A DNA stretch of 61,285 nucleotides, taken from positions 1 to 61,285 of the IMG/VR virus record IMGVR_UViG_3300025913_000007; one strand, written 5' to 3'. Shown piece by piece: positions 1 to 61,285 of the stretch. Each line of letters starts with the position of its first letter. Within the stretch, counting starts at the first letter, position 1. The translations under genes were made by a program, and so were the position numbers. Under the pieces are notes generated by a model. The model had not been told where the DNA came from, did not search any database, and was given only the letters and a program-made list of their open reading frames with translations. The DNA comes from a virus.

Positions 1-127
1 CAGAACGGTGTCACAGAAGCCGTTGAACAAGGCGATGGAAATATCAAGGTCACTCGTTCAGATACCGCTCCTGAAGCTCAAGGCAAAGGGGAGGGTACGG
101 GCCGTTTAGAATTGCTGGCGCATTCGG
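1..127. repeat. Terminal overlap, left copy (circular map junction)
   Basis: Bases 1-127 are identical to 61159-61285. An exact 127-base end overlap is what a de Bruijn assembler leaves when it closes a circular or circularly permuted molecule. The long ejection-protein frame runs through it without interruption. A P22-like terminase (headful packaging) fits circular permutation, so this need not be a physical terminal repeat. Confidence 0.95.
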
Positions 128-1956
128 CTACGAGCAAGGGTAAGGCTCTAGTTAGCGATATTAGCGTGAGCCCTCAACAGGCTGCAGCCTATGATAAATT
201 GGCTCGTAGAGGGTGGAAGGTCACCAAGAATCCTAATGCCACATTGAACCCTGAGACTGGAAATTGGGTGTCCGATAGCCCGAAGAACCCAGTCTATAAA
301 GTCGAGGCTCCTAGTACTTCGGGTGGCAGTCTGACTACGAAGACCCCTACGGAGCAGATGCATACGGGAGAGTGGACGTATGATCCTAAGACAGGCAAGT
401 CTGAACCTGTCCTTCAGAACAAGACTCCTGAAGTAGTTACTCAAGGAGCAGAGGCCCAATTGGAAGATAAGACTCCGTGGACTTTTGACGGTCTGAGAAC
501 TCTTAGAACTAAGATTGGAAAACAGATTGATTGGAACCCGGCGAATGTATCTCTCCAGAATACCCAGCTCAAGCGAGCTTATGGTGCTATGGCCGAGGAT
601 CTTAGGGATTTTGTAGCTTCGAAGGGACCCGAAGCCGAGCAGAAGTACGAGTTCTTCAATACTGTAGCTAAACAGAATGCAGAAAATCGTAAGTTCCTCA
701 TGAAGGCTATTCGGAACGAGGGTGGATCAGGGGAAGTATTCACTAAAGCTATGCGGGGAAGTGCGGATGATGCAGGACGCATATCCAAGATTATGGGGGC
801 TATGAACGACGAAGGTAAGAATACCTTTAGGGCGGTCGTTCTCCATAGGATGGGCAGGACGGCAGGAGCCCAGACGGCTCCGTTCAGTGCGGACACCTTT
901 ATTCGAAATTGGGACAAGATGTCAGTTGAAGGTAAGAATGCTCTATTCGGACAAGGTGCTTCTAATCAGGTTCGCAAAGGGCTTGATTCCCTGACGGATG
1001 CTGTTCGTAATATGCAGCAATCAGGAGCTTTGAGATCCAATCTCAGTACGGCTATCGCCAGAGGAGTGCCTCATATGGGAGGTTTGACGGGCGTACTAGC
1101 TGGACTGGTAGCAGTACGAGAGGTTATGCCGAGTCTGAGACTGGCCTCTGAACACCCGTTTATGGCGGCGGGAGCTGCTGCGGGTGGTCTTACAGCAGCC
1201 GCTATTAATCCTGTCATGTCTCGTGTTTTGACTAATCCTCGCACGATCACTTGGCTGGCTACAGCGACCAGAGCACCGAAAGGAATGCTTCCGGTACTTT
1301 TGACCCAGCTCAATCAAATGGGAAAGAAAGATCCAGATGCTAAAGCTCTTGACGATTTGCTCTCTGGTAATACTGGAGGGGCTAATTCTACTTCTCAGAA
1401 TCCGACTCAGCCTGTTCCGGGAGGACCGGGGGCAGATGGGTCGGATTTCACGAATCCCGGAAAGATGACCAAGATTCATACTCCGGCAGGGGACATCCAA
1501 GGAGTCGATCCGAGTACCTTCGGGTCTCGGTTTAATAACCCCAAAGAGAATCCTGAGAGTACTCCTCCGGATCTACCTCCTCAGCCTTCGGACAACGAGC
1601 CTGCTGCTTCTAATCAGCCGGGACTATTCCAAAGAGCTGCAGGCGGTCTTCTAAATTCTGTAATTCCTTCAGCTAGTGCAGATGAAAAGCCCACATATCC
1701 TGGTATCATAGGCAAACCCGAGCAGGTAGCTCGGGTTGAAAAGGGACAATTTAAATTACTCGGATCTTCGGCTAGTAGAGCGGATATGCAAAGCTTTGTA
1801 GATAGGGGCGAAAAAGAACTTAAACAAAATGAACAGAGTTTCAAGTCCATGCCAGAAATAGCGAATAGCCCTGCAATGAAACGAATAACTGAAGACATGA
1901 GAGATAGAATACGTCTAGTTAAAGACCTTCTAGCTAAAAACAAGGATATTAAATAA
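1..1956 (+). CDS. Giant ejection (internal virion) protein, C-terminal two thirds
   Basis: This is the 3' portion of a gene that begins at 60031 and crosses the map junction; joined, it encodes about 1027 residues. An in-frame ATG at 112 is internal, not the start. Just after the junction comes a GNAT-like patch ([15 protein letters not shown], then [18 protein letters not shown]) resembling the acetyl-CoA loop and last helix of acetyltransferase-like domains found in phage polyproteins; it may be degenerate. Later parts hold an Ala/Gly-rich hydrophobic stretch (about nt 1070-1240), Pro/Asn-rich linkers and a charged C-terminus. Its position, last of three large genes after the lysis cassette and before the tail fibre, matches P22 gp7/gp20/gp16. 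The stop overlaps the next ATG (TAATG). Confidence 0.8.
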
Positions 1957-3809
1957 TGGCATCACCACCGACTGGCGTATTGTTCTATGAACCGAGAGCT
2001 AAGCCTCTCAGCGTCGTAGGAACTATTCAGCCTGGATCTTATTACCAGTTCTACCTTACAGGTACTACCACTCCAGCTACCGTCTACTCAGACGGTGCAC
2101 TGACTACGCCTTTGAGCCAGACGCCGGGAACAGGCGGAACAACTGCGGCTTCTGATGGTCGCTTGGTTCCTATTTACCTGAACCCGGCTGTTACGTATCG
2201 GGTACAGCTCTACAGCATATTCAATCAGTTGCTGGAAGATGTAGATCCCTATATTCCGGTATCTCCTCCTACAACCGCTCAGGTAGGACAGGCTCTCTAT
2301 CCGCAGACTACTGCGGAGATCGCTATTAGTGTCACCCCTACTAATTACCAGTATCCTTCGGGACACGTGTATCGGTACGGGACTAATACGACCCCCGGAA
2401 CTACAGATATGACGACAGCTATCAATACGGCTGCCAATGTCTGTAGGCAGGCCAATATCCAATTGCTTTTGCCAGCCGATATTCTCTTAGTATCCAATTC
2501 CGTGAATTTCAGCAATATCACGGTACAGGGATTAGGGGGCGTCTTTGGTGGGTCGGGGTACATCACCCGAACTGCTGGTTCTACCTTTGATATTGTCACC
2601 AGCACAGGTGGAACTGTTCTAAAGGATATGCGAGTTGATGGCGCCAATCCGAGCGCTACAGCAGGACTGACGGGAGATAATATCTCTTTTAAAGCAGTCT
2701 CTCCCGCACATCCCTATTTGAATACTCTGATCGACGTAGCTAGTACCAATGCTCGCTCACGAGGCTGCTACATCGAAAGAGGAGGGTATACAAGCTTCTT
2801 CCATGTGCAGTTCCTAGGAGCAGGACTACACGCACTGGAGTGCTTCGGAACTTCTATTGATTCTTGTACTACCATTCGAGACTACGGTAGCTCCCAGTTC
2901 GGAGGTTGCCCTAACGGTTTTGGTATCAAGCTTACTGAGTGTACTGCTATGGGGTTCCATGACAGTATTATCGAAAGCACTTGTGGTATCTCTCTAAATG
3001 GTTCCGTTAATAATGAGAGTCTGACTTTCGATGGAGTGTATCAGGAAAATACCATCGGATCCTCCTTCACGGGAAGTATCTCGGGTGGTACTCTGACTAT
3101 CACTTCCGTTGCGAGTGGATTTCCTGCATCTGGACAGAATATCTCCGGTACGGGTATTACGGCAGGATCCATCATCGGGACGCAGTTGACTGGACCTAAT
3201 AACGGGCCTGGTACCTACAATGTATCCCCCTCTCAGACCGTTGCCTCGACTACGATTACGGGTACTCCAGTATTCGTTACAGACAACGCCGGAGGTAAGG
3301 GCGTAACTTTCCGAGGATGCTTCGGCGGAAATACTTCCATGCCGTCCTTCCCGAATTGGTTGAGTATTTACTACCAGGGCAATTCCCTGCTTACTGAAAA
3401 TTTCACTCAGCTAGGCGGCAGGATGCAGACGGCTGCTGCGGGACAAGGGAATATCTCAGCTACAGGAGACGTTACGGTAGCTCAGATAACTCTTCCTGGA
3501 ACTGGATCTTATAGGATAAGTGGTAGGGTGCAGACTGTTATCGCCAGTGGAGCTGGTACAGCCACTCAGTTGGCGTGTCAGGTATCTACCAATTCGGCAG
3601 CTTCAGGCCTGAATAACTCGACATCAGCCGGTACTTTTAATGAACTGGCGGATCAGACTCAGAGCTTCGACGCTACTCAAGGAGCATCTGTTAAAGTATA
3701 TGGGGTATTCCAAGGAAGCGGTACCATCTATCTACGCGCTCACATAGCGCTCTCGGGCACTATTACGGAAGCGTACTATGGCTTCTTGAGGGCAGAACTG
3801 ATCGAATAA
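1956..3809 (+). CDS. Tail fibre or tailspike protein
   Basis: This 617-residue protein is the last rightward gene. Its N-terminus ([18 protein letters not shown] followed by a Tyr/Phe-rich beta section) resembles virion-attachment heads of phage fibres. The middle (about residues 150-350) has the Asn/Ser/Gly-rich, evenly spaced hydrophobics of a right-handed beta-helix. Residues about 372-436 form a compact beta module ([30 protein letters not shown]) that recurs in many unrelated phage proteins and also, in diverged form, in the 41603-42430 product. The C-terminal 130 residues look like a jelly-roll. Likely role is receptor binding, perhaps with glycan-degrading activity; no catalytic residues can be assigned. 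The ATG overlaps the preceding stop. Confidence 0.8.
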
Positions 3810-3824
3810 TAGGAAACTTATAGG

Positions 3825-3866
3825 CAAAAAGAAAGGCCGCTTCCCGAAAGGGTTGCGGCCTTTTTA
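3825..3866. terminator. Bidirectional intrinsic terminator between convergent arms
   Basis: GGCCGC (3835-3840) pairs with GCGGCC (3855-3860), with an inner CCC-GAAA-GGG. The hairpin is flanked by an A-rich left side (AAAAAGAAA) and TTTTT on the right, so it can stop transcripts from both the tail-fibre side and the leftward arm, whose last gene ends at 3868. Confidence 0.9.
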
Positions 3867-3867
3867 T

Positions 3868-4071
3868 TTACTCTTCGTATTCCGAAGTATTCGTGTAACC
3901 TCGACCTATTCGTCGTTCGTAGTCCAATCCTCCATCGACAGCAAATACATTGATATTGCCCGCTTTAGTTGTACAGCGGTGGGAAACGAAATCATGCTGA
4001 TGTTTGGATTCAATCTCTACCCCGCAATGATCGCACTTAGCGCTATTCTTAGTCAGGATCTCGGATGACAA
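3868..4071 (-). CDS. Small zinc-ribbon protein (DUF7695-like)
   Basis: This 67-residue protein is the last gene of the leftward arm. It has CDHCGVEIESKHQHDFVSHRC followed by VDGGLDYERRIGRG, a pattern I recognise from small phage and bacterial zinc-ribbon proteins (DUF7695-like) of unknown function. Its start overlaps the 3' end of the SLOG-like gene by about 23 bases, implying translational coupling. Confidence 0.7.
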   Translation of the reverse strand: MSSEILTKNSAKCDHCGVEIESKHQHDFVSHRCTTKAGNINVFAVDGGLDYERRIGRGYTNTSEYEE

Positions 4072-4504
4072 TAATTTCTCCTATCTTGCCTAACTTTTCT
4101 CGAGCGTATTTGGCTGTCCAGCATCCTCCGGATTTGATGTGCTGATCTTCTGGTCTTGTGGGTTTACAATGGTAACAATACTCTTCCCATCCTCCCTTCT
4201 TGAAACCTGGAGGTAAGGACTCAACTGTGATACAGATGACAACATCTGCGCATTCTGCAATCTGTATGTTTCTACGCTTATAGCCTTGCCAGCTACGAAA
4301 AGCGGGAGGGAACTCTTCAGTTTCGCATCCGACACCCCTAGCCTCCTGAATAGCCCATACGTCTATCCCGCCTAGATGGCAGGCCCCTGAAACTACTTTC
4401 GAGGCATTATAGTTCTCTATTTGAGCTGCTATAATGCCTCGGGCTCTCATCTCGGTAATGGGAGTGAATTTGCCTCCTTCACTCCCCACGATCCCTAATA
4501 TCAA
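4049..4504 (-). CDS. SLOG-superfamily nucleotide-binding protein (DUF2493/YpsA-like)
   Basis: This 151-residue protein opens with a beta strand and glycine turn (MILGIVGSEGG), then VVSGACHLGGIDVWAIQEA and later AECADVVICITV. This is the Rossmann-like layout of SLOG proteins, where the GG turn binds a nucleotide or nucleotide-derived ligand. It lacks C-terminal extensions. The gene lies between another Rossmann-like gene and a zinc ribbon with near-zero spacing. Ligand sensing, signal cleavage or nucleotide metabolism are all possible. Confidence 0.6.
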   Translation of the reverse strand: MILGIVGSEGGKFTPITEMRARGIIAAQIENYNASKVVSGACHLGGIDVWAIQEARGVGCETEEFPPAFRSWQGYKRRNIQIAECADVVICITVESLPPGFKKGGWEEYCYHCKPTRPEDQHIKSGGCWTAKYAREKLGKIGEIIVIRDPD

Positions 4505-4505
4505 T

Positions 4506-4868
4506 CTACCTCATCACTTCCCGTAGATATTCTCGAGTTGCTTGGATGCTAATTGTGCGTGCCTCCGTTCTACTAGGGATTTCAAGGACATCGAGTCCTG
4601 CCTCTTTGGCCCATTCAATTTCTTTGCCCACTCCTGCTGGGATTTCACCTGTAGGGAGTCCTCGGAAAAACATGATATCGGAAGAAACCACCAACGGCTT
4701 GAAAACGGTCTCCATAACATTTTCGCCTTTTTGCTTTCGGACATTCGTCTCACTCTGAGAGGGAAACTCAACTACACGATAACCTAGACGGCGTATAAGC
4801 TCGATATCTCGGGACTCTTGTGGAGTCCCATAGATAGCCATACACCTACCGTAGTATGCCTTGCTCAA
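4506..4868 (-). CDS. Rossmann-like SLOG/deoxyribosyltransferase-type protein
   Basis: This 120-residue protein carries SSDIMFFRGLPTGEIPAGVGKEIEWAKEAGLDVLEIP. The pattern of an 'is-real-action' strand, GEIPAGVGKEIEWA helix and following strand resembles the base-binding half of nucleoside 2-deoxyribosyltransferase/SLOG folds. The N-terminus looks shortened relative to known enzymes, so catalysis is uncertain. It starts inside the last codons of the phosphoesterase gene and stops 1 base before the next gene. Confidence 0.5.
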   Translation of the reverse strand: MSKAYYGRCMAIYGTPQESRDIELIRRLGYRVVEFPSQSETNVRKQKGENVMETVFKPLVVSSDIMFFRGLPTGEIPAGVGKEIEWAKEAGLDVLEIPSRTEARTISIQATREYLREVMR

Positions 4869-5584
4869 ATAATTTCTCCGATCCAGCGCTCGGCTTTCCC
4901 TGCCACGACCATCGGTACGAACCTCGGTACTCCCCGGATGACCACACCGGCTCCAAGTGTAGGTTTAAACTTAGCGTTCTCTCCGTATTTGAAAGCGTAG
5001 GCATGTCTATCGATAAGGCACCCGACGTTAAGACCGAATATGACACTCTCGGCATTTGCAATAAATCGTACTCCTCCATGGGCGTGATGATGTCCGATGA
5101 CCGTAGAGATACGATTGTTGATAGCCAGAAGTCGTGCAGCGTCGATCCCTCCTTGAGAATCCCCGTGCTCGTACCGGACACCATCGATATCGATCGACTT
5201 ATGCCAAGTCCAGCCTCTAGGTGCTCCAAGTAGCTCACGCTCGGTGAGTAGGGCGGCTTTTGGGAAGCCGGCATTATAAGCCTTTTTATAGTACCGCTCC
5301 ACGTGGTTTGAGATGCAGATATCGGCTTCGGGGAACTCTTCGTACCACTTTCCGAGGGCCTTTCGGACGGCGATGAGTTCGTGGCCTGGCGCAAACCCAT
5401 CCGGGTCATGAGGAAATTTACCACTGAACGCATGAAAGTCTGCCTCGTCTCCGATAAATACGGTACGATTGGTGTCATAAACATTTCGAAGAGCCTTTAT
5501 AAAAGGCAACGCATCCTTGTGGGCAAAAGGCTCTTGGATATCACTTACGACTAGGACGTTTTCTTTTCCGATCTTGAGCTTCAT
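4865..5584 (-). CDS. Calcineurin-like metallophosphoesterase
   Basis: This 239-residue protein carries the metal-site motifs of the family in order: SDIQEPFAH (the usual DxH is DxQ here), FIGDEADFH (GD), SNHVERYYK in place of GNHE/D, HGDS and GHHHAHGG near residue 170. Family members hydrolyse phosphomonoesters or diesters in nucleic acids, nucleotides or proteins; the substrate is unknown. The altered DxQ and SNHVER deserve note but also occur in related phage enzymes. The gene is tightly packed with its neighbours. Confidence 0.8.
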   Translation of the reverse strand: MKLKIGKENVLVVSDIQEPFAHKDALPFIKALRNVYDTNRTVFIGDEADFHAFSGKFPHDPDGFAPGHELIAVRKALGKWYEEFPEADICISNHVERYYKKAYNAGFPKAALLTERELLGAPRGWTWHKSIDIDGVRYEHGDSQGGIDAARLLAINNRISTVIGHHHAHGGVRFIANAESVIFGLNVGCLIDRHAYAFKYGENAKFKPTLGAGVVIRGVPRFVPMVVAGKAERWIGEII

Positions 5585-5773
5585 TTATTCTTGTTCTTCT
5601 TCTGGGTGGTATTCTTCTTCGGGCAGATTATTGTCCCAATACGCATCTACTACATAGCTATAATCTCTTTGAGACATATCCGCTATGTGCTGCGCTCTAT
5701 TTCCTGCTTCCTCTTCATTTTTAGCTACGACTTTGATATTGATTCCAACCCAAAACTCCTTATTGTCCCTCAA
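5585..5773 (-). CDS. Small acidic-tailed hypothetical protein
   Basis: This 62-residue protein has an N-terminal amphipathic strand-helix (WVGINIKVVAKNEEEAGNRAQHIADM) and an acidic tail (PEEEYHPEEEQE). The start is TTG, preceded by GGAGGAAG at proper spacing, and it overlaps the preceding small gene by 14 bases. I do not recognise a family. Confidence 0.6.
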   Translation of the reverse strand: MRDNKEFWVGINIKVVAKNEEEAGNRAQHIADMSQRDYSYVVDAYWDNNLPEEEYHPEEEQE

Positions 5774-5909
5774 GTTCTTCCTCCGTCATGCCGAGTTCTG
5801 CCCCCGCTTCCAATGCTTTATCTTCAAGTCCCCAGGTCACTCCCTCGTAATCTGCTCGACAAACTGCCAATACCTCTAGTACGAACTCTTTCAATATACG
5901 CTCATCCAT
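5760..5909 (-). CDS. 49-residue hypothetical protein
   Basis: A short frame (MDERILKEFVLEVLAVCRAD..., ending GMTEEELEGQ) fills the gap between the phosphatase and the 62-residue gene and overlaps both ends. It is helical and acidic. Tiling and overlap are the main support; function unknown. Confidence 0.55.
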   Translation of the reverse strand: MDERILKEFVLEVLAVCRADYEGVTWGLEDKALEAGAELGMTEEELEGQ

Positions 5910-6366
5910 TGAGCCAGTACCTCCGATCTTCTACTACGGACCTTTTACCCTGAATAAAGTCATAAGCCGTATCGTATGTATGGCGTGTCATTCTTTGATT
6001 GGAGCCAGAATCAAATTGATACATAAACTTAACCATGTACGAGGCTACGCAAAGAGGACTACGTTCTATCCCTCCTCTACAGTGGATTAATAGAGGCTCT
6101 TCTCTATCTCTAAAGTTTGAGATAATATCGTGTATTAGAGAGAGATTTTTTAGGTTAACTTTCGCTCCTGTGCGATCTTCTGCACTATTAGGGCGTTTGG
6201 AAAGAAGAGGAATATGCAGACCCTTGGTGTAATACTCGACGTCGTGATGAACGAATATTACGTTATCTCCTTCCCAATCCTCGACAGACTCGTAGCTGCC
6301 TACCCAGATCCACGGCACGATCTGGTCTCTTCCTACGTATTCAGGCTTGTGGTACGACTTATTCAT
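5902..6366 (-). CDS. Dual-specificity/tyrosine phosphatase-like protein
   Basis: The protein (154 residues from ATG 6366; an upstream ATG at 6426 would add 20) contains HCRGGIERSP, the PTP signature HCx5R with catalytic Cys about residue 96, after a predicted strand (PLLI). A WVGSYESVEDW segment matches the N-terminal part of cysteine phosphatases. ATG 6366 lies in an ATGAATAA overlap with the upstream stop, which I prefer to the longer overlap. Likely removes phosphate from protein or small RNA/nucleotide substrates. Confidence 0.75.
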   Translation of the reverse strand: MNKSYHKPEYVGRDQIVPWIWVGSYESVEDWEGDNVIFVHHDVEYYTKGLHIPLLSKRPNSAEDRTGAKVNLKNLSLIHDIISNFRDREEPLLIHCRGGIERSPLCVASYMVKFMYQFDSGSNQRMTRHTYDTAYDFIQGKRSVVEDRRYWLNG

Positions 6367-6838
6367 TACGGACGAGCCACTGCTTTTGCAGATCGCTAGC
6401 GGCGCCTTTTGGCGGTCGGTTGTCATTTAAATTTCCAATAGATTTAGCATCGACAAGAATGCCAATACAAGCAAGGACGTGAGATAGGTGAGAAAAACCA
6501 CTTTCCGGGTCGATATCTTCGCCATCCCACCAAGCCTTGATATGGCGAAGGGCAGCACCGTAATAGACGCTAGAGCTAACCCGCTTTTCACGCCAGTTGT
6601 AAGCACCGTATTTCTTTGCTCCTAGTGAAAAAGCCTCGGCTAGAGCATGTTCCACGGAAGGTGGCACTAGTTCTAGCGGAATCTTCTTCGTACCGAACTG
6701 GGTCTTCGGGTTATTATCCGGATAAGCCTCTACTTTCCATCCATTTTCAGCGCGCGCGACCCAACCACCTTCGGGGAGGCGATCCGATGGCATAGTCAAA
6801 TCCATTTTCAGTTGCCCACTGGCTGTATCGTTTGTCAT
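6359..6838 (-). CDS. DUF5664 / dATP-dGTP diphosphohydrolase N-domain-like protein
   Basis: This protein of about 159 residues carries LVPPSVEHALAEAFSLGAKKYGAYNWREK and YYGAALRHIKAWWDGEDIDPESGFSHLSHVLACIGILVD, the helical core of DUF5664 proteins, a group that includes MazZ, the (d)GTP-diphosphohydrolase of 2-aminoadenine phages. Here it is probably a nucleotide-pool enzyme or regulator. The start is uncertain: several ATGs (6868, 6838, 6805, 6793) lie within the endonuclease gene overlap. Confidence 0.7.
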   Translation of the reverse strand: MTNDTASGQLKMDLTMPSDRLPEGGWVARAENGWKVEAYPDNNPKTQFGTKKIPLELVPPSVEHALAEAFSLGAKKYGAYNWREKRVSSSVYYGAALRHIKAWWDGEDIDPESGFSHLSHVLACIGILVDAKSIGNLNDNRPPKGAASDLQKQWLVRNE

Positions 6839-7205
6839 TGTTTTTTGCAAGTTTATTATCCGATCCAAAGAGTAGTTTTAATTTGATTTCTGGGTTAGTC
6901 TTCTTAACCGCAACCAGCTTACTGCGATCCGAAGCTGTAAGGCGGCCTTTATATTCGATAACGATACCATTATCTAGTATGAAATCCGGCTTGTATGTTG
7001 CAACTTTAACCACACCTTTTGTTGAGCCGCACTGATTGCATTTGCCTTTCCGAACGGTCTTCTCGTATTCGAGAGTCAAGCTTTCGTAAGTAAATCCAAC
7101 CCCGGATTCTGTAAGGGTCTCCGCCAACTTCTCTTCGGCCCCACTTCGATATCCACTTTTCCTCTTCTTTCCCCATGACCATCCTCTAGGCATACGCCCC
7201 TTCAT
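6747..7205 (-). CDS. T7-type endonuclease I (Holliday-junction resolvase) with zinc insertion
   Basis: This 152-residue protein matches T7 gp3 layout: RSGAEEKLAETL (RSGxE), YESLTLEY, YKPDFILDNGIVIEYKG (PDF...ExKG catalytic core), then LKLLFGSDNKL. It would cut branched DNA made during replication and recombination before packaging. Unlike T7 gp3 it has a CNQCGSTKG insertion before the core, possibly half of a zinc site. Expected to act as a dimer. Confidence 0.85.
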   Translation of the reverse strand: MKGRMPRGWSWGKKRKSGYRSGAEEKLAETLTESGVGFTYESLTLEYEKTVRKGKCNQCGSTKGVVKVATYKPDFILDNGIVIEYKGRLTASDRSKLVAVKKTNPEIKLKLLFGSDNKLAKNNDKRYSQWATENGFDYAIGSPPRRWLGRAR

Positions 7206-7456
7206 CCCCAGTTTTCATATTTCTTGTACTTCTTATTCATCCTAGCATCGATAGTCTCAGGATCCAGATCTAGAGACATTATGATATAGCGGATTCCTGC
7301 CATAACATCGCCTATCTCTTCCTCTATCTTAGAGTCGATATTCTCATCCGCATATTTATGACCATCTTGGATATACGATATCTTTTTGGCCAATACTTGG
7401 ATGAGTTCTCCACACTCTTCAATAGTCTTAGTCATTCCTAGGTTAACTAAAGGCAT
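7202..7456 (-). CDS. MazG-like nucleotide pyrophosphohydrolase
   Basis: This 84-residue single-domain protein has IEECGELIQVLAKK and IEEEIGDVMAGIRYI, the ExxE and ExxD metal-binding helices of all-alpha NTP pyrophosphatases. It probably hydrolyses (d)NTPs to monophosphates, or acts on alarmones. It overlaps its neighbours by 1-4 bases. Confidence 0.8.
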   Translation of the reverse strand: MPLVNLGMTKTIEECGELIQVLAKKISYIQDGHKYADENIDSKIEEEIGDVMAGIRYIIMSLDLDPETIDARMNKKYKKYENWG

Positions 7457-7725
7457 TAAGCGTTCCTATATTTCCAAGCGAAATAGCACCAAGTGACATT
7501 CGCACCCACTATTATCAGACCACCAGTAAAGCTGGCCCACTGACCAAGGAACGGGTAGTAGTACAGGTTCCAAATCCCCCAAGTACTGAAGATTATGGTA
7601 GGAAGCTTCGATACGCCACGAAGCTTTTTGTCCTTCAGGAGCTGTCGCACATTCAACCAACTGAAGGCTCCTCCAAAGAATTCGAACCCTCCATTGATTA
7701 GATCAGGCAGCGGTAGGTGCTGCAT
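7456..7725 (-). CDS. Small polytopic membrane protein
   Basis: About 89 residues from ATG 7725 (SD GAAGAAG) with three hydrophobic segments, including FEFFGGAFSWLNV, LPTIIFSTWGIWNLYYYPFLG and GGLIIVGANVTWCYFAW, separated by a basic loop (KDKKLRGVS). It resembles small PQ-loop-sized membrane proteins common in large phages; function unknown. An upstream ATG (7758) would overlap the HD gene further. Confidence 0.7.
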   Translation of the reverse strand: MQHLPLPDLINGGFEFFGGAFSWLNVRQLLKDKKLRGVSKLPTIIFSTWGIWNLYYYPFLGQWASFTGGLIIVGANVTWCYFAWKYRNA

Positions 7726-8308
7726 TCTTTTTCTTCTTCTCCAAAGATTCGAAAGCATCTAGAAAGAATCGCTTAGCTGCATTAGGCATGAGACAAGCGG
7801 GACGAATAGTCTTATACAGCTTAGCAGCCTCTTCTCGAATACCCTCCGGAGCGACCCAATCCGAAATATCTCCATTCAATAGACTACGAGCTTCGATGAA
7901 GAGAGCTACCCAATCTGCCTTTTTGACGATCTCACTAATCTCAGGGACGAGTCCGAACTGAGTACGCATCGCAGATTCGAGTTTCTTCTCGGCGACCTTG
8001 TAATCAGGTACGACGCTCTTCCATGGGCTAGCGAGATCCGAGAAATATGCCTCGTGGGCGTCATGCAATAAACCCTCAAATGGATCTCCTCCGAAGATCT
8101 TAGACAGTCCTGCTACCAGAACCGAATGTTCAGCTACGGAATAAAAATCCTTGATGTGGCCCGTGAATCGACATTGAAGAGACAGCGCGTGAGCAATCTC
8201 TTCGATATCGAATTTAGGATTCTCGAAATAGAACTTATTACCTTTGTAGGTCTGAATCCAGAGTAAATTATTCTCTTTCGTATAGTACTCTGATGACTGC
8301 TTAAGCAT
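7703..8308 (-). CDS. HD-domain phosphohydrolase (YfbR/DatZ-like)
   Basis: This 201-residue protein contains IAHALSLQCRFTGHIKDFYSVAEHSVLVAGL, LLHDAHEAYFSDLASPWK and a later KKADWVALFIEA: the H...HD...D metal site of 5'-nucleotidase/dNTPase-type HD proteins. DatZ of Z-genome phages has the same layout, but no PurZ homologue is present here, so generic dNMP/dNTP trimming is the safer reading. It sits beside MazG and DUF5664 genes, forming a nucleotide-pool module. Confidence 0.8.
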   Translation of the reverse strand: MLKQSSEYYTKENNLLWIQTYKGNKFYFENPKFDIEEIAHALSLQCRFTGHIKDFYSVAEHSVLVAGLSKIFGGDPFEGLLHDAHEAYFSDLASPWKSVVPDYKVAEKKLESAMRTQFGLVPEISEIVKKADWVALFIEARSLLNGDISDWVAPEGIREEAAKLYKTIRPACLMPNAAKRFFLDAFESLEKKKKNAAPTAA

Positions 8309-8870
8309 TTGTAGTTATTTTTCCTTTCCACTCGTCGTCTTTATCTAGGGTAGCTTTAAACAATTGGTTGCTGGAATGATGAAATACAATAATCCCCTCA
8401 GGATTCATAAATCCTGGAGCAGCTTTGCTTCCGTTCTTTCGTAGATCCTCTATAGCCTCTTTAACTGCATCGGTATCGAAAGTGTGCTGCTTCAGTACGG
8501 GTACCACCGATATGCCCGCCTCCTGCGCCTTGTCCCATTTAGCGAAGTCAGACCAGCGATGCACATTGAATAGACTGAACTTACGAGTTTCGAGACCATA
8601 ATTACGTCCTATTCCTTTTCCCCACCACTCTCCGAAGTGGTGACCGGGACCAAGTCGTAGGAGGATGTCTTTGTGTTCCTGAACCCAAGCTGCGAAACCA
8701 TAGTTGTCGTTCCCAGGCGAGATGAGACGATTTCGAGATTGTGCTCCGATTTCCAGCCCATCATCCGAAACAACCACACAAGCATTCGTTCCATCAATCT
8801 TCTCTGTAATTACCGTATTACGAAATAGTCTCGGAATCTTTCCGAATTCCTCGAATTGAAGAGTCGTCAT
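8301..8870 (-). CDS. RNA ligase (Rnl2/RNA_ligase family)
   Basis: This 189-residue protein has nucleotidyltransferase motif I TEKIDGTNA (catalytic Lys), a GAQSRNR motif, HFGEWWGKGIGRNYG (motif III region), NPEGIIVFH (motif IV) and FKATLDKDDEWKGK (motif V). It lacks a C-terminal domain, making it a minimal ligase of the DNA/RNA ligase superfamily. Likely role: sealing RNA such as tRNAs cut by host anticodon nucleases, in keeping with the phage's own tRNA genes. Confidence 0.85.
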   Translation of the reverse strand: MTTLQFEEFGKIPRLFRNTVITEKIDGTNACVVVSDDGLEIGAQSRNRLISPGNDNYGFAAWVQEHKDILLRLGPGHHFGEWWGKGIGRNYGLETRKFSLFNVHRWSDFAKWDKAQEAGISVVPVLKQHTFDTDAVKEAIEDLRKNGSKAAPGFMNPEGIIVFHHSSNQLFKATLDKDDEWKGKITTNA

Positions 8871-9051
8871 TATTCTTTTTATTCTCTCGTTTATCCAGAT
8901 TCTTATTATAGAAGATGCCCATTGGCGGCATACAAGTACATCGATCTCCGCACGACACGAAACAGTATTTGGATCTTACCCAATGACCGGTATCGTCGTA
9001 ATATCCTCCCCTAATGATCTGTACCTCCAGTATGTTCGGAGTAGCACACAT
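8818..9051 (-). CDS. Cys-containing small hypothetical protein
   Basis: This 77-residue frame holds a cysteine cluster (YCFVSCGDRCTCMPPMG) followed by a highly polar tail. It overlaps the ligase start by 53 bases, and the first ATG directly follows an in-frame stop. It fills the gap between exonuclease and ligase. A second frame here (9011-9089) also shows a Cys/His-rich 26-residue end, so the true reading is uncertain. Confidence 0.45.
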   Translation of the reverse strand: MCATPNILEVQIIRGGYYDDTGHWVRSKYCFVSCGDRCTCMPPMGIFYNKNLDKRENKKNNDDSSIRGIRKDSETIS

Positions 9052-9083
9052 GCTCTATTCCATAGTGAGGACAACCCTCATCT

Positions 9084-9926
9084 TCACACAAGTTCGATTG
9101 GACTGTAATTTTTCCAGTAGGATTCTGTTTCTCCTGCTCTAAGAATCCAGAGGAGCTGGGCTTGTTCTTTAAAGTATCGTACAGCCTCGTCGGTATCATT
9201 AAACTGATCTCTATAGATGCCCCAGACTCGTGAGCAAAGCTCTTTTCTCGACCTAGCTCCGCTGAGAACGTTTCCCGCCCTTGATGGTCCGATTCCATTA
9301 ATTCCCGGAACGTTGTCTGTAGCATCGCCCGTGAGCAGTTGCGTATAGAAATTGAAGTCGCCTTGCTTAGGGGTAACTTTGGTAACTGTATCGTTAACCC
9401 AATTGTAATGCCATCCAGATATTTGCAGGAGATCTTTGTCGATGCTAATAGAAACTGAATTCTCAGGCTCTTGGGATAAAGCTCGTCCAATCTCATCATC
9501 AGCCTCGACATTACTGCCGAATACTGCGCCATATTGTTTGACAAGGTAATCTTTTACGTCTTGGAGGTATTTGGGTTTGGGTTGGTTTCGGTTTCCTTTG
9601 TACGGCTTAGTCCTAGCGATATCATGTCGGAAGGTACGGTCGGGTGAAAGGAAGATAGAGACTTTGCTAGGCTCAAGCTTAACCAGAAGTGCATCGATGG
9701 CCGTTTTACACGCCTGTAATGCGAATTCAAGGGGTTGTACCTCTTTTCTGTTCCAGATGATTCCTGTATCTGCTGCTAAATTTAAAGCTTCTCTGTGGCT
9801 CTCAGCAGGCACAAAGTCACTACCTATCTCAACTAGATACTTCGTCTTCTCCGCGCTAGCTGCACATCGGTAGGCGTATATATCGCCATCTACTAAGATA
9901 TGCTTGTTCTTGATTTGGTCTAGCAT
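9084..9926 (-). CDS. 5'-3' exonuclease / FEN-type nuclease
   Basis: This 280-residue protein begins with a PIN-like metal site (ILVDGDIYAYRCA), has acidic clusters at SNVEADDEIGRAL and SISIDKDLLQI, and ends the core with LTGDATDNVPGINGIGPSRAGNVL, a helix-hairpin-helix typical of Pol I N-terminal and T7 gp6/T5 nucleases. It supplies the 5' nuclease missing from the separate polymerase and would remove primers and degrade host DNA. SD TAGGAG precedes the ATG. Confidence 0.9.
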   Translation of the reverse strand: MLDQIKNKHILVDGDIYAYRCAASAEKTKYLVEIGSDFVPAESHREALNLAADTGIIWNRKEVQPLEFALQACKTAIDALLVKLEPSKVSIFLSPDRTFRHDIARTKPYKGNRNQPKPKYLQDVKDYLVKQYGAVFGSNVEADDEIGRALSQEPENSVSISIDKDLLQISGWHYNWVNDTVTKVTPKQGDFNFYTQLLTGDATDNVPGINGIGPSRAGNVLSGARSRKELCSRVWGIYRDQFNDTDEAVRYFKEQAQLLWILRAGETESYWKNYSPIELV

Positions 9927-9932
9927 GTGCTC

Positions 9933-10010
9933 CTAAATGTGCGTCCAATCTTGGCATTCTCTCTGGGCTGCACGCTCGCGACTCCAGATCATTCGGGCGC
10001 TACCCGACAT
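9933..10010 (-). CDS. Possible 25-residue protein
   Basis: A short frame (MSGSARMIWSRERAAQ...) occupies most of the otherwise empty 97 bases between the exonuclease and the next gene and ends just before the exonuclease SD. Arg-rich. Support is only position. Confidence 0.25.
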   Translation of the reverse strand: MSGSARMIWSRERAAQRECQDWTHI

Positions 10011-10023
10011 TCTTCAAAGTGGA

Positions 10024-10266
10024 TTAATTACGGAGACTTAGCTCATCATCTCCATCCAATAGACCCTGCAGGACTGTTGCAGGTGCTACCTGTTCCAAGA
10101 ACTGGCGGTAGGCAAGAGTGACGGCGTGGGTAAACTCCACTACGTTCGTAGTGCGATTAATCACGACGTACATAGGCAGGTCGGTCTCTTCCAAGGCACC
10201 CACGAAAACATCATAGTCGCCTTGAGAGTAGATCGGCGTATCGGAGGCAAGAATAGGCGTCTTCAA
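10024..10266 (-). CDS. Hypothetical protein (80 aa)
   Basis: An 80-residue soluble protein with two predicted strands (YDVFVGALEE, MYVVINRTTNVVEF) and a helix (AVTLAYRQFLEQV). No family recognised. It lies between the exonuclease and the coiled-coil/SSB pair, so a replication-associated role is possible. Confidence 0.65.
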   Translation of the reverse strand: MKTPILASDTPIYSQGDYDVFVGALEETDLPMYVVINRTTNVVEFTHAVTLAYRQFLEQVAPATVLQGLLDGDDELSLRN

Positions 10267-10284
10267 TTTATTTATTATTCCTAA

Positions 10285-10488
10285 TTAATTCAACAGTGCA
10301 GAAATGTTATCAGCAATCCGGTTTGCCCGGTCTCGATTCGCCAGCTCAGAGGCGGCAGCCTCCTGGGCCCGAATCGCGTTTTCAGTCTGAATGATATGGT
10401 TATTGTGGTGCTCCCCTGCGATTGTTCGGAGCTGAGCCACCTTACGGTTAAAGTCGTTTAGAATCGAATCAATAGTTTTTACGAACAT
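10285..10488 (-). CDS. Small coiled-coil protein
   Basis: 67 residues, almost wholly helical with heptad pattern (LRTIAGEHHNNHIIQTENAIRAQEAAASELANRDRANRIADNI). Similar small helical proteins are common in phage early regions. Its ATG overlaps the stop of the putative single-strand binding gene, so the two may work together. Confidence 0.7.
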   Translation of the reverse strand: MFVKTIDSILNDFNRKVAQLRTIAGEHHNNHIIQTENAIRAQEAAASELANRDRANRIADNISALLN

Positions 10489-11048
10489 TAATTCCAGTTA
10501 TCTCCATCACCTACGTCAGGACCAGCAGATTCGATTTCTTTAGTCTCTTTTACTTCCTCCTTCTTCGTTTCTTCCTTACCCATCAGTCGGCTGGTGTACT
10601 TATCGAGGAGGGTCCAGAGGAACTCTTCTCGCTTAGCTGCTGCGGGGAGCTTGATGACTTCGTTACGGAGGGCGAGATCGATGAAACTAATCGCTGTATT
10701 TCGGGATGCTCCGAGTTCTCGAAGGCGATCATTAGCAACATCTCGAGCCTCCTTATTCGACCAGTACTGGTCTTTAGTAAGGCCTCCAGCGTTCGAACTC
10801 TCTGATGCAACCTGTGATGCGCTCGAAGCAGGAGCAACTTCTCCCTCTGGTACGATCTCGATAGGACCATCGACTTCCTTGTATCCTCGTGAGTTCGTCG
10901 CATCGTGGAATCGGACATACGTACCTTCCCTCGGTGGGCGCTTTACACCCGTACCAAATGAACCCTGAACACCTTTGAGACCAAAGCTGTAGAACGTCTT
11001 ATTCCCAAACTTGTTCTCGAAAATCTTAGAAACTACACCCTGCTGCAT
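10488..11048 (-). CDS. Putative single-stranded DNA-binding protein
   Basis: This 186-residue protein starts with a beta-rich section (VSKIFENKFGNKTFYSFGLKGVQGSFGTG, TYVRFHD) compatible with an OB fold, then a helical middle, a Lys/Glu-rich linker and a strongly acidic end (GPDVGDGDNWN). An acidic C-terminal tail is typical of phage and bacterial SSBs, where it contacts polymerase and helicase. Location between the exonuclease and polymerase supports this; no direct family match can be shown. Confidence 0.5.
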   Translation of the reverse strand: MQQGVVSKIFENKFGNKTFYSFGLKGVQGSFGTGVKRPPREGTYVRFHDATNSRGYKEVDGPIEIVPEGEVAPASSASQVASESSNAGGLTKDQYWSNKEARDVANDRLRELGASRNTAISFIDLALRNEVIKLPAAAKREEFLWTLLDKYTSRLMGKEETKKEEVKETKEIESAGPDVGDGDNWN

Positions 11049-11311
11049 TATTTATATTTTACCTTTGTTATTTTTTTAATCATACCATTAGGAATATTGA
11101 AGATCCCTGCGTACCCAATCTGATCTCGATGGAGTCCTCGTCCTTGAGCTAGCGCTATACTGTCCTTAGTCTTAGATATTACGAACCCAACCGAAATCAC
11201 TTTAGCCTTATTTTTAGATTCTTCTAGGGCTTCTTCCGTTCCCATCCACCCATCATGGGACCACGCATCGTCCCACTCTACAATCACCAAATCGTCTGCT
11301 TTTACTACCAC
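11048..11311 (-). CDS. Conserved phage protein, SH3-like barrel candidate
   Basis: This 87-residue protein reads DDLVIVEWDDAWSHDGWMG, KAKVISVGFVISKTKDSIALAQG and GYAGIFNIPNGMIKKITKV, a run of short strands like small beta-barrel phage proteins. It has one-base overlap with the putative SSB gene. Function unknown. Confidence 0.65.
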   Translation of the reverse strand: MVVKADDLVIVEWDDAWSHDGWMGTEEALEESKNKAKVISVGFVISKTKDSIALAQGRGLHRDQIGYAGIFNIPNGMIKKITKVKYK

Positions 11312-11318
11312 AACCCTC

Positions 11319-11666
11319 CTACCACCAATGTAGGTCCCTTATCCGTTTCTTAGCTTCTTTCTCCGTCATCTTCTCTTTCTTATTGTCTTTAGACACCTCC
11401 TTTTTGGGAAAGTTCACATTTTTCGCATCATCCGCATCATTTTTCTTAAGTTTCTTCGGCTCTCTGTCCGGGTGCGGCAGCTTTCCACCCACTCCGCTAT
11501 GCAACGGACCATCAAAACTAGCACCAGAGGGAGGCAGATCGCGCCTAGGACTGCTAGGCTTACTACTATCCCCGTCGGGATTGTGATTGACAAATCTTGG
11601 GTCATTGCTTAAATCCACCATAGATTGACGACACATAGGACATTCCGCGTATTTAACCTCCTTCAC
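11319..11666 (-). CDS. Zinc-knuckle protein with disordered basic tail
   Basis: Chosen start is GTG 11666 (115 residues), because GTGA overlaps the stop of the upstream membrane peptide and AAGGA lies at good spacing; a TTG at 11717 would add 17 residues. The N-terminus has YAECPMCRQSM; the rest is Pro/Ser/Lys-rich and likely disordered, ending MTEKEAKKRIRDLHWW. Function unknown. Confidence 0.55.
   Translation of the reverse strand: MKEVKYAECPMCRQSMVDLSNDPRFVNHNPDGDSSKPSSPRRDLPPSGASFDGPLHSGVGGKLPHPDREPKKLKKNDADDAKNVNFPKKEVSKDNKKEKMTEKEAKKRIRDLHWW
11414..11605 (-). CDS. Overprinted single-pass membrane protein
   Basis: This 63-residue frame lies wholly inside the zinc-knuckle gene in another frame. 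It has a clear transmembrane segment (TGIVVSLAVLGAICLPLVLVLM) followed by a basic cytoplasmic-type tail, and GGTGGA 8 bases before ATG 11605. The other frame is low-complexity over the same stretch, which favours this one being real, but both may be used. Confidence 0.4.
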   Translation of the reverse strand: MTQDLSITIPTGIVVSLAVLGAICLPLVLVLMVRCIAEWVESCRTRTESRRNLRKMMRMMRKM

Positions 11667-11773
11667 CAGCCCAATCCTTTCAAAAGTGCATACATTAGGG
11701 CTCGAGAAAGTAGCCAAAAAGCTAGAAGACCCCCGACAATTATCCCACCAATAAATAGAAGAATATTAGTCAC
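11663..11773 (-). CDS. 36-residue membrane peptide
   Basis: GTG start at 11773 with AGGAG 8 bases upstream; the product MTNILLFIGGIIVGGLLAFWLLS... is a single transmembrane helix. The start overlaps the stop of the upstream frame (GTGA) and its own stop overlaps the next start (GTGA), a three-gene coupled chain. Confidence 0.6.
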   Translation of the reverse strand: MTNILLFIGGIIVGGLLAFWLLSRALMYALLKGLGW

Positions 11774-12021
11774 GAACTGACTCCTGTCTCTAAAAGGCAA
11801 TACGAGCAAGGAATGCTTCTACCACAATGAATACATTTAAGGCTATTAGGCTGCTTGTCTAAAGTACTCGTCCGGGTCCAAGTCGTACTTTCGTTCGCTT
11901 CCTTTTGACCAGTGGGTTCCGACTTTTGTTTCCGTACCGAGAGGTACCGTAAAACGAATGGAGTACACACGATCAAGGAAAGCGAACACCAGACTAGTAA
12001 AACAATACTCACAGATTTCAC
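11770..12021 (-). CDS. Membrane-anchored CxxC protein overlapping the polymerase gene
   Basis: This 83-residue frame starts at GTG 12021 with GAGGAG 7 bases upstream and overlaps the 3' end of the polymerase gene by 176 bases. It has an N-terminal hydrophobic helix (VSIVLLVWCSLSLIVCTPFVL) and, beyond the polymerase stop, CIHCGRSIPCSYC, a zinc or disulfide motif. Its stop overlaps the start of the 36-residue membrane peptide, which supports real translation. Confidence 0.5.
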   Translation of the reverse strand: MKSVSIVLLVWCSLSLIVCTPFVLRYLSVRKQKSEPTGQKEANESTTWTRTSTLDKQPNSLKCIHCGRSIPCSYCLLETGVSS

Positions 12022-13834
12022 GAAAGATCTCCTCTTCTTCGGGTGGAATTTCAGCGATCACCGAGTCGTGTACGGTGTTAACCAGAAAACCCTTGAGTCC
12101 AAGGGATTTGAAGTAATGCCATGTGTAGACAAGAGCAATCGGAATAATTTCGGCTGTAGCGAGGGATTGAACTGGATAATTAAAGATCGACGTCCGATTT
12201 TTAATGTAACCTTTCCCGCCTCTCGGACCGACTTCAAGTTTAGTGTCGGGCCAATAGAAGATAAGACCACACTCGGTAACGAGTTTCTTATCACGAAGGA
12301 CTTTATAGCTCCATCCTTCTTGAACTGTGTAGATGCCATTATATTTCTCCTGAAAGAAACGATAGTAAGCCTTTTCTTCAGCAGTACCGCTCATACCTCC
12401 GTAAAGAGGTTTGAAGGTAAAAGGCTTAACATCGCTCCTTTCGTCTTTCGTTATTAACTCCCTGATTTTCTTAAGAATAATCTCCGCAGTCTGATAATGC
12501 GCATCGAACTTAGGGTTACGAATATCTGCCAGCGCAACTGGATCTCTACCCAGATGGGCTGCCACACGGAACTCCAACTGAGCCCCGTCCGCCTCACCGA
12601 CCAACCAGCCCGGATGTCTAGCCTTAAACAGTTTCTTGAGATCCCTTGCAATATTCTGGATCTGGACTTTATATTTCTTACCAGAACTCGCAAGACGATG
12701 GGTCTGTGTAATAGCTTGATTAATAGACGCATAAAGAAGCCCGCCCTCTTCATCGCAACAAGCTAGAAGCTTCTCTAAGAAGTTGAGGCGGAACTGGAGC
12801 TGGCCGTACTTACCGAATCTCTCAGCGAAAGCAGTCTGCTCTGGAGTCGTACATTGTAGCCGTTCAATAGACTCAGCATCCGTTCTACGTCCGTTAGCCG
12901 GTGTGCGATCCGGCTTACCGTTTCGGGTGAGTTCTGCAAATCCGAGCTTATCGTAGAGAAATCCAGCAACCTGTTTTGGAGATCCGAGATTAATGCCTCC
13001 AGTGAACTTAGATAACTCTCCGTCCGCAACTGCAAATTCTCTGGCGGCTTTCTCATACTCTTCTTTTACCAGTACCGGATCTAGTTGGAGTCCGTTTAAT
13101 TCTATATCCGCCAATACTGGAGTCGTAATACACCGCGTATACATGACCCCCACGAGACCGGTAGCTTCCAACTCTTTCCGCTGCTGCAGGAATATCTGGT
13201 GGCATAGGTTCGTGTCCTGGCAACCGTACTCTACTAGCCATTGTTCCGGGATCTCTGTCGGATCAACCCCCGAAGAAATGAGGCTACTAACGAGTCCTTC
13301 CTTGCCTGATCCAATCCCTCGTCGTTTAGCCACTGAGTCAAGATCGAAAGGCCGGCGTCTGTTTCCCGCAAGAACGTACTCTCCGAGAACAGTGTCCCAA
13401 GGGAGGATTCGGGAGATGTCCACTCCGCATCTTGTGAGCCACTGAAGTTCAAACTTAGCGAAGTGGGCGACAATGAAATCAGCAGAGCGTATAGCTTCAA
13501 CCAGCTCTCCCTGCTCAAACTCACTCCCGAATTTGAACGACACACCACCAAGTGCATTGGATCTTGGTGCTCCCAGCCTGGCTGAATTCTTGTGGCCCGG
13601 ACCGAGAATCCATGTTGCGAGCACCATCCGGTTAGTCGGGTTACCTGCGAACCCCTTATCCAGATTCGTAGTTTCAAAGTCGAGGCAGATGTAGTTTTCG
13701 GACTCATATATTCTCGGATCTAGATTAGTTAGGAAGTTAGGAAGTTCAACGGATCGGAAAGCTCCTTTATTGCTTCCAGCCTTTTGCGAACGTTGTCGTT
13801 CCACCGATTCACATTTACCCTCAGCGCTTCGCAT
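11846..13834 (-). CDS. DNA polymerase, family A (replicative)
   Basis: This 662-residue enzyme has 3'-5' exonuclease motifs ICLDFETTNL (Exo I), VAHFAKFELQWL (Exo II) and YGCQDTNL (Exo III), then palm/finger motifs EADGAQLEFRVAAHL (A), RSDVKPFTFKPLYGG (B) and TVHDSVIAEI (C). In motif B the residue equivalent to E. coli Pol I 762 is Phe. There is no 5' nuclease domain; that activity is the separate gene at 9084. Start ATG 13834 overlaps the preceding small gene by 106 bases; a GTG at 13804 is an alternative. Expected to copy the phage genome with the helicase and primase encoded just upstream. Confidence 0.95.
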   Translation of the reverse strand: MRSAEGKCESVERQRSQKAGSNKGAFRSVELPNFLTNLDPRIYESENYICLDFETTNLDKGFAGNPTNRMVLATWILGPGHKNSARLGAPRSNALGGVSFKFGSEFEQGELVEAIRSADFIVAHFAKFELQWLTRCGVDISRILPWDTVLGEYVLAGNRRRPFDLDSVAKRRGIGSGKEGLVSSLISSGVDPTEIPEQWLVEYGCQDTNLCHQIFLQQRKELEATGLVGVMYTRCITTPVLADIELNGLQLDPVLVKEEYEKAAREFAVADGELSKFTGGINLGSPKQVAGFLYDKLGFAELTRNGKPDRTPANGRRTDAESIERLQCTTPEQTAFAERFGKYGQLQFRLNFLEKLLACCDEEGGLLYASINQAITQTHRLASSGKKYKVQIQNIARDLKKLFKARHPGWLVGEADGAQLEFRVAAHLGRDPVALADIRNPKFDAHYQTAEIILKKIRELITKDERSDVKPFTFKPLYGGMSGTAEEKAYYRFFQEKYNGIYTVQEGWSYKVLRDKKLVTECGLIFYWPDTKLEVGPRGGKGYIKNRTSIFNYPVQSLATAEIIPIALVYTWHYFKSLGLKGFLVNTVHDSVIAEIPPEEEEIFREICEYCFTSLVFAFLDRVYSIRFTVPLGTETKVGTHWSKGSERKYDLDPDEYFRQAA

Positions 13835-14079
13835 TCTTTCTTCTTATTTTCTAATTCTTGCTTTAATTCTTGATAAAGCTCTAACGGAAATGCTTTATTG
13901 CTTTCGTCTAGAATTGCACATTCTCGTACTTTATTATTATATCGTCGGACTACTTCAGCTATGGTCAAACAATTCGGATTGCAGCAAGTATGCAGTTCCT
14001 TGAAAAGATCTTCATCAGACAGATCTCCTAGTATTCCTTTACTAGGGCATTCGTCTTCTTTCAGGTCTAGGTAACTCAT
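13729..14079 (-). CDS. Coiled-coil protein with SDEDLF motif
   Basis: 116 residues: an N-terminal LGDLSDEDLFKELHTCC segment, a Cys cluster (CCNPNC), then a long coiled coil (LELYQELKQELENKKKECEALRVNVNRW). The SDE(D/A)L(F/Y) motif recurs in the two neighbouring genes, suggesting they are diverged duplicates. Confidence 0.65.
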   Translation of the reverse strand: MSYLDLKEDECPSKGILGDLSDEDLFKELHTCCNPNCLTIAEVVRRYNNKVRECAILDESNKAFPLELYQELKQELENKKKECEALRVNVNRWNDNVRKRLEAIKELSDPLNFLTS

Positions 14080-14092
14080 AGTATGCCTCTCA

Positions 14093-14284
14093 TCAATGTT
14101 CCCCTAGATTTTCATTAAGAAGCTCTACGTAATCTGCCTTAAGCTTCTTATATCTCCTCCACAGTTCATTATTGAGCTTCCGTAGAGCTATGGCTTCGTT
14201 CTCAACGAGAGTTTCTAATCCTCTAGCTCTATCGTAGAGGGCTTCATCTGAGATAGTCCCTAGATCAGATTTCGGAGTAATCAT
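14093..14284 (-). CDS. Small helical protein with SDEALY motif
   Basis: 63 residues from ATG 14284 (an ATG at 14302 adds six). LGTISDEALYDRARGLETL is followed by a helix-rich basic/acidic section (LWRRYKKLKADYVELLNENL). Paralogous in part to the 13729 and 14265 genes. Confidence 0.6.
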   Translation of the reverse strand: MITPKSDLGTISDEALYDRARGLETLVENEAIALRKLNNELWRRYKKLKADYVELLNENLGEH

Positions 14285-14501
14285 TGAGATCCATCTTGGC
14301 ATTTTCGTAGCGAGCTACTAGCTCTTCAAAAGCTTTTGCTTGCTCGTCTTGCATACCTCCTATTGAGGCCATTTCTCGAGCGTAGGTATACAGATCTTCA
14401 TCCGACATAGCCGGGAGAGGATTAACCTTCTCCATTGGCTTAGGACTATCTAGACCCTCTAGTTGGGCTGCTAGTCGTTTCTGCACGGACTTGGATGTCA
14501 T
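14265..14501 (-). CDS. Small helical protein with SDEDLY motif
   Basis: 78 residues, LPAMSDEDLYTYAREMASIGG followed by a helix (QAKAFEELVARYENAKMDLND). Third member of the local motif family. Its ATG overlaps the stop of the 58-residue gene (ATGA). Confidence 0.65.
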   Translation of the reverse strand: MTSKSVQKRLAAQLEGLDSPKPMEKVNPLPAMSDEDLYTYAREMASIGGMQDEQAKAFEELVARYENAKMDLNDYSEI

Positions 14502-14674
14502 ACCAGCTCCATAATTTTCTGTTGAAAATAGTCAGCTCTTTCCATGCAATCTTTACGAGCCTGTTCGTCTCCCTTTTCTCTGGCGTCAGCCGCCTCTTCT
14601 CCCCACGTATTTCGGCATTCCCGATAATATTTGAGCTGTTCTTCCAATCGCTGTTTCAGATTGAGACTAGTCAT
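14498..14674 (-). CDS. 58-residue coiled-coil protein
   Basis: MTSLNLKQRLEEQLKYYREC... continues as charged helix (EEAADAREKGDEQARKDCMERADYFQQ). Both ends are ATGA overlaps with neighbours, strong evidence of a real gene. Function unknown. Confidence 0.7.
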   Translation of the reverse strand: MTSLNLKQRLEEQLKYYRECRNTWGEEAADAREKGDEQARKDCMERADYFQQKIMELV

Positions 14675-14895
14675 TTGAACGATACCTTTGGAATAGTATT
14701 ACGAGCTTTTTTCCAAGAAGCCCAGGCTACATCAACGAATTTATCTGTGTAAAAACCAGAAGGATTCTTCTCCATGGGATTAAAAGGTTCTTGCGCAGAT
14801 TTGTACCATCCCTCGAACTCTCGTTGTTCTGCATCCCAATCAATACCTGGTCTACGCTGCGCGGGCACCCGCCTTTGAGCTGAACGGTTCGTCAT
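14671..14895 (-). CDS. Conserved small phage protein (74 aa)
   Basis: Basic N-terminus (RSAQRRVPAQRRPG) and a motif FEGWYKSAQ ... FVDVAWASWKKARN common in phage proteins near replication genes. Coupled to neighbours by ATGA and TAATG overlaps. Function unknown. Confidence 0.7.
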   Translation of the reverse strand: MTNRSAQRRVPAQRRPGIDWDAEQREFEGWYKSAQEPFNPMEKNPSGFYTDKFVDVAWASWKKARNTIPKVSFK

Positions 14896-15053
14896 TAGCG
14901 ATCCCTGTCGGTCAATTGATCGATTACTTCCTTAAAGGCGCTAGATCGCCCGTCATGCCACGACTGATTTTTAGCTAGAATTAACTGCTCACGCAGCCCT
15001 TTGATTTCCTTTTTCAGCGCCTTTATCTGATCCTTGGGTGAAGTTTTGATCAT
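14895..15053 (-). CDS. 52-residue coiled-coil protein
   Basis: MIKTSPKDQIKALKKEIKGL... is a short coiled coil with a basic, polar end. It overlaps the 3' end of the helicase gene by 65 bases and its stop overlaps the next ATG (TAATG). Confidence 0.6.
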   Translation of the reverse strand: MIKTSPKDQIKALKKEIKGLREQLILAKNQSWHDGRSSAFKEVIDQLTDRDR

Positions 15054-16260
15054 TAGCTGCCTCTACTACCTTTGAAAGTGCAGGTTGTACGATGATCTCT
15101 AGAGGATTGTGCCTCCCCGAGATCTTGTTCTTCGGGAAACTGAGCATTCTCATACCCATCTTTTCCATCTCGTCATCGGCACCAATACCGATCATCACAT
15201 CCATCTGGCCCGGTATCCCAATATTGCTACTATCGACGTCGCCCCGGTTGAGTACTCGTTTTCCACTTGCCGAATCAGCAGCCTGCGACACCGAGATGAC
15301 AACGACTCCCATAGATTTCGCGAGATTACGCGCCTCTGTAGCGGCTTTTTCCAAAGCCTGAGTGCGATTTTCGCTATCAACGTCGATATTGCGAAGCTGA
15401 TCGAGGACCACCACTTGTGGTTTGAATTTATCGACCAGACTGCGGATCTTTCTAAAATTTCCAGGAGCCAACGGAGCAAATATGACATTCTTGTAGTTCC
15501 TCTTATCTAGTCTACGTTGAGCTTCTGCGGGATCACTGAGGACCTGTCTCTTATCGAGATTGGTGAGCCGAGTGATGTACCGCATCTGCAGGTCTGCGAC
15601 CGGGTCTTCGTTTCCCACATATAGAGTCCGCAATCCTTGCATCGTGAACCCCGCCACCATGTTGATGACGACGAGGGTCTTTCCCATTTCCGTCGGAGCA
15701 AAGACCAGAATGTGATGGCCAGGGCGGACGCCTCCATCTAAGTGCTCGGTGAGCTGTTTTGGTAGTAGCTTAATAAGGCCGTCGGTGTTAAACGACTTCC
15801 GTACCAGCGATTCGACGGTAAAGTCTTCGGGCTCTTCATCATCTTGCTTATCGTTAAGGGCTGAGTGCTCGGTAAGCTCCATATAAGAGCGAATGAGCTT
15901 TTGAACCTCGGATCCGGTCTCACCCTTAGCAAAGCTGTTCGCGAGCTTGAGACCAATGCGATAAGCTTTGACTTCCCGAATTTCCCTAAGAACATTTCCT
16001 CCAGAGACGTCCGGAAGGCTGGAGAGGATTGACTTAACAGTATCCTCAAGTTTCGGAGACTGGCTTTGTCGCGCGAAGCGGTCGGCAAGGATCTCCACAT
16101 CGACATTAGTAGCTTGCGAATCGGTGGCATAGTATTCCCCTACCAGATCAATTAGATGGAGCGTTATGGAATCGAAATCAGAGCGATCAAGAATTTCTTT
16201 AGATTCTTCATAGCTCTTGCGATCCTTTACGAACGCCGCTAATATCTTCCGTTCCTGCAT
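14989..16260 (-). CDS. DnaB-like replicative helicase
   Basis: 423 residues. An N-terminal helical domain (about 1-150) precedes a RecA-type core: Walker A FAPTEMGKTLVVINM (the first Gly of GxxxxGK is Ala, as in several phage DnaB proteins), Walker B VVVLDQLRNID, and later VVISVSQAAD (motif H3-like) and GDVDSSNIGIPGQMDVMIGI. It would unwind DNA as a hexamer ahead of the family A polymerase, with the primase encoded upstream as a separate protein. Confidence 0.9.
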   Translation of the reverse strand: MQERKILAAFVKDRKSYEESKEILDRSDFDSITLHLIDLVGEYYATDSQATNVDVEILADRFARQSQSPKLEDTVKSILSSLPDVSGGNVLREIREVKAYRIGLKLANSFAKGETGSEVQKLIRSYMELTEHSALNDKQDDEEPEDFTVESLVRKSFNTDGLIKLLPKQLTEHLDGGVRPGHHILVFAPTEMGKTLVVINMVAGFTMQGLRTLYVGNEDPVADLQMRYITRLTNLDKRQVLSDPAEAQRRLDKRNYKNVIFAPLAPGNFRKIRSLVDKFKPQVVVLDQLRNIDVDSENRTQALEKAATEARNLAKSMGVVVISVSQAADSASGKRVLNRGDVDSSNIGIPGQMDVMIGIGADDEMEKMGMRMLSFPKNKISGRHNPLEIIVQPALSKVVEAANDQNFTQGSDKGAEKGNQRAA

Positions 16261-16261
16261 A

Positions 16262-16447
16262 TTACCTCATCCGGATTTTTATAATTCGTTCTTCTCCGGG
16301 CTCAATTTCATCCCAGATCTTTTCAGCTATTTCCAATAGGGCGAACTTAGCCATACTATCGCTATCTGTCACATAAATATCCCAATCCTTACTGTAATGA
16401 GGCTCTACTTCCCATTTATATTCCCGATCTTCTACTTCATCATCCAT
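16262..16447 (-). CDS. Acidic hypothetical protein (61 aa)
   Basis: Strongly acidic N-terminus (MDDEVEDREYKWEVEPHYSKDWDIYV) followed by a helix. It sits between helicase and an unknown gene with 1-base spacing. No family recognised. Confidence 0.65.
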   Translation of the reverse strand: MDDEVEDREYKWEVEPHYSKDWDIYVTDSDSMAKFALLEIAEKIWDEIEPGEERIIKIRMR

Positions 16448-16707
16448 TAGATGTACTTATTAGCCTTATGCGGGGGCTCTTTCCCTTGTTTCCTGAGCTG
16501 CACCATAATATCGATCATGCTCATGAGTTCAACTCGTCTCTTTCCGGTTATCCTCTTATCGATCAAAGTCCATAATTTAAATAAAGGGAGACGGTCCTTT
16601 ACTCCGACCTTCAAGCCTGAGGCCTGAAGAATTCGGACGAAAAGGACCTGAGCCTCCCAATACGCTGAATAGTCGTTAGTCTGCGGAACGGTCGAGATCG
16701 GATGCAT
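16447..16707 (-). CDS. Helical hypothetical protein (86 aa)
   Basis: Mostly helical with a basic C-terminus (RITGKRRVELMSMIDIMVQLRKQ). Position just upstream of the helicase suggests a loader or accessory factor, but this is only inference. Confidence 0.6.
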   Translation of the reverse strand: MHPISTVPQTNDYSAYWEAQVLFVRILQASGLKVGVKDRLPLFKLWTLIDKRITGKRRVELMSMIDIMVQLRKQGKEPPHKANKYI

Positions 16708-17137
16708 TCTCTTTTTGTTCTTCTTCTTTTTCGATCTTTTTATTGAAATTGTGCATTTTATTACGGAACTTCTTAGAAGGCGCCCAGAAGTATCCAGTAA
16801 TCTTATTCTTTGTATCAGGGTTCACTACTGTACGGGACTCTTGTACAGCCTCTCCTATACTTCGCAACCACCTGGCAAAAGCTTTCGGCGAGAAAGGTGA
16901 TTTATCCTGAGAGCTACTGTGAGAAAATATAAGCAAATTCTTCAAATTGTAGAGAGTACCTCCATACATATCTCCTGCTAGAAGAGAAAGCCTCCACTCT
17001 CTGTCTGTAAGAGGTTTTCCTCGAACCTCTGGTTTTCCTCGAATCCCGGTTCCATTGAACGGTCCAATCTCTAATATTCCGCAATTGTTGCAGAGAGGAA
17101 CAGAATCTTCGATTCGACCAATTCTATCTGTATCCAT
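16676..17137 (-). CDS. Hypothetical protein with CxxC knuckle (153 aa)
   Basis: Contains VPLCNNCGILEIGPFNG and a C-terminal part with NPDTKNKITGYFWAPSKKF and a charged tail. The NPxxxNKI..W.P pattern is echoed in the 18603-19226 product, suggesting a shared fold. The start overlaps the primase stop by one base. Confidence 0.6.
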   Translation of the reverse strand: MDTDRIGRIEDSVPLCNNCGILEIGPFNGTGIRGKPEVRGKPLTDREWRLSLLAGDMYGGTLYNLKNLLIFSHSSSQDKSPFSPKAFARWLRSIGEAVQESRTVVNPDTKNKITGYFWAPSKKFRNKMHNFNKKIEKEEEQKENASDLDRSAD

Positions 17138-17970
17138 TATTGAAGTATCCTCACTATTTCTTCATTCGTTGAGTATTTCAGATCTTTAGACAACGGAACA
17201 CACCTAAAGTTCGGCGCAAGAAATCTATTCTTTGCTATGAACTCAATAGCCTTAGACGTAGCATCAGCATCTAAGGCAACAACAACAGGTTTACTGCCCA
17301 CCACTCCCAGGATTTCTAATAGCATTCCCTCGCTTATGTGAGACCCATGAAGGCACACAGTTTGGAAATGACGCGATACCTTAAGAGCTGATATTGCGTC
17401 TTCAACGAGGGCAGTCGTACCGATACTAATCGTTCGGTACCAGCCCAACCACGGGTCGCCCACATGTCTATACGGGTCCGTCTTTGGTGCTTTGACATAG
17501 GGTACTTGAACCTTCGATCTACGTACCTCGTAGCCACGCAAAAAGCCAAGTGCTGAGCGGACTGGACATACAAGCAACCCAGAGCCAAGCTCTTGGCGCC
17601 ATCCGGCCCCAACGATTTCATCTTTTGTGAGGCCGTAGTGGTCCAGAAGCTCGGCAAACCACTCTTCTCCCAGTTCACAGGTGTCACGAGTATACAATCT
17701 TGGAGTGAACGACTTCCCTTTTTGGGGACTAGGACTAGGAACACTCCCGTCGAGCCTAAATCCCCAAACCGTGATACGTCCAAAGCGACCACAAGTGGCT
17801 CGGTGACATATGTACCGGGCTTCAGCCTCCGACGTTCTCGTAACGGCAAAAGAGCGTTCCTTTCCGCTGCCTCCTCCGCACCAAGGACAATAGAAGGATC
17901 TATCTGTGATTCCCTGTTCAAGCGTAGCGCAATGATGTCTGAGCTGGATAAAGACATTATCTTCTCCCAT
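17137..17970 (-). CDS. DNA primase (zinc finger plus TOPRIM)
   Basis: 277 residues. An N-terminal zinc site (C28PWC31 ... C55/C60) resembles DnaG/T7 primase fingers that read the template. A TOPRIM-like core follows: CPVRSALGFLRGYEVR, TTALVEDAISALKVSR (catalytic Glu) and PVVVALDADATSKAIEF (DxD). No helicase domain is fused, unlike T7 gp4; the helicase is at 14989. The length is near the minimum for a primase. Confidence 0.85.
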   Translation of the reverse strand: MGEDNVFIQLRHHCATLEQGITDRSFYCPWCGGGSGKERSFAVTRTSEAEARYICHRATCGRFGRITVWGFRLDGSVPSPSPQKGKSFTPRLYTRDTCELGEEWFAELLDHYGLTKDEIVGAGWRQELGSGLLVCPVRSALGFLRGYEVRRSKVQVPYVKAPKTDPYRHVGDPWLGWYRTISIGTTALVEDAISALKVSRHFQTVCLHGSHISEGMLLEILGVVGSKPVVVALDADATSKAIEFIAKNRFLAPNFRCVPLSKDLKYSTNEEIVRILQ

Positions 17971-17991
17971 ATATCAGTTGTGTGGAAGAGG

Positions 17992-18336
17992 CTAAGCAGA
18001 TTTTAGAAGGCCGCGAACCTGAACTACGTCTTCGGGTTCAGATGGGGTCTCTGTTGCTGCTCCTACGAACTGTGAAGCTAAAGAATCGTAATCGATGACA
18101 GAACTTTCTTCGTCATCATCTCCAGCACCATCGTGCTGAGCCACATCATCTTCCAGAAGGAGCCAAACCTGAGGACCTGAGTTCGTGCTCTTCGGATCGG
18201 CTGCAATCTGTATTACTCCACCAATTCGATAGCCATCCGACTCCTCCGGCATGATGAGAACTTCTGCATCTTCAGGTACGAGATTTAGTGCTCTTTTAAG
18301 GGCACGAACTGTAAAAGCGGGAGTCAGACCGCGCAT
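17992..18336 (-). CDS. Hypothetical protein (114 aa)
   Basis: N-terminal region (FTVRALKRALNLVPEDAEVLIMPE) has the strand-helix look of small bacterial DUFs that end in VxVxxE; the second half is acidic (DGAGDDDEESSVIDYDS). It overlaps the acidic protein gene by one base. Confidence 0.6.
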   Translation of the reverse strand: MRGLTPAFTVRALKRALNLVPEDAEVLIMPEESDGYRIGGVIQIAADPKSTNSGPQVWLLLEDDVAQHDGAGDDDEESSVIDYDSLASQFVGAATETPSEPEDVVQVRGLLKSA

Positions 18337-18593
18337 TAGTTAAGCTCCTCTCCGAAGAATTCGTCTTCGTCGTAATCGTCGTCTTCATCGCTTTCATCGT
18401 CCTGATAATCGTCGTAATCATCTTCATCGTCATACTCGTCGTCCCAATCTTCATCCTGGTCCTCGTCGTACAGCTCAAGATCACGATCTTCATCTAGAGT
18501 CATATTGAGTTCCTTAACTTCGTCTTCTGGCTGGAGGCGATCAAATTCATCTTCGTCTTCCCTGTCGAGATCTCCATACTTATCTCTACGCAT
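18336..18593 (-). CDS. Extremely acidic protein, possible DNA mimic
   Basis: 85 residues, of which about 48 are Asp or Glu (30 D, 18 E), mostly in an uninterrupted C-terminal block with scattered Tyr and Trp. Charge density like this is seen in phage DNA mimics (Ocr, Gam, DMP19-like) that block restriction or nucleoid proteins, and in histone-like chaperones. No fold can be assigned; low-complexity drift is also possible. Confidence 0.6.
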   Translation of the reverse strand: MRRDKYGDLDREDEDEFDRLQPEDEVKELNMTLDEDRDLELYDEDQDEDWDDEYDDEDDYDDYQDDESDEDDDYDEDEFFGEELN

Positions 18594-18602
18594 GAGTATT
18601 CC

Positions 18603-19226
18603 TTATGCTTCTCGACCGCGAGTATCCTCGCCTCTAGTATCTAAGAATCGTGAATCTTTCAACTCGCTTATCCCCGGAGTAGGTGTATAGGACATCAAAT
18701 CCCCATCTGAATCGAATACACGTTTCATTCCGAATACAGGTATATGCTTGTCATTCCCACTCAGGCTCGGGTGTGGCGGGGACCATACCCATACTTTAAT
18801 CTTGTTGCCGCTGTTTGGGTTAATCCTAGCTTCCGTCTCTAGAATAGTTCCCAAATTGTTTTCCCGTATGTATCGAGCTAGAGCATCTCCTCCCGTATCT
18901 CTACGATTACGGTTATCATCTCTGTAGTAATCTTCTACATCCGAGAATATTACAAAGGCCTCTCGAATCTTTTTTGGATCACATTCATGTCGTTCTATCA
19001 GAATCTTGTTCACTATCGCAGATGGTGCTGTGCCAGCTAGACCGTGAATGAAACTAACTCCACAAGACATGTTATTAGGGATAACATTCATATTCCTCCA
19101 TATTTTGGATACTTCCATTCGTGTAGTAATCGATGGAAGCCAAGATATGATAGTGTTAGTTATATCCGAATCTAGATCAATAACTTTAGGCTGAAGCGGA
19201 GGAGGTGGAGGTGGGATGATGTTCAT
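18603..19226 (-). CDS. Hypothetical protein with proline stretch (207 aa)
   Basis: ATG 19226 with GAAGGG upstream is preferred to a TTG at 19244. It begins MNIIPPPPPPLQPK, then a helical middle (VSFIHGLAGTAPSAIVNKILIERHECDPKKIREAFVIF) and a C-terminal NPNSGNKIKVWVWSP segment similar to the 16676-17137 protein. Function unknown. Confidence 0.65.
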   Translation of the reverse strand: MNIIPPPPPPLQPKVIDLDSDITNTIISWLPSITTRMEVSKIWRNMNVIPNNMSCGVSFIHGLAGTAPSAIVNKILIERHECDPKKIREAFVIFSDVEDYYRDDNRNRRDTGGDALARYIRENNLGTILETEARINPNSGNKIKVWVWSPPHPSLSGNDKHIPVFGMKRVFDSDGDLMSYTPTPGISELKDSRFLDTRGEDTRGREA

Positions 19227-19231
19227 GAGTT

Positions 19232-19477
19232 CTACCCTTCGCAAGATGTAGAGTTTATAAAGAACACCTCATTCGGATGCTCTTCGTGGGTTGGATTCTC
19301 TAAGACCAGGTGGAGGCCAGTAGCCCCTTTCACCACGCTACGAGGTATAAAATCAGAAAGATACTGAGTAGTAGCGAAATCCTCAGCAGCCTCTTGTTCA
19401 GTAAATCTAAGATCTCTTTTGAGACCTACTTGATTATCGAGACGATGATCAGCAACACCGTGATGAAATCTAGGCAT
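19232..19477 (-). CDS. Hypothetical protein (81 aa)
   Basis: His-rich start (MPRFHHGVADHRLDNQ) and a mixed alpha/beta body. It lies between two small genes with overlaps at the upstream side. No family recognised. Confidence 0.55.
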   Translation of the reverse strand: MPRFHHGVADHRLDNQVGLKRDLRFTEQEAAEDFATTQYLSDFIPRSVVKGATGLHLVLENPTHEEHPNEVFFINSTSCEG

Positions 19478-19706
19478 TGTCCACTCTCCTCATACCGTTA
19501 ATCTGGTCGGCCTTAGCACACAACTCAAGATACCGTTCGGGATTATGGAGATGTCCCTTTGAGGAACAATACAGAACTCGATCAGCTTTCGCTTTGCTCA
19601 GCCGAGTACGCTTGGAGCTACTCTGAGCATCTTTACCTGCACCTCCTCGACCTTTACGAAGTTCACGAGGACGCCAACCTGAGTACGGAGGTAGTTCTAC
19701 AGCCAT
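19470..19706 (-). CDS. Basic hypothetical protein (78 aa)
   Basis: Rich in Arg/Lys (RPRELRKGRGGAGK, SKRTRLSKAKADR), suggesting nucleic-acid binding. It is the first gene after an AT-rich spacer with an inverted repeat, so it may begin its own transcription unit. Confidence 0.55.
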   Translation of the reverse strand: MAVELPPYSGWRPRELRKGRGGAGKDAQSSSKRTRLSKAKADRVLYCSSKGHLHNPERYLELCAKADQINGMRRVDNA

Positions 19707-19833
19707 GCGTAATATCCTCTATATACTCTTCGTATATCCTATACTCAGAGTATAACTAATCTAGATATATACTAGAAGATATATCTAGATCTACTCGTAC
19801 ATCCATGTACTCGTATATACAAGAAAAGAATCT
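19707..19833 (-). promoter_or_regulatory. AT-rich spacer with inverted repeat and possible promoter
   Basis: The only sizeable gap within the 14-28 kb gene block. It contains a perfect 11-bp inverted repeat TCTAGATATAT (19760-19770) / ATATATCTAGA (19779-19789). On the minus strand TTGTCT is followed after 16 bases by TATATA, a plausible sigma-70 promoter for the replication genes; the repeat lies just downstream, where an operator would act. Confidence 0.45.
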
Positions 19834-20025
19834 TTAGACAACTGAAAACGGTGAAAGTTTCCCAGTTCCTAATTCGTAGCTGAAAGCCTTTGAAATGGCT
19901 GAAGTTTTAGGTGCTGCTGCCTTCAACCACCACGCACAGTTCCACCTACTCAGGATCATGGGGAAAGGAGTCTTCCGGTTGAGAGACTCCCAAGCGAAAC
20001 GTACCGGATCAATTTCTACTTTCAT
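19834..20025 (-). CDS. Hypothetical protein (63 aa), end of amidoligase operon
   Basis: Start ATG 20025 overlaps the zinc-ribbon stop (ATGA). Product MKVEIDPVRFAWESL..., with Trp-rich WNCAWWLKAAAPK. Function unknown; last gene of the coupled operon before the AT-rich spacer. Confidence 0.6.
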   Translation of the reverse strand: MKVEIDPVRFAWESLNRKTPFPMILSRWNCAWWLKAAAPKTSAISKAFSYELGTGKLSPFSVV

Positions 20026-20159
20026 CGTGTTTGCACCGTACCGCACACTGTGCACCGATAGCCGGGTGGCTTCAGGCACTCGTTCATGACTCGGAGCCCT
20101 TTGCCGTATTTCTCGTCCTGCCACTTATTCGAGCAGGTACACTTTTTGATGACTGTCAT
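20022..20159 (-). CDS. Small zinc-ribbon protein (45 aa)
   Basis: MTVIKKCTCSNKWQDEKYGKGLRVMNECLK ... YRCTVCG: two cysteine pairs of a rubredoxin-like zinc ribbon. The QDxxYGxGxRVxN pattern is recognisable from many phages. Coupled by ATGA overlaps on both sides. Confidence 0.75.
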   Translation of the reverse strand: MTVIKKCTCSNKWQDEKYGKGLRVMNECLKPPGYRCTVCGTVQTR

Positions 20160-20407
20160 TTCTTGCTAATCTGCCTCTTGTAGACTCGCTCAAACTCACG
20201 AGTCGTATTGCCGGATTCCGTGATCAAAGTCCTTCCGTTACGGACGACTTTGTACGTCAAGTTGTACTCCCTCCAAGGATCTTCGTTCGGCTTTAACTCC
20301 GATTCCTCGCGAGCAAGGTCCTCCATAGCATTCCGAATCCAGTGCTGGTAGGAATCGTCATCGGGAAGTTCTTCGATATCAAAATCGAATTTAACTATGA
20401 CTTTCAT
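20156..20407 (-). CDS. Hypothetical protein (83 aa)
   Basis: Starts with a strand MKVIVKFDFDIEELPDDDSY and a helix (HWIRNAMEDLAREESEL), then a strand pair. It overlaps the GNAT-like gene and zinc-ribbon gene by 4 bases each. No family recognised. Confidence 0.6.
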   Translation of the reverse strand: MKVIVKFDFDIEELPDDDSYQHWIRNAMEDLAREESELKPNEDPWREYNLTYKVVRNGRTLITESGNTTREFERVYKRQISKK

Positions 20408-20880
20408 TGCAACTCCTTGAAAGCTATACCAATATCGTTATCGGTACGCTTATTACGGAAACAATGGAAAATCCTCCATTTGGCACGAGAAGCTCCGACA
20501 ACTTCGGGGATATTTCGCAATTGAGTCGTCATCAACATGACTCGATACCCAAGTGCAACAGCAGTGAGTTGCTTAATCTCGTGGAACCAGATGCCGATAT
20601 TATGCGCCCCTCGCCACCCTTCTTTTAGAAAAGACCCCGTGGATACTACAATTCCGCAGCATCCTGGCATAGGTTCGAGGGTAAATTGACCTATTTCTTC
20701 GTGAGGACTGCTTTGATGGGCCCAAAATACCCGGAAAGTCGTAGATTTATCGAGTCCTTTCTGTTGCAAATCTTCTTCGGGGATTTCCCAAGTGTAATCC
20801 CCGCTTCCAGACGTGAACTTGTGTTCGACGTACATCTTTCGAGTTACGCCGTCCGATTGCAATGCTGTTTCTACTCGCAC
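20404..20880 (-). CDS. GNAT-like acyltransferase-fold protein
   Basis: 158 residues with PGCCGIVVSTGSFLKEGWRG, GIWFHEIKQLTAVALGYRVMLMTTQLRNIPEV and AKWRIFHCFRNKRT, the strand-helix order of GNAT proteins including a C-terminal neighbour-substitution helix. The acetyl-CoA loop is degenerate. GNAT-fold proteins are recurrent partners of amidoligases, and aminoacyl-tRNA-dependent peptide ligases (Fem, L/F transferase) share the fold. Substrate unknown. Confidence 0.55.
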   Translation of the reverse strand: MRVETALQSDGVTRKMYVEHKFTSGSGDYTWEIPEEDLQQKGLDKSTTFRVFWAHQSSPHEEIGQFTLEPMPGCCGIVVSTGSFLKEGWRGAHNIGIWFHEIKQLTAVALGYRVMLMTTQLRNIPEVVGASRAKWRIFHCFRNKRTDNDIGIAFKELQ

Positions 20881-21770
20881 TACGCCTCCTTAACCTTATG
20901 TCTAGAGACTGTATTGTAGTTTTTATCCAATACAATCTCGGGTTCTTTGTCTTCGTCGATAGCTTCTTGAAGCTCTTCGACGACCTTCGCACTCATTTTC
21001 TTCCGTCGGAAACGCTTTTCTTCGGGGAAAACTCCCTCATTAAAGGCACGTTTGCAGGCTTCCAAGGGATCTTTAAGCTTCAAATCCTTGGCTACAGTCG
21101 CCTCCCACGCCTCTTTCGAGACGAATTGATCGTCTCCAAAGGCCTCAGCAGTGTCAATTGCCCTGGCCAGATGCTTTGGCGGTATCCAAAACCAGCCTTG
21201 ATTCAAGGAATAATTACCCATTGAACGATGGAGCGGGTTCTGGATGATAGGAGATTGCAGTACATATCCGATCTTGTTATCGATCAAGTACTTAGCAAAC
21301 TTACCGGTTCCCCCAATATTGACGTAGACATACCTGTCCAGGGGATATCCAGATTCTATTTTGATGGGATTTTTAGCATCCGATCCGTAGTTTATGGCGT
21401 CACTTAATACCCAAAGAGGAATATCCTTGCATCTATCGACAACTTCGTCGTATACGAGCTTCAGGAAATCTGGAGTATCTAACTTTTTGATTTCCCTTAG
21501 GAATTTTTCGACTAGAAGTACCTCCTCATCTGGAGCTACATAATAGTCGTTATATTTATCCCTCTTCCAAACTATAGCCGGTTCTTTAGAAGAATCGATA
21601 AGTTTGATGTTCTTACCGTCCCCTCCAGAATAATACCCTTGACCCCACGTAAGCTTTACTGAGCTAATTTGTCCGCAATGGCACCCAATACTCGATCCTG
21701 TAGTATTGTAGTTGACAGAAAAGCCTATATTTCGATTAATTTCTGGGAATTCTTTCCAGATAATAGCCAT
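20880..21770 (-). CDS. Unknown protein of the amidoligase operon (296 aa)
   Basis: No recognised family. The middle (VNIGGTGKFAKYLIDNKIGYVLQSPIIQNPLHRSMG ... NQGWFWIPPKHLARAID) looks globular; the C-terminus is a Lys/Glu-rich helix. One-base coupling to the GNAT-like gene and 2 bases from the ATP-grasp gene tie it to the same pathway. Confidence 0.6.
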   Translation of the reverse strand: MAIIWKEFPEINRNIGFSVNYNTTGSSIGCHCGQISSVKLTWGQGYYSGGDGKNIKLIDSSKEPAIVWKRDKYNDYYVAPDEEVLLVEKFLREIKKLDTPDFLKLVYDEVVDRCKDIPLWVLSDAINYGSDAKNPIKIESGYPLDRYVYVNIGGTGKFAKYLIDNKIGYVLQSPIIQNPLHRSMGNYSLNQGWFWIPPKHLARAIDTAEAFGDDQFVSKEAWEATVAKDLKLKDPLEACKRAFNEGVFPEEKRFRRKKMSAKVVEELQEAIDEDKEPEIVLDKNYNTVSRHKVKEA

Positions 21771-21772
21771 TA

Positions 21773-22660
21773 TCAGACCGCCTTCTCGTTCTTTAACTCT
21801 AGAATTGCGTTCTTATACGCTTCGATAGTCACAGTATTCTCGAGCCCCGGACCGGTATTAACCTCACAAATGGCAAAGCTCTTTAGAGCGCGAGTACCAC
21901 TTTCAGATGGGGGATTGAGTATTGCAAGCACGTCAACAGCACCAAAATGCAGATTGAGGCCCACAATAAGCTTACAACAAGCTCCTTCCACTGCCGCACG
22001 ATCAGCATCAGTAAGCTGTATCGAACCGTGGCAATGAACCCAACCGTTGCTAAGGCTGCGAATAAGACTATCACTACCAGGGCGAGCATCGGGACCACCT
22101 TTTAGTTTCTTCTGTGTAAAATCAATTACTTTTCCATTGAAGACGTGGACTCGGAACTCGTGAGTTTTGGGGTAGTATCGAGTGTAGAGGGGCGCTTGTA
22201 CGAGCTGCTCAGCGGTTGTTGCCTTGACAATGCCTCGTCCAGACGAGCTGTCCAACTGGGTTCGGCAGATGACGGGCTTTCCCTTTTCAATCCATTTGGC
22301 AGCGGTGTCCTTTGAATCTGTCCACTTGAGCAGAGGTACTCCATCAATTCCGGATGCGTGTTGAAAGAAAGAAAGCTTGTTAACTGCCTTTTTAACATGT
22401 TCAGAAAGATTGATGTAGCGTGGCGTAAGTCGAAAGCGCGGGTCGTCAAGCCAACGTGGATGTAGAGTTGATCCCCAGTTAAGAACCAGCGGACTTGAAT
22501 TCCCTCGGAAGTAAGGCCTTCTCCGCGAGTACCTTGGAGGCAGATCGCTTCTCCATCGACGACTGCCAAGATCGGTAGCGAGTCGTCGAGCGCCACTAGA
22601 ACCTCTATCCGCATAAACCACCAGATCGTAATAGGTAAATTTGTCTTGACTAAGCTTCAT
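21773..22660 (-). CDS. ATP-grasp ligase
   Basis: 295 residues from ATG 22660 (a TTG at 22675 is the alternative). KPVICRTQLDSSSGRGIVKATT forms the ATP-grasp phosphate-loop region; TRYYPKTHEFRVHVFNGKVIDFTQKKLK, HFGAVDVLAIL and CEVNTGPGLENTVTIEAYK supply the later lid, Mg-binding Asp/Glu and Asn motifs. Such enzymes form amide or peptide bonds through acyl phosphate. Here it is next to amidoligases and a glutamine amidotransferase, pointing to peptide or amide modification. Confidence 0.85.
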   Translation of the reverse strand: MKLSQDKFTYYDLVVYADRGSSGARRLATDLGSRRWRSDLPPRYSRRRPYFRGNSSPLVLNWGSTLHPRWLDDPRFRLTPRYINLSEHVKKAVNKLSFFQHASGIDGVPLLKWTDSKDTAAKWIEKGKPVICRTQLDSSSGRGIVKATTAEQLVQAPLYTRYYPKTHEFRVHVFNGKVIDFTQKKLKGGPDARPGSDSLIRSLSNGWVHCHGSIQLTDADRAAVEGACCKLIVGLNLHFGAVDVLAILNPPSESGTRALKSFAICEVNTGPGLENTVTIEAYKNAILELKNEKAV

Positions 22661-23483
22661 GGTATTTAACCCCAAAGAATTTAGCAGCCTGGGGAATATT
22701 AGATACTACCTGTACTGTCTCTTCCTTAGGGTTTGACACCGTGATCGCTGAATTAGGCGTAGTTGCAGGATACGCCCTCGCACGTCCCGCCATAATGTCC
22801 TGTACAGTAGGATGTACGGTGGGAGTGGTGATAGTAGGCTCTACTACCTTCGGAGGGAGGCGAATCGTAGGCTTCAGTCCCGTCATATCTCGAAGATATT
22901 TGTACTCTCCAAGAGCTTCTCCAGAAGCCTTATTGATCAGGACATAAGCATTCTTAGCCTCATCTCGGCGAAGAGTGTAGTCCCCTTTTCCATCTGCAAT
23001 CTTGATCTCATTATGACTCATGTTTGCCTCGAATCGTCCTACTTCCACTCCTTTCCCGAACCCCAACCACTTCACGGTAGGAGACATTATTCCCCGCCAC
23101 ACACCTGAAATGATCACTTTATCCTCCTTGAAATCCAAAACCTTGTCCCTCGTAAATACATAAGTCCACACTTTACCGTGAGGTTTTACATCTACTTGGA
23201 TTCGAGTATAGAAATTGGCTTTAACCCCTTCCAGAATATCCATCTTGAATATCTGGTCCCAAGTACACTCATACACCTCCCCAGCAAGCATACTAAAGCG
23301 CTCTTCCGTACAGATAGCTGGGAAATGACCGAGATGGAACATGATTCCTGGCAAAGCGGCCGTGCCGAGATCCTTAGCCTCTCGTAAATGGCGGTCGTGA
23401 TTTCCGTATCCTTTCTTCAAAGTGCCATAAACAAAGACCTTTTGAGGCTCATCCCTTGCCGGAAAGATTTCAAGAGACATCAA
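22650..23483 (-). CDS. Gamma-glutamyl cyclotransferase-like (AIG2/GGCT) protein
   Basis: 277 residues. The N-terminal about 115 residues match the fold: VFVYGTLKKGYGNHDRHL (binding loop), then LAGEVYECTWDQIFKMDILEGVKANFY with the catalytic Glu. The C-terminal half is an added beta-rich piece (VIISGVWRGIMSPTVKW, DYTLRRDEAKNAYVLINK) and a Pro/Thr linker. Family members cleave gamma-glutamyl amides; in amidoligase clusters they are proposed to edit or reverse the linkage. Confidence 0.8.
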   Translation of the reverse strand: MMSLEIFPARDEPQKVFVYGTLKKGYGNHDRHLREAKDLGTAALPGIMFHLGHFPAICTEERFSMLAGEVYECTWDQIFKMDILEGVKANFYTRIQVDVKPHGKVWTYVFTRDKVLDFKEDKVIISGVWRGIMSPTVKWLGFGKGVEVGRFEANMSHNEIKIADGKGDYTLRRDEAKNAYVLINKASGEALGEYKYLRDMTGLKPTIRLPPKVVEPTITTPTVHPTVQDIMAGRARAYPATTPNSAITVSNPKEETVQVVSNIPQAAKFFGVKYHEA

Positions 23484-25051
23484 TGAGTCCCCATTTTAGC
23501 TATCTGAGAAGACCCTAATAGATCTAAAATCCCAGGACTTGTAGAACAATTCAAACAGACAGGGGCATCTCCTACCCAGACAAGATCGTCAATATCTTTG
23601 GGGTAGATATCCTGGCAGCAGTTTGCACATCCGTCCTGGGACAATTCATAGAATCGAGCCATACTGATTCTATTTCCATTTGGACCCGGAACGATCCTAT
23701 CGATGGAATTCGATACGGAATTTCGGTGATTCTCCCTAGCCAATTTCTCCTTTTCTTCCAGTTGCTGCTTCCGGCGTTCAATAAACCTGTCCATTTTGTC
23801 CGACAGTACACCTACAACGCGAACATCATCCTTGGACCCGATACGTGTATTGACACAATCGACTAGGATAACCTTATAGCGCCACGCCATTTCGAATTGA
23901 TCCCATCGAATATTGAGCACTTCGACCAGTTGTCCAGTCTTTCGTATCTCAGCTACGACCGTCCCCAAACCCTCCTGATTCTTGTATTTAACCCAAGTCT
24001 TGGGTATACAAGCTCGCATCTCTCGGTATCGGATACCTAGCTTTTTCAGCTCAGCCGTGGCCCGTTGTAGCCGTTTAGGAGAAGTAGGAACTCCGTGCTG
24101 TTTCGCGTCTTTCTGGCGTTCTTTCGATAGCTCTTGACGAATCTCATCCAGCTCAGACGTCTCGTTCTGATTTGTATCCTTCGATGTAGCCAGACTCTCC
24201 AGCTCGGATAATTCTTCGTCCGTCAGATCCAGTTTTGACGTGGATGTTTCGGGCGCTTGGAGCGAGAGTGGACCATGCTGGCCAATAGTCCTCGTATTCC
24301 CACGACTGCTCTGCCGTCCCTGGCTTTTGGCAAAAGGGGTTTTGGAGTACTCCCTCAAATCCTTGAGAGAGAATTTATACCAGACCATAGGTTTGGGAAA
24401 CATGATGCCGGAGTCTTCATCGATCTCGATATCCTTCATGAGATGCAGAAGAGCTGTGAACTCCGATGCGAAGTACATCGTATTCTCTTTGGCTGCATAC
24501 GCCATGTGCATTGGGCGTTCGTTGTTCCGAGCAATATTCAGCGTCTCAAGCTCGGAGTTCCACCAGACGAAGCAAAACCCACCATCTACCGATTCGAGAG
24601 TATCCATCTCTCCGTTCTGATCCATCGCGCAAGCGACATGCGCGCTGTCTACTTGACAGTCTGCCTTTTGAGCAGCTCCCTTGAGATCATAAGTGTTCCG
24701 AATGTGCCCATTATGGACAAGAGTAATCTTACCGTATTGAAATGGGTGAGCGTTATGATCCACGATATTGCCACGACCAGTAGTAGCAGCACGATTATGG
24801 CCGATAACAACAGGATATTTTTCAATATCATTGAGATATTTCTCCACACTGTGGAGCTGGATGAAGTCCCGACCGTTCACGGCCCGCTTGTACACAACCG
24901 GTGCAGCCTTAGCAGTTTCTCCCACTAAAGCAATACCTGTACTTTCCCATCCACGCCAAGAATCGATGTCCAGACCGATCTTCATAAAATTGAGCCGTTC
25001 ACTTCGACTCTGCATCTTCATAGTAGATGCTGTTCCGACGATTCCACACAT
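23480..25051 (-). CDS. Class II glutamine amidotransferase with C-terminal zinc ribbon
   Basis: 523 residues. MCGIVGTAST supplies the catalytic Cys2 after Met removal; VIGHNRAATTGRGNIVDHNAHPF and VHNGHIRN are the glutaminase-site motifs of GlmS/PurF/AsnB-type domains; LESVDGGFCFVWWN follows. The second half is charged and helical, ending in a zinc ribbon (CANCCQDI ... CLNC). It would release ammonia from glutamine, presumably for a partner ligase in this operon since no synthetase domain is fused. It overlaps the GGCT gene by 4 bases. Confidence 0.9.
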   Translation of the reverse strand: MCGIVGTASTMKMQSRSERLNFMKIGLDIDSWRGWESTGIALVGETAKAAPVVYKRAVNGRDFIQLHSVEKYLNDIEKYPVVIGHNRAATTGRGNIVDHNAHPFQYGKITLVHNGHIRNTYDLKGAAQKADCQVDSAHVACAMDQNGEMDTLESVDGGFCFVWWNSELETLNIARNNERPMHMAYAAKENTMYFASEFTALLHLMKDIEIDEDSGIMFPKPMVWYKFSLKDLREYSKTPFAKSQGRQSSRGNTRTIGQHGPLSLQAPETSTSKLDLTDEELSELESLATSKDTNQNETSELDEIRQELSKERQKDAKQHGVPTSPKRLQRATAELKKLGIRYREMRACIPKTWVKYKNQEGLGTVVAEIRKTGQLVEVLNIRWDQFEMAWRYKVILVDCVNTRIGSKDDVRVVGVLSDKMDRFIERRKQQLEEKEKLARENHRNSVSNSIDRIVPGPNGNRISMARFYELSQDGCANCCQDIYPKDIDDLVWVGDAPVCLNCSTSPGILDLLGSSQIAKMGTH

Positions 25052-25068
25052 TATTAACTATTCTCCGA

Positions 25069-26415
25069 TTATCGACGAGGATTGCGAGGGTTCAAACGAC
25101 CGGCCAGACGAGCAAGCTCATCCAGTTCTCGGGCCCTATTTCTCCGTACATTCTCTCGAAGCTCCATATTCCTTCGGGCTCGAACGACAGGCTCTTCTAT
25201 CTGATCAGCAGCCATTCCTGGAGGTGCAAGGGGTGGCGGGGCAATTGGTTCTGGGTTAAAGACGGCCGCCTCTCTATTACCAATCCACCCCCAATCATTG
25301 CCCGCATTGGGGACCTGCGCAGTAGCAACCTGCATCTCTACCTGATTTGGTGCTACAGCCGGTTCTGGGAGGACCCATCGAGGAGGTTCCGGATTCGGCG
25401 CCTCATCGTCTATGTCGTCGATATCTAGATCGTCAAAATCTGCTTCCTCATAAGATTTCTGTTTGGATACGGGCTTACTGGATTTGATCCACTTGATGAA
25501 TCCGGCATTTTCTCCTTTTGGGAAACTGGTTTGTACCCACTGCAACCCATTGCACCCATGGACTGCCAGGTCTCTGGCTGTGGGCAGACCTAGGGTACGG
25601 AACTCTTCTTCCGAAGCTGCTGTGGCCAACTTTTGCGCCAGATCCGGTAGGAACACGAACCCGAACAGCTCTTGAATCTCCATTCGTTCCAGCATTCGGA
25701 CAACAGCACCGTCGCTCTGTGGCAACTTGTAGGCTGCAGCCTTTAGAGACATAACGATATTTATCCAGTCTACAATTCGCTGGAGATCGTGGGTAGTCTG
25801 AAGTTGTCGGAATTCTACCGATCCGAACTTATGCAGAGCTTGCAGATTATACCCTGCGTACCTCTGAAAATGTTCTGATACTTCTAAGGCAGACTGACTG
25901 CCCTCATCCACAGCGTCCAAGTGGGCGGCACTCAAGATCCTACAAGCACCTTGCAGCGCTTGATCCGCTCGGTACAAAGGGATACAGAAGTGAGATGAGG
26001 CCCTACCATCACCTATCCAATGATAGAGGATTGGTTCTAATGCTGCATAAAGCAGAGACATCCCCGCAAATTGAGGTACGGTAAGATCTCTTACGTCGAG
26101 ATGTACGTGTATGCCAGTCCTTTTGGTGCATTTCCATTTAGAATCCTTGGCATGTGAAACGAGCCACTCAAGAGCGTTGTACGCATCAGAGCCAAAGATA
26201 GGGTTGGAAAAAACGTACTCTGCGCCGTTGTCCTTAAGACTCCCTTCCTCGTGGTAAGTCCAAAAGTCCGCAAAGGAGTGAACTGGGAGGTTTCGGTTGA
26301 GGACTCCTTCATACTCGTGCTCCAATCCTATAAAACAACTAGGAAGAACCCATCTAGAATCTGCCTTGTACGACGGCCGTCCCGTCGACTTCCCAAGAAT
26401 ACGAGCTAAGCTCAT
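25069..26415 (-). CDS. Amidoligase (glutamate-cysteine ligase-like)
   Basis: 448 residues. The N-terminal about 240 residues carry FIGLEHEYEGVL (ExE metal site), AEYVFSNPIFG, TGIHVHLDVRDL and FGSVEFRQLQ, the ATP/metal core of COOH-NH2 ligases related to glutamine synthetase and GCS. The C-terminal third is a Pro/Asp-rich linker and a charged helix (RRNMELRENVRRNRARELDELARLA). It should join an amine to a carboxylate; acceptor unknown. Confidence 0.85.
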   Translation of the reverse strand: MSLARILGKSTGRPSYKADSRWVLPSCFIGLEHEYEGVLNRNLPVHSFADFWTYHEEGSLKDNGAEYVFSNPIFGSDAYNALEWLVSHAKDSKWKCTKRTGIHVHLDVRDLTVPQFAGMSLLYAALEPILYHWIGDGRASSHFCIPLYRADQALQGACRILSAAHLDAVDEGSQSALEVSEHFQRYAGYNLQALHKFGSVEFRQLQTTHDLQRIVDWINIVMSLKAAAYKLPQSDGAVVRMLERMEIQELFGFVFLPDLAQKLATAASEEEFRTLGLPTARDLAVHGCNGLQWVQTSFPKGENAGFIKWIKSSKPVSKQKSYEEADFDDLDIDDIDDEAPNPEPPRWVLPEPAVAPNQVEMQVATAQVPNAGNDWGWIGNREAAVFNPEPIAPPPLAPPGMAADQIEEPVVRARRNMELRENVRRNRARELDELARLAGRLNPRNPRR

Positions 26416-27089
26416 AGAATAGTTACCTTGGCACCTGTCTGCCGAGCAATCTCGGACTCGTAATCAGCATACTGCTGAGTAATGCAAATCGTCGCATAAT
26501 CGATGACATACCCAACTGTCCACCGCTTATACGCCAATAGAGGATGTTTGGATTTTGGAAGAGTGTAGACCCCAAGTGTTCTAGAGATAGGAACGCCTAC
26601 CGCCTCGCCCGAATCAAGAGTGTCCAAAGCTTGGCTTAAGGTTTTATATTCTGGATTAAACGAATGCCATATCCACGAATATTCATCTCGACCCGAACGA
26701 ACGTATTTGTTCCGTATGGACCAGTTGTTGAACTCGTGAATGGTGATATCTCGGGGCCGGTATCCTTTCTTAGGCGTCCGAGGCGTTGAGTAAGATCCGT
26801 ATATCAACGTAGGTCCATCTACGTACATTCCGATAGGAGGGAGACCAAAATCAGCATGTTTAAGCAATTCATTCCAGCTTACTCTGGTATTTTCCCCTAC
26901 CGAGAAACCCCCCTCACTCAATTTAGAAAGAGATCTTAGCTGAACATTGCCGTCTGCGCGCAGAGCCCCGACGTATTCTGGGACTACGAACTCAGCGTCA
27001 GTGGGATGCCACCCTATCCAGGCATTGGCATAGTAACGGGAGAAATCATTGATATTCTCCACATCACACGCACGTTGTATGTTGGTCAT
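26412..27089 (-). CDS. Unknown protein between two amidoligases (225 aa)
   Basis: No family recognised. Beta-rich with many Tyr/Trp (YVGALRADGNVQLRSLSKL, MYVDGPTLIYGSYSTPRTPKKGYRPRDI). It overlaps one amidoligase gene by 4 bases and is 3 bases from the other, so it likely acts in the same pathway, perhaps as a substrate carrier or scaffold. Confidence 0.6.
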   Translation of the reverse strand: MTNIQRACDVENINDFSRYYANAWIGWHPTDAEFVVPEYVGALRADGNVQLRSLSKLSEGGFSVGENTRVSWNELLKHADFGLPPIGMYVDGPTLIYGSYSTPRTPKKGYRPRDITIHEFNNWSIRNKYVRSGRDEYSWIWHSFNPEYKTLSQALDTLDSGEAVGVPISRTLGVYTLPKSKHPLLAYKRWTVGYVIDYATICITQQYADYESEIARQTGAKVTIL

Positions 27090-27092
27090 GTA

Positions 27093-28079
27093 CTACCGAT
27101 AGCAAGTAGAGATAGGAAGTCCGATATGATCCCGAGCAAAAACAACGATTTCCTCCGCCAATTTGTGGTTTTCCGTCTTGATAGCGTGCTGGACATCGCC
27201 CCAATCGATTTTGGTGTAGGCGTCGTTCAGCAAGCCTGTGTTTGTATTTGCAGTCTGGCCTAGCGAGAGGGCTTGTTGAGCCAAAATTGCCAGATTTCCA
27301 GACTCTCGGAACTTCGAATCGAGCCAGAAGTTCGAGAGAGTTCGATACTCGATCCCGTATGGCTTTTTACGATAGAGTCCCGGCTGCCCGTAGAACATAC
27401 GGCGCATCTTCTGTTTATCATGCCGAAGTGATGGCAGCGCTACGTACAAGTCCATGAATTGGACGAATACGTGCTCCGGCATTCTTTTTGTGTTGTACTG
27501 TACGTGGATATGTCCACCACAGAACCTGTGATTACCGAAATGAGCCGCATTGAAAGGGGCCCGTTCCTGCTGACCTTCAGGAGCATACGCATCCATATCG
27601 GACAAACAGCCAATCTGCATAGACTGTGGATTGGATGCGATCTCATCTGCCGAGAATGTGTGCATTACTTGGCAAGTGGATCTGTAATCCTTTGGGCCTA
27701 GAATATTTGTATCGATAATATTCAAAGCCTTACCCACAGCATCACAGAATGGGCTGTAGTTTTTGTATGCAGGAATATTAAATTCCAGCATGACGTTATC
27801 TTCTTGAATTGCGTAATTCCCTCTACGACTCGGTGCAGCAGGAGCTTCATTTATCTCTCCATTTTCCGGAAGTAAGATCCCTCGAAGCGCAGGACGACGA
27901 AACCGACCATCCTCACGCTCTGCACCGTAAACGGCCTCGATCAAATTGTCGATGATGAGAGGATTTTCTTTAGTACCCCCTACATGACCACAAACCGGGA
28001 TGATCTTGTTGTCTTTCATCTGTCGGATAAACAACTCAGGATCAGCTCCAATACGCGGACCATGATCTACATTGGACAT
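27093..28079 (-). CDS. COOH-NH2 ligase type 2 (phiEco32-type amidoligase)
   Basis: 328 residues from ATG 28079 (AGAGGTAA upstream; the longer frame to 28133 overlaps the pilin-like gene). Motifs: IGADPELFI (acidic metal site), ENVMLEFNIP-type segment (QEDNVMLEFNIPAY), HRFCGGHIHVQYN and YGIEYRTLSNFWL. This is the second, distinct amidoligase of the operon and resembles the phiEco32 group. It follows the prepilin-like gene directly. Confidence 0.85.
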   Translation of the reverse strand: MSNVDHGPRIGADPELFIRQMKDNKIIPVCGHVGGTKENPLIIDNLIEAVYGAEREDGRFRRPALRGILLPENGEINEAPAAPSRRGNYAIQEDNVMLEFNIPAYKNYSPFCDAVGKALNIIDTNILGPKDYRSTCQVMHTFSADEIASNPQSMQIGCLSDMDAYAPEGQQERAPFNAAHFGNHRFCGGHIHVQYNTKRMPEHVFVQFMDLYVALPSLRHDKQKMRRMFYGQPGLYRKKPYGIEYRTLSNFWLDSKFRESGNLAILAQQALSLGQTANTNTGLLNDAYTKIDWGDVQHAIKTENHKLAEEIVVFARDHIGLPISTCYR

Positions 28080-28087
28080 AATTACCT

Positions 28088-28285
28088 CTACCGAGTATAC
28101 GCAACAGTCAGTTCTGGGTGCATCTGCTTCCATTTATATGCACACTGATAGTGGGGTTCGTGCTGAACACACTCCACCATGAAGTTGTGTTCTTCCTTTC
28201 CGAACAAATTGCCAATAACCACAGCGGCAAATATTCCTATAATTAGGATGACAATAATAAGCTCAATCAAGGTAAATCCCTTCAT
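28088..28285 (-). CDS. Type IV prepilin-like mini-protein
   Basis: 65 residues. MKG/FTLIELIIVILIIGIFAA is a full type III (prepilin) signal: short basic leader, Gly before the cleavage point, Phe+1, Glu+5 and a 20-residue hydrophobic helix. The rest is only about 36 residues with two cysteines (C39, C48) able to form a disulfide, much shorter than a real pilin head. It could be processed by host PilD and enter type IV pili or type II secretion pseudopili, or stay as a membrane anchor. It heads the amidoligase operon and ends 8 bases before the next ATG. Confidence 0.8.
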   Translation of the reverse strand: MKGFTLIELIIVILIIGIFAAVVIGNLFGKEEHNFMVECVQHEPHYQCAYKWKQMHPELTVAYTR

Positions 28286-28569
28286 TAGTTCATCCTTCGA
28301 GTAGGATCACCCTTCCTGTTGAAGTCCTTCTTCGGGTGAGGATAGAAGGCTGCAAGTCCTGCGTATACAGGGATAGGATCGTCATCTTTGTATACGTAGG
28401 TGCGACACGGATCGCTATCTTGATCGAACTCCCTCTGGAGCCGATCTGCCGTAGCTTGTGCGTGAGCCAAAGTGTCACAGCCCACGGACACTCGCTCAAT
28501 GAACCCTCCGCCAGATTTAGCCTCGATGACTTTTACGTTTACCGACGCTTGTTGCTTTGTTTTCGACAT
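28285..28569 (-). CDS. Hypothetical protein (94 aa)
   Basis: A single alpha/beta domain (ASVNVKVIEAKSGGGFIERVSVGCDTLAHAQATADRLQREF) with basic C-terminus. Its stop overlaps the prepilin-like start by one base. Function unknown. Confidence 0.65.
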   Translation of the reverse strand: MSKTKQQASVNVKVIEAKSGGGFIERVSVGCDTLAHAQATADRLQREFDQDSDPCRTYVYKDDDPIPVYAGLAAFYPHPKKDFNRKGDPTRRMN

Positions 28570-28577
28570 GTTTATCC

Positions 28578-28751
28578 TTACTCTTCAATTCGATCTGGAT
28601 GTCTATCTGAAAGCTCGTTCAGAGTCTCGAAGAACTCTTTCTTCCATTGTTCGACGGTCAACTTCTCTATCCGTCTTTGAATCTCTTTGGGATATATCTT
28701 TGGGGAGTACGACTTCGACGCGGGTGGCAACGCAGGAGAACTCTCGCTCAT
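28578..28751 (-). CDS. Small helical protein (57 aa)
   Basis: From ATG 28751 the product is MSESSPALPPASK..., then an amphipathic helix IYPKEIQRRIEKLTVEQWKKEFFETLNELSDRH. A longer frame to 28784 exists. It overlaps most of the exported 28603-28887 frame in another reading frame. Confidence 0.55.
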   Translation of the reverse strand: MSESSPALPPASKSYSPKIYPKEIQRRIEKLTVEQWKKEFFETLNELSDRHPDRIEE

Positions 28752-28887
28752 AACGTTCATAACAGCAAACACCTCGATCATCACAGACGTGGGTAATAAC
28801 CAGGGAAGATTGCGCAGAAGGTGGACGAACTAGCCACACTGCACAACACAAAAGAAAGAAACCACAGGCACAGATAAAACCTTTCAC
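28603..28887 (-). CDS. Exported cysteine-containing protein (94 aa)
   Basis: MKGFICACGFFLLCCAVWLV is a signal-like hydrophobic segment; the mature part has a Cys set (VCDDRGVCCYERYEREFSC) and a charged helix. Coupled to the upstream membrane gene by an ATGA overlap. The second half overlaps the 57-residue gene, resembling nested spanin-type arrangements, but no lipobox is clear. Confidence 0.5.
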   Translation of the reverse strand: MKGFICACGFFLLCCAVWLVRPPSAQSSLVITHVCDDRGVCCYERYEREFSCVATRVEVVLPKDISQRDSKTDREVDRRTMEERVLRDSERAFR

Positions 28888-29180
28888 AGGCGATTCCTGG
28901 GCCTAGGGTCGACCCCAGCCTTAGCCAGTAAATCACAAATCTGTTCACCTATTAGATGTAGGAGATGCCAAAATAAGTACAAAAGTGCGAAAGTAGCTAG
29001 TAACATCCCAGGTATGAAAACCATACCTAGAATCCAGTCATAGGGACGGTTGCCTGTGTTATGTTGGAACCAAATCCCCACAGGTATATCCACGGCTAAA
29101 AACAAGAGGGCTCCGAAGATACCTATTCCTTGTTCGATCCATTCTCTCCGGGGTTCTCTTTTACGATTTGACCATGCCAT
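28884..29180 (-). CDS. Two-pass membrane protein (98 aa)
   Basis: Two hydrophobic segments (GIFGALLFLAVDIPVGIWF and ILGMVFIPGMLLATFALLYLF) between a basic N-terminus (NRKREPRREW) and a polar C-terminus. Function unknown. Confidence 0.7.
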   Translation of the reverse strand: MAWSNRKREPRREWIEQGIGIFGALLFLAVDIPVGIWFQHNTGNRPYDWILGMVFIPGMLLATFALLYLFWHLLHLIGEQICDLLAKAGVDPRPRNRL

Positions 29181-29202
29181 GAGCTTAACCTCGGCTATTA
29201 GG

Positions 29203-29240
29203 GCAAAAGAAAAGGCCCCGGCAAAACTATGCCGGGGCCT
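29203..29240 (-). terminator. Intrinsic terminator
   Basis: On the minus strand GGCCCCGGC (29239-29231) / GCCGGGGCC (29222-29214) with an 8-base loop is followed by TTTTCTTTTGCC. It ends transcripts of the SPFH gene side. Confidence 0.9.
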
Positions 29241-29252
29241 AGCAGTTCCAGA

Positions 29253-30092
29253 CTACTTCGGCTGGATATTGAGGAACGGCATAGCTCCGCCGTTCACGCT
29301 GGGAAGCGTCCCATTCCACTTCTCAATAGCCCGTAGCTGAATGAGACCGGGATTCTCTTTGAGAGCATCACCCTCAATCTTCAGAGCCTGGGCACGGTTC
29401 TGCGCCATAATCAGAGCTGCCTTACCGTCACCTTCGGCTTTGGCAATCTCTTTCTGGGCTTCTGCCTCAGTCTGAGCTACCTCGTTATGGCGACGCTCGG
29501 CCATCTGAGTAGCTGCGATCTTGGCATTGATACCCGCCTCCACTTGAGGCGGAAGCTTCATAGCCCCAATCAGATACACCTTCTCGACAACCAATCCAAT
29601 GGGCGCCACTTGGAGCTTGACTCGATCCTGAACAGCGGCGACTAAATCAGCCTTCTTATTCCCGTAAATATCTTCAATAGCCATCGTAGAGCCAATCTCT
29701 ACGAAAGCATCTCGCACCATGTTGTGGATATAGACATCGGTGATCTCGTCGATACCTTTACGGTACGTCTGGAACAATGTAGACACCATGTCCGGCTGTA
29801 CGTGGTAGGTGATACCAAGGGCCGTAGCTACAGCCATTCCCTCCTTGGACTGAAAGCTGATGTACTCGTTGTTCGCGGCCGTCCAAGTACGAGTCTGGGT
29901 AAACGTCGGGAACAGGTACAGGTCTTGGTTGAAGGTCAGCCAATAGCGTCCTGGACCCACTTGCTGGGCTTGTACTCCCTTATCTGTTCCATACAGATCT
30001 ACCTTGACTCCCACGTTCCCAACGGGAACTTTCTCGTAGCTGCATCCAGCCAGAACCAGAAGAAAACCAAATACGGCAAATAGACGTTTCAT
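29253..30092 (-). CDS. SPFH/Band-7 (prohibitin/HflC-like) lipoprotein
   Basis: 279 residues. A lipoprotein signal ends in VLAGC; then EKVPVGNVGVKVDLYG...GPGRYWLTFNQDLYLFPTF starts the SPFH domain, with YHVQPDMVSTLFQTYRKG and VRDAFVEIGSTMAIEDIYGN inside it. A long Ala/Glu-rich coiled coil (AQTEAEAQKEIAKAEGDGKAALI) follows, as in stomatin/HflC proteins. It should oligomerise at the membrane. Lipid anchoring in place of a transmembrane helix is notable. Possible roles: shielding FtsH/HflKC-type proteolysis, membrane stabilisation or superinfection control. Confidence 0.85.
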   Translation of the reverse strand: MKRLFAVFGFLLVLAGCSYEKVPVGNVGVKVDLYGTDKGVQAQQVGPGRYWLTFNQDLYLFPTFTQTRTWTAANNEYISFQSKEGMAVATALGITYHVQPDMVSTLFQTYRKGIDEITDVYIHNMVRDAFVEIGSTMAIEDIYGNKKADLVAAVQDRVKLQVAPIGLVVEKVYLIGAMKLPPQVEAGINAKIAATQMAERRHNEVAQTEAEAQKEIAKAEGDGKAALIMAQNRAQALKIEGDALKENPGLIQLRAIEKWNGTLPSVNGGAMPFLNIQPK

Positions 30093-30283
30093 TTTGTGAA
30101 CTCCTTCAATAAGTTACGGACCCAAAACTTCCAACTGATCACAACCAAGGCCACGATCCAGACGACTCCTATTAGTACTAGGAGAGTATCCGGGGCAGAG
30201 ACCAAGGCTGGGATCGCAAGCATCGAGGAGGCTATCCAAATTAAGTATAGCCACCATCGAATCTCAAGCTTCGTGATTTTCAT
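30089..30283 (-). CDS. Two-pass membrane protein (64 aa)
   Basis: Hydrophobic segments WLYLIWIASSMLAIPALV and LLVLIGVVWIVALVVISW separated by SAPDT, with basic ends. Stop/start overlap with the SPFH gene suggests a functional pair. Confidence 0.7.
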   Translation of the reverse strand: MKITKLEIRWWLYLIWIASSMLAIPALVSAPDTLLVLIGVVWIVALVVISWKFWVRNLLKEFTK

Positions 30284-30308
30284 TTATCTCCTCTTAACGG
30301 GCAAAAGA

Positions 30309-30386
30309 TATCCCTGGCAGGGTTTGCACCTGCATTTTCCAGTGGGGAGACACCGGATGTCCTAATTTATATTAGACGACAGGGAT
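30309..30386 (-). tRNA. tRNA-like RNA with abnormal D- and T-loops
   Basis: A cloverleaf can be drawn: acceptor ATCCCTG/CAGGGAT (7 bp), D-stem GTCT/GGAC with an AT-rich 11-base loop lacking the GG pair, anticodon stem CCGGT/ACTGG enclosing an 8-base loop GTCTCCCC, and T-stem GCAGG/CCTGC with loop TGCAAAC in place of TTCRA. CCA is not encoded. It begins 4 bases after the tRNA-His 3' end. Anticodon unclear (CCC or CTC). Missing elbow bases mean it may not work in translation. Confidence 0.5.
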
Positions 30387-30390
30387 AATA

Positions 30391-30467
30391 TGGAGGGTAG
30401 GGTGGGATTCGAACCCACGAAGTAGCCGGATCACAACCGACGGCCCTTACCTCCGGGCGACCTACCC
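30391..30467 (-). tRNA. tRNA-His (GTG)
   Basis: Canonical cloverleaf with CCA encoded: acceptor GGGTAGG/CCTACCC, D-stem GCCC/GGGC with GG in the loop, anticodon arm GTCGG-TTGTGAT-CCGGC (GTG), T-arm GTGGG-TTCGAAT-CCCAC. The base before the acceptor is T and the discriminator is T, so the usual G(-1):C73 histidine identity pair is absent. Confidence 0.9.
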
Positions 30468-30477
30468 ACAATAAAAT

Positions 30478-30546
30478 TCCCGCCTCGGGACCACAGGACC
30501 CATGCTTTCAGGGCTGCATCCGATATTGGAATTCGCTAGGGCGGGG
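30478..30546 (-). ncRNA. tRNA-sized structured RNA (unclassified)
   Basis: Ends pair as CCCGCC/GGCGGG; inside are a CGA/TCG arm, an ATGC/GCAT hairpin and a GGG.CC-TGT-GG.CCC hairpin. The outline is tRNA-like but there is no acceptable anticodon arm or T-loop. It lies between a terminator and tRNA-His, so it is probably co-transcribed with the tRNAs. Confidence 0.3.
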
Positions 30547-30581
30547 AAAAGAAAAAGCCCCGGCCAAAGGCACCGGGGCTA
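30547..30581 (-). terminator. Intrinsic terminator
   Basis: Minus strand AGCCCCGG (30580-30573) / CCGGGGCT (30563-30556) followed by TTTTTCTTTTCC. Ends the transcript of the 30618-31124 gene upstream of the tRNA cluster. Confidence 0.9.
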
Positions 30582-30617
30582 AAGGCAGCACCAAGGCTGC
30601 TGGAGGGCAAGAATTCT

Positions 30618-31124
30618 TTATCGAGGTATTACGACCCTATTGAAGTAGGTCGCTATACCATGTTGTGCAAAAGTAGCGCACATGATTAGCGCCTCCCTTG
30701 CACTAGTGGTGGTGAGCATAGGCAACAGACCATCCGTTACTTCATACGCCACTTTGGCGTTACTGATGAACAGCTCCGGCTGTTCGGAATAGTCCATCCA
30801 AGCACAATGGTCACCAAACCACTCAAAAAACCGTCTATTGCATGGCGGTGGCAGCGTATTATTAGTTACTGGTGCGTGCTGCGATCTTGAACTGGTACGC
30901 TTCCGGTTCGAATAATCTTTCCTTGCAATCTTCGCAAAAAGGAGCTGAGTTTTCCTCTTGGTAGAAACTACCTTCCCATTAATCAGCTCGTCAATCGAAT
31001 GCGGATTACCGCTTTTTTTAGGATTAGGCCTGCCTCCAAATAGTTTTGCTACGTCTACATATTCGCCGGTCTTTATACCATGCGAAAAACCAGGCACGTC
31101 CAGCCTGGGCTTTTTATTATGCAT
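30618..31124 (-). CDS. Unknown protein behind a consensus promoter (168 aa)
   Basis: Basic N-terminal half (RPNPKKSGNPHSIDELINGK, TKRKTQLLFAKIARKDYSNRKRTSSRSQ) and a C-terminal helical half with Cys residues (FEWFGDHCAWMDYSEQ, REALIMCATFAQHGIATYF). No family recognised. It is the only gene between a perfect sigma-70 promoter and a strong terminator, so it is probably made early and in quantity; possible host-takeover protein. Confidence 0.65.
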   Translation of the reverse strand: MHNKKPRLDVPGFSHGIKTGEYVDVAKLFGGRPNPKKSGNPHSIDELINGKVVSTKRKTQLLFAKIARKDYSNRKRTSSRSQHAPVTNNTLPPPCNRRFFEWFGDHCAWMDYSEQPELFISNAKVAYEVTDGLLPMLTTTSAREALIMCATFAQHGIATYFNRVVIPR

Positions 31125-31355
31125 CGCACCGTCCCTTCTCGGCTACTAAACGAGAAGACACACTCGACCCCTTATAAGCTTTCCCCTAGCCGGTATCTAT
31201 TCTACTAACGTTAGTAGGCCGATAGATAGGGATAGACCCGTACTAGGGGAAGCTATGACTTTCAACGCGATGTTTCTGTCTAAGCTCACGAAATCCTATA
31301 GATCATTTATCTTTCCTCCAGTTAATTTCGAATCAATATCGATCTTTCACTGTAC
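31125..31355 (-). promoter_or_regulatory. Long structured 5' leader
   Basis: About 230 bases between promoter and gene. It holds an outer stem CTAGGGGAAGCT (31243-31254) / AGCTTTCCCCTAG (31177-31189), a 16-bp palindrome CTACTAACGTTAGTAG (31202-31217) inside it, and a hairpin CTTCTCG/CGAGAAG (about 31134-31156) just before the start. A tiny frame (ATG 31306, 6 codons) with GGAGG upstream could be a leader peptide. Confidence 0.5.
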
Positions 31356-31361
31356 CCCTAT

Positions 31362-31390
31362 ATTATAGCAAAGCTAGGAGCACTTGTCAA
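31362..31390 (-). promoter_or_regulatory. Consensus sigma-70 promoter
   Basis: Minus strand TTGACA (31390-31385), 17-base spacer, TATAAT (31367-31362): a perfect match at both hexamers and spacing. It points toward 31124 and would give strong immediate transcription by host RNA polymerase. Confidence 0.9.
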
Positions 31391-31404
31391 ATACCCTAGG
31401 AATA

Positions 31405-32859
31405 TCAAAGCTTTAGGTTACGCTTAACCTCATCCCAGGTCCACTTCTTTATAAAGCGACCGTCTCGCCAGACAGGCTGCAACATATTGCCCTGTGAGAG
31501 ATTGGCCTGGGTTTTGATATCCAATCCATCAACTAAAGACAGATGTCCGTTTACGTATAATACCGCTAGACGACCACGAGCAGATCGTTTAGTTCCGCTA
31601 TCCGTGATTGGATCCTTGAAGAGAGATCGTTCCTGCCCGTTAACCTTGGCCCATGTAGCTTTGATTGCAAATCCGTGGGTGTCACGTGTGACGTGCTGGT
31701 ATGTATAGCTACCAATTCCGAACACGATATTTGGGGAAGCGAACCTTTTAGCAGCCAATCTTTCACATATCTGTCTAGCTCGTTCCTCCGTGATGGAGTC
31801 CCCATATATGGTCCCGATGTGCGAGTCGAGCTGCTTGAATCCTTTATCATTTATTGTTCCCCCGAATATATCCCACAGAAGTTCTACGACACCTTTCCGG
31901 GCTGGACTGTTATACGGCTGAGACTCATCACCGGTAATAATAAGAACAGGATCACCCGAGTCTGGGCGTATGACGAGCTTGCCGTCTCGTTTCATGATCT
32001 CTTTCTTCAAGGTTGGGAGGGTTTGTGTAATCACGTACCACAAATCCCAAGTATCAGATACTACTGATACTACACCCTTAGGATACAGACCGAGGAGCCG
32101 TCTGAAAGTGGTCCGTTCTGTTTCTCTCCCTCCTAGACACATGACCATGTGTTCCGTTGCCGGAACGCTGCCTCCGATAAGCCCTTCTCCATTGTAGCAA
32201 TCTCGGAGGAGCTTAATAGCCGGTATTGTATCGGTGCCCCGGAAGGACAATAGGTGCCCAATACCGCTAAGTACGGCTGCTTCTGGAGACCCCATACCTC
32301 GGAAGCTGAAATCATGTCCTTGCCATTGGGTGAATTCTGGATCCCCATGGGTCACCTCACACCAATGGTCGAGCAGTTTGCGGTAGCGGTAAGCTGTGGT
32401 TGCACTGGTGCAGGGTAGCCAGAGACGGGAGGATACGAGGGTTTCGAGATATCCTGGGACCCAAGCGAACTCTGGGTGAGTGTTCTCGATAGTGAACATG
32501 GGAATCTTATACGGCACTCGAGTTCCTTCTGGCAGTGCGCAGAATTCGAGTGGAAGATATCCCAAGTCATGTAAAGCTCCGATGTGGCGCACATCAAGCC
32601 CAGGACCAAGGCAATTGTCTGCCATTTTCTGGTAGTCATAGAGAACATCGCTCCGATTTCGACTGAAAAATGTTCTATTGGCCAAGTCCGTCAAGTCGTA
32701 CTTGAGAACTGCTTGAAGTCCAAGAAACACCACAGAATCGTTTCCTTCGATCCTAGGTGCCCTGGCTGTGAAGTTCTCATAGATGTACTCCGTTCCCGGA
32801 ACCATCTGGGCTCGATGGCCTGTTTTGTAGAAATCCGTAGCTTGAATGAAATCCAGCAT
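31405..32859 (-). CDS. Nicotinamide phosphoribosyltransferase-like protein (Nampt/Namat)
   Basis: 484 residues from ATG 32859 (MLDFIQATDFYKTGHRAQM). Family motifs: HDFSFRGMGSPEAAVLSG, FRGTDTIPAIKLLRD, VPATEHMVMCLGGRETERT, SVVSDTWDLWYVIT, LVIRPDSGDPV and FGIGSYTYQHVTRDTHGFAIK. It should make NMN from nicotinamide and PRPP, or, if it is a Namat as in phage NARP1 systems, NAD from nicotinamide and ADP-ribose pyrophosphate. The partner kinase is the next gene upstream. No NMN adenylyltransferase is present. Confidence 0.9.
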   Translation of the reverse strand: MLDFIQATDFYKTGHRAQMVPGTEYIYENFTARAPRIEGNDSVVFLGLQAVLKYDLTDLANRTFFSRNRSDVLYDYQKMADNCLGPGLDVRHIGALHDLGYLPLEFCALPEGTRVPYKIPMFTIENTHPEFAWVPGYLETLVSSRLWLPCTSATTAYRYRKLLDHWCEVTHGDPEFTQWQGHDFSFRGMGSPEAAVLSGIGHLLSFRGTDTIPAIKLLRDCYNGEGLIGGSVPATEHMVMCLGGRETERTTFRRLLGLYPKGVVSVVSDTWDLWYVITQTLPTLKKEIMKRDGKLVIRPDSGDPVLIITGDESQPYNSPARKGVVELLWDIFGGTINDKGFKQLDSHIGTIYGDSITEERARQICERLAAKRFASPNIVFGIGSYTYQHVTRDTHGFAIKATWAKVNGQERSLFKDPITDSGTKRSARGRLAVLYVNGHLSLVDGLDIKTQANLSQGNMLQPVWRDGRFIKKWTWDEVKRNLKL

Positions 32860-32861
32860 AA

Positions 32862-33725
32862 TCAAGTACTCCCGAGTAATACGGCGAATTTGAGAAGATT
32901 GCCAAGAGGTAGAACGGTTAAGCGAGGGAAATGCTCTCGTGTATCCACACATCGACTGTCTGTAGTCGTTATGTGTGTGTACTTTGCATCTATGTTATTC
33001 AATCCCTTGGAAAAAATACCATGGGATACAACAAGTTCTAGGTGGCTATTAAAACTGTATTTATCCTTATTAAATGCATCAGCCAGAAGATTGAATGTTC
33101 CACCCCCATCGCAGATATCATCTACTACGATATAGCGCCCTTCTTCCGGCAGAGCTGGCATGTAGTACTCTGAGAGTTCTCCAGTTTTAGCGTCGCGTAC
33201 TTTACTACACACAAGCAGCTCGGCCTTTGGATAAAACCAGTTCCGAAAGGTAGTAGCTCTTACGACTGCCCCGTTATCTGGTGCAATTATCCCTTTGACA
33301 TTGTTCAGAGGTGCTGGAACAACCAAATGGTGCATATTCAATATTTTTGGACCATTTGAATCCGGCCAGATTGTATTTAATACATCTGAATGCGGGTCGA
33401 ATACGTAATATCGGATTGTAGATCTCCATAGAAGGCTGATCATCATTTTTATTGTCATAGGATATTTCCCTTTATCCTCAGGCTTGACTTTATCTTGTCG
33501 AGCCCCCGGAAAATACATAATTCCGGCATGGACCTGTACGTCCTTATTGGCGGATAGAGCATCTAAAATACAGGCTGCGATTCCCACATCATTCCAAGTA
33601 CGAAGCTTGAAATAGATAACTACTAGTCCCTCGAATTTAGGCAGTTTTACGTGGGGCTCCCCACCTGGGAAAAACATCGTCTCAATTCCGGCAATCGAAT
33701 ATCGATCACTATCAATGAAAATCAT
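32862..33725 (-). CDS. Ribose-phosphate pyrophosphokinase-like protein (Prs/Adps)
   Basis: 287 residues from ATG 33725, which overlaps the upstream stop (ATGA). Motifs: FPGGEPHVKLP, YFPGARQDKVKPEDKG, VFDPHSDVLN (DxH metal site), IIAPDNGAVVRAT and the PRPP loop RYIVVDDICDGGGTFNLLA. Bacterial Prs makes PRPP; the diverged phage paralogue Adps makes ADP-ribose pyrophosphate from ADP-ribose. Pairing with the Nampt-like gene is the gene order of NARP1. It is shorter than typical Prs (about 315). Confidence 0.9.
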   Translation of the reverse strand: MIFIDSDRYSIAGIETMFFPGGEPHVKLPKFEGLVVIYFKLRTWNDVGIAACILDALSANKDVQVHAGIMYFPGARQDKVKPEDKGKYPMTIKMMISLLWRSTIRYYVFDPHSDVLNTIWPDSNGPKILNMHHLVVPAPLNNVKGIIAPDNGAVVRATTFRNWFYPKAELLVCSKVRDAKTGELSEYYMPALPEEGRYIVVDDICDGGGTFNLLADAFNKDKYSFNSHLELVVSHGIFSKGLNNIDAKYTHITTTDSRCVDTREHFPRLTVLPLGNLLKFAVLLGST

Positions 33726-33958
33726 ATATTTACTCCCGTTTGTAGGTGTACGTACATTTCGGCTTGCGCTGCGTGCCATAACTGCTCCGCAGGCTTCAAC
33801 TTATCCCAACCAAATACCGGCGATCGTTCCAAGCACACAGCTTGATGCCAAGCATGTAGAAGCATGGAAGCTACCGTGGATTGGCCTCGAAAATGGTATT
33901 GGGACTGAAAAGGAAATAGAACAGCAGCTCGGGCTGCGATACGAGCGTCTCTCGTCAT
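33722..33958 (-). CDS. Small protein of the NAD operon (78 aa)
   Basis: From ATG 33958 (ATGA overlap upstream) MTRDARIAARAAVLFPFQSQYHFRGQ..., helical, with WDKLKPAEQLWHAAQAEMYVHL. No family recognised. Confidence 0.6.
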   Translation of the reverse strand: MTRDARIAARAAVLFPFQSQYHFRGQSTVASMLLHAWHQAVCLERSPVFGWDKLKPAEQLWHAAQAEMYVHLQTGVNI

Positions 33959-34116
33959 TTTTTGTCTCTTGGCTGAATGTAGCAGCCCGTACATGACGGA
34001 ATGCCGCAATGTTCTCTATCTATCTTCACATCTTTGTACTGGCAATCTGGCCTGCGACGAAATCCGGCTGATGTGAGAGTAGGAACACTCTCTTGTTTGG
34101 GACGCTTAACGCACAT
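33955..34116 (-). CDS. Cys-rich small protein (53 aa)
   Basis: ATG 34116 preceded by GGAGG. MCVKRPKQESVPTLTSAG... RRPDCQYKDVKIDREHCGIPSCTGCYIQ has a Cys pattern suited to zinc binding. Overlaps both neighbours. Confidence 0.6.
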   Translation of the reverse strand: MCVKRPKQESVPTLTSAGFRRRPDCQYKDVKIDREHCGIPSCTGCYIQPRDKK

Positions 34117-34288
34117 TTCTAAACCTCCAAAATTCGAATATAAAGGCAACGGGCCCACAATCGACGGCCCAGCGATCTTTAACTGGATAACTGAGCCTTC
34201 TAAGGCCCCATTCAGGTTCAGGGTATTTACGGACTGTGAACCAAAAAAGTTTAGTCTTTATTTCCAATAAATCTTTTGTTTCTTGCAT
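34106..34288 (-). CDS. First gene of the NAD operon (60 aa)
   Basis: ATG 34288 follows GGGGAG by 6 bases, immediately downstream of a terminator-like hairpin. Aromatic-rich (LFWFTVRKYPEPEW, VAFIFEFWRF). Function unknown. Confidence 0.6.
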   Translation of the reverse strand: MQETKDLLEIKTKLFWFTVRKYPEPEWGLRRLSYPVKDRWAVDCGPVAFIFEFWRFRNVR

Positions 34289-34302
34289 TTAAATCTCCCC
34301 AT

Positions 34303-34336
34303 AAATAAAAAAGCCCAGACCGGAATGGTCTGGGCT
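34303..34336 (-). terminator. Terminator/attenuator before the NAD operon
   Basis: Minus strand AGCCCAGACC (34336-34327) / GGTCTGGGCT (34321-34312) followed by TTTTTTATTTATG. Because it lies only about 15 bases before the start of the 60-residue gene and downstream of a repeat-rich leader, it may act as an attenuator of the NAD operon or as the end of a short RNA. Confidence 0.8.
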
Positions 34337-34434
34337 GCGATCAAATCTTGGACTGCGACGTTTGGAAAACGTTACCGCAAGGCTTCGTAAACGAAGACTG
34401 CGATAGTTTGGGCTGCGACTATTTAGGACTGCGA
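34335..34434 (-). repeat. Array of five CTGCGA repeats
   Basis: RRCTGCGAY occurs at about 34335, 34353, 34398, 34413 and 34429 (plus strand; TCGCAGYYY on the leftward RNA), interspersed with hairpins such as CTTCGTAAACGAAG. The last copy runs into the terminator stem, so repeat and terminator could be alternative pairings. No coding frame accounts for it. Confidence 0.6.
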
Positions 34435-34539
34435 TCAAAATCGCCCGCATATGGACGTCGCGCAGATCTTAATTAAAAGATCGCGCTGGCGCCCGGACTT
34501 CGTGTATATACATAATGCCTTGATTTTACTTATTATTTA

Positions 34540-34576
34540 TTATGTCAACTCGGATTATGTCTGGACGTTATGTCAA
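34540..34576 (-). promoter_or_regulatory. Triple TTATGTC direct repeat (twice TTGACATAA on the minus strand)
   Basis: TTATGTC occurs at 34540, 34555 and 34568; two copies extend to TTATGTCAA, so the leftward strand carries two TTGACATAA elements 28 bases apart. Each has a perfect -35 hexamer but no TATAAT at 16-18 bases, suggesting an activator-dependent promoter or an operator cluster. Confidence 0.4.
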
Positions 34577-34579
34577 ATT

Positions 34580-34623
34580 TTAGGCAAAAGAAAAGCCCCG
34601 GAGACTTTCGCCTCCGGGGCTTG
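34580..34623 (-). terminator. Intrinsic terminator
   Basis: Minus strand AAGCCCCGGAG (34622-34612) / CTCCGGGGCTT (34603-34593) with GAAAG-type loop, followed by TTCTTTTGCC. Ends the transcript of the first leftward gene. Confidence 0.9.
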
Positions 34624-34646
34624 ATGTCACACACAGAACCTCAGAC

Positions 34647-35669
34647 TCAAGCAGCCTTCGTCTTACGATGGCCCTTATTACCCTTCCGAGACTCGGCAGC
34701 CTCGTCCTTGTCCAACGCCTCCTGCAGTGCAGCCTTCGCTCCAACGTCCATGTCCTGTTCCGTGGACCCTTCGAGGGAGGCTCCAGCCTTCGCCGCAGCA
34801 ATCTCCCCGGCAGAGGGCGCCGACATGCGCCGAAACTCTGCAATCTCGTTGCCCAAGATCAGGATCTTGTCAGCAAACTTGTCCTGCTGCTCATGCGTCA
34901 GTCCGTTCAGAGACTGGCACAGGACATTCATTGCAGCGGATACCCGAGGCGCCCATCCCTTGACAACGAGTTGCAGTGCCGTAGTGGTCTGCTTCTCATC
35001 GTTGCGCCCGTTTCCGTCGTTTCGATCGTTCGAACCGCGTTCCTTGGCCTCCAGCTCCTGCACCGCACCCCGGTAGAGGCTGGCGGTCGGAAAGAGCAAT
35101 GCGTTGCTCTCTTCGTTGCGGGTGTAAGGGTCTATTCCCCTTTCCAGCCCCTTGGCGATGGCCGTTTTGTACGTCGCCCACAGGGGGACCAGTTGACTGA
35201 CTGGCTTTTCCTCCTGCTTCTCTTCAATGTGCTTGCTCTTCAAAGCCTCTTCGGCTTTCGAACACAGCGCCAGGAAGTAGAGACGCACAACTGCGAGGCT
35301 GTAGCCCTTGCAGTGATCCATCGCTGCCTTGGCAATGGTGAACACTTGCTCACCTACCTTGCCTTGCAGGCCTTTCAGGAGGTTCTGGGTATCCTCGATA
35401 CCTCCCTTTTTCCACTGGATGTCGTACGCGGCGAAGACTGCTTGATAGGCAATCTTCAGATCCTTCTTGGACAGGTTCTCGTCCTTGACGAGTTCCGCGA
35501 CTCCCGGCTGATTCTCCACGTTCACCTTGTAGGGGCCCGTGGTAGTCACCGCTGCGGGATTGACCGCCGTGGTCTTGTCTGAGTTCTGTACTGCGGCAGT
35601 TCCACCGCCCTTGGCAGCCTCGGCGGCGGCCATGAGAACGAGAGAACTGACATTGCGAATGGTCTTCAT
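34647..35669 (-). CDS. GC-rich first leftward gene, unknown protein (340 aa)
   Basis: Starts MKTIRNVSSLVLMAAAEAAKGGG; mostly helical with long polar loops and a basic end (ESRKGNKGHRKTKAA). No family recognised. Third codon positions are much richer in G/C than in neighbouring genes, leaving long open antisense frames. It is the only gene between tandem promoters with a long leader and a strong terminator, the expected place for an abundant early protein. GGAG lies 8 bases before the ATG. Confidence 0.75.
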   Translation of the reverse strand: MKTIRNVSSLVLMAAAEAAKGGGTAAVQNSDKTTAVNPAAVTTTGPYKVNVENQPGVAELVKDENLSKKDLKIAYQAVFAAYDIQWKKGGIEDTQNLLKGLQGKVGEQVFTIAKAAMDHCKGYSLAVVRLYFLALCSKAEEALKSKHIEEKQEEKPVSQLVPLWATYKTAIAKGLERGIDPYTRNEESNALLFPTASLYRGAVQELEAKERGSNDRNDGNGRNDEKQTTTALQLVVKGWAPRVSAAMNVLCQSLNGLTHEQQDKFADKILILGNEIAEFRRMSAPSAGEIAAAKAGASLEGSTEQDMDVGAKAALQEALDKDEAAESRKGNKGHRKTKAA

Positions 35670-35881
35670 AGTTCATACTCCAGTTGAGGGTATGCCTACG
35701 GAGTGTCGCGCGGTATTGCGCGACTGTTCTCGCGCAGTACATACCTGATTGTTAAAGTGCCCCGCTAAGGTGGACCTAGCGGTATGAGGTTTTAAGCCCC
35801 TCTGGCCTAGCGGGACCTTCCCGCCGAATCCGTATTTCCTATCGAGCCATGATTCTCTCATAGCTCCAGTTCACAAGCAAT
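35670..35881 (-). promoter_or_regulatory. Structured leader of the first leftward gene
   Basis: About 210 gene-free bases. On the leftward RNA, GGTATG and CATACC enclose GCGCGA-GAACAG-TCGCGC; further upstream CCCGCTAGG/CCTAGCGG-type segments pair. The hairpins are GC-rich and compact, so they may stabilise the mRNA or regulate translation. Confidence 0.5.
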
Positions 35882-35920
35882 AGTGTACACCTATACAGGA
35901 CATTAGTCAAATTCTGTCAA
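35882..35920 (-). promoter_or_regulatory. Two overlapping sigma-70-like promoters
   Basis: Minus strand TTGACA (35920-35915), 17 bases, TGTATA (35897-35892); and TTGACT (35910-35905), 17 bases, TACACT (35887-35882). Both point to the GC-rich first leftward gene. Confidence 0.6.
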
Positions 35921-35949
35921 ATATGAAGTTTTCTATAGTCGATAGGGTT

Positions 35950-35965
35950 TGGCACGATTTTCGCC
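35950..35965 (+). promoter_or_regulatory. Sigma-54-like promoter 1
   Basis: TGGCACG-N4-TCGCC against the -24/-12 consensus TGGCACG-N4-TTGCW: correct spacing, one mismatch in the -12 element. Preceded by GATAGGGT as is the second copy. Confidence 0.4.
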
Positions 35966-36085
35966 GTCATTTTCTATTCGCATGACGTAGCAATCTGTTT
36001 AAAAAATGACGGCAAGAAGTATGCCAGATAGCACAATATTATGGCAAATAGTGAAACTAAATATAATTGATAGGGTCTAAGCATT

Positions 36086-36101
36086 TGGCACAGTATTTGC
36101 T
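36086..36101 (+). promoter_or_regulatory. Sigma-54-like promoter 2
   Basis: TGGCACA-N4-TTGCT fits the -24 GG and -12 GC elements with exact spacing. It points into the rightward arm. A hairpin starts right at its 3' end. Activator sites are not identifiable by eye. Confidence 0.5.
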
Positions 36102-36347
36102 AGGCGTATCCGCCCTCTCATACGCCTACGTGCGTATAGGCCTATGCCTCTAGGACGCAATAGGAAGCTCTATACGACGTTTAGACCCTACCCCTATGGT
36201 TTGGTATTGGTTGGTCGAAATTGTAGTTTCTACACACTCCGAGAATCAATAACTTACGTACTGGATAAACTGTATAGAAATGGGGGTTTATACAGTTCGT
36301 TATGTATACTCATCCTCGTGGGCAAATAACGTGCCATCCGCGCCCGT

Positions 36348-36377
36348 TTGACAAAGATTATTTCTTTGTGCTAATAT
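36348..36377 (+). promoter_or_regulatory. Sigma-70-like promoter of the rightward arm
   Basis: TTGACA (36348-36353), 18-base spacer, TAATAT (36372-36377). It precedes the run of small rightward genes and is the best sigma-70 candidate for that arm. Confidence 0.6.
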
Positions 36378-36532
36378 GTTAAATAGGCTACACATATCCT
36401 TTAATCAGGGTATTTTGGTGGCTCAGTTCCTACTCGCTGGCCCTCACGACGGAGGCGAATGTGGTAGGTGTCACAGAGAGCGCGCACCCACGCGAGTGGG
36501 GCTCAAGAGTGACGATAGGACGACAGTCTTAT

Positions 36533-36550
36533 GCACTCCTATAGGAGTGC
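36533..36550 (+). promoter_or_regulatory. Hairpin hiding a ribosome-binding site
   Basis: GCACTCC-TATA-GGAGTGC is a perfect stem whose right arm contains the AGGAG serving ATG 36556. The preceding 36378-36532 stretch shows no convincing gene; an open frame from 36376 lacks an SD and is probably leader. Confidence 0.6.
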
Positions 36551-36555
36551 TAGTT

Positions 36556-36699
36556 ATGAAATTCGAAGTACGAATCAGGCTCCGTATCGGGCCCCTCATG
36601 TGTGTTCCGTACCTGTACGAGCAGAATGCTCGGACCTTGCTACGGGATGCGCTCTACCATAGCAACGTAGCGTCAGCAATCATGGTGACAAGATCATGA
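36556..36699 (+). CDS. Small basic protein (47 aa)
   Basis: MKFEVRIRLRIGPLMCVPYLYEQNARTLLRDALYHSN...: beta strand then helix. AGGAG 8 bases upstream is within a hairpin. First of eight tiny rightward genes; function unknown. Confidence 0.6.
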   Translation: MKFEVRIRLRIGPLMCVPYLYEQNARTLLRDALYHSNVASAIMVTRS

Positions 36700-36836
36700 A
36701 TGGCGCGGATTTTGCCTTTCTTCAATGGGTTATCCAAGAGGAACAGTCTTGGAACGAGACTTTCGGAGATTGGCCTTGGACACACGTAGCTAACGAAACG
36801 TATCTGTGGCGCTGGAGGGTTACTCACCATGCCTAG
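36696..36836 (+). CDS. Trp-rich small protein (46 aa)
   Basis: MNGADFAFLQWVIQEEQSW... has seven Trp residues. The ATG overlaps the previous stop (ATGA). Unknown function. Confidence 0.6.
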   Translation: MNGADFAFLQWVIQEEQSWNETFGDWPWTHVANETYLWRWRVTHHA

Positions 36837-36951
36837 GTATCAGATTTACAAGGTAATAGATGGGAGGGTGGACTACGTGTTCACCGCGTTCCACTATGGT
36901 TGGGCTCGCAAGATAGCGAAGATGTTCACTCGACCGGTTTACGCTGAATAA
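36829..36951 (+). CDS. Small basic protein (40 aa)
   Basis: MPRYQIYKVIDGRVDYVFTA... FHYGWARKIAKMF. Overlaps the previous gene by 8 bases. Aromatic-basic composition; unknown. Confidence 0.55.
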   Translation: MPRYQIYKVIDGRVDYVFTAFHYGWARKIAKMFTRPVYAE

Positions 36952-37017
36952 TCCAATTAAATCAATCAACTGGAGTGCATAGTACTGTTTGTCCTATCCT
37001 AGTCGAGTAGCGCTAAG

Positions 37018-37033
37018 CGCTCCTAAAGGAGCG
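37018..37033 (+). promoter_or_regulatory. Second hairpin hiding a ribosome-binding site
   Basis: CGCTCC-TAAA-GGAGCG, with AAGGAG of ATG 37039 in the right arm. Same design as at 36533, with different stem bases, so the pairing itself appears conserved. Confidence 0.6.
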
Positions 37034-37038
37034 TTTCT

Positions 37039-37191
37039 ATGGAACAGTTTATAGTCATATTTCGTGGTCTAGGTGATAGAGACATGATGGCCTGGGGACC
37101 ATTCCCTAGTAAGCAGATAGCAGAAGAATTCATTGTCGATAGATTCACTCATCCGGACGGTTTCGTAGTCGTCCCTCTACGAGGGGTATAG
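37039..37191 (+). CDS. Small protein (50 aa)
   Basis: MEQFIVIFRGLGDRDMMAWGPF..., then helix and strand (FVVVPLRGV). A compact ferredoxin-like or double-strand outline shared with the 37197 and 37408 products (strand-helix-strand ending in hydrophobic residues). Unknown function. Confidence 0.6.
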   Translation: MEQFIVIFRGLGDRDMMAWGPFPSKQIAEEFIVDRFTHPDGFVVVPLRGV

Positions 37192-37196
37192 TCATC

Positions 37197-37346
37197 ATGT
37201 ATGTGATTAACTATCAGTTTGTAGGGGAGACGGTCGAGCACAAGCAGATATTCAAGCTGCTCTCGATCGCCTTAGGGTGTATCAATGATTTACTGGAGGA
37301 TCACAGCAAACCTATCGTTCGAATCTGCATTAGTCCTAAACTCTAG
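37197..37346 (+). CDS. Small protein (49 aa)
   Basis: MYVINYQFVGETVEHKQIFKLL... ALGCINDLLEDHSKPIVRICISPKL. Strand-helix-strand outline like its neighbours. Starts 5 bases after the previous stop. Confidence 0.55.
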   Translation: MYVINYQFVGETVEHKQIFKLLSIALGCINDLLEDHSKPIVRICISPKL

Positions 37347-37407
37347 AGTTATCAACTAATTAGGAGCGCTTACCGGTATTCGGCTAGACACAATAAGTAG
37401 GTGGAAT

Positions 37408-37551
37408 ATGTTCGTGATTGAGTGGTACAGGGGTCCAGATACATCCAACGTGTTTCTCACGTACAGCCAAAGAGATGCTGAGGCTATAGTGGATGACGTC
37501 TGGGCCAACGTCGCAGGTGTCACCCTGATTGTCATTACTGGTCCGTTCTAG
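37408..37551 (+). CDS. Small protein (47 aa)
   Basis: MFVIEWYRGPDTSNVFLTYSQ..., DAEAIVDDVW helix, VTLIVITGPF strand. Third of the strand-helix-strand set, suggesting local duplication. Confidence 0.55.
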   Translation: MFVIEWYRGPDTSNVFLTYSQRDAEAIVDDVWANVAGVTLIVITGPF

Positions 37552-37570
37552 TACGGCCCTAGGGATCAAT

Positions 37571-37693
37571 ATGAAGCGATATGAGAGGCTATTAGGTCTC
37601 CGGGGTGAGGTTATAGGGGTAGTGGTAGTTCTCGTCTCTGCTGGCTCTGTAATCCTTCTGGGCATTGTTTTCTTCTTCACGGGAGGTAAATAG
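37571..37693 (+). CDS. Single-pass membrane peptide (40 aa)
   Basis: Basic N-terminus MKRYERLLGLRGE followed by a hydrophobic segment of about 24 residues (VIGVVVVLVSAGSVILLGIV). Possible inner-membrane host-interaction peptide. Confidence 0.6.
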   Translation: MKRYERLLGLRGEVIGVVVVLVSAGSVILLGIVFFFTGGK

Positions 37694-37695
37694 TC

Positions 37696-37776
37696 ATGGC
37701 TTTGGTTTGGATCGGACGCGACATCGAGTACGTCGCTTGGGTAGCTACGGTCATATCCGAATGGAGTGCAATATGA
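37696..37776 (+). CDS. Tiny protein (26 aa)
   Basis: MALVWIGRDIEYVAWVATVI..., preceded by GGGAGG, and its stop overlaps the next ATG (ATGA). Hydrophobic; function unknown. Confidence 0.45.
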   Translation: MALVWIGRDIEYVAWVATVISEWSAI

Positions 37777-37949
37777 GAATGCTGGAGCAACTGAAGTTTG
37801 ATATGGCGACCGACGTAGTTCAGGAGGAACTAGCGCAGTGTGACCTACACTTAGCCCTCTTCTGGGGCATCGTGGACGGCATCCTGCTTCCTGGTGTCGA
37901 TGCTGTGTGGCTCGATGCTGAGGAATGGGGGACCCTTCAGAGTGGGTAG
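37773..37949 (+). CDS. Small acidic protein (58 aa)
   Basis: MRMLEQLKFDMATDVVQEEL... HLALFWGIVDGILLPGVDAVWLDAEEW. Helical and acidic; last gene before the large non-coding region. Confidence 0.6.
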   Translation: MRMLEQLKFDMATDVVQEELAQCDLHLALFWGIVDGILLPGVDAVWLDAEEWGTLQSG

Positions 37950-37954
37950 CCCTA

Positions 37955-37976
37955 GGGTCTAGGGTCTAGGGTGGGG
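37955..37976 (+). other. G-quadruplex motif
   Basis: Four G-tracts (GGG, GGG, GGG, GGGG) separated by TCTA, TCTA and T form a canonical intramolecular quadruplex motif directly after a stop codon. More G-runs follow to about 38020. Confidence 0.6.
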
Positions 37977-38056
37977 TAGAGGTGGGAGTAGGGCTAGGGT
38001 AGATGGGCGCCTCCGGCCCTCTACTCTCGCCCTCGATATGCAAGATTTATACCCTG

Positions 38057-38265
38057 TAACATAATGTAGACGCTTCGCTGCGTCTAGTCTAGTTACATAA
38101 TATCTATTGCCTAGGCAGCTACAGCCTAGACAGAGAGCTATGCAAGATCCGTGCCAGGGGGCTTGTTACATAATCCTGGGTAGAATAAGTCAAAACCCCC
38201 TAGGAATTCTTTATAGAGGTCTCCCCACCGATCGTCGCGCCGAGGGTAAAAATCGTTTACATAAT
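38057..38265 (+). repeat. Four spaced TTACATAAT repeats
   Basis: TAACATAAT at 38057 and exact TTACATAAT at 38093, 38166 and 38257, all on the same strand. A TAGACGC/GCGTCTA hairpin (38067-38086) and a CTAGGC/GCCTAG hairpin lie between copies. Could be operators or replication iterons; no gene is convincing in 37950-38837. Confidence 0.5.
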
Positions 38266-38298
38266 CTCAATGAAATCAATATCTTACGGGGGACAATA

Positions 38299-38556
38299 CG
38301 AGGCAGGATAGCCGAGTAAAGGGGGGGTCTACGGCCGAAAAAGGGGGATCATATCCCTTGGGTTCATGGTATTAAGAGTTAACCCAAAAGTAGAGAATAG
38401 AGGAGTACAGGGAAGTACGACTTACGTACTTCGGAGAGCCTGGATGGCTCGGAGAAGTATACCTTCACAAGGATGTGAAGGAGAATATTCCGTAAGTTAC
38501 TACCTCCCCGAGAACAAGGATGTTCGAACCGAGCAGGATAGCGAGGGAGGGGAGGT
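38299..38556 (+). ncRNA. Candidate CsrA/RsmA-binding decoy RNA
   Basis: Six hairpins present GGA in the loop: C-GA-GGC[AGGATA]GCC-GA-G (38299-38316), GTAC[AGGGAA]GTAC (38405-38418), GAGCC[TGGAT]GGCTC (38436-38450), CCTTCAC[AAGGAT]GTGAAGG (38462-38481), GAAC[AAGGAT]GTTC (38512-38525), CC-GA-GC[AGGATA]GC-GA-GG (38529-38546). The last two are enclosed by ACCTCCCC/GGGGAGGT (38502-38509/38549-38556). ACAAGGATGT, which occurs twice, matches the CsrA SELEX core. Architecture resembles CsrB/RsmZ; promoter and ends are not defined. Confidence 0.55.
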
Positions 38557-38560
38557 GTGA

Positions 38561-38830
38561 TTTCGAGAAAAAGTTCTAGATAGTGATATTTTGTGAGTAA
38601 ACTAAATTACGAACAAAATCAGTAGCTTACGAAAGTAAGCGTAAAATAAATTGAACTTTTTCGAGTTTGAGATGTCTAAAGATCTTTCTTTACAGTTTTA
38701 GTATACTTTAGTTTAACTTGCTTAAAGTAAAGTTAATAAAACCTACTCGAATAAGAGTAGCCGTAAAGAATGAGCTTTACGGGATTCTGCCTAAAATAAG
38801 TCTACTTATAAGTTATTGATTTTATTAGGA
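38561..38830 (+). ncRNA. AT-rich structured non-coding stretch
   Basis: A 10-bp stem GAAAAAGTTC (38567-38576) / GAACTTTTTC (38653-38662) encloses TTTTGT/ACAAAA and the perfect tetraloop hairpin GCTTAC-GAAA-GTAAGC (38625-38640). Further on are TACTTTA/TAAAGTA, CTACTC/GAGTAG and CCGTAAAG/CTTTACGG hairpins. No gene is visible. It may continue the upstream RNA or be a leader for the genes from 38838. Confidence 0.45.
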
Positions 38831-38837
38831 TACACTA

Positions 38838-38999
38838 ATGTATACACTGCTCTTGATTATCGCCTTCGCTGCGGGCTACGGCTTCCATAATTGGCTCAAT
38901 AAGAAGGTATCCGGTATTGTCAGCGCTGCAGTAGCGAATGTCAAAGTAGATATCGCTCGTATCGAAGAGACAGTTACAGCCTTGAAATCCAAGATCTAA
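38838..38999 (+). CDS. Membrane-anchored small protein (53 aa)
   Basis: N-terminal transmembrane helix (MYTLLLIIAFAAGYGFHNWL) then a soluble helix (SAAVANVKVDIARIEETVTALKSK). AGGA precedes the ATG. Unknown function. Confidence 0.65.
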   Translation: MYTLLLIIAFAAGYGFHNWLNKKVSGIVSAAVANVKVDIARIEETVTALKSKI

Positions 39000-39043
39000 A
39001 TATAAAGACTGTAAGTAACTAGATTACACATTTAGGAGCTAGT

Positions 39044-39238
39044 ATGGCTCGACCCCTCGAAGTAAGGGAACTCATCCCCGAGCTTCAGTTCTGGATTAAG
39101 AGTCCAACCGATCCCTCCCTCCGAAAGCTTCTCCGCAAGACTATTCAGACCTTGCAAGCTTTCCAGGATCTCGTAGGGGACCCAGATCCCCTACATCCTT
39201 CACCTCCTCTTGAAGACCGTATAAAAGACGCTGAATGA
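39044..39238 (+). CDS. Small helical protein (64 aa)
   Basis: MARPLEVRELIPELQFWIKS..., a helical pair (LRKLLRKTIQTLQAFQDLV) and Pro-rich tail. AGGAG upstream; overlaps the next ATG (ATGA). Confidence 0.65.
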   Translation: MARPLEVRELIPELQFWIKSPTDPSLRKLLRKTIQTLQAFQDLVGDPDPLHPSPPLEDRIKDAE

Positions 39239-39435
39239 TTAACCCTACTTTATCGAGAGAAGACCTTGCACGTCTCTACGGAGTTTCGCAAGGGTACCTG
39301 GGGTATTTACTCCGGGAAAAGAAAGTGCCCCTCCCGGTCCGGATCAATGGAGAGGCATTGTGGTACTCGGATGAAGTCTCCGCTTCTCTCCCGAGAATTA
39401 AGAAGATGCTCGAGCATCGAAAGAAAATTAACTAA
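39235..39435 (+). CDS. Excisionase/MerR-like DNA-binding protein (66 aa)
   Basis: LSREDLARLYGVSQGYLGYLLREKKVPLPVRINGEALWYSDEVSASLPRI has the winged helix-turn-helix order of AlpA/Xis-like proteins (HTH then Trp/Tyr wing). At the head of the virion gene block it may regulate late transcription or be a packaging recognition factor. Confidence 0.65.
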   Translation: MINPTLSREDLARLYGVSQGYLGYLLREKKVPLPVRINGEALWYSDEVSASLPRIKKMLEHRKKIN

Positions 39436-39450
39436 GGAATATATTCTAAA

Positions 39451-39891
39451 ATGACTACTCTAGGCGTCTTCCGAGACGACTTTTACAATATTTCGGCAGC
39501 TTTGCCGATGTTGAAGTTCTCGACTACCTCGCAGGCTTCAGGCACTGTCGCTGCCTCTCAGCTTGCTGGTGCTAGCGAAGTTTACTTGTCTCAGTCAGGT
39601 GCTACGGCTCTGACCACAGATACGGCTGCAAATATTATTGCTCAGGTATTGTCTGCTATTCAGACCAATGCACAGGGCTCTCAGCCGACGGTATCGCAGC
39701 TCCAGGGCTTTACCTATACCCTGTATATTCGGAATACGAATGCAGGTACCCTCACGCTTAGTGCAGGAACGGGAGTGACGATTACCGGTACAGCTACTCT
39801 GGCTACCACCGTTGAGCGTCAGTTTATGGTTACGGTCACCAGTCCTACCACGATCACTCTTCAGGATCTGGGTGGCGCTACAGTTTCTTAA
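39451..39891 (+). CDS. Putative virion (head decoration/minor structural) protein
   Basis: 146 residues, Ala/Thr/Ser-rich and beta-structured (LTLSAGTGVTITGTATLATTVERQFMVTVTSPTTITLQDL), a pattern typical of phage surface or decoration proteins. First of several similar genes; assignment rests on composition and location. Confidence 0.5.
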   Translation: MTTLGVFRDDFYNISAALPMLKFSTTSQASGTVAASQLAGASEVYLSQSGATALTTDTAANIIAQVLSAIQTNAQGSQPTVSQLQGFTYTLYIRNTNAGTLTLSAGTGVTITGTATLATTVERQFMVTVTSPTTITLQDLGGATVS

Positions 39892-39917
39892 TCTAATTTA
39901 TTCAAAGGATAATTACA

Positions 39918-40097
39918 ATGGCTAAAGTTCATAAAGGTAAAGGCGTTCCCCAGAATCAGGGGAAGATGGTCCGCAACGGTACTCCGAAGACTATTGATTG
40001 CGGTGGGCATAGTGATGGTGGTGGTTCGATGGATGTGAGCCGAGCAGCTAAGGCCATCCACGCCGGCAACAAGAAAGGCGGACTTCCAGGAGTCTAA
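39918..40097 (+). CDS. Small basic Gly-rich protein (59 aa)
   Basis: MAKVHKGKGVPQNQGKMVRNGTP... with CGGHSDGGGS and a basic tail. Similar short basic proteins occur with P22-like virion genes. AAGGAT lies upstream. Confidence 0.6.
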   Translation: MAKVHKGKGVPQNQGKMVRNGTPKTIDCGGHSDGGGSMDVSRAAKAIHAGNKKGGLPGV

Positions 40098-40130
40098 TAC
40101 ACTCCATCAGGATTGTTGACTACACTCTTT

Positions 40131-40205
40131 CAGGGCGTAAGTCAGCAGCAGACAGCCGAGCCCGGAACTCGGAAGCCGCAGGTGCAAGTCCTGCCGTCCT
40201 GACCA
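40131..40205 (+). tRNA. tRNA-like gene, anticodon CGG (Pro-type), abnormal elbow
   Basis: Acceptor CAGGGCG/CGTCCTG, D-arm GTC/GAC with loop AGCAGCA (no GG), anticodon arm CCGAG-CCCGGAA-CTCGG (CGG; C at position 33 in place of T), T-arm GCAGG-TGCAAGT-CCTGC, discriminator A and encoded CCA. The T-loop TGCAA matches the tRNA-like gene at 30309. It lies in the 115-base gap between two virion genes, 7 bases before an ATG. Confidence 0.6.
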
Positions 40206-40212
40206 ATTCAAT

Positions 40213-40410
40213 ATGCCTAGCAAATCAAAAGCACAGGCAAGACTCATGGCTGCTGTCGCCCACGGTTGGCACAAACCGGGCGGCGGTGGCCCTAGTCGAA
40301 AAGTTGCCAAAGAATTCAATAGAGCAGACGCCTCTAAAAGACGCAAGTCGAAACTCGACAAGTGGGCTAAGGGTGATGCTAAGTCAAACGTCGGAGAGTA
40401 TAAAACTTGA
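40213..40410 (+). CDS. Small basic conserved phage protein (65 aa)
   Basis: MPSKSKAQARLMAAVAHGWHKPGGGGPSRKVAKEFNRADASKRRK: a family seen across tailed phages next to virion genes, function unknown. Very basic. Confidence 0.7.
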   Translation: MPSKSKAQARLMAAVAHGWHKPGGGGPSRKVAKEFNRADASKRRKSKLDKWAKGDAKSNVGEYKT

Positions 40411-40730
40411 GCGTTGATACAGTCTTTCAGCCTAAGCTCCCTACAATTCTAGTAGTAGCTGCAGGCGTACAGGTAGTTCCCCAAGGAACAGGACAGGGCA
40501 CTACGATGTCCTTTCGGGTATTTAATCTGTCGGCTACGGCACAGAGATTTGGCTACGGTAATACAGCAGCTCGAGCACTTGCTAACGCAGTTGCTCCCAC
40601 AGCCGCTCCCGGCGTCCAGTCTATTACCATGTTGCCGAACAGTGTTGAGACCTTTGAATTCTCTACCAGCACTTTCTTCGCTGCAGATAATGCTACGGGA
40701 TTTGAGTTCTCGCCCGGTCAAGGTACCTAA
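40407..40730 (+). CDS. Putative virion protein (107 aa)
   Basis: Beta-rich (PTILVVAAGVQVVPQGTGQGTTMSFRVFNLSATAQRFGYG, NSVETFEFSTSTFF). Overlaps the previous gene by 4 bases. Likely small head or tail component. Confidence 0.55.
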   Translation: MSVDTVFQPKLPTILVVAAGVQVVPQGTGQGTTMSFRVFNLSATAQRFGYGNTAARALANAVAPTAAPGVQSITMLPNSVETFEFSTSTFFAADNATGFEFSPGQGT

Positions 40731-40733
40731 AAG

Positions 40734-41204
40734 ATGACTCTTCGTAGTATAGCCGGAGGCATTTCATCGTCGTCCCAGGGGCAGCCTAACGGCGTTGCAA
40801 CCCTCAATGCCGCAGGAAAGATTCCTCCAGCCCAGACTACTTATGCGTCAGCGGATGCCGTCACTCAGGCAGCTAATATTGGGGCTACTACAGTATATGC
40901 TGTTCCGACGAGTGGAATGTATAGGGTGGAAGCCTACGCAGTAGTGACCCAAGCAGCAACTACTTCGTCGACGCTACCGAACGTAGGTCTTTTGTGGACA
41001 GATAGTGACAGTAATACCCCTCTGTCAGCTACTACCCTTACACCTACGAATGCAGCGAATGCTTTAGGGGCATTCGGTAATGCAGTCACAGTCATAAGTG
41101 CTAAATCTGGTACAAATATCCAATACCAGACGTCTAATTACGCCTCGTCAGGCGCCACACCCATGCAGTACGCAGTGCATATTCGTGTGGAATTTTTAGG
41201 ATAA
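40734..41204 (+). CDS. Putative virion protein, tail/decoration-like (156 aa)
   Basis: N-terminus like fibre proteins (QGQPNGVATLNAAGKIPPAQ), then a beta-sandwich (TTVYAVPTSGMYRVEAYAVVTQAATTSS ... YAVHIRVEFLG) resembling C1q/TNF-like or fibre head domains. Confidence 0.6.
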   Translation: MTLRSIAGGISSSSQGQPNGVATLNAAGKIPPAQTTYASADAVTQAANIGATTVYAVPTSGMYRVEAYAVVTQAATTSSTLPNVGLLWTDSDSNTPLSATTLTPTNAANALGAFGNAVTVISAKSGTNIQYQTSNYASSGATPMQYAVHIRVEFLG

Positions 41205-41210
41205 ACTACT

Positions 41211-41513
41211 ATGCCAGGTATTCTCGCAGGTCTAGAGAAGGGCTACCAGAAGCCCGCTAAGAAGCACAAAGTCCCAAAGACTCTCGGAGAGAAGGCCGCC
41301 AAAGGCGGTACTCATACTCAGGTAGGGGAATTGGATGACGAGATGAAAGAACCTACTCCCGCCATGAGGGCGGTTGAGGATGCTCACATGGAGAAGCGTC
41401 ACGCTACTCGCGAGTGGGTAGCTGGTAGGATGACCACCAGGAAGCACAAGGATGTCCATTCTCGTGCCAATCACATCATCAAGCACCCTGAACGCTACTT
41501 CGGAAAGAAGTAA
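41211..41513 (+). CDS. Basic hypothetical protein (100 aa)
   Basis: Lys/His-rich (GLEKGYQKPAKKHKVPKTLGEKAAKGG; VHSRANHIIKHPERYFGKK). Probably a virion-associated or DNA-binding protein; no family recognised. Confidence 0.6.
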   Translation: MPGILAGLEKGYQKPAKKHKVPKTLGEKAAKGGTHTQVGELDDEMKEPTPAMRAVEDAHMEKRHATREWVAGRMTTRKHKDVHSRANHIIKHPERYFGKK

Positions 41514-41515
41514 AA

Positions 41516-41590
41516 ATGATTGTCATTGTGAGTGTCCGGGGTGGTCGTATCAATACGATCATCCGTCCTAATCAGCAATACCCCGTCTAA
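41516..41590 (+). CDS. Possible 24-residue protein
   Basis: MIVIVSVRGGRINTIIRPNQ... fills the gap before the next gene. Support is position and an AAGAAG-like SD only. Confidence 0.35.
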   Translation: MIVIVSVRGGRINTIIRPNQQYPV

Positions 41591-41602
41591 AGGTAGTATC
41601 TC

Positions 41603-42430
41603 TTGCCTATAAACAACCGTGGTCTGTCTGGACAGCCTATTCTGCCCTACATCGATTATCGGTCGTATATGGGCGCCGATGTCTTCATTGATCTTACTTT
41701 CCTAGATCATACAGGAAACCCAGTCACTCCGACCCAGGTCACGTATCGTATCGACGATTTGACCAACGCAGTTCCGATGGTGGCTTCTACCTCCCTCACG
41801 AATACCAAATGTTCAGGTACAGCCAGCATTGGGTTCCAGGGAAGTGGGTCTATCACAGCGGATGTTATGACTATATCCGGTATAGTTTCCGGAGTCATTA
41901 TGCCTGGGGACGTAGTGACAGCAACCGGACTTCCAGCAGGCGTCACCGTACTATCTCAGGCTAGTGGGTCTGGTGGTTCTGCTGGTACGTATCGTTTGTC
42001 CTATCCTGCTCCGACTCCTATCGGCTCAGGAACGATCACCACTACGAGTGATTATTTTTACGTGACAGCGGTATCGTACGGAGCATTCGCTGCCGGAGAT
42101 CTGGTCGTCAATTCTCAGTTCTCGGCAGTTCTAGAAGCCTCCGTTACTCCTCCGGCCCCGCTCACTGGAACTATGTGGTTGCTCCAGCAATCGTCTCCGC
42201 AAGGACCCTTTGCAGGTACCTTCTCAGTCACGTCTAGCCTTCCTAGTTCTTATATTCTTCAGATCCCAGGTTCTGTTCTCCAGATGACCCATAATTGGCA
42301 AGGATCTCAGATCTGCCAGATCTGGCTTACATCTACTTGGCTCGATCCAGTTACCAATCAGTCGGCTACAGCTCAAGGTGTCGCTGTACTCGAACTGCTC
42401 GCAATCCAGACACCGAATGGTGCATTGTGA
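41603..42430 (+). CDS. Putative virion protein with repeated beta module (275 aa)
   Basis: Start is TTG with AAGG upstream. Residues about 70-150 (SITADVMTISGIVSGVIMPGDVVTATGLPAGVTVLSQASG...GTYRLSYPAP) are a diverged copy of the beta module in the tail fibre. The C-terminal third (MWLLQQSSPQGPFAGTFSVTSSLPSSYILQIPG) is beta-rich. Probably on the head or tail surface. Confidence 0.6.
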   Translation: MPINNRGLSGQPILPYIDYRSYMGADVFIDLTFLDHTGNPVTPTQVTYRIDDLTNAVPMVASTSLTNTKCSGTASIGFQGSGSITADVMTISGIVSGVIMPGDVVTATGLPAGVTVLSQASGSGGSAGTYRLSYPAPTPIGSGTITTTSDYFYVTAVSYGAFAAGDLVVNSQFSAVLEASVTPPAPLTGTMWLLQQSSPQGPFAGTFSVTSSLPSSYILQIPGSVLQMTHNWQGSQICQIWLTSTWLDPVTNQSATAQGVAVLELLAIQTPNGAL

Positions 42431-42669
42431 TCGAACCCCTAGGGGAGCTTTTAGTTGTCAAGCCTAATCCTCCAGAAGCTGGAATTAGATTACCCGATTG
42501 GAAACGAGCCCTTAATGGCAAGATTGTGGCTGTGGGACCCGAAGTCAGGGAAGCAAAGTGTGGTGATACGGTCTATTTCGGAGCAGCAGTTGGAATGGAT
42601 GCGGTCTTTTCTGGAGATCCCGTCCGAATCCTCAAAGAATCAGATCTAGACTTCATCTATGCGGCTTAA
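42427..42669 (+). CDS. GroES-like co-chaperonin fold protein 1 (80 aa)
   Basis: GTG start overlapping the previous stop. LLVVKPNPPEAGIRLPDWKRALNGKIVAVGPEVREAKCGDTVYFGAAVGMDAVFSGDPVRILKESDLDFIYA follows the GroES fold order (roof strand, G.V.AVG, GD.V.F, core strands). It could replace host GroES for capsid folding as T4 gp31 does. Confidence 0.7.
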   Translation: MIEPLGELLVVKPNPPEAGIRLPDWKRALNGKIVAVGPEVREAKCGDTVYFGAAVGMDAVFSGDPVRILKESDLDFIYAA

Positions 42670-42674
42670 CCACA

Positions 42675-43133
42675 ATGAAATTGACAAAGAACTTGAAGAA
42701 AGTATCGCAGACGGTACGACCCTTAAGGGATCGCGTTCTAGTACAAAGACTAGAGTACGAACACCCGGTTTTGGCCACGGTAGGCGTGACGTTGCACAAA
42801 GGCGTCGTGATAGCCATCGGCTACGGCAGGCGACAACGGAAGAAGGTTCGCTTTGACGTTCCGACTGGCCACCTATCGACAGCAAATGCTCTCTACTTTG
42901 AAGATGGAGATGAGACAGGAAGGGTACGTCCTATGCGAGTCCGAGTGGGCGACGTTGTTGAGTTTTCTCCTCGGAACCAGATCGAATGGGAATATGAAGG
43001 TGAAAAGCTAGTTTGGATCTGGGAACAAGCGATTTACGGTACTACAAATGAGTCAAGATCAGATGCCCTCCTCTGGCAAACAGTCGCCGGAACAGACCGA
43101 CACGGAAACTTCCTACCCGGACTTGACCCTTGA
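42675..43133 (+). CDS. GroES-like co-chaperonin fold protein 2 (152 aa)
   Basis: VRPLRDRVLVQRLEYEHPVLATVGVTLHKGVVIAIGYGRRQ ... PMRVRVGDVVEFSPR shows a GroES-like core with an extended mobile-loop region. Tandem with another GroES-like protein; the second half is diverged. Overlaps the terminase small subunit start by 86 bases. Confidence 0.6.
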   Translation: MKLTKNLKKVSQTVRPLRDRVLVQRLEYEHPVLATVGVTLHKGVVIAIGYGRRQRKKVRFDVPTGHLSTANALYFEDGDETGRVRPMRVRVGDVVEFSPRNQIEWEYEGEKLVWIWEQAIYGTTNESRSDALLWQTVAGTDRHGNFLPGLDP

Positions 43134-44127
43134 TGAAATCAAAGCTATTGCTCCTATTAATCGGAGCGGTAGCCCTGATCTATACAACCACATGCCTACT
43201 CGAATGGTTCCGCTCGAAGAGGCAAAATATAGGAAGTGGGGGTACTTCTTCGTATCCAACCCTTGCAGGTATGGCCATGTCTGCGGTCGCTATACTAGTA
43301 ATCCTCGCAAGTGCATTGACTGTACCAGATTAGCAGCAGGCAAAGGCACCATCGGAGAGAAGGCCGGTGTAGATATCCCCGGCATGAAAAGAAAAGTGTC
43401 CGGCGGTGCCTCGGGAATCATCGTCAATGTCCAAAAGCCTGTTCAGATCGATGCTTGGGAGAAGAGATTTCTCGAAGCCTACGCCCATCACAAAGACTTT
43501 AAAGCTGCGTGCGAGGCTCTCCCGATTGAAGAGGCTAAAGTCGAGTCCCGTTTGGCCTACTCTGACTCTTTCAAGAAAGCTTACGACAATCTGGAAGAGC
43601 GTATGGGGATGAAGAAGGTGAATTCTTCGGAAGGATTCATCTGGACTAAAGAGAAGCATGACAAGATTATCGAAGTTTATATCAATACTGGCGATATGGC
43701 TACTGCTAGAGACTCCATCGGAGTCACCCCGTTTGAGTATTTCCAAGAACTGGCCCGCAACCACACTTTTGCGGCGCGTATCAAAGAAGCCGACCCATTG
43801 GCTCATTTGGCACTCGAAGAGAGAGCTATTCAATTGGCCCTTGCCGGTAACGACAAGCTACTTCAAAAGGTATTGAGCGTCAAGAAACCCGAATATCGCG
43901 AGAATCTCAAAGTTGAGATGAACGTGACTGAGAAATTAGATGATCGACAGCTCCAATCTCGACTCCTTAGACTCGTTAATAAGCTCAGACCCGTCTCTGT
44001 TATCGAAGGAGAGGTTGCAGACGCTTCCTCGTCACGAGCAGCAACAACTTCTAGAACTATTGGAAGAGATGGACCGACGGAAAAGCCGTCGGAAGATCGA
44101 CCAGTTCTACAATACACCGGAAGTTAG
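43048..44127 (+). CDS. Terminase small subunit (putative)
   Basis: 359 residues directly before the large subunit. An N-terminal zinc knuckle (NPCRYGHVCGRYTSNPRKCIDC), then helical repeats with HTH character (WEKRFLEAYAHHKDFKAACEAL; IEVYINTGDMATARDSIGVTPFEYFQEL) and a C-terminal helical/disordered section. Small subunits bind pac DNA and regulate the motor. Larger than usual because of the zinc region. Its 3' end overlaps TerL by 188 bases. Confidence 0.65.
   Translation: MSQDQMPSSGKQSPEQTDTETSYPDLTLDEIKAIAPINRSGSPDLYNHMPTRMVPLEEAKYRKWGYFFVSNPCRYGHVCGRYTSNPRKCIDCTRLAAGKGTIGEKAGVDIPGMKRKVSGGASGIIVNVQKPVQIDAWEKRFLEAYAHHKDFKAACEALPIEEAKVESRLAYSDSFKKAYDNLEERMGMKKVNSSEGFIWTKEKHDKIIEVYINTGDMATARDSIGVTPFEYFQELARNHTFAARIKEADPLAHLALEERAIQLALAGNDKLLQKVLSVKKPEYRENLKVEMNVTEKLDDRQLQSRLLRLVNKLRPVSVIEGEVADASSSRAATTSRTIGRDGPTEKPSEDRPVLQYTGS
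43133..43333 (+). CDS. Overprinted two-pass membrane protein
   Basis: An ATG overlapping the GroES-like stop (TGATG) opens a 66-residue frame within the terminase small-subunit gene: MKSKLLLLLIGAVALIYTTTCLL, a polar loop, then AMSAVAILVILASALTV. Two clear hydrophobic helices and coupling favour reality, but the TerS frame also looks genuine, so this is a candidate only. Confidence 0.35.
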   Translation: MKSKLLLLLIGAVALIYTTTCLLEWFRSKRQNIGSGGTSSYPTLAGMAMSAVAILVILASALTVPD

Positions 44128-44737
44128 AGCACTCTACAAGAAGCAGATGCAGTTTTTCCAGCTAGGAAAGACACACAATGAAAGATTACTGGCCGGAGGA
44201 AATAGAAGCGGAAAAAGCCTTGCAGGAGGCTTTGAAATGGTACAGCACCTTACAGGACTGTATCCCGACTGGTGGGAAGGTAAAACTTTCGAAGAACCCG
44301 TCAACGCTTGGACAGCCGGAGACACTGCAAAGAACGTACGGGATATTATGCAGACAATGCTCTGCGGACCCGTCGGAAATCCTGAAGCCCACGGCACTGG
44401 ACTAATCCCAGGCGATCTTCTCAAGAGCTATACTACTAAACACGGTATCGCGAATGCTTACGAGACTCTTTTTGTTAAGCATATATCTGGCGGTCTTAGT
44501 ACTCTTCAATTCAAGTCCTACGATCAGGGCCGAGAAGTCTTCCAAGGTACCAGCCAGCACGTCATCCATCTGGACGAAGAATGTCCTATGGATATTTATA
44601 CTGAGTGTCTGCTCCGTACTCTTACTGTTAACGGTATTATATACGTTACCGCCACTCCTCTTATGGGCCTCACGGATTTGATGCTCAGTTTCATGCCTGA
44701 ATTCATGCCAACCGAAGAACCAGTAAAGCTCAACTAA
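43940..44737 (+). CDS. Terminase large subunit, ATPase half
   Basis: 265 residues. RLLAGGNRSGKSLAGGFEMV is Walker A, HVIHLDEECPMD is Walker B with the catalytic Glu, and GIIYVTATPLMGLTDLM is the coupling motif III. The frame stops after EEPVKLN, exactly between the ATPase and nuclease domains. Start ATG lies 188 bases inside the small-subunit gene. Confidence 0.85.
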   Translation: MIDSSNLDSLDSLISSDPSLLSKERLQTLPRHEQQQLLELLEEMDRRKSRRKIDQFYNTPEVRALYKKQMQFFQLGKTHNERLLAGGNRSGKSLAGGFEMVQHLTGLYPDWWEGKTFEEPVNAWTAGDTAKNVRDIMQTMLCGPVGNPEAHGTGLIPGDLLKSYTTKHGIANAYETLFVKHISGGLSTLQFKSYDQGREVFQGTSQHVIHLDEECPMDIYTECLLRTLTVNGIIYVTATPLMGLTDLMLSFMPEFMPTEEPVKLN

Positions 44738-44739
44738 TA

Positions 44740-45468
44740 ATGGCTAAAGCTTGCATATTCGTGGAGTGGGAAGATGTCCCGCACTTACCAAAAGAACTCA
44801 AAGAAGCAATCCTCTCGTCAATCCCAGCGTGGCAGCGCGACTCGCGCACGAAGGGAGTTCCTCAACTTGGCGCTGGCGCTATATATCAAGTCCCTACCAG
44901 CGACATCGAAGTCCCAGGATTTGAGATACCGAAGCACTGGCCCCGTTGTTTCGGAATGGACGTAGGTTGGAATCGTACAGCAGCCCTTTGGGGAGCGTAT
45001 GACCGAGAAACAGCTACACTCTATATCTACGACGAATACTATCGCGGTCAAGCAGAGCCATCTGTACATGCCGCAGCCATCAAAAACAGGGGCAATTGGA
45101 TTCCCGGTGTCATTGATCCGGCTTCCCGAGGACGAATGCAGACAGACGGCGGAAGGTTGCTCGATCTGTACCAGCAGCTCGGATTGGATCTTGAAATAGC
45201 AGAGAACGCCAGAGAAGCAGGGATCTATGCTGTCTGGGAGATGCTATCTCAAGGTCGATTGAAAATCTTCAAAGGCTGTTCTAATACCTTTTCTGAATAT
45301 CGACTGTATCGACGAGATGAAAAGGGTCAAGTAGTTAAGAAAAATGATCACTTAATGGACGCGCTCCGTTATATGGTTATGTCCGGAATAGAGCGTGCCA
45401 AAGTAGAGCCTAAGTTCACCGGAACTCCGTGGTTTGCGTGGAGTCCCCCAGACGTTTGGAGTGGTTGA
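44740..45468 (+). CDS. Terminase large subunit, nuclease half
   Basis: 242 residues. KACIFVEWEDVPHLPKELKEAILSSIPAWQRDSRTKGVPQLGAGAIY joins the end of a standard TerL ATPase domain; CFGMDVGWNRTAALWGAY (first Asp), GVIDPASRG (second) and KKNDHLMDALRYMVM (third) form the RNase H-like nuclease. ATG follows the ATPase-half stop by 2 bases without a clear SD, so it is either re-initiated or joined by -1 frameshifting (both frames are open at 44701-44737). Confidence 0.85.
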   Translation: MAKACIFVEWEDVPHLPKELKEAILSSIPAWQRDSRTKGVPQLGAGAIYQVPTSDIEVPGFEIPKHWPRCFGMDVGWNRTAALWGAYDRETATLYIYDEYYRGQAEPSVHAAAIKNRGNWIPGVIDPASRGRMQTDGGRLLDLYQQLGLDLEIAENAREAGIYAVWEMLSQGRLKIFKGCSNTFSEYRLYRRDEKGQVVKKNDHLMDALRYMVMSGIERAKVEPKFTGTPWFAWSPPDVWSG

Positions 45469-45569
45469 TGTGGAGTTTAGGTTTTGCTTGGTTTATATGG
45501 TACTGCGAGAACGGAGAAGGTAACAAATATCGCAGTTGGAAAGAATATCACAACGTAAGGGACGGTTAA
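45468..45569 (+). CDS. 33-residue protein
   Basis: MWSLGFAWFIWYCENGEG...: hydrophobic aromatic N-terminus and charged end. Start overlaps the terminase stop (TGATG) and its stop overlaps the next ATG (TAATG). Confidence 0.5.
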   Translation: MWSLGFAWFIWYCENGEGNKYRSWKEYHNVRDG

Positions 45570-45751
45570 TGCACTCAAACCCTAGACCTTACAATAATTG
45601 TAGAAATGTGTGGCCGTGCAAACTCCAGTACGGCGGCAGTGAGTGCGATTGTCCTGTAGCTCAGGCGGTAGAGCGGCTCCCTGTTAAGGAGCGGGTCCCA
45701 GGTTCGATCCCTGGCGGGACAGCCAATAAAAGAGAGAAGTATGCCGACTAA
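45569..45751 (+). CDS. Cys-rich small protein overlapping tRNA-Asn (60 aa)
   Basis: TAATG-coupled start with AAGGGA upstream. NCRNVWPCKLQYGGSECDCPV looks like a small Cys-rich domain. The reading frame then runs through the tRNA gene, so the last half is dictated by tRNA sequence. Bases 45571-45577 and 45640-45646 also pair (GCACTCA/TGAGTGC). Confidence 0.4.
   Translation: MHSNPRPYNNCRNVWPCKLQYGGSECDCPVAQAVERLPVKERVPGSIPGGTANKREKYAD
45650..45725 (+). tRNA. tRNA-Asn (GTT)
   Basis: Acceptor TGTCCTG/CGGGACA, D-stem GCTC/GAGC with GG in the loop, anticodon arm GCTCC-CTGTTAA-GGAGC (GTT), T-arm CCAGG-TTCGATC-CCTGG, discriminator G and encoded CCA. All canonical positions present. Confidence 0.95.
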
Positions 45752-45950
45752 TTTTCCTATTAAAAATACAAACCAGCGCAATCATATCAAGGTGGTTACC
45801 GAGACTTTGACAGAAGTCGAAGACCCTAAAACGAAGACCAAGAAAAAGGAATGGAAGGTCCCTGTTGTGACCTACCTAAAACCCGGTGAGAGTATGGACA
45901 TCTGGGTTGGTGAGAACCGTCGTTTTACTATTCAGGAAATGCCTACGTAA
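45741..45950 (+). CDS. Hypothetical protein (69 aa)
   Basis: Beta-rich and basic (IKVVTETLTEVEDPKTKTKKKEWKVPVVTYLKPGESMDIWVGENRRFTI). It lies just before portal; may be a virion component. GAGAG precedes the ATG. Confidence 0.65.
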   Translation: MPTNFPIKNTNQRNHIKVVTETLTEVEDPKTKTKKKEWKVPVVTYLKPGESMDIWVGENRRFTIQEMPT

Positions 45951-45953
45951 ATT

Positions 45954-48332
45954 ATGGGTCCAGATAAAACTCCAAAGAATATGTCTCCGGTAACATCCGC
46001 CGAAACGCGGGTGAAGACAGACTCGGACGATTTCAACGATCCGGAGCAATTGCTTAGTCGTATTCGCCAGCATTACGATGACGGAGTAGGTGCGTTCGAA
46101 GAAAACCGTCGGATGCACTCAGAGGATTTGAATTTTGTCTACAACTCAGAGTCTATGGGACAGTGGGATCCTGTAGTTCTGGAGGCTCGACGTGGCAAGC
46201 CGAATTACACCTTTAACCGAGTTATCGGGCCAGTTAATATCGTCGTTGCTGATATGCGACAGACTCGACCAGCGGGAAAAGTCAGGCCAACAAACAGTTC
46301 CGCAAATGAGGCTACTGCTGAAGTCCTTGCAGGACTCATGCGATCTATTGAAGACGAGTCTAGAGCAGACCCAATTTATAAAAACCAATACAAATTCGCA
46401 GTAGCCGGAGGCTTTGGCGCCTGGCGATTGATGCCAGAGTACGCTTCGGAAGATAGTTTTGACCAAGTACTTCGAATCAAAGACATTCCCAATCCTCAGA
46501 CGGTTATTTGGGATGCCGAGTGTAGTGACGCCACCGCAGGAGATGCGATGTGGTGCATTATCGGCGAGCGAGTATCGAAGGAAAAGTACCGAGCTTTATT
46601 CCCAGATGCTGAGAGCGAGACTTCTTTCAATATATCCCGAGACTCCTACGGGTGGTTCACGGATAAGGAAGTTCGAGTCGTAGAGTACATGGAACGAGTC
46701 CCGTACAAGAAGAAGATTGTACAGTTCTCGGACGGCTCTATTGAAGATCTCACTCCAGAGATCAAGCAAGTAGATAAGGAATTTGAAGAGAAGGGACTCA
46801 CTGCCGCTGACGGTCATAAACGTATAGTTCAGACCCGAGAAGTCCTCAAGTGGAGGGTCATGTGGGTTAAGTGTGATGGCGGCCAGATTCTCGAAGGCCC
46901 TATCTACTACGACTGGAAGCGTATTCCAGTTGTCCGTGTACCCGGTCGATATATCAATATCGAAGGTCGTAAGAAGTTTCAGAGTCTTATTCGGCACGCT
47001 AAGGACGCTCAGCGTACCTACAATAGCCGAGTATGCGACATGATCGAGCGTAGCGCTCTGATCCCGAAGGCCCCGTATCTCGTCACCGAGAACATGATCA
47101 AGGGCTACGAGAATGAGTGGGCTCAGTCCAATACCTCGTCTCGTCCGTACTTGCCGTACAATATCGATAAGAACGCCGCCGGAGAGGGTGTGCTTCCTTA
47201 TCGTAATCCGCCTATTGATATGCCTCAGGGCTCTATAGCCCTTGCCCAGCAGGCAGCCCAAGATATCCAAGCCACCACAGGATATTTTGATCCTGCTATG
47301 GGTGACTCCGAAGATATGAACCGTGTTTCCGGTAAGGCTCTCGTAGCTCATACCAAGCGGTCCGATCTCGGTAGCTTCGAGTTCATTGACGGATTTCAGG
47401 ATGCCCTCCAGTTAACCTGGGAAATGGGTATCGACATGATTCCTACTATCTATGATACCAAGCGTATCGTTCGAATTGTCGGAAACGACGAGATCGAAAA
47501 GATGGTACAGGTCAATGGCGATGATGGTACGGGCAATATTGTACACGACCTGAAGAACGGTGCCTATACCTGTAAGGTGAATATCGGTCCGAACTATCAG
47601 ACGGCCCGACAAGAAGCTTTGGCGACTATGATCGATGCAGCGGAAGCCATTCCGATGATCGCTCAGATTGCTCCAGATCTTCTGGCTAAAAATATCGACA
47701 TGCCGGATGCGGACGAACTTACCCGACGGTTGCGTATTCCGCTTATTCAGCAGGGTGTGATTAAGCCTACGGACGAAGAGGCCAAGAATATGCCGCCTCC
47801 GAAGCCGAACCCCCAAGAACAGTTGCAACAGGCTGAATTGGCTCGTATGCAGGCTCTCGCCGAGAGAGATGCTGCAAGCGCCAAGATACAGCAGCACAAG
47901 GTCGAGATGATTCCTCTTCAGACCCATAAGGAAACTTATGAGGCTGCTGGAAAGCATCTGCAGAACCAGAAGCTGGCCGGAGAGCTGGGTAATCAAGCTG
48001 CCGCTGCGCAAGCAGAGCAAGCAGCCTCTCAGCAGGAACTGGCTCAGCAGCACGTTCAAGGTATGCAGGATCTTGCTCACAATGCTCAACAGCATCAGCA
48101 GGATATCCAGCATCAAGGCAATCAGCATCAAGTAGATTTGGTTAAACAGCTCCAAGCCCATCAGGCTGAAGAGGCTCGTAAACACCACGCCCACAGAGAA
48201 GAGATGAAGCGTCAGCAGGAGAAGCACGAAACTGCTCTCCGGCACGCCAAGGAATTAGGAGAAGCAAAGGTCGCCGCAGCTAAAGCATTAGCTAAAGCCA
48301 AACCTAAGAAGGCTAAGTCGCCCTCTAAATAA
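45954..48332 (+). CDS. Portal protein, P22 gp1-type
   Basis: 792 residues. The core (YNSESMGQWDPVVLEARRGKPNYTFNRVIGPVNIVVADMRQTRP ... GFGAWRLMPEYASEDSFDQVLRIKDIPNPQTVIWD ... GRYINIEGRKKFQSLIRHAKDAQRTYNSRVCDMIERSALIPKAPYL) matches P22-family portals. The last 200 residues are a Gln/His/Ala-rich coiled coil, the barrel typical of this family. Forms the dodecameric DNA channel of the head. Confidence 0.9.
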   Translation: MGPDKTPKNMSPVTSAETRVKTDSDDFNDPEQLLSRIRQHYDDGVGAFEENRRMHSEDLNFVYNSESMGQWDPVVLEARRGKPNYTFNRVIGPVNIVVADMRQTRPAGKVRPTNSSANEATAEVLAGLMRSIEDESRADPIYKNQYKFAVAGGFGAWRLMPEYASEDSFDQVLRIKDIPNPQTVIWDAECSDATAGDAMWCIIGERVSKEKYRALFPDAESETSFNISRDSYGWFTDKEVRVVEYMERVPYKKKIVQFSDGSIEDLTPEIKQVDKEFEEKGLTAADGHKRIVQTREVLKWRVMWVKCDGGQILEGPIYYDWKRIPVVRVPGRYINIEGRKKFQSLIRHAKDAQRTYNSRVCDMIERSALIPKAPYLVTENMIKGYENEWAQSNTSSRPYLPYNIDKNAAGEGVLPYRNPPIDMPQGSIALAQQAAQDIQATTGYFDPAMGDSEDMNRVSGKALVAHTKRSDLGSFEFIDGFQDALQLTWEMGIDMIPTIYDTKRIVRIVGNDEIEKMVQVNGDDGTGNIVHDLKNGAYTCKVNIGPNYQTARQEALATMIDAAEAIPMIAQIAPDLLAKNIDMPDADELTRRLRIPLIQQGVIKPTDEEAKNMPPPKPNPQEQLQQAELARMQALAERDAASAKIQQHKVEMIPLQTHKETYEAAGKHLQNQKLAGELGNQAAAAQAEQAASQQELAQQHVQGMQDLAHNAQQHQQDIQHQGNQHQVDLVKQLQAHQAEEARKHHAHREEMKRQQEKHETALRHAKELGEAKVAAAKALAKAKPKKAKSPSK

Positions 48333-48375
48333 CTCCAGTCGTACCTCAGCACGTTACGCTGTGTAAGGAGACCAT

Positions 48376-49416
48376 ATGGCATTTAGCCGAGATGATTTGA
48401 AGTCTTATGAATCCCAGCCTCAGGTTCAAGATCCGAACCACGACGTTTGGGCCGCAAAGAATACTCCAGCCGTGGAGGAAGCACCAGTAAACTCGTCAGA
48501 TACTGATGTTACGGAGCCCCCCGTTGAGGGCGTTGACGGTTCTTCTACCGAAACCAAGGCAGAGCCGGTAGCTGCCGAACACGACAATCCTGAAGTCGAT
48601 AACACCTCTGAAGAGGAGCCTGCGGACGGTAGGCAACCTCGTAACAGGGCTCAGGAGCGTATCAGCGAATTAGTCGATGAACGCAATGCAGTTAGAGAGT
48701 ACAATAAGTTTCTTCAGTCTAAGCTCGATGAGCTTCTGCGTAGTAACGGTAAAGCTCCTGAAAAGGAACCTACCCGATCGGCCCCGCAACCCGAACCTGA
48801 TGAAGCTGCCCCCACTCTTGAGTCTGTAGGGTTCGATCCTGTCGAACTAGCCAAGAAGCAGAATGAATGGATTCAGAAACAAGTAGATAAGCGAGTCGAA
48901 TCGGCTATCTCTAAAATCGAGTCTCGTCAGAGCGAAGCACAAGTCGCTCGGGCATTCGAGAATAGGGTATCCGAATTCCGGAAATCAGCTCCAGACTTCG
49001 ATACGGTCATAGCTAACCCATCGTTGCCTCAACTGGCTCCGGATGCCGCTAGAGTGGTTGTGCGCTCTGAGAACGGCCCCGCCATCGCCTATCATCTTGC
49101 TAAGAATCCAGATCTTGCGGTCCGAGTGTCCAAGATGGATCCGGTATCTCAAGCGGCTGCAATTGGTCGGTTAGAGGAACAGCTCGTGCGTGCAAAGGCA
49201 GAAGCTGGAACTACGCAAGAACCGTCGAAGAAGGCACCCGCTAAAGCGGCAGTGTCTAAGGCTCCGCCTCCCCCGAAACCCGTTTCCGGTGGATCTGCTC
49301 CTGTCACAAAAGACATGGCTCAGATGACTATGGAAGAGTGGGTTGCTCACGAGCGAGGACGGAAATTAGCGGAACGTCAGAATAAGCTCAAGCTTAGACA
49401 GACTTTCCGTCGGTAA
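48376..49416 (+). CDS. Scaffolding protein
   Basis: 346 residues with an acidic disordered N-terminus, a coiled coil (NRAQERISELVDERNAVREYNKFLQSKLDELL), a helical middle and a basic helix-turn-helix end (WVAHERGRKLAERQNKLKLRQTFRR) like the coat-binding C-terminus of P22 scaffold. Location between portal and coat agrees. AAGGAG upstream. Confidence 0.85.
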   Translation: MAFSRDDLKSYESQPQVQDPNHDVWAAKNTPAVEEAPVNSSDTDVTEPPVEGVDGSSTETKAEPVAAEHDNPEVDNTSEEEPADGRQPRNRAQERISELVDERNAVREYNKFLQSKLDELLRSNGKAPEKEPTRSAPQPEPDEAAPTLESVGFDPVELAKKQNEWIQKQVDKRVESAISKIESRQSEAQVARAFENRVSEFRKSAPDFDTVIANPSLPQLAPDAARVVVRSENGPAIAYHLAKNPDLAVRVSKMDPVSQAAAIGRLEEQLVRAKAEAGTTQEPSKKAPAKAAVSKAPPPPKPVSGGSAPVTKDMAQMTMEEWVAHERGRKLAERQNKLKLRQTFRR

Positions 49417-49432
49417 ATAATAAGGTAATACA

Positions 49433-50695
49433 ATGGCAAATTCACTCCTGACGGCCCAATGGGTTGCACGAAAGGCTCTCGTCCTTCTGCACGCCAAGGC
49501 CAACATGACGGGGCGAACCAACCGTGACTATCAGAGCTTGCTCCCTGGTCCTATCCAGGGCGTCATCCTGGGTCAGCAGTTGTCGATTCGTCTGCCGTTC
49601 CAGTACGTAGGTCGTAAGGGTTCCACCATGTCCGCCGAGAACTCGGTTCAGCGGTATGCGACCCTTAGCGTAGCCAATCAGCGCGGTGTTGATATCAACT
49701 TCACCTCCGTTGAGCGAGCGATGCAGTTGAACAACTTCGAAGAGCAGGTTCTCGAACCGGCTATGGCGAAGGTTGCGGCGCTGCTCGAAATCGATGTGAC
49801 TTCTCTGGTCAACCAGGTTCCGAAGTTCGTTGGTGCGTACAATACTCCGGTCAGTTTCCAGACTGTCCTCCAGGCCGAGCGGTTCCTCACGGAAGCCCTG
49901 GCGCCTGAAGACGATCGTCGGACCTTGACTGCTAACCCCCAGGCTTCTTACGAGTTCATTCTCGATAACAAGGGCCTGTTTAATCCCGAGGCTTCTATCT
50001 CTGATGAGTGGCTGGAAGGTGTGATTGCGGATAAGGTCGCCGGTTTCGTCGCCTTCCGTAATACCAAGCTTCCTCCGCACGTTGTGGGTACGATCACGGG
50101 CTCTACGCCGGTTGTCAACGGTGCTGGTCAGGGTCTGAGTGGTGCGGGCAATGCCTACGCTGCTTCTGCTACTCTGAACACCAACGGTTGGAACTCAGGT
50201 GCTACTACTTTGAACGCTGGCGATGTGTTCACGATTGCAGGTGTCAACGATGTTGATCCTGAGTCGAAGATCTCGCTGGGTCGTTTGAAGCAGTTCGTGG
50301 TTAACGCCACTATCTCGGATACTGCTGGTGCTATTGCGATCAACTATAGCCCCGCCATTATCTACGGTGGTGCGTACCAGAACGTGGACAGCCAGCCCGC
50401 TGCTAGCGCGGCTATCACTGTCTTCGGGACGACTCCTGCTAACATTTCGGGCCAGACTGTCAAACAGTCTATCGGCTGGTATCGTGACGCTATCGTGTTC
50501 GCGAATCCTCCGATGCTTGATCTGTCTCAGTTGGTGAAGTTCACGGCTCAGGAGAGCTTTGAAGGCTACAATATTCGGTTCGCCCAGCAGTGGGATCCGA
50601 ATAACGACCTTCTGCCGGCTCGCTTGGACACCATCTCTGGTGAGGTTCTTGCGTATCCTGAACTGGCTACCCGCCTGATTCATCTCCCGGCCTAA
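49433..50695 (+). CDS. Major coat protein, P22 gp5-type
   Basis: 420 residues (P22 gp5 is 430). Begins ANSLLTAQWVARKALVLLHAKANM; a telokin/I-domain-like insertion occupies the centre (AGDVFTIAGVNDVDPESKISLGRLKQFVV), and IGWYRDAIVFANPPMLD ... LPARLDTISGEVLAYPELATRLIHLPA closes the HK97 fold. Codon use is the most biased of the late genes, as expected for the most abundant virion protein. Confidence 0.9.
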   Translation: MANSLLTAQWVARKALVLLHAKANMTGRTNRDYQSLLPGPIQGVILGQQLSIRLPFQYVGRKGSTMSAENSVQRYATLSVANQRGVDINFTSVERAMQLNNFEEQVLEPAMAKVAALLEIDVTSLVNQVPKFVGAYNTPVSFQTVLQAERFLTEALAPEDDRRTLTANPQASYEFILDNKGLFNPEASISDEWLEGVIADKVAGFVAFRNTKLPPHVVGTITGSTPVVNGAGQGLSGAGNAYAASATLNTNGWNSGATTLNAGDVFTIAGVNDVDPESKISLGRLKQFVVNATISDTAGAIAINYSPAIIYGGAYQNVDSQPAASAAITVFGTTPANISGQTVKQSIGWYRDAIVFANPPMLDLSQLVKFTAQESFEGYNIRFAQQWDPNNDLLPARLDTISGEVLAYPELATRLIHLPA

Positions 50696-50710
50696 TAAGA
50701 GGAAACTAAT

Positions 50711-51169
50711 ATGGGAACTCAACTTGGCTATGGCGTGTCTGATACTGTCGGCGCCCCGTTTCAGCTCCTCGCTACGGCGACGGGTGTTGTAACGGGTAAC
50801 ACCGTTCAGATGGTCGGCGGTGGTCTGCACTTTAACGGTGCTGCCACGATTGCTGCGCAGACGGTTACTCTCCCTCAGAACCCGGTAGACGGGTGTGTGG
50901 CGGAGATTAGCTCGTCTCAGGTAATCACCGCTCTGACTGTTCAGGCAGCGACCAACTATGCCCCTCAGGGCACGGCGGTCAACCAGGCTGGCACGGTAAG
51001 TGATGTGATCGTTAACGGCGTCCTTGGCGCTGCTACGACTATCACCCCGACTGCTCAGGCTGGTGGTGTCGCAATTGCTGTTATTAAGTACAAGTACTCG
51101 TTGAACGGCTATACCAATCCTACGACTGGTGTGGTCTCCAACGCTCGTACTTGGTTCCGAGTACAGTAA
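50711..51169 (+). CDS. Putative head decoration protein (152 aa)
   Basis: Beta-rich with the sequence ALTVQAATNYAPQGTAVNQAGTVSDVIVNG and C-terminal NARTWFRVQ. It follows the coat gene with strong SD (AGAGGAAAC) and similar codon bias, suggesting a capsid-surface protein in high copy. Confidence 0.6.
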   Translation: MGTQLGYGVSDTVGAPFQLLATATGVVTGNTVQMVGGGLHFNGAATIAAQTVTLPQNPVDGCVAEISSSQVITALTVQAATNYAPQGTAVNQAGTVSDVIVNGVLGAATTITPTAQAGGVAIAVIKYKYSLNGYTNPTTGVVSNARTWFRVQ

Positions 51170-51318
51170 GCAAAGGGTCTAGCCGTCTACCTTCTCCAGA
51201 CGGCTATCTCCTCGGCTACCGGGAGACTAAACAAGGTAGTCGCCTATTCTTATCGGGAGGACTTAAATGCAGATTCAACTAGCTTTTGAGGCCCTCCCGT
51301 TTTCATTTCTGGAGTGCT
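51170..51318 (+). promoter_or_regulatory. Structured gap after the capsid genes
   Basis: Hairpins GCCGTCT (51182-51188) / AGACGGC (51198-51204) and CGGGAGG (51254-51260) / CCTCCCG (51293-51299) followed by TTTTC, a leaky terminator candidate lowering tail-gene expression. A 20-codon frame (51267-51329, MQIQLAFEALPF...) with GGGAGG upstream ends across the next ATG and may couple translation. Confidence 0.45.
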
Positions 51319-51720
51319 ATGGCTACTAATCAAGAAATTATCACCTTCGCCTACCAAAAGATTGGTGTGGTCGATGAAAATTCTAGCCCTAGCGCAGAAC
51401 AATTGGTTGTAGGACTCACCGTTCTCAACGATTACTTGCTGAATGAAGCTGCCGATGGTATGCGACTAGGCTGGTACAAGCAGACCAATGTCGCTGCTAA
51501 TGCTCCTCTCAAGGATTCTGATGTTCACGGAGTGAAAATGCTCCTCGCTAAGCAGCTCGCCGTCCATTACGGCATTGCAATTCAGGATCCCATCTTCCTA
51601 GACGAGATACAGACAGCTAAAACCCAGCTCGTTAAGCGCTCTCTGCTCTACATGGAGGCAGATTTCAGCGAACTTTCTCGTCCTCAAGGCGGCCCATGGG
51701 GCGGTCCGAACTGGATCTAA
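51319..51720 (+). CDS. Head-completion/tail accessory factor, P22 gp4-like
   Basis: 133 residues from ATG 51319 (GGAG 7 bases upstream). ATNQEIITFAYQKIGVVDENSSPSAEQLVVGLTVLNDYLLNEAADGMRLGWYKQ is the family signature. It binds below the portal to close the filled head and begin tail assembly. Confidence 0.85.
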   Translation: MATNQEIITFAYQKIGVVDENSSPSAEQLVVGLTVLNDYLLNEAADGMRLGWYKQTNVAANAPLKDSDVHGVKMLLAKQLAVHYGIAIQDPIFLDEIQTAKTQLVKRSLLYMEADFSELSRPQGGPWGGPNWI

Positions 51721-51728
51721 GCTAAAAT

Positions 51729-53204
51729 ATGCCGAATATTTCCCTAGCCCTGCCTATGAGTTCTTACGTGGCTGCCGATCCTACGGCTTCCTGTAAGAGA
51801 TTGGTCAACTGTTTCAGTGAGCCGATGCCTGCGGACTCCGTTCTTCAGGAACTCAAAGGTGGAAACCCATCCCAAGAGTCTGCGCCGGCCTATCTTCGTA
51901 GGTGGGCGGGGATTACTCCCTTTGCTTCGGATGGAACTAATCGTCCTACCCGTGGAATGTGGGTCATGCAGGGCATCATGTATGCCGTTATCGGGGACAC
52001 CCTGTATTCTGTAGCCTCTACTGGAGCTTTAACTTCTCTAGGAACTGGAATTATTGGAAACGGCATTGTTCGGATGACGGACAATACAGCTTGTCTAGTG
52101 ATTTTAGTCCCGAATACCGCTCTTGCTTGGACATATTGCCCGAATGCCTCGGGACAGCCCACGTTTCAGCAGCTCAATTCAGGTCTCTTTGCTACGTATG
52201 GGGCTATTGATGTCAAATTCCTCGATAGCTATATCGTTTTCCTGGCTAAAGGTGGACGCCTTTTCTATAACGACGATGGCCAGGTCGTTTCTGGACAGAA
52301 TCAGATTACATTCACTACAAATGCTACCTTCCCTCGAGAATTTGGGACGGATCTTTTTGTAGGAATGTCGGTTGATCACCGTGAGATCACGAATTACGGC
52401 ACTTGGACTTCAGAAGGCTACATAAACGTAGGTAATCCAGTAGGAACTCCTTTCTCCACGGCTCCTCAGACCTTCATGGAGATCGGGATGCACCCTGATG
52501 CTAGCTATACTTTGGCTATGCAGGATAGTGCACCGATCTGGATCGCCAGTGACCGTACAGTTCGTAAAAAGAACGGCCAAACTGCCGAGAGAATCTCGAA
52601 TAGTGGTATTGAAAATATCCTCCAGTTAGCCAATCTTCAGGGATCATACTCTTTAACTCCGAGTATCGCAGGCCATCCTTTGTGGGTCTGCGTAATCCCC
52701 AAGGCCTTTCGTACTATAGTCTACGACGGTCTGACTAGCGAGTGGTTTGAGATCGAATCCTACGCACTTGGCTACTGGAGAGGCCTATCGTACATCAATG
52801 CGTACGGAAGACAGTTCGTTGGGGATGCTTTAGGACAGGGTATTGGGTATTTGGACACCTCAGTATTCACCGAGTTCGGAGATACGATGGTCGTCAATTT
52901 CACGACTCAGCCAGTGTATCACGAACATAATCGCATGAGTCATCGCAGGCTCGAGTGTGTGATTTCTACTGGACAGGGTGGCATCACGGGCTCTTATTTA
53001 TCTCTCTATGTATCCGATGATGGGGCTAATACCTTCCGAGGATATCCTAAGAGGAATCTAGGTGCTACGGGGGACTATTGGGTCCGTGCTACTTGGTTCA
53101 ATTTAGGTCAATCTAGAAACCGAGTGTATCGTTTTGAAATTAGTGATCCGACTCCTACTTTTACAGTTCAACTGACGTCCGAGATTCAAGTCAATAAGTG
53201 GTAA
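51729..53204 (+). CDS. Packaged DNA stabilisation/tail hub protein, P22 gp10-like
   Basis: 491 residues, beta-propeller-like with repeated blades (GMWVMQGIMYAVIGDTLYSVASTGALTSLG, VKFLDSYIVFLAKGGRLFYND, APIWIASDRTVRKKNGQ). N-terminus ASCKRLVNCFSEPMPAD is the usual phage hub start. Follows gp4-like as in P22. Confidence 0.85.
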   Translation: MPNISLALPMSSYVAADPTASCKRLVNCFSEPMPADSVLQELKGGNPSQESAPAYLRRWAGITPFASDGTNRPTRGMWVMQGIMYAVIGDTLYSVASTGALTSLGTGIIGNGIVRMTDNTACLVILVPNTALAWTYCPNASGQPTFQQLNSGLFATYGAIDVKFLDSYIVFLAKGGRLFYNDDGQVVSGQNQITFTTNATFPREFGTDLFVGMSVDHREITNYGTWTSEGYINVGNPVGTPFSTAPQTFMEIGMHPDASYTLAMQDSAPIWIASDRTVRKKNGQTAERISNSGIENILQLANLQGSYSLTPSIAGHPLWVCVIPKAFRTIVYDGLTSEWFEIESYALGYWRGLSYINAYGRQFVGDALGQGIGYLDTSVFTEFGDTMVVNFTTQPVYHEHNRMSHRRLECVISTGQGGITGSYLSLYVSDDGANTFRGYPKRNLGATGDYWVRATWFNLGQSRNRVYRFEISDPTPTFTVQLTSEIQVNKW

Positions 53205-53208
53205 TTAA

Positions 53209-54819
53209 TTGGCCCAGCTTCCTGTAAAACGAGGACTATCCTCCCCCGCAGTTACTAGTATCCCTGAGAAATGGTCCCAGCAGTGGTTCCGTTATTTCAT
53301 CGATCAGTTCCTCTCGGGCGCGGATCTCAGGAATGCTTCGGGTTCAGGTATTACTGTATCTGGAAACGTCAGTGGAAACAATACCACTACGGGCGGACAG
53401 ACTGTCACCATTAATCTGTCACCCATCGCTCCGAATACGGTCCTAGGAAATGTCACCGGAGTAAGCGCTACTCCTACGGCTATTAATCAGGTTCAGTTAA
53501 CCTCTCTGATTAATATATTCAGCCCTACTCTATCGGGAGCAGTACCTAATAGCGGCGGAGGTACGGTTAACTTTCTGAGAGCCGATGGGACCTGGACTAC
53601 TCCGCCTACAGACGCTCCGATCCCAGATAAAACCGTTCTAGGAAATGTGAGTGGTGGTACAGCAGTACCGGTAGCCTTGAATCAGGCTCAATTGACGGGA
53701 CTGATTAATGTATTTACTGCGAGTCTTTCCGGTGCAGTACCAGCTAGCTCTGGTGGAACAACTACCTTCCTGAGAGCAGATGGAACTTTTGCGGTACCTC
53801 CCGTTTCAGTAGGCGCTAATCCTACTGCCAGCGTGGGGCTCAGCGCTGTAAATGGTGTAGCTACTACTTTCTTGAGATCCGACGGTGCTCCGGCTCTAAG
53901 CCAAGCCATCGTACCTACATGGACAGGTGTACACGTATTCAGCCCTGCCTCAGGGGTACCTGTAACGGTTAATGCAACCACTAATGGTGGAGTGTCTGTT
54001 CAAGGTGCTACAGGAGTCGCGGCTTTAATAGAGCTGGCAGCAAACGCCAATGTCATAGGGACGAGTTCTATTGCAGTAGGACAGGACGGCTCAGGAGATG
54101 CCACTTTATTCCAGAGAGCCAATAGACAGCTCTACTTCGGTACTAACGCCCTCATTCGGATGGTTATACCTGCAGCAGGTGGTCTTTCTATTAATGCTGC
54201 TACTTCTGGAAACTCTCTCTCTGTAACAGGAAATAATGCTTCTATAGCAGCTCTCGTCACTTCAGGTCTGTCGTCCAGTACCGGTGGAGCAGATTTTAGA
54301 GTATCTCGAGCTGGAAGTACGATTAACCAGGCGGGTCAAGGTCCGAATGTTTTCATACTCGACTCTACGAATAGCGTTGGGTATTACCTTCAGACTTCTG
54401 GAGGACAGTTCGAACTCTGGAGTTCAGTAGGCGGTGGTCCTACTCTTACTCAGATACTCAAGATCCTGACTACGGGCGGAATAGTCCACAACGTACCGAC
54501 TAGCGGAACTTCGATGGATATCACGGGAGTAGCAGGCGGAAACACTGTATTTGTTCATGCCAGCACCACATCTGCTAATTCGTTCGGACTTCGTATCGAT
54601 GGTGGTACCACCTCTGCGGACTATGGACTTCTAGTTCAGAGTGCTTCGGCTGCTACTGAGTATTTCCGAGTTCAAGGTGATGGTGGTATTAGGTTCGGTA
54701 ACGTACCTTCTACTACGACAGCACCAGCCGCAGGCGGAGCAGGCGCATTACCGGCCACCCCCGCAGGCTATGCCACTTTCAGTATAAACGGTGTTTCTAG
54801 AAAAATAGCATTCTATTAA
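53209..54819 (+). CDS. Tail fibre/needle-type protein with repeats
   Basis: 536 residues from a TTG start with no clear SD, suggesting coupling. After a short virion-binding N-terminus (PEKWSQQWFRYFIDQFLSG), two copies of a module (TVLGNVTGVSATPTAINQVQLT...LRADGTW and TVLGNVSGGTAVPVALNQAQLT...LRADGTF) are followed by long beta-helical repeats and LPATPAGYATFSINGVSRKIAFY, a common fibre end. Likely trimeric. Confidence 0.75.
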   Translation: MAQLPVKRGLSSPAVTSIPEKWSQQWFRYFIDQFLSGADLRNASGSGITVSGNVSGNNTTTGGQTVTINLSPIAPNTVLGNVTGVSATPTAINQVQLTSLINIFSPTLSGAVPNSGGGTVNFLRADGTWTTPPTDAPIPDKTVLGNVSGGTAVPVALNQAQLTGLINVFTASLSGAVPASSGGTTTFLRADGTFAVPPVSVGANPTASVGLSAVNGVATTFLRSDGAPALSQAIVPTWTGVHVFSPASGVPVTVNATTNGGVSVQGATGVAALIELAANANVIGTSSIAVGQDGSGDATLFQRANRQLYFGTNALIRMVIPAAGGLSINAATSGNSLSVTGNNASIAALVTSGLSSSTGGADFRVSRAGSTINQAGQGPNVFILDSTNSVGYYLQTSGGQFELWSSVGGGPTLTQILKILTTGGIVHNVPTSGTSMDITGVAGGNTVFVHASTTSANSFGLRIDGGTTSADYGLLVQSASAATEYFRVQGDGGIRFGNVPSTTTAPAAGGAGALPATPAGYATFSINGVSRKIAFY

Positions 54820-54827
54820 GGGTTACT

Positions 54828-54977
54828 ATGAATATTCAAATATTGGCGAATATCGCTAAATTTCTCGAACGAGTATCAGTCACAGGATCGGAGGCGTATG
54901 CCTGGACTGAGGCTCATCAGTACATTCAAAGTGAAATGGCCAAGGCTGCTAAGTCTCAATTATCTAAAGATGAGTAA
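54828..54977 (+). CDS. Small helical protein (49 aa)
   Basis: MNIQILANIAKFLERVSVTG... AYAWTEAHQYIQSEMAKAAKSQL. Overlaps the holin-like start by 8 bases. Possibly part of the lysis or tail module. Confidence 0.6.
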   Translation: MNIQILANIAKFLERVSVTGSEAYAWTEAHQYIQSEMAKAAKSQLSKDE

Positions 54978-55152
54978 CGTACCTTCAAGCCACGGAGAGA
55001 CCGGATTGGCGGTCACTGCCATAATGTTGGCATTTGGAAAATTAGTGGAGTGGTTAGTGCAGGCAGAACACGCCTTAGCGGCGGCATCGTACGTCGTTGC
55101 CATTGTGGCAGGCATTGTAACGGTATATTACAAGATAAAGAAAAAGGGTTAA
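54970..55152 (+). CDS. Two-pass holin-like membrane protein (60 aa)
   Basis: From ATG 54970: MSNVPSSHGETGLAVTAIMLAFGKLVEWLV, then ALAAASYVVAIVAGIVTVYYKIKKKG. Two hydrophobic segments and a basic tail directly before the endolysin fit a class II holin. Confidence 0.65.
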   Translation: MSNVPSSHGETGLAVTAIMLAFGKLVEWLVQAEHALAAASYVVAIVAGIVTVYYKIKKKG

Positions 55153-55155
55153 CTA

Positions 55156-55590
55156 ATGGATGCCCATCTACTGCAAGACGTGAAGAATGCAGAGGGATGC
55201 AGACTCAAAGCGTATAAAGACTCTCTGGGCTACTGGACGATTGGATACGGACATCTTCTAGATCAGGATAAGGACTGGCAAGGTTATACGATAACTCAAG
55301 ACAACGCAGAGGCTTGGTTGATCAATGATCTACAGGAAACCTACTTGCGTTGCACGCATCTCCCTGAGTGGGCATCTTTAGATACACTCTGCCGCCAGAA
55401 CGCCATCATTGAGTTGATGTTCAATATGGGCGGGAAGTGGCTCAAATTCTATAAGACTAGACTCGACATTTCTCATCAAGATTGGAAATCAGCCCACGAC
55501 GATTTGCTGAACAGCTTGTGGGCGCAACAGGTGGGAAAGGCTAGATCCGAACGGATCGCCAAATATTTACTCGAAGGATACTATGAATGA
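55156..55590 (+). CDS. Endolysin, GH24 (T4-type) lysozyme
   Basis: 144 residues. The catalytic triad spacing E13-x8-D22-x5-T28 (AEGCRLKAYKDSLGYWTIGYGHL) matches T4 lysozyme and P22 gp19; NAIIELMFNMGGKWLKFYKTR is the conserved C-lobe. No signal or SAR sequence, so a holin is required. Hydrolyses peptidoglycan at lysis. Confidence 0.95.
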   Translation: MDAHLLQDVKNAEGCRLKAYKDSLGYWTIGYGHLLDQDKDWQGYTITQDNAEAWLINDLQETYLRCTHLPEWASLDTLCRQNAIIELMFNMGGKWLKFYKTRLDISHQDWKSAHDDLLNSLWAQQVGKARSERIAKYLLEGYYE

Positions 55591-56273
55591 AAAAGTTTTT
55601 ACTGGCTTTGGCAATACTCTCGATGGCATCTTCTGCGTTTTCACAGACCCAGCCCCTGACGCAGCCCGAGGTGTTGGGGTGTACCAGCCCTGCTCCTGCG
55701 GTACCTCCTGCACCTACGGTGTTCATCAGTTCTTGCAAAACCCCCGCTTTCCTGCCGACCAGTACGACCAGTGTTCTAGCATCGGTCAGTAAAACTTCGC
55801 CGGTATGGGCTCATACATTTTCTGGATATAAGACAACTGATCTGATCGTTGCTTGTCCTGCAGGAGCTACAGTGTCAGGTGCCTCGTGCACATTCAACGG
55901 GGCGGATGTTTCCGCCCTTGTTGCTGTAAGCAATGTACCTAGCTTCGCAGTTACCCCTCCGCCGGTAGTGACTACTCCTACAGTTCAGGTAACTTTGAAC
56001 TGGCTGCCTCCAGCCTACAATGCGGATGGGACTCCTATCATAGATCAGATTACTTTCAATATCTATGAAGATGGAAAGCTCATAGGGACAGTTCCCACTG
56101 GCACTACTAGCTTTCCTCTCGGAGATATGGCTTCTGGTAGCTCTCATGTTCTAGGAGTGACAGCAGTGGACGGCACTCTAGAGAGTGATCCGACTTCGAT
56201 TACGTACGTAGTTCCGCCTCCGGCTCCTAAGAAGCCCGGTTCTCCGACGAATGTCAATGCGACGGTGAAATAA
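55587..56273 (+). CDS. Exported protein with fibronectin-III-like domain
   Basis: 228 residues. A Sec signal (MKKFLLALAILSMASSAFSQ) precedes a Cys-containing, Pro-rich region and an Fn3-like domain near residues 131-210 (QVTLNWLPPAYNADGTPI ... FNIYEDGKLIGTVPTGTTSF). It overlaps the endolysin stop by 4 bases. Its place could suit a spanin-like or periplasmic lysis accessory, but no coiled coil or lipobox is present. Confidence 0.7.
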   Translation: MKKFLLALAILSMASSAFSQTQPLTQPEVLGCTSPAPAVPPAPTVFISSCKTPAFLPTSTTSVLASVSKTSPVWAHTFSGYKTTDLIVACPAGATVSGASCTFNGADVSALVAVSNVPSFAVTPPPVVTTPTVQVTLNWLPPAYNADGTPIIDQITFNIYEDGKLIGTVPTGTTSFPLGDMASGSSHVLGVTAVDGTLESDPTSITYVVPPPAPKKPGSPTNVNATVK

Positions 56274-56274
56274 T

Positions 56275-56634
56275 ATGGGATTAGATGTCACAGGTATAGG
56301 CGCAGCTCTTACTGCAGTCAAAGGTCTAGCAGATAAGATCTGGCCGGATAAAACGGAAATTGAAAAGGCTCAGCTTGCAGCGGTTCTAGCTCAAGTAGCA
56401 GCTCAGACAGATATCGATAAGGCAGAAGCCGCTTCCACGGACCCTCTCCAGCACTGGCGCGGGGGTCTCGGGTGGGTGTGTACTCTGTCTTATCTGAATA
56501 ACTTCATTCTTGTTCCTTATGCCACAGCTTTTGGTCTGCATGTACCAATGCTTCCGGCTGAGGATCTATTTACTCTGACGGCAGGTATGCTCGGATTGGG
56601 TACTATGCACGTGTATCAGCAGGTTAAAGGCTAA
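56275..56634 (+). CDS. Three-TM holin, GTA/HP1-type family
   Basis: 119 residues: amphipathic helix, acidic Ala-rich linker (DIDKAEAASTDPLQHWRGGLGWVCTLSYLNNFILVPYATAF), then LFTLTAGMLGLGTMHVYQQVKG. This matches the holin of gene-transfer-agent release (PF11351 type). A second holin candidate in the cassette. Confidence 0.8.
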   Translation: MGLDVTGIGAALTAVKGLADKIWPDKTEIEKAQLAAVLAQVAAQTDIDKAEAASTDPLQHWRGGLGWVCTLSYLNNFILVPYATAFGLHVPMLPAEDLFTLTAGMLGLGTMHVYQQVKG

Positions 56635-56637
56635 TCT

Positions 56638-57384
56638 ATGGCGGATTCAAACTCCCAATCTGGGTGGGGCGGCTGGGGCAACTTAATCGGTACGGGCGTA
56701 AGTGATCTAGCTCAGTACTACGGAAATAAGTCAGCCACAGATGCTCTTGTCCAGGGAAACAATAATGCCATTGGAACCCAGCAAGGCCTACAAGGCCAAT
56801 TGACAGGACTCTATGGCACCCAGAGAAATCTAGGAACTGGTGCAGATACTGCTCTTATGGGAACTCTTGGTTTGGGAGGGAATCCGAACTACTCTGCGTT
56901 TCTAAACTCACCCGGTTTCCAAGGAAGCTTGAATCTAGGCAATCAAGCTATTGAACGAGCAGCTTCGGCTAACGGAAGTCTATACACTCCGAATATGCTC
57001 AATGCTCTCGGTCAGTACGATACTACCTACGCCTCTCAGAACTATAATAACTATGTAGGTCAGTTGATTCAAGCTGCAGGCCTGGGTGCTCAAGGAAACG
57101 CCAACCTTGGTCAGAACATCTACGGCACAGGTGCGAACATCAGCCAGCTCCAGCAAAACGCAGGAGCCAATAGGGCTGGTGGAGCTGTCAATCAAAGTGG
57201 CATCACTTCGAACTTACTCAAATCGGTTCCATGGACTCAGATCGGAAACGGAGTAAGTAACTGGTGGAATGGATCCAATAGTGGGGATAATGGAATCAAT
57301 ACGGATCAGATCTATCAAAATGACGATGCGTATTTAAACAACACTGACTTTAGTGGGCTGGATTCTAGCTCAAACCCCGAGTAG
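56638..57384 (+). CDS. Ejection protein, upstream frame (248 aa, or N-terminus of a -1 frameshift fusion)
   Basis: 248 residues, Gly/Asn/Gln-rich with membrane-active Ala/Gly stretches (QYYGNKSATDALVQGNNNAIGTQQGLQGQL), typical of short ejection proteins (gp7-like). A slippery A AAC CCC (57372-57378) and a strong nested hairpin sit at its stop, and the -1 frame is open there into the next gene; -1 shifting would yield a 566-residue fusion ending at 58337. Confidence 0.8.
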   Translation: MADSNSQSGWGGWGNLIGTGVSDLAQYYGNKSATDALVQGNNNAIGTQQGLQGQLTGLYGTQRNLGTGADTALMGTLGLGGNPNYSAFLNSPGFQGSLNLGNQAIERAASANGSLYTPNMLNALGQYDTTYASQNYNNYVGQLIQAAGLGAQGNANLGQNIYGTGANISQLQQNAGANRAGGAVNQSGITSNLLKSVPWTQIGNGVSNWWNGSNSGDNGINTDQIYQNDDAYLNNTDFSGLDSSSNPE

Positions 57385-57420
57385 CGCCATCGACTGACAC
57401 CGCCCCAAGCGGTGGCGCTA
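57372..57420 (+). promoter_or_regulatory. Programmed -1 frameshift signal (candidate)
   Basis: Heptamer A_AAC_CCC (X_XXY_YYZ) in the zero frame, GAG TAG stop, then TAGCGCCA (57382-57389) / TGGCGCTA (57413-57420) enclosing ACCGC/GCGGT (57399-57403/57408-57412). Spacer is 3 bases, slightly short. Both products would be made. Confidence 0.6.
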
Positions 57421-57608
57421 ATTCTTCGGGGTTTAATACAGGAGCCGCTATCGGTGCAGCCGGAACGGGTCTAGGTATTTACAATGGTATTTCCAGCGGC
57501 AAGCCGGAAGGCTATGCTTCTGCGGGTCTAAATGCCGCTAAGCTGGGTGCTCAGACCAATTCTTTCGGATCTAATAGTAGCAGTATTGGACAAGGTGCCA
57601 ATACCGGA

Positions 57609-58337
57609 ATGGCTGCCTTAGGTATCTACAACGGTATCAAGCAAGGCGGAGCAACCGGCTACTTGCAGGCGGCTAATAGTGCCTATGGTTTGGCAGCGGG
57701 TACTAGTGGTATTCCAGGTGTAGGCCAGGCTCTTGCGGTCTATAATGCTGTTAAAGGATATCAAAGCGGAGATACAGGCGGAGACGCCTTGAGGGGAGCT
57801 GAAGCAGGAGCTTCGATTGGTACCATGATTGTACCAGGAATTGGTACGGTAGTGGGAGGCCTGATTGGTGGTGCAGTAGGCGCTGTCAGTTCAGCCTTCG
57901 GTAACGGTAAAGTTGCCCCAGAAAATGCGAACTTCGAAGGATATACTCAGGCCTTCAATAAAGCTCCGCCAGATCAGAAGCAGCAATTAGCTCAGAGTGT
58001 GCAAAATCCGTATCTACCTCTGGCTGGTTATTTCGATCTTCGCTCTAATCAGCTAAAAGGATCTAATCCCATCTATACGACTTATGGAAGAATGGGCGAG
58101 CAGAAGTTCACGAACGATCTAATCAATCAAGTGAACCTTGGCAAGTCACACGGAATCACAGATCCAAATCAGATGTATAGCCAAGTAATTCAACCTTGGA
58201 TAGATCAGATGGGGGAATGGAAAGATTCTAATAAAGATGCAATGTCCTCACTCTTGCAGAATATGACGGGACAGATCATGTCCGGTACCTACAAGAATAA
58301 CTTCAAGGCCATCGGTGGGCAACAGGTATTTCATTAA
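57609..58337 (+). CDS. Ejection protein, downstream (-1) frame (242 aa from first ATG)
   Basis: The open frame extends back to about 57378; the first ATG (57609) has no good SD, so translation is probably by frameshifting from 56638. The Gly/Ala-rich stretch ASIGTMIVPGIGTVVGGLIGGAVGAVSSAFG is a membrane-inserting segment usual for ejection proteins; the end is polar. Upstream in-frame residues (NSSGFNTGAAIGAAGTGLGIYNGISSGK) repeat the style of the later GIYNGIKQGGATG, supporting continuous coding. Confidence 0.75.
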   Translation: MAALGIYNGIKQGGATGYLQAANSAYGLAAGTSGIPGVGQALAVYNAVKGYQSGDTGGDALRGAEAGASIGTMIVPGIGTVVGGLIGGAVGAVSSAFGNGKVAPENANFEGYTQAFNKAPPDQKQQLAQSVQNPYLPLAGYFDLRSNQLKGSNPIYTTYGRMGEQKFTNDLINQVNLGKSHGITDPNQMYSQVIQPWIDQMGEWKDSNKDAMSSLLQNMTGQIMSGTYKNNFKAIGGQQVFH

Positions 58338-58345
58338 GGTTTAAT

Positions 58346-60031
58346 ATGGCAGACATCTCTCCACAAGGTATTCCAGAACTAGGTCGGCTCATGCAAGCGT
58401 ATCCGCAGGCAGAGTCTACCATGAATCTGCAAGGAGCCCAGGCCCAGCAAGCTCAGGCCGGTGCAGGTCTCGAACAGGCCCAAACTGGTCTCGTAGGTAT
58501 GCAGACCCGACGGGCTGCCTACGACATTCAGCTAATCCAGAATGCTATCGAAGCTTCCAAAGGCTTGTCGGAACGAAATGAGCGCGGAAGTTCTCAGATC
58601 GATCCTACAGAAACAGGTATAGCATCGTACTTGAACGATAAATACACTGTAGATCCAATGGGGGATCCTAAGATTTGGCAGGCTTCTACTGCCTTCTCGG
58701 CGGCTGGAAATTCGGCAGCAGCGTCCCAGCTAGATAAACTCAATGAAGCTATCGTCAATTCTAAGAAAGTAGCCAATTCGAAGGATGCGAATGATGTGTT
58801 CCAAACTTCGTTGAAGCTGATGGATAGTGATAATCCTTTGCAGTCTTTGCTGTCTCTCCGTCCAGGCTCTACCCTGAATAATATCGGACGGGTTATCGCT
58901 TCTAATCCTAATATGACAGTGGAAGAGAAGAATGAAGCTGCGGCGAGGGCTATTAAAACTGCTGCAGAGCATTCCCATCAGTACACTGGCAGAGAGCTTA
59001 CCCAAGCAGGAGATCAGTGGGTAGACAAACTGACAGGCTTCAAAGTCCCTACTCCGACTATTGGACTTACTCCCGGAGAGAAGCTAAAAGCTAATCAGTT
59101 CGAGCATACGCCTCAAACGGTTACAGCGGGTAATAGGCCAACTACGATATTTCCAGATCTTAGTGCGCCTCCGAATGCCAGTGTCCCTGCGGCCTCGGGT
59201 AATTCCCCTGGTACCGGACTTCCGGGCACTCAGACTGGACAGCCTCCTCTTCCGGGCTTTACTCAGGAGCAATCGGATTTCATCCGTAATCGTCCTCCGG
59301 GATTTGAGACGATCCCTGGTGCATCCGGTCTAAACGCGGACGATACTAAGGCCCGTGAGATTTATCGTAGACAGGCTGAGAAGCTCTCGGATACTTCGAA
59401 CGTCACTGCGGCTAGAGCCAACGACAGTCTAACTCAGATTAAGCGCATCAATCAGTTGTTGCAGGCTCCGAACCTTACTCTGGGTCCTGGCTCTCACGAG
59501 TACTCCCAGTTCCGAACGGTTCTGGAGAACTGGACAGGCACTCCGGGCGGTCAGGCGGCTGCCTACCAGATCCTTTCTAAGGTTCTGAATGCTTCTGAGA
59601 TGAATGATCTCTTGCAGCAGTTCCACAATGAAGGTGCACAGGTCCGACTGGGTGCATACGAATCTCGTTTGATTATGGAAAAGCTAGCCGCTAATCCAGC
59701 TCTCACTAAGACTGCTATCCAGCAAATGCTGAAATGGCAGGCCTCGGATAACCAGTACGCTCTCGATAAATCTAAAGTAGGACGGGCCTTGGTTCAGAGT
59801 GGAAAAGAGATTGCGAACTTCGATCAGGAGTACGGACAGGAGTTTCCCAAGAAGGACATCGTGGACAGTACTCTCAGTGTCATCAATCCACAGTCCGCTA
59901 AGTTCTCTTACGAGAAAGTACACGGAAAGACCTACACCCGAGCCGAGGTGACCGAGGCTGCTAAGAAACTCAAAGTTCCTGTCGATATGTTCCAACACCA
60001 ACTCGAAACTAATGGAGCCATCATACAATAA
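58346..60031 (+). CDS. Ejection (internal virion) protein, gp20-like position (561 aa)
   Basis: Gln/Ala-rich start (NLQGAQAQQAQAGAGLEQAQTGLVGMQTRRAAYD), helical middle and C-terminus (YSQFRTVLENWTGTPGGQAAAYQIL; EYGQEFPKKDIVDSTLSVINP). Delivered with the genome across the envelope by analogy with P22 gp20. Its stop overlaps the giant gene's ATG. Confidence 0.75.
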   Translation: MADISPQGIPELGRLMQAYPQAESTMNLQGAQAQQAQAGAGLEQAQTGLVGMQTRRAAYDIQLIQNAIEASKGLSERNERGSSQIDPTETGIASYLNDKYTVDPMGDPKIWQASTAFSAAGNSAAASQLDKLNEAIVNSKKVANSKDANDVFQTSLKLMDSDNPLQSLLSLRPGSTLNNIGRVIASNPNMTVEEKNEAAARAIKTAAEHSHQYTGRELTQAGDQWVDKLTGFKVPTPTIGLTPGEKLKANQFEHTPQTVTAGNRPTTIFPDLSAPPNASVPAASGNSPGTGLPGTQTGQPPLPGFTQEQSDFIRNRPPGFETIPGASGLNADDTKAREIYRRQAEKLSDTSNVTAARANDSLTQIKRINQLLQAPNLTLGPGSHEYSQFRTVLENWTGTPGGQAAAYQILSKVLNASEMNDLLQQFHNEGAQVRLGAYESRLIMEKLAANPALTKTAIQQMLKWQASDNQYALDKSKVGRALVQSGKEIANFDQEYGQEFPKKDIVDSTLSVINPQSAKFSYEKVHGKTYTRAEVTEAAKKLKVPVDMFQHQLETNGAIIQ

Positions 60032-61285
60032 TGGCTGATTCATCTTTACTTGCAGACCTAGGCGCCGACGACTCTCCAGCCCCCAAGAAGTCCACGTTGA
60101 TGGACGACCTTGGTGCTAGTTCCACCGATTGGAGTGGGTCTGATGGTTCTGTAGAATCTACTGATCAAGGTAACAAACCTGTAGGAGCTGAGATAGGCCA
60201 GATAGGCTCGAATGTTCTCAAGCATTTGCCTAGAGACGTTATCCACAGTCTGGGTACTTTGGCTAGCTTCTTCGGGAACAATCAGACTCCTGATTTCAAT
60301 ATCGGTGGATCTACGCCGAATGCAATGCCTGAGGCTGCCAATCGTACCGCTGATGCTTTGGAAAATCAGGTTCCAAGCCTAAAGGTTACTAATCCAGGTC
60401 CTATCGACAGGATCGCAGATTCTACTATCCAAGGGGCCATGCTAGGTCCTGTAGGTGGAGTGGAAGGTATACTTCCGTCTGCCGTATCTGGTCTTACTTC
60501 TCAGTCGGCTGCAGAGGCAGGTGCAGGTCCTTTGGGGCAGTTTGCTGCGGGTCTAGCTCCGCTCATGCCTACGGCTGCGGCTGCCGGTCTTAGAGGGGCT
60601 GTCCGAGGCGGAGAGCAGGGTCGTATTGCTATGGCGGAGAGTAAGGCTGCAGCGGATGCTGCGGGCCTACCTTCTACCGTAGGTTCTACTTCGGGAAATC
60701 CCCTGGTTCAGGGTGCCGAAGCTTTATCTTCTAGATTGCCGGGAGGTGGTCCACTTCGAGAGGCTCGGAATGTCAATCCGAATGTAGAAGCCTCAGTTAA
60801 CGATATTATCAAGCAGATCCACCCGAACTACGATATATCTCCTCCGACTCCTAGTGAGGCAGGCCAGGAGATCGAAAGAGGGGCTCGGGGTTCTATTGCT
60901 AAAGGTAATGCAGAGACTTCTGCGGCTGCGGATGAGATGAACGCAGCGGTAGGAGGTAAAGATGCGCCTATGTCTGCTAATCGGACTGTGCAGGCTATGC
61001 AGGAAATTACGCATCCGACAGGTGTTCCGGAAATCGACCAGGCTGTCACCGGAACTAAGACAAAAGTTGCAGCGGGAATTATCAAGAAGATAGAGAAAGA
61101 ACCCCCGGTTCCGACTAGCTATACTACGGATGGAGAGGGCGCTCATACCGTTAAATCCCAGAACGGTGTCACAGAAGCCGTTGAACAAGGCGATGGAAAT
61201 ATCAAGGTCACTCGTTCAGATACCGCTCCTGAAGCTCAAGGCAAAGGGGAGGGTACGGGCCGTTTAGAATTGCTGGCGCATTCGG
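60031..61285 (+). CDS. Giant ejection protein, N-terminal third (continues at base 1)
   Basis: ATG 60031 overlaps the previous stop (TAATG). The frame has no stop before the window edge and continues at 1-1956 after the 127-base overlap (in-frame distance checked: 1239 bases to the ATG at 112/61270). N-terminal residues MADSSLLADLGADDS... are acidic, followed by Gly/Ala-rich hydrophobic segments (GAMLGPVGGVEGILPSAVSG, FAAGLAPLMPTAAAAGL). Total about 1027 residues, similar in position to P22 gp16 but larger. Confidence 0.85.
   Translation, partial: MADSSLLADLGADDSPAPKKSTLMDDLGASSTDWSGSDGSVESTDQGNKPVGAEIGQIGSNVLKHLPRDVIHSLGTLASFFGNNQTPDFNIGGSTPNAMPEAANRTADALENQVPSLKVTNPGPIDRIADSTIQGAMLGPVGGVEGILPSAVSGLTSQSAAEAGAGPLGQFAAGLAPLMPTAAAAGLRGAVRGGEQGRIAMAESKAAADAAGLPSTVGSTSGNPLVQGAEALSSRLPGGGPLREARNVNPNVEASVNDIIKQIHPNYDISPPTPSEAGQEIERGARGSIAKGNAETSAAADEMNAAVGGKDAPMSANRTVQAMQEITHPTGVPEIDQAVTGTKTKVAAGIIKKIEKEPPVPTSYTTDGEGAHTVKSQNGVTEAVEQGDGNIKVTRSDTAPEAQGKGEGTGRLELLAHS
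61159..61285. repeat. Terminal overlap, right copy
   Basis: Exact copy of bases 1-127; see the left copy. It should be removed once when the map is closed. Confidence 0.95.

Follow-up and report, generated by a model that had tools for sequence, protein, structure and literature searches.

A phage-encoded mini-prepilin with a conserved pilin signal and a recurrent SPFH neighbour

The gene at positions 28088-28285 of the window, by which we mean the whole viral stretch of 61,285 nucleotides analysed here, encodes a mini-prepilin, that is, a complete prepilin signal and hydrophobic pilin helix followed by a short tail and no globular head. The signal is conserved among orthologues of such phage proteins, and mini-prepilin genes recurrently lie close to genes for SPFH (Band_7) lipoproteins, a linkage that is new here and went unnoticed in the first-pass annotation of this DNA. 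We tentatively propose that the window gene encodes a headless pilin that is processed by the host, partners the phage SPFH protein and probably touches the pilin-assembly platform.

Three observations establish that 28088-28285, on the minus strand, is a real gene. First, a Shine-Dalgarno-like AAGGA (28293-28297, minus strand) stands 7 bases before the ATG. Second, this ATG overlaps, as TAATG, the stop of an upstream 94-aa gene (28285-28569, minus strand), which has a homologue in the relative L014/L161. Third, a homologue with 47% identity is encoded on an unrelated phage contig, L002. The mini-prepilin directly follows the upstream gene inside a long minus-strand array, and its earlier placement as the first gene of an amidoligase operon is therefore incorrect.

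The protein translated from this open reading frame, MKGFTLIELIIVILIIGIFAAVVIGNLFGKEEHNFMVECVQHEPHYQCAYKWKQMHPELTVAYTR, has 65 aa and an N-terminus that reads MK-G/FTLIEL...; its assignment is based on this translation, on the Pfam profile PF07963 and on the homologue in L002. The profile matches residues 2-23 with 27.9 bits against a cut-off of 21.2 (E 1.6e-6), and the protein is its sole match within the 61,285-base record (E 1.7e-7). As the first-pass annotation had recognised, the signal is complete, with Gly at -1, Phe at +1, Glu at +5 (codon 28262-28264; this and the following coordinates all refer to the minus strand) and a hydrophobic helix that hydropathy places at residues 4-28 (28202-28276) and that AlphaFold models over residues 6-39 with a pLDDT of about 90. 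A prepilin peptidase is predicted to cut between Gly3 and Phe4, removing the leader Met-Lys-Gly (28277-28285) and leaving a mature protein of 62 aa; judging from these features, pilin-like processing of the window protein is likely. The remainder after the helix (28091-28201), predicted to be periplasmic, comprises about 36 residues and does contain the two cysteines previously pointed out, Cys39 and Cys48, spaced C-x8-C. A globular beta-sheet head is absent from the AlphaFold model (mean pLDDT 82), which consists of helices only, namely, the long helix (6-39) and, after a turn, a second one (45-55). A fold search of this model against the PDB, made uninformative by the nature of a helical 65-mer, gave no match.

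With type IV pilins and type II secretion (T2SS) pseudopilins, the window protein shares the class III signal, F+1, E+5 and the hydrophobic helix, but the likeness is limited to the first 25-30 residues, and the protein differs from them in having no globular head, in being phage-encoded and in having no recognised pilus machinery nearby. Comparison with solved PDB chains by sequence places it closest to Geobacter geopilin, GspG and PilA, with alignment over the helix only. The remark that the protein is far too small for a pilin head thus stands in so far as the head is missing, but size is a misleading argument, since mature geopilin PilA-N of Geobacter (PDB 2m7g) has 61 aa against 62 aa here. 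This near-equality, together with geopilin being the best match among solved chains and with the retention of E+5, speaks for a working minor pilin, which would become part of the pili or pseudopili of the host in the manner of a short Geobacter-type pilin and would alter their function (e.g. retraction or phage binding) rather than block them. However, geopilin needs a partner head protein, of which none is seen here, pilus genes other than the mini-prepilin were not recognised in the window, phage records usually hold a single prepilin, and the helix-only versions described below cannot expose a surface, so that we consider a minor pilin unlikely.

Conservation of the signal was evaluated in three orthologue sets, from Vibrio (6), Nankokuvirus (4) and Aeromonas (6) phages, in all of which G-1, F+1 and E+5 are invariant; even where Ile+4 is replaced by Thr, as in Nankokuvirus (GFTLTE), these three residues are kept. 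Loss of the Gly/Phe/Glu+5 motif among homologues, which the first-pass annotation had raised as a way in which its pilin reading could fail, did not occur. In pilins, Gly-1 is needed for cleavage, and Glu+5 serves docking in assembly rather than membrane anchoring. At the codon level, the N-terminal parts of the KVP40 and nt-1 proteins differ by 15 synonymous versus 3 non-synonymous changes, as compared with 9 versus 9 in the tail, whereas in the Nankokuvirus set the constraint on the signal is not stronger than that on the tail. The first 17 codons of the window gene and its L002 homologue show 10 synonymous versus 2 non-synonymous differences, and the helix diverges beyond them. Moreover, versions reduced to the helix, of 27-29 residues, persist in the Aeromonas phages Aeh1, Ah1, PX29 and phiAS5.

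The tails differ widely and are unrelated to each other. That of the window protein shares the pattern K..H.FM..C...P..C...WK with L002, and at the sensitivity used no further member of this tail family was found in viral contigs, in 84,980 bacterial and archaeal genomes or in named phages; nor did the window tail occur on other anchors in those genomes or in named phages. An even number of cysteines is nevertheless the rule, being found in 23 of 24 mini-prepilin tails (two or four in 16, none in 7), which fits a disulfide-forming periplasmic location as far as can be judged from sequence. A second tail family, RCI.GYKF...QI.DE.GKGV.C, is common to Synechococcus phage BUCT-ZZ01 and contigs L037, L062 and L103. 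A Cys-paired tail of this BUCT-ZZ01/L062 type also occurs in Acidovorax phage ACP17 (L143, 372-617) on an ordinary, non-prepilin membrane anchor; in ACP17 as a whole, no prepilin match was obtained. By sequence, the prepilin anchor has been exchanged at least once, and because of ACP17 it appears that this anchor is not always required.

These tails bring in the main rival to our proposal, nearly as likely as a mechanism with pilin-platform interference, according to which the prepilin signal would be an interchangeable tether for a small Cys-paired periplasmic tail, and it is this tail that would do the work, with the phage SPFH protein as its binding partner; host pili would play no part. 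ACP17 points in this direction, as does the presence of two or four cysteines in most tails despite their lack of relationship. A mere tether, however, would not account for versions that have no tail to carry (Aeh1, Ah1, phiAS5), nor for Glu+5, which is never lost in the orthologue sets although it is costly in a membrane helix and unneeded for anchoring, nor for the stronger constraint on signal than on tail between KVP40 and nt-1.

Restriction to certain hosts also argues against a tether that has nothing to do with pili. One full mini-prepilin query against 50,697 named phage records gave 166 records, a rough count, since a few entries are long pilins or come from bacterial contigs or prophages, distributed over phages of Synechococcus (50), Pseudomonas (47), Aeromonas (25), Vibrio (24), Acinetobacter (8), Xanthomonas (3), Delftia (2) and a few others. 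The genera named here possess type IV pili, type II secretion or both. Escherichia phages, in which the phage collection is rich, contribute 0 of the 166.

As sequences, phage mini-prepilins are not new, and the previous statement that no phage mini-pilin of this kind had been described needs to be narrowed accordingly: it stands for function, as no functional study of phage mini-prepilins was found in the literature searched, but not for sequences and annotation. The 28-aa Aeromonas phage protein Aeh1p044 bears the GenBank note 'similar to N-terminal sequence of bacterial secretion protein pilin', KVP40.0030 is annotated via PF00114, and genes of ValKK3 and PAK_P3 are noted as PulG-like. At least six PHROGs have a prepilin N-terminus, namely, phrog_13280 (KVP40.0030), phrog_10597 (Nankokuvirus orf026), phrog_11263, phrog_3433 ('pilin'), phrog_27437 and phrog_11596. 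Several of these catalogued families are small, there is usually one per genome, and all have the same prepilin N-terminus as the window protein, which matches phrog_13280 over residues 2-34 (E 1.1e-9) and five further prepilin-type families. The phrog_13280 match ends at position 36 of the 67 in the profile and leaves the tail uncovered; indeed, the window tail matches neither Aeh1p044 nor any of the six families, and L002 is its sole tail homologue found. In Aeromonas phage phiAS5 (L145, about 1003-1086) and in avDM12-TAAL (L179, about 316-402), a helix-only mini-prepilin gene of 27-28 aa is unannotated in GenBank. Another candidate, gp011 of Pseudomonas phage F10 (similar to PhiW-14 g119 according to GenBank), was rejected as a mini-prepilin, being a long prepilin in the tail module. 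This 210-aa prepilin-type protein (L172, 5680-6312) is encoded between the genes for the major tail protein and the tape measure, a site typical for accessory ('moron') genes, and has matches in JBD68 and LESphi3.

In named phages, mini-prepilin genes are surrounded by genes that belong to metabolism or have no known function, rather than by lysis genes. This weighs against a lysis helper, i.e. a small holin- or spanin-like membrane protein, as could otherwise be imagined for a small single-TM protein with a periplasmic tail; a weak spanin-profile match (phrog_13, E 0.018) was obtained for L002 only. The related idea of a vestigial captured pilin fragment has against it the conserved signal, which argues against decay. 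To either of these we attach very little probability.

The linkage with SPFH genes was assessed as co-occurrence within 3 kb on the same strand, which is found in 17 of the 27 records having both genes. Counting one record per cluster, 15 of 20 phage clusters are linked against 2.5 expected at random placement (P about 2e-11), a figure to be read with the 3 kb limit having been chosen after examples were seen, with clusters of similar phages grouped by eye and with contigs that may be incomplete; when confined to contigs of at least 35 kb, linkage is found in 12 of 17 versus 1.6 expected. Among viral contigs taken from one and the same pattern scan, an SPFH gene was present in 12 of 18 mini-prepilin contigs versus 2 of 33 control contigs (P 8e-6), the latter being those with long prepilin ORFs of 120 residues or more. 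Some pairs are tight: the genes overlap as ATGA in G029 and, in reversed order, in G035, and they are separated by about 2 bp between matches in G008, 32 bp in PhiXhv-15 and 69 bp between matches in Aes012. SPFH/Band_7 genes beside mini-prepilins were seen in loci G008, G029, G035, Aes012, AhP_Mru1, PhiXhv-15 and L161. In the last of these, the mini-prepilin (19796-20020) overlaps the end of an SPFH-like gene that encodes a lipoprotein of 128 aa, directly before the primase, and the window is without such a pair at the syntenic place.

The window itself has an SPFH/Band_7 lipoprotein gene (29253-30092, minus strand; PF01145, E 5.9e-24; phrog_200, E 2e-78; PF08139 lipobox) within 3 kb on the same strand, 968 bp from the mini-prepilin. 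Several genes lie between the two, including those for a 94-aa Cys-rich protein with a signal-like N-terminus (28603-28887, minus strand; a similar gene, with an SCVAT motif, is present in L161) and for a 98-aa membrane protein recognised by translation and hydropathy (28884-29180, minus strand), as well as a terminator-like hairpin 3' of the SPFH gene (29240-29213, minus strand; 11 pairs, 9 of them G-C, then T-rich), which is the nearest such hairpin upstream of the mini-prepilin. Phage SPFH/Band_7 lipoproteins (phrog_200) are recurrent neighbours of mini-prepilins but separate proteins. Counting against our proposal, besides the distance and the hairpin in the window, the relative L163 has an SPFH gene and no mini-prepilin, and in Nankokuvirus, Schizotequatrovirus and Aeh1-like phages the two genes are present but widely separated. 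SPFH genes that do not adjoin a mini-prepilin tend to have other small membrane proteins nearby, namely, varied TM proteins and lipoproteins, and for this reason mini-prepilins may represent one among several kinds of SPFH partner, which is in favour of an interchangeable tether.

The gene next downstream of the mini-prepilin, on the same strand, encodes a COOH-NH2 ligase (27093-28079, minus strand; PF14395, phrog_3815), and an Amidoligase_2 (25069-26415, minus strand; PF12224) follows as context. From this adjacency it had been suggested that the mini-prepilin is a membrane-anchored peptide substrate of the downstream amidoligase/ATP-grasp enzymes. Partnership with the ligase is not supported, as the presence of mini-prepilins and that of ligases are uncorrelated across phages. 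First, a clear homologue of the adjacent ligase is present in three viral contigs, L161 (57% identity, best segment), L162 and L163 (46%), none of which has a mini-prepilin at the place beside the ligase, and the records of L162 and L163 (53-58 kb) contain no prepilin anywhere. Second, the mini-prepilin of L161 is a different one, of 74 aa with an unrelated tail (CRMQWAESG...GCKIS), encoded behind the SPFH-like gene and far from the ligases. Third, PF14395 was found, among 22 records tested, in the window and two of its relatives only, and in 0 of 18 other mini-prepilin records. We conclude from the three contigs that related phages gain and lose mini-prepilins independently of ligases; on this co-occurrence, and in particular since PF14395 is in none of the 18 records, we rejected the substrate reading as a general function, and we hold it to be highly improbable for the window protein. 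The L161 tail was not found on other anchors in named phages, and a scan with a small membrane protein of L161 matched its own contig only. The exact pattern GFTLIE has no match in the L014 record, which has a GFTLVE mini-prepilin elsewhere.

The steps of the mechanism that we tentatively prefer, a headless pilin working with SPFH, would be as follows. The host prepilin peptidase (PilD/PppA type) would remove Met-Lys-Gly; the helix would remain in the inner membrane and the tail would extend into the periplasm, where a disulfide between Cys39 and Cys48 would close it; and the mini-prepilin would work with the SPFH lipoprotein of the phage, for which a periplasmic orientation is likewise predicted. 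We further propose that the helix engages the pilin-handling platform of the host (PilC/GspF and the pilin pool), because Glu+5, a residue for docking in assembly and not for anchoring, is strictly kept. Assembly of the type IV pilus or of type II secretion might then be blocked or redirected during infection, with a limit on superinfection or on adsorption to debris as a possible gain for the phage. A precedent, by analogy, for a small phage membrane protein acting on the pilin-assembly platform is PfsE of Pf phage, an inner-membrane protein with a cytoplasmic N-terminus that binds PilC and stops twitching (PMC8764522). Tip/gp05 of D3112 and Aqs1 of DMS3 both bind PilB (PMC8764522; review PMC11436027). 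These three are small phage proteins like the window protein, but none of them is described with a prepilin signal in PMC8764522 or PMC11436027.

The pilin mimicry put forward in the first-pass annotation is, as far as sequence comparison goes, plausible and partly supported. The conserved signal, the helix-only versions and the lack of Escherichia phages among the survey records agree with it, whereas the plain anchor of ACP17 and the SPFH linkage tell against a pure poison of assembly; interference with pili by the window protein is possible. Thus, it is tempting to speculate, although we find the wider claim rather doubtful, that phages of pilus-bearing bacteria carry a recurrent and undescribed cassette, in which an SPFH lipoprotein and a host-matured headless prepilin would jointly capture or disable the pilin-assembly platform. 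Type IV pili and type II secretion matter both as major receptors for phages and for the fitness of the host; the known phage pilus inhibitors are few and mutually unrelated. If phages do encode a mimic of the pilin signal matured by the host peptidase, many 'hypothetical proteins' of Vibrio, Aeromonas, Pseudomonas, Xanthomonas and cyanobacterial phages would gain a testable function, and the linkage gives phage SPFH proteins a candidate partner.

Other features of the window deserve mention. The ligase genes belong to a cluster at 20404-28079 (minus strand) of COOH-NH2 ligase, Amidoligase_2, class II glutamine amidotransferase, gamma-glutamyl cyclotransferase-like and RimK/ATP-grasp-like genes, which similar clusters resemble in L161 and, partly, in L164-L166. 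Overlapping NAMPT-like and PRPP-synthetase-like genes (31405-33779, minus strand) form a pair that we take to resemble phage NAD+ salvage or reconstitution pathways. A sigma-70 promoter that matches the consensus perfectly (12/12; TTGACA, 17 nt, TATAAT, extended -10) lies at 31362-31390 (minus strand), upstream of the gene at 30618-31124, in a region otherwise poorer in promoter-like sites than shuffled sequence. Finally, the window carries a tRNA-His (GTG) at 30391-30467 (minus strand) and a tRNA-Asn (GTT) at 45650-45725 (plus strand).
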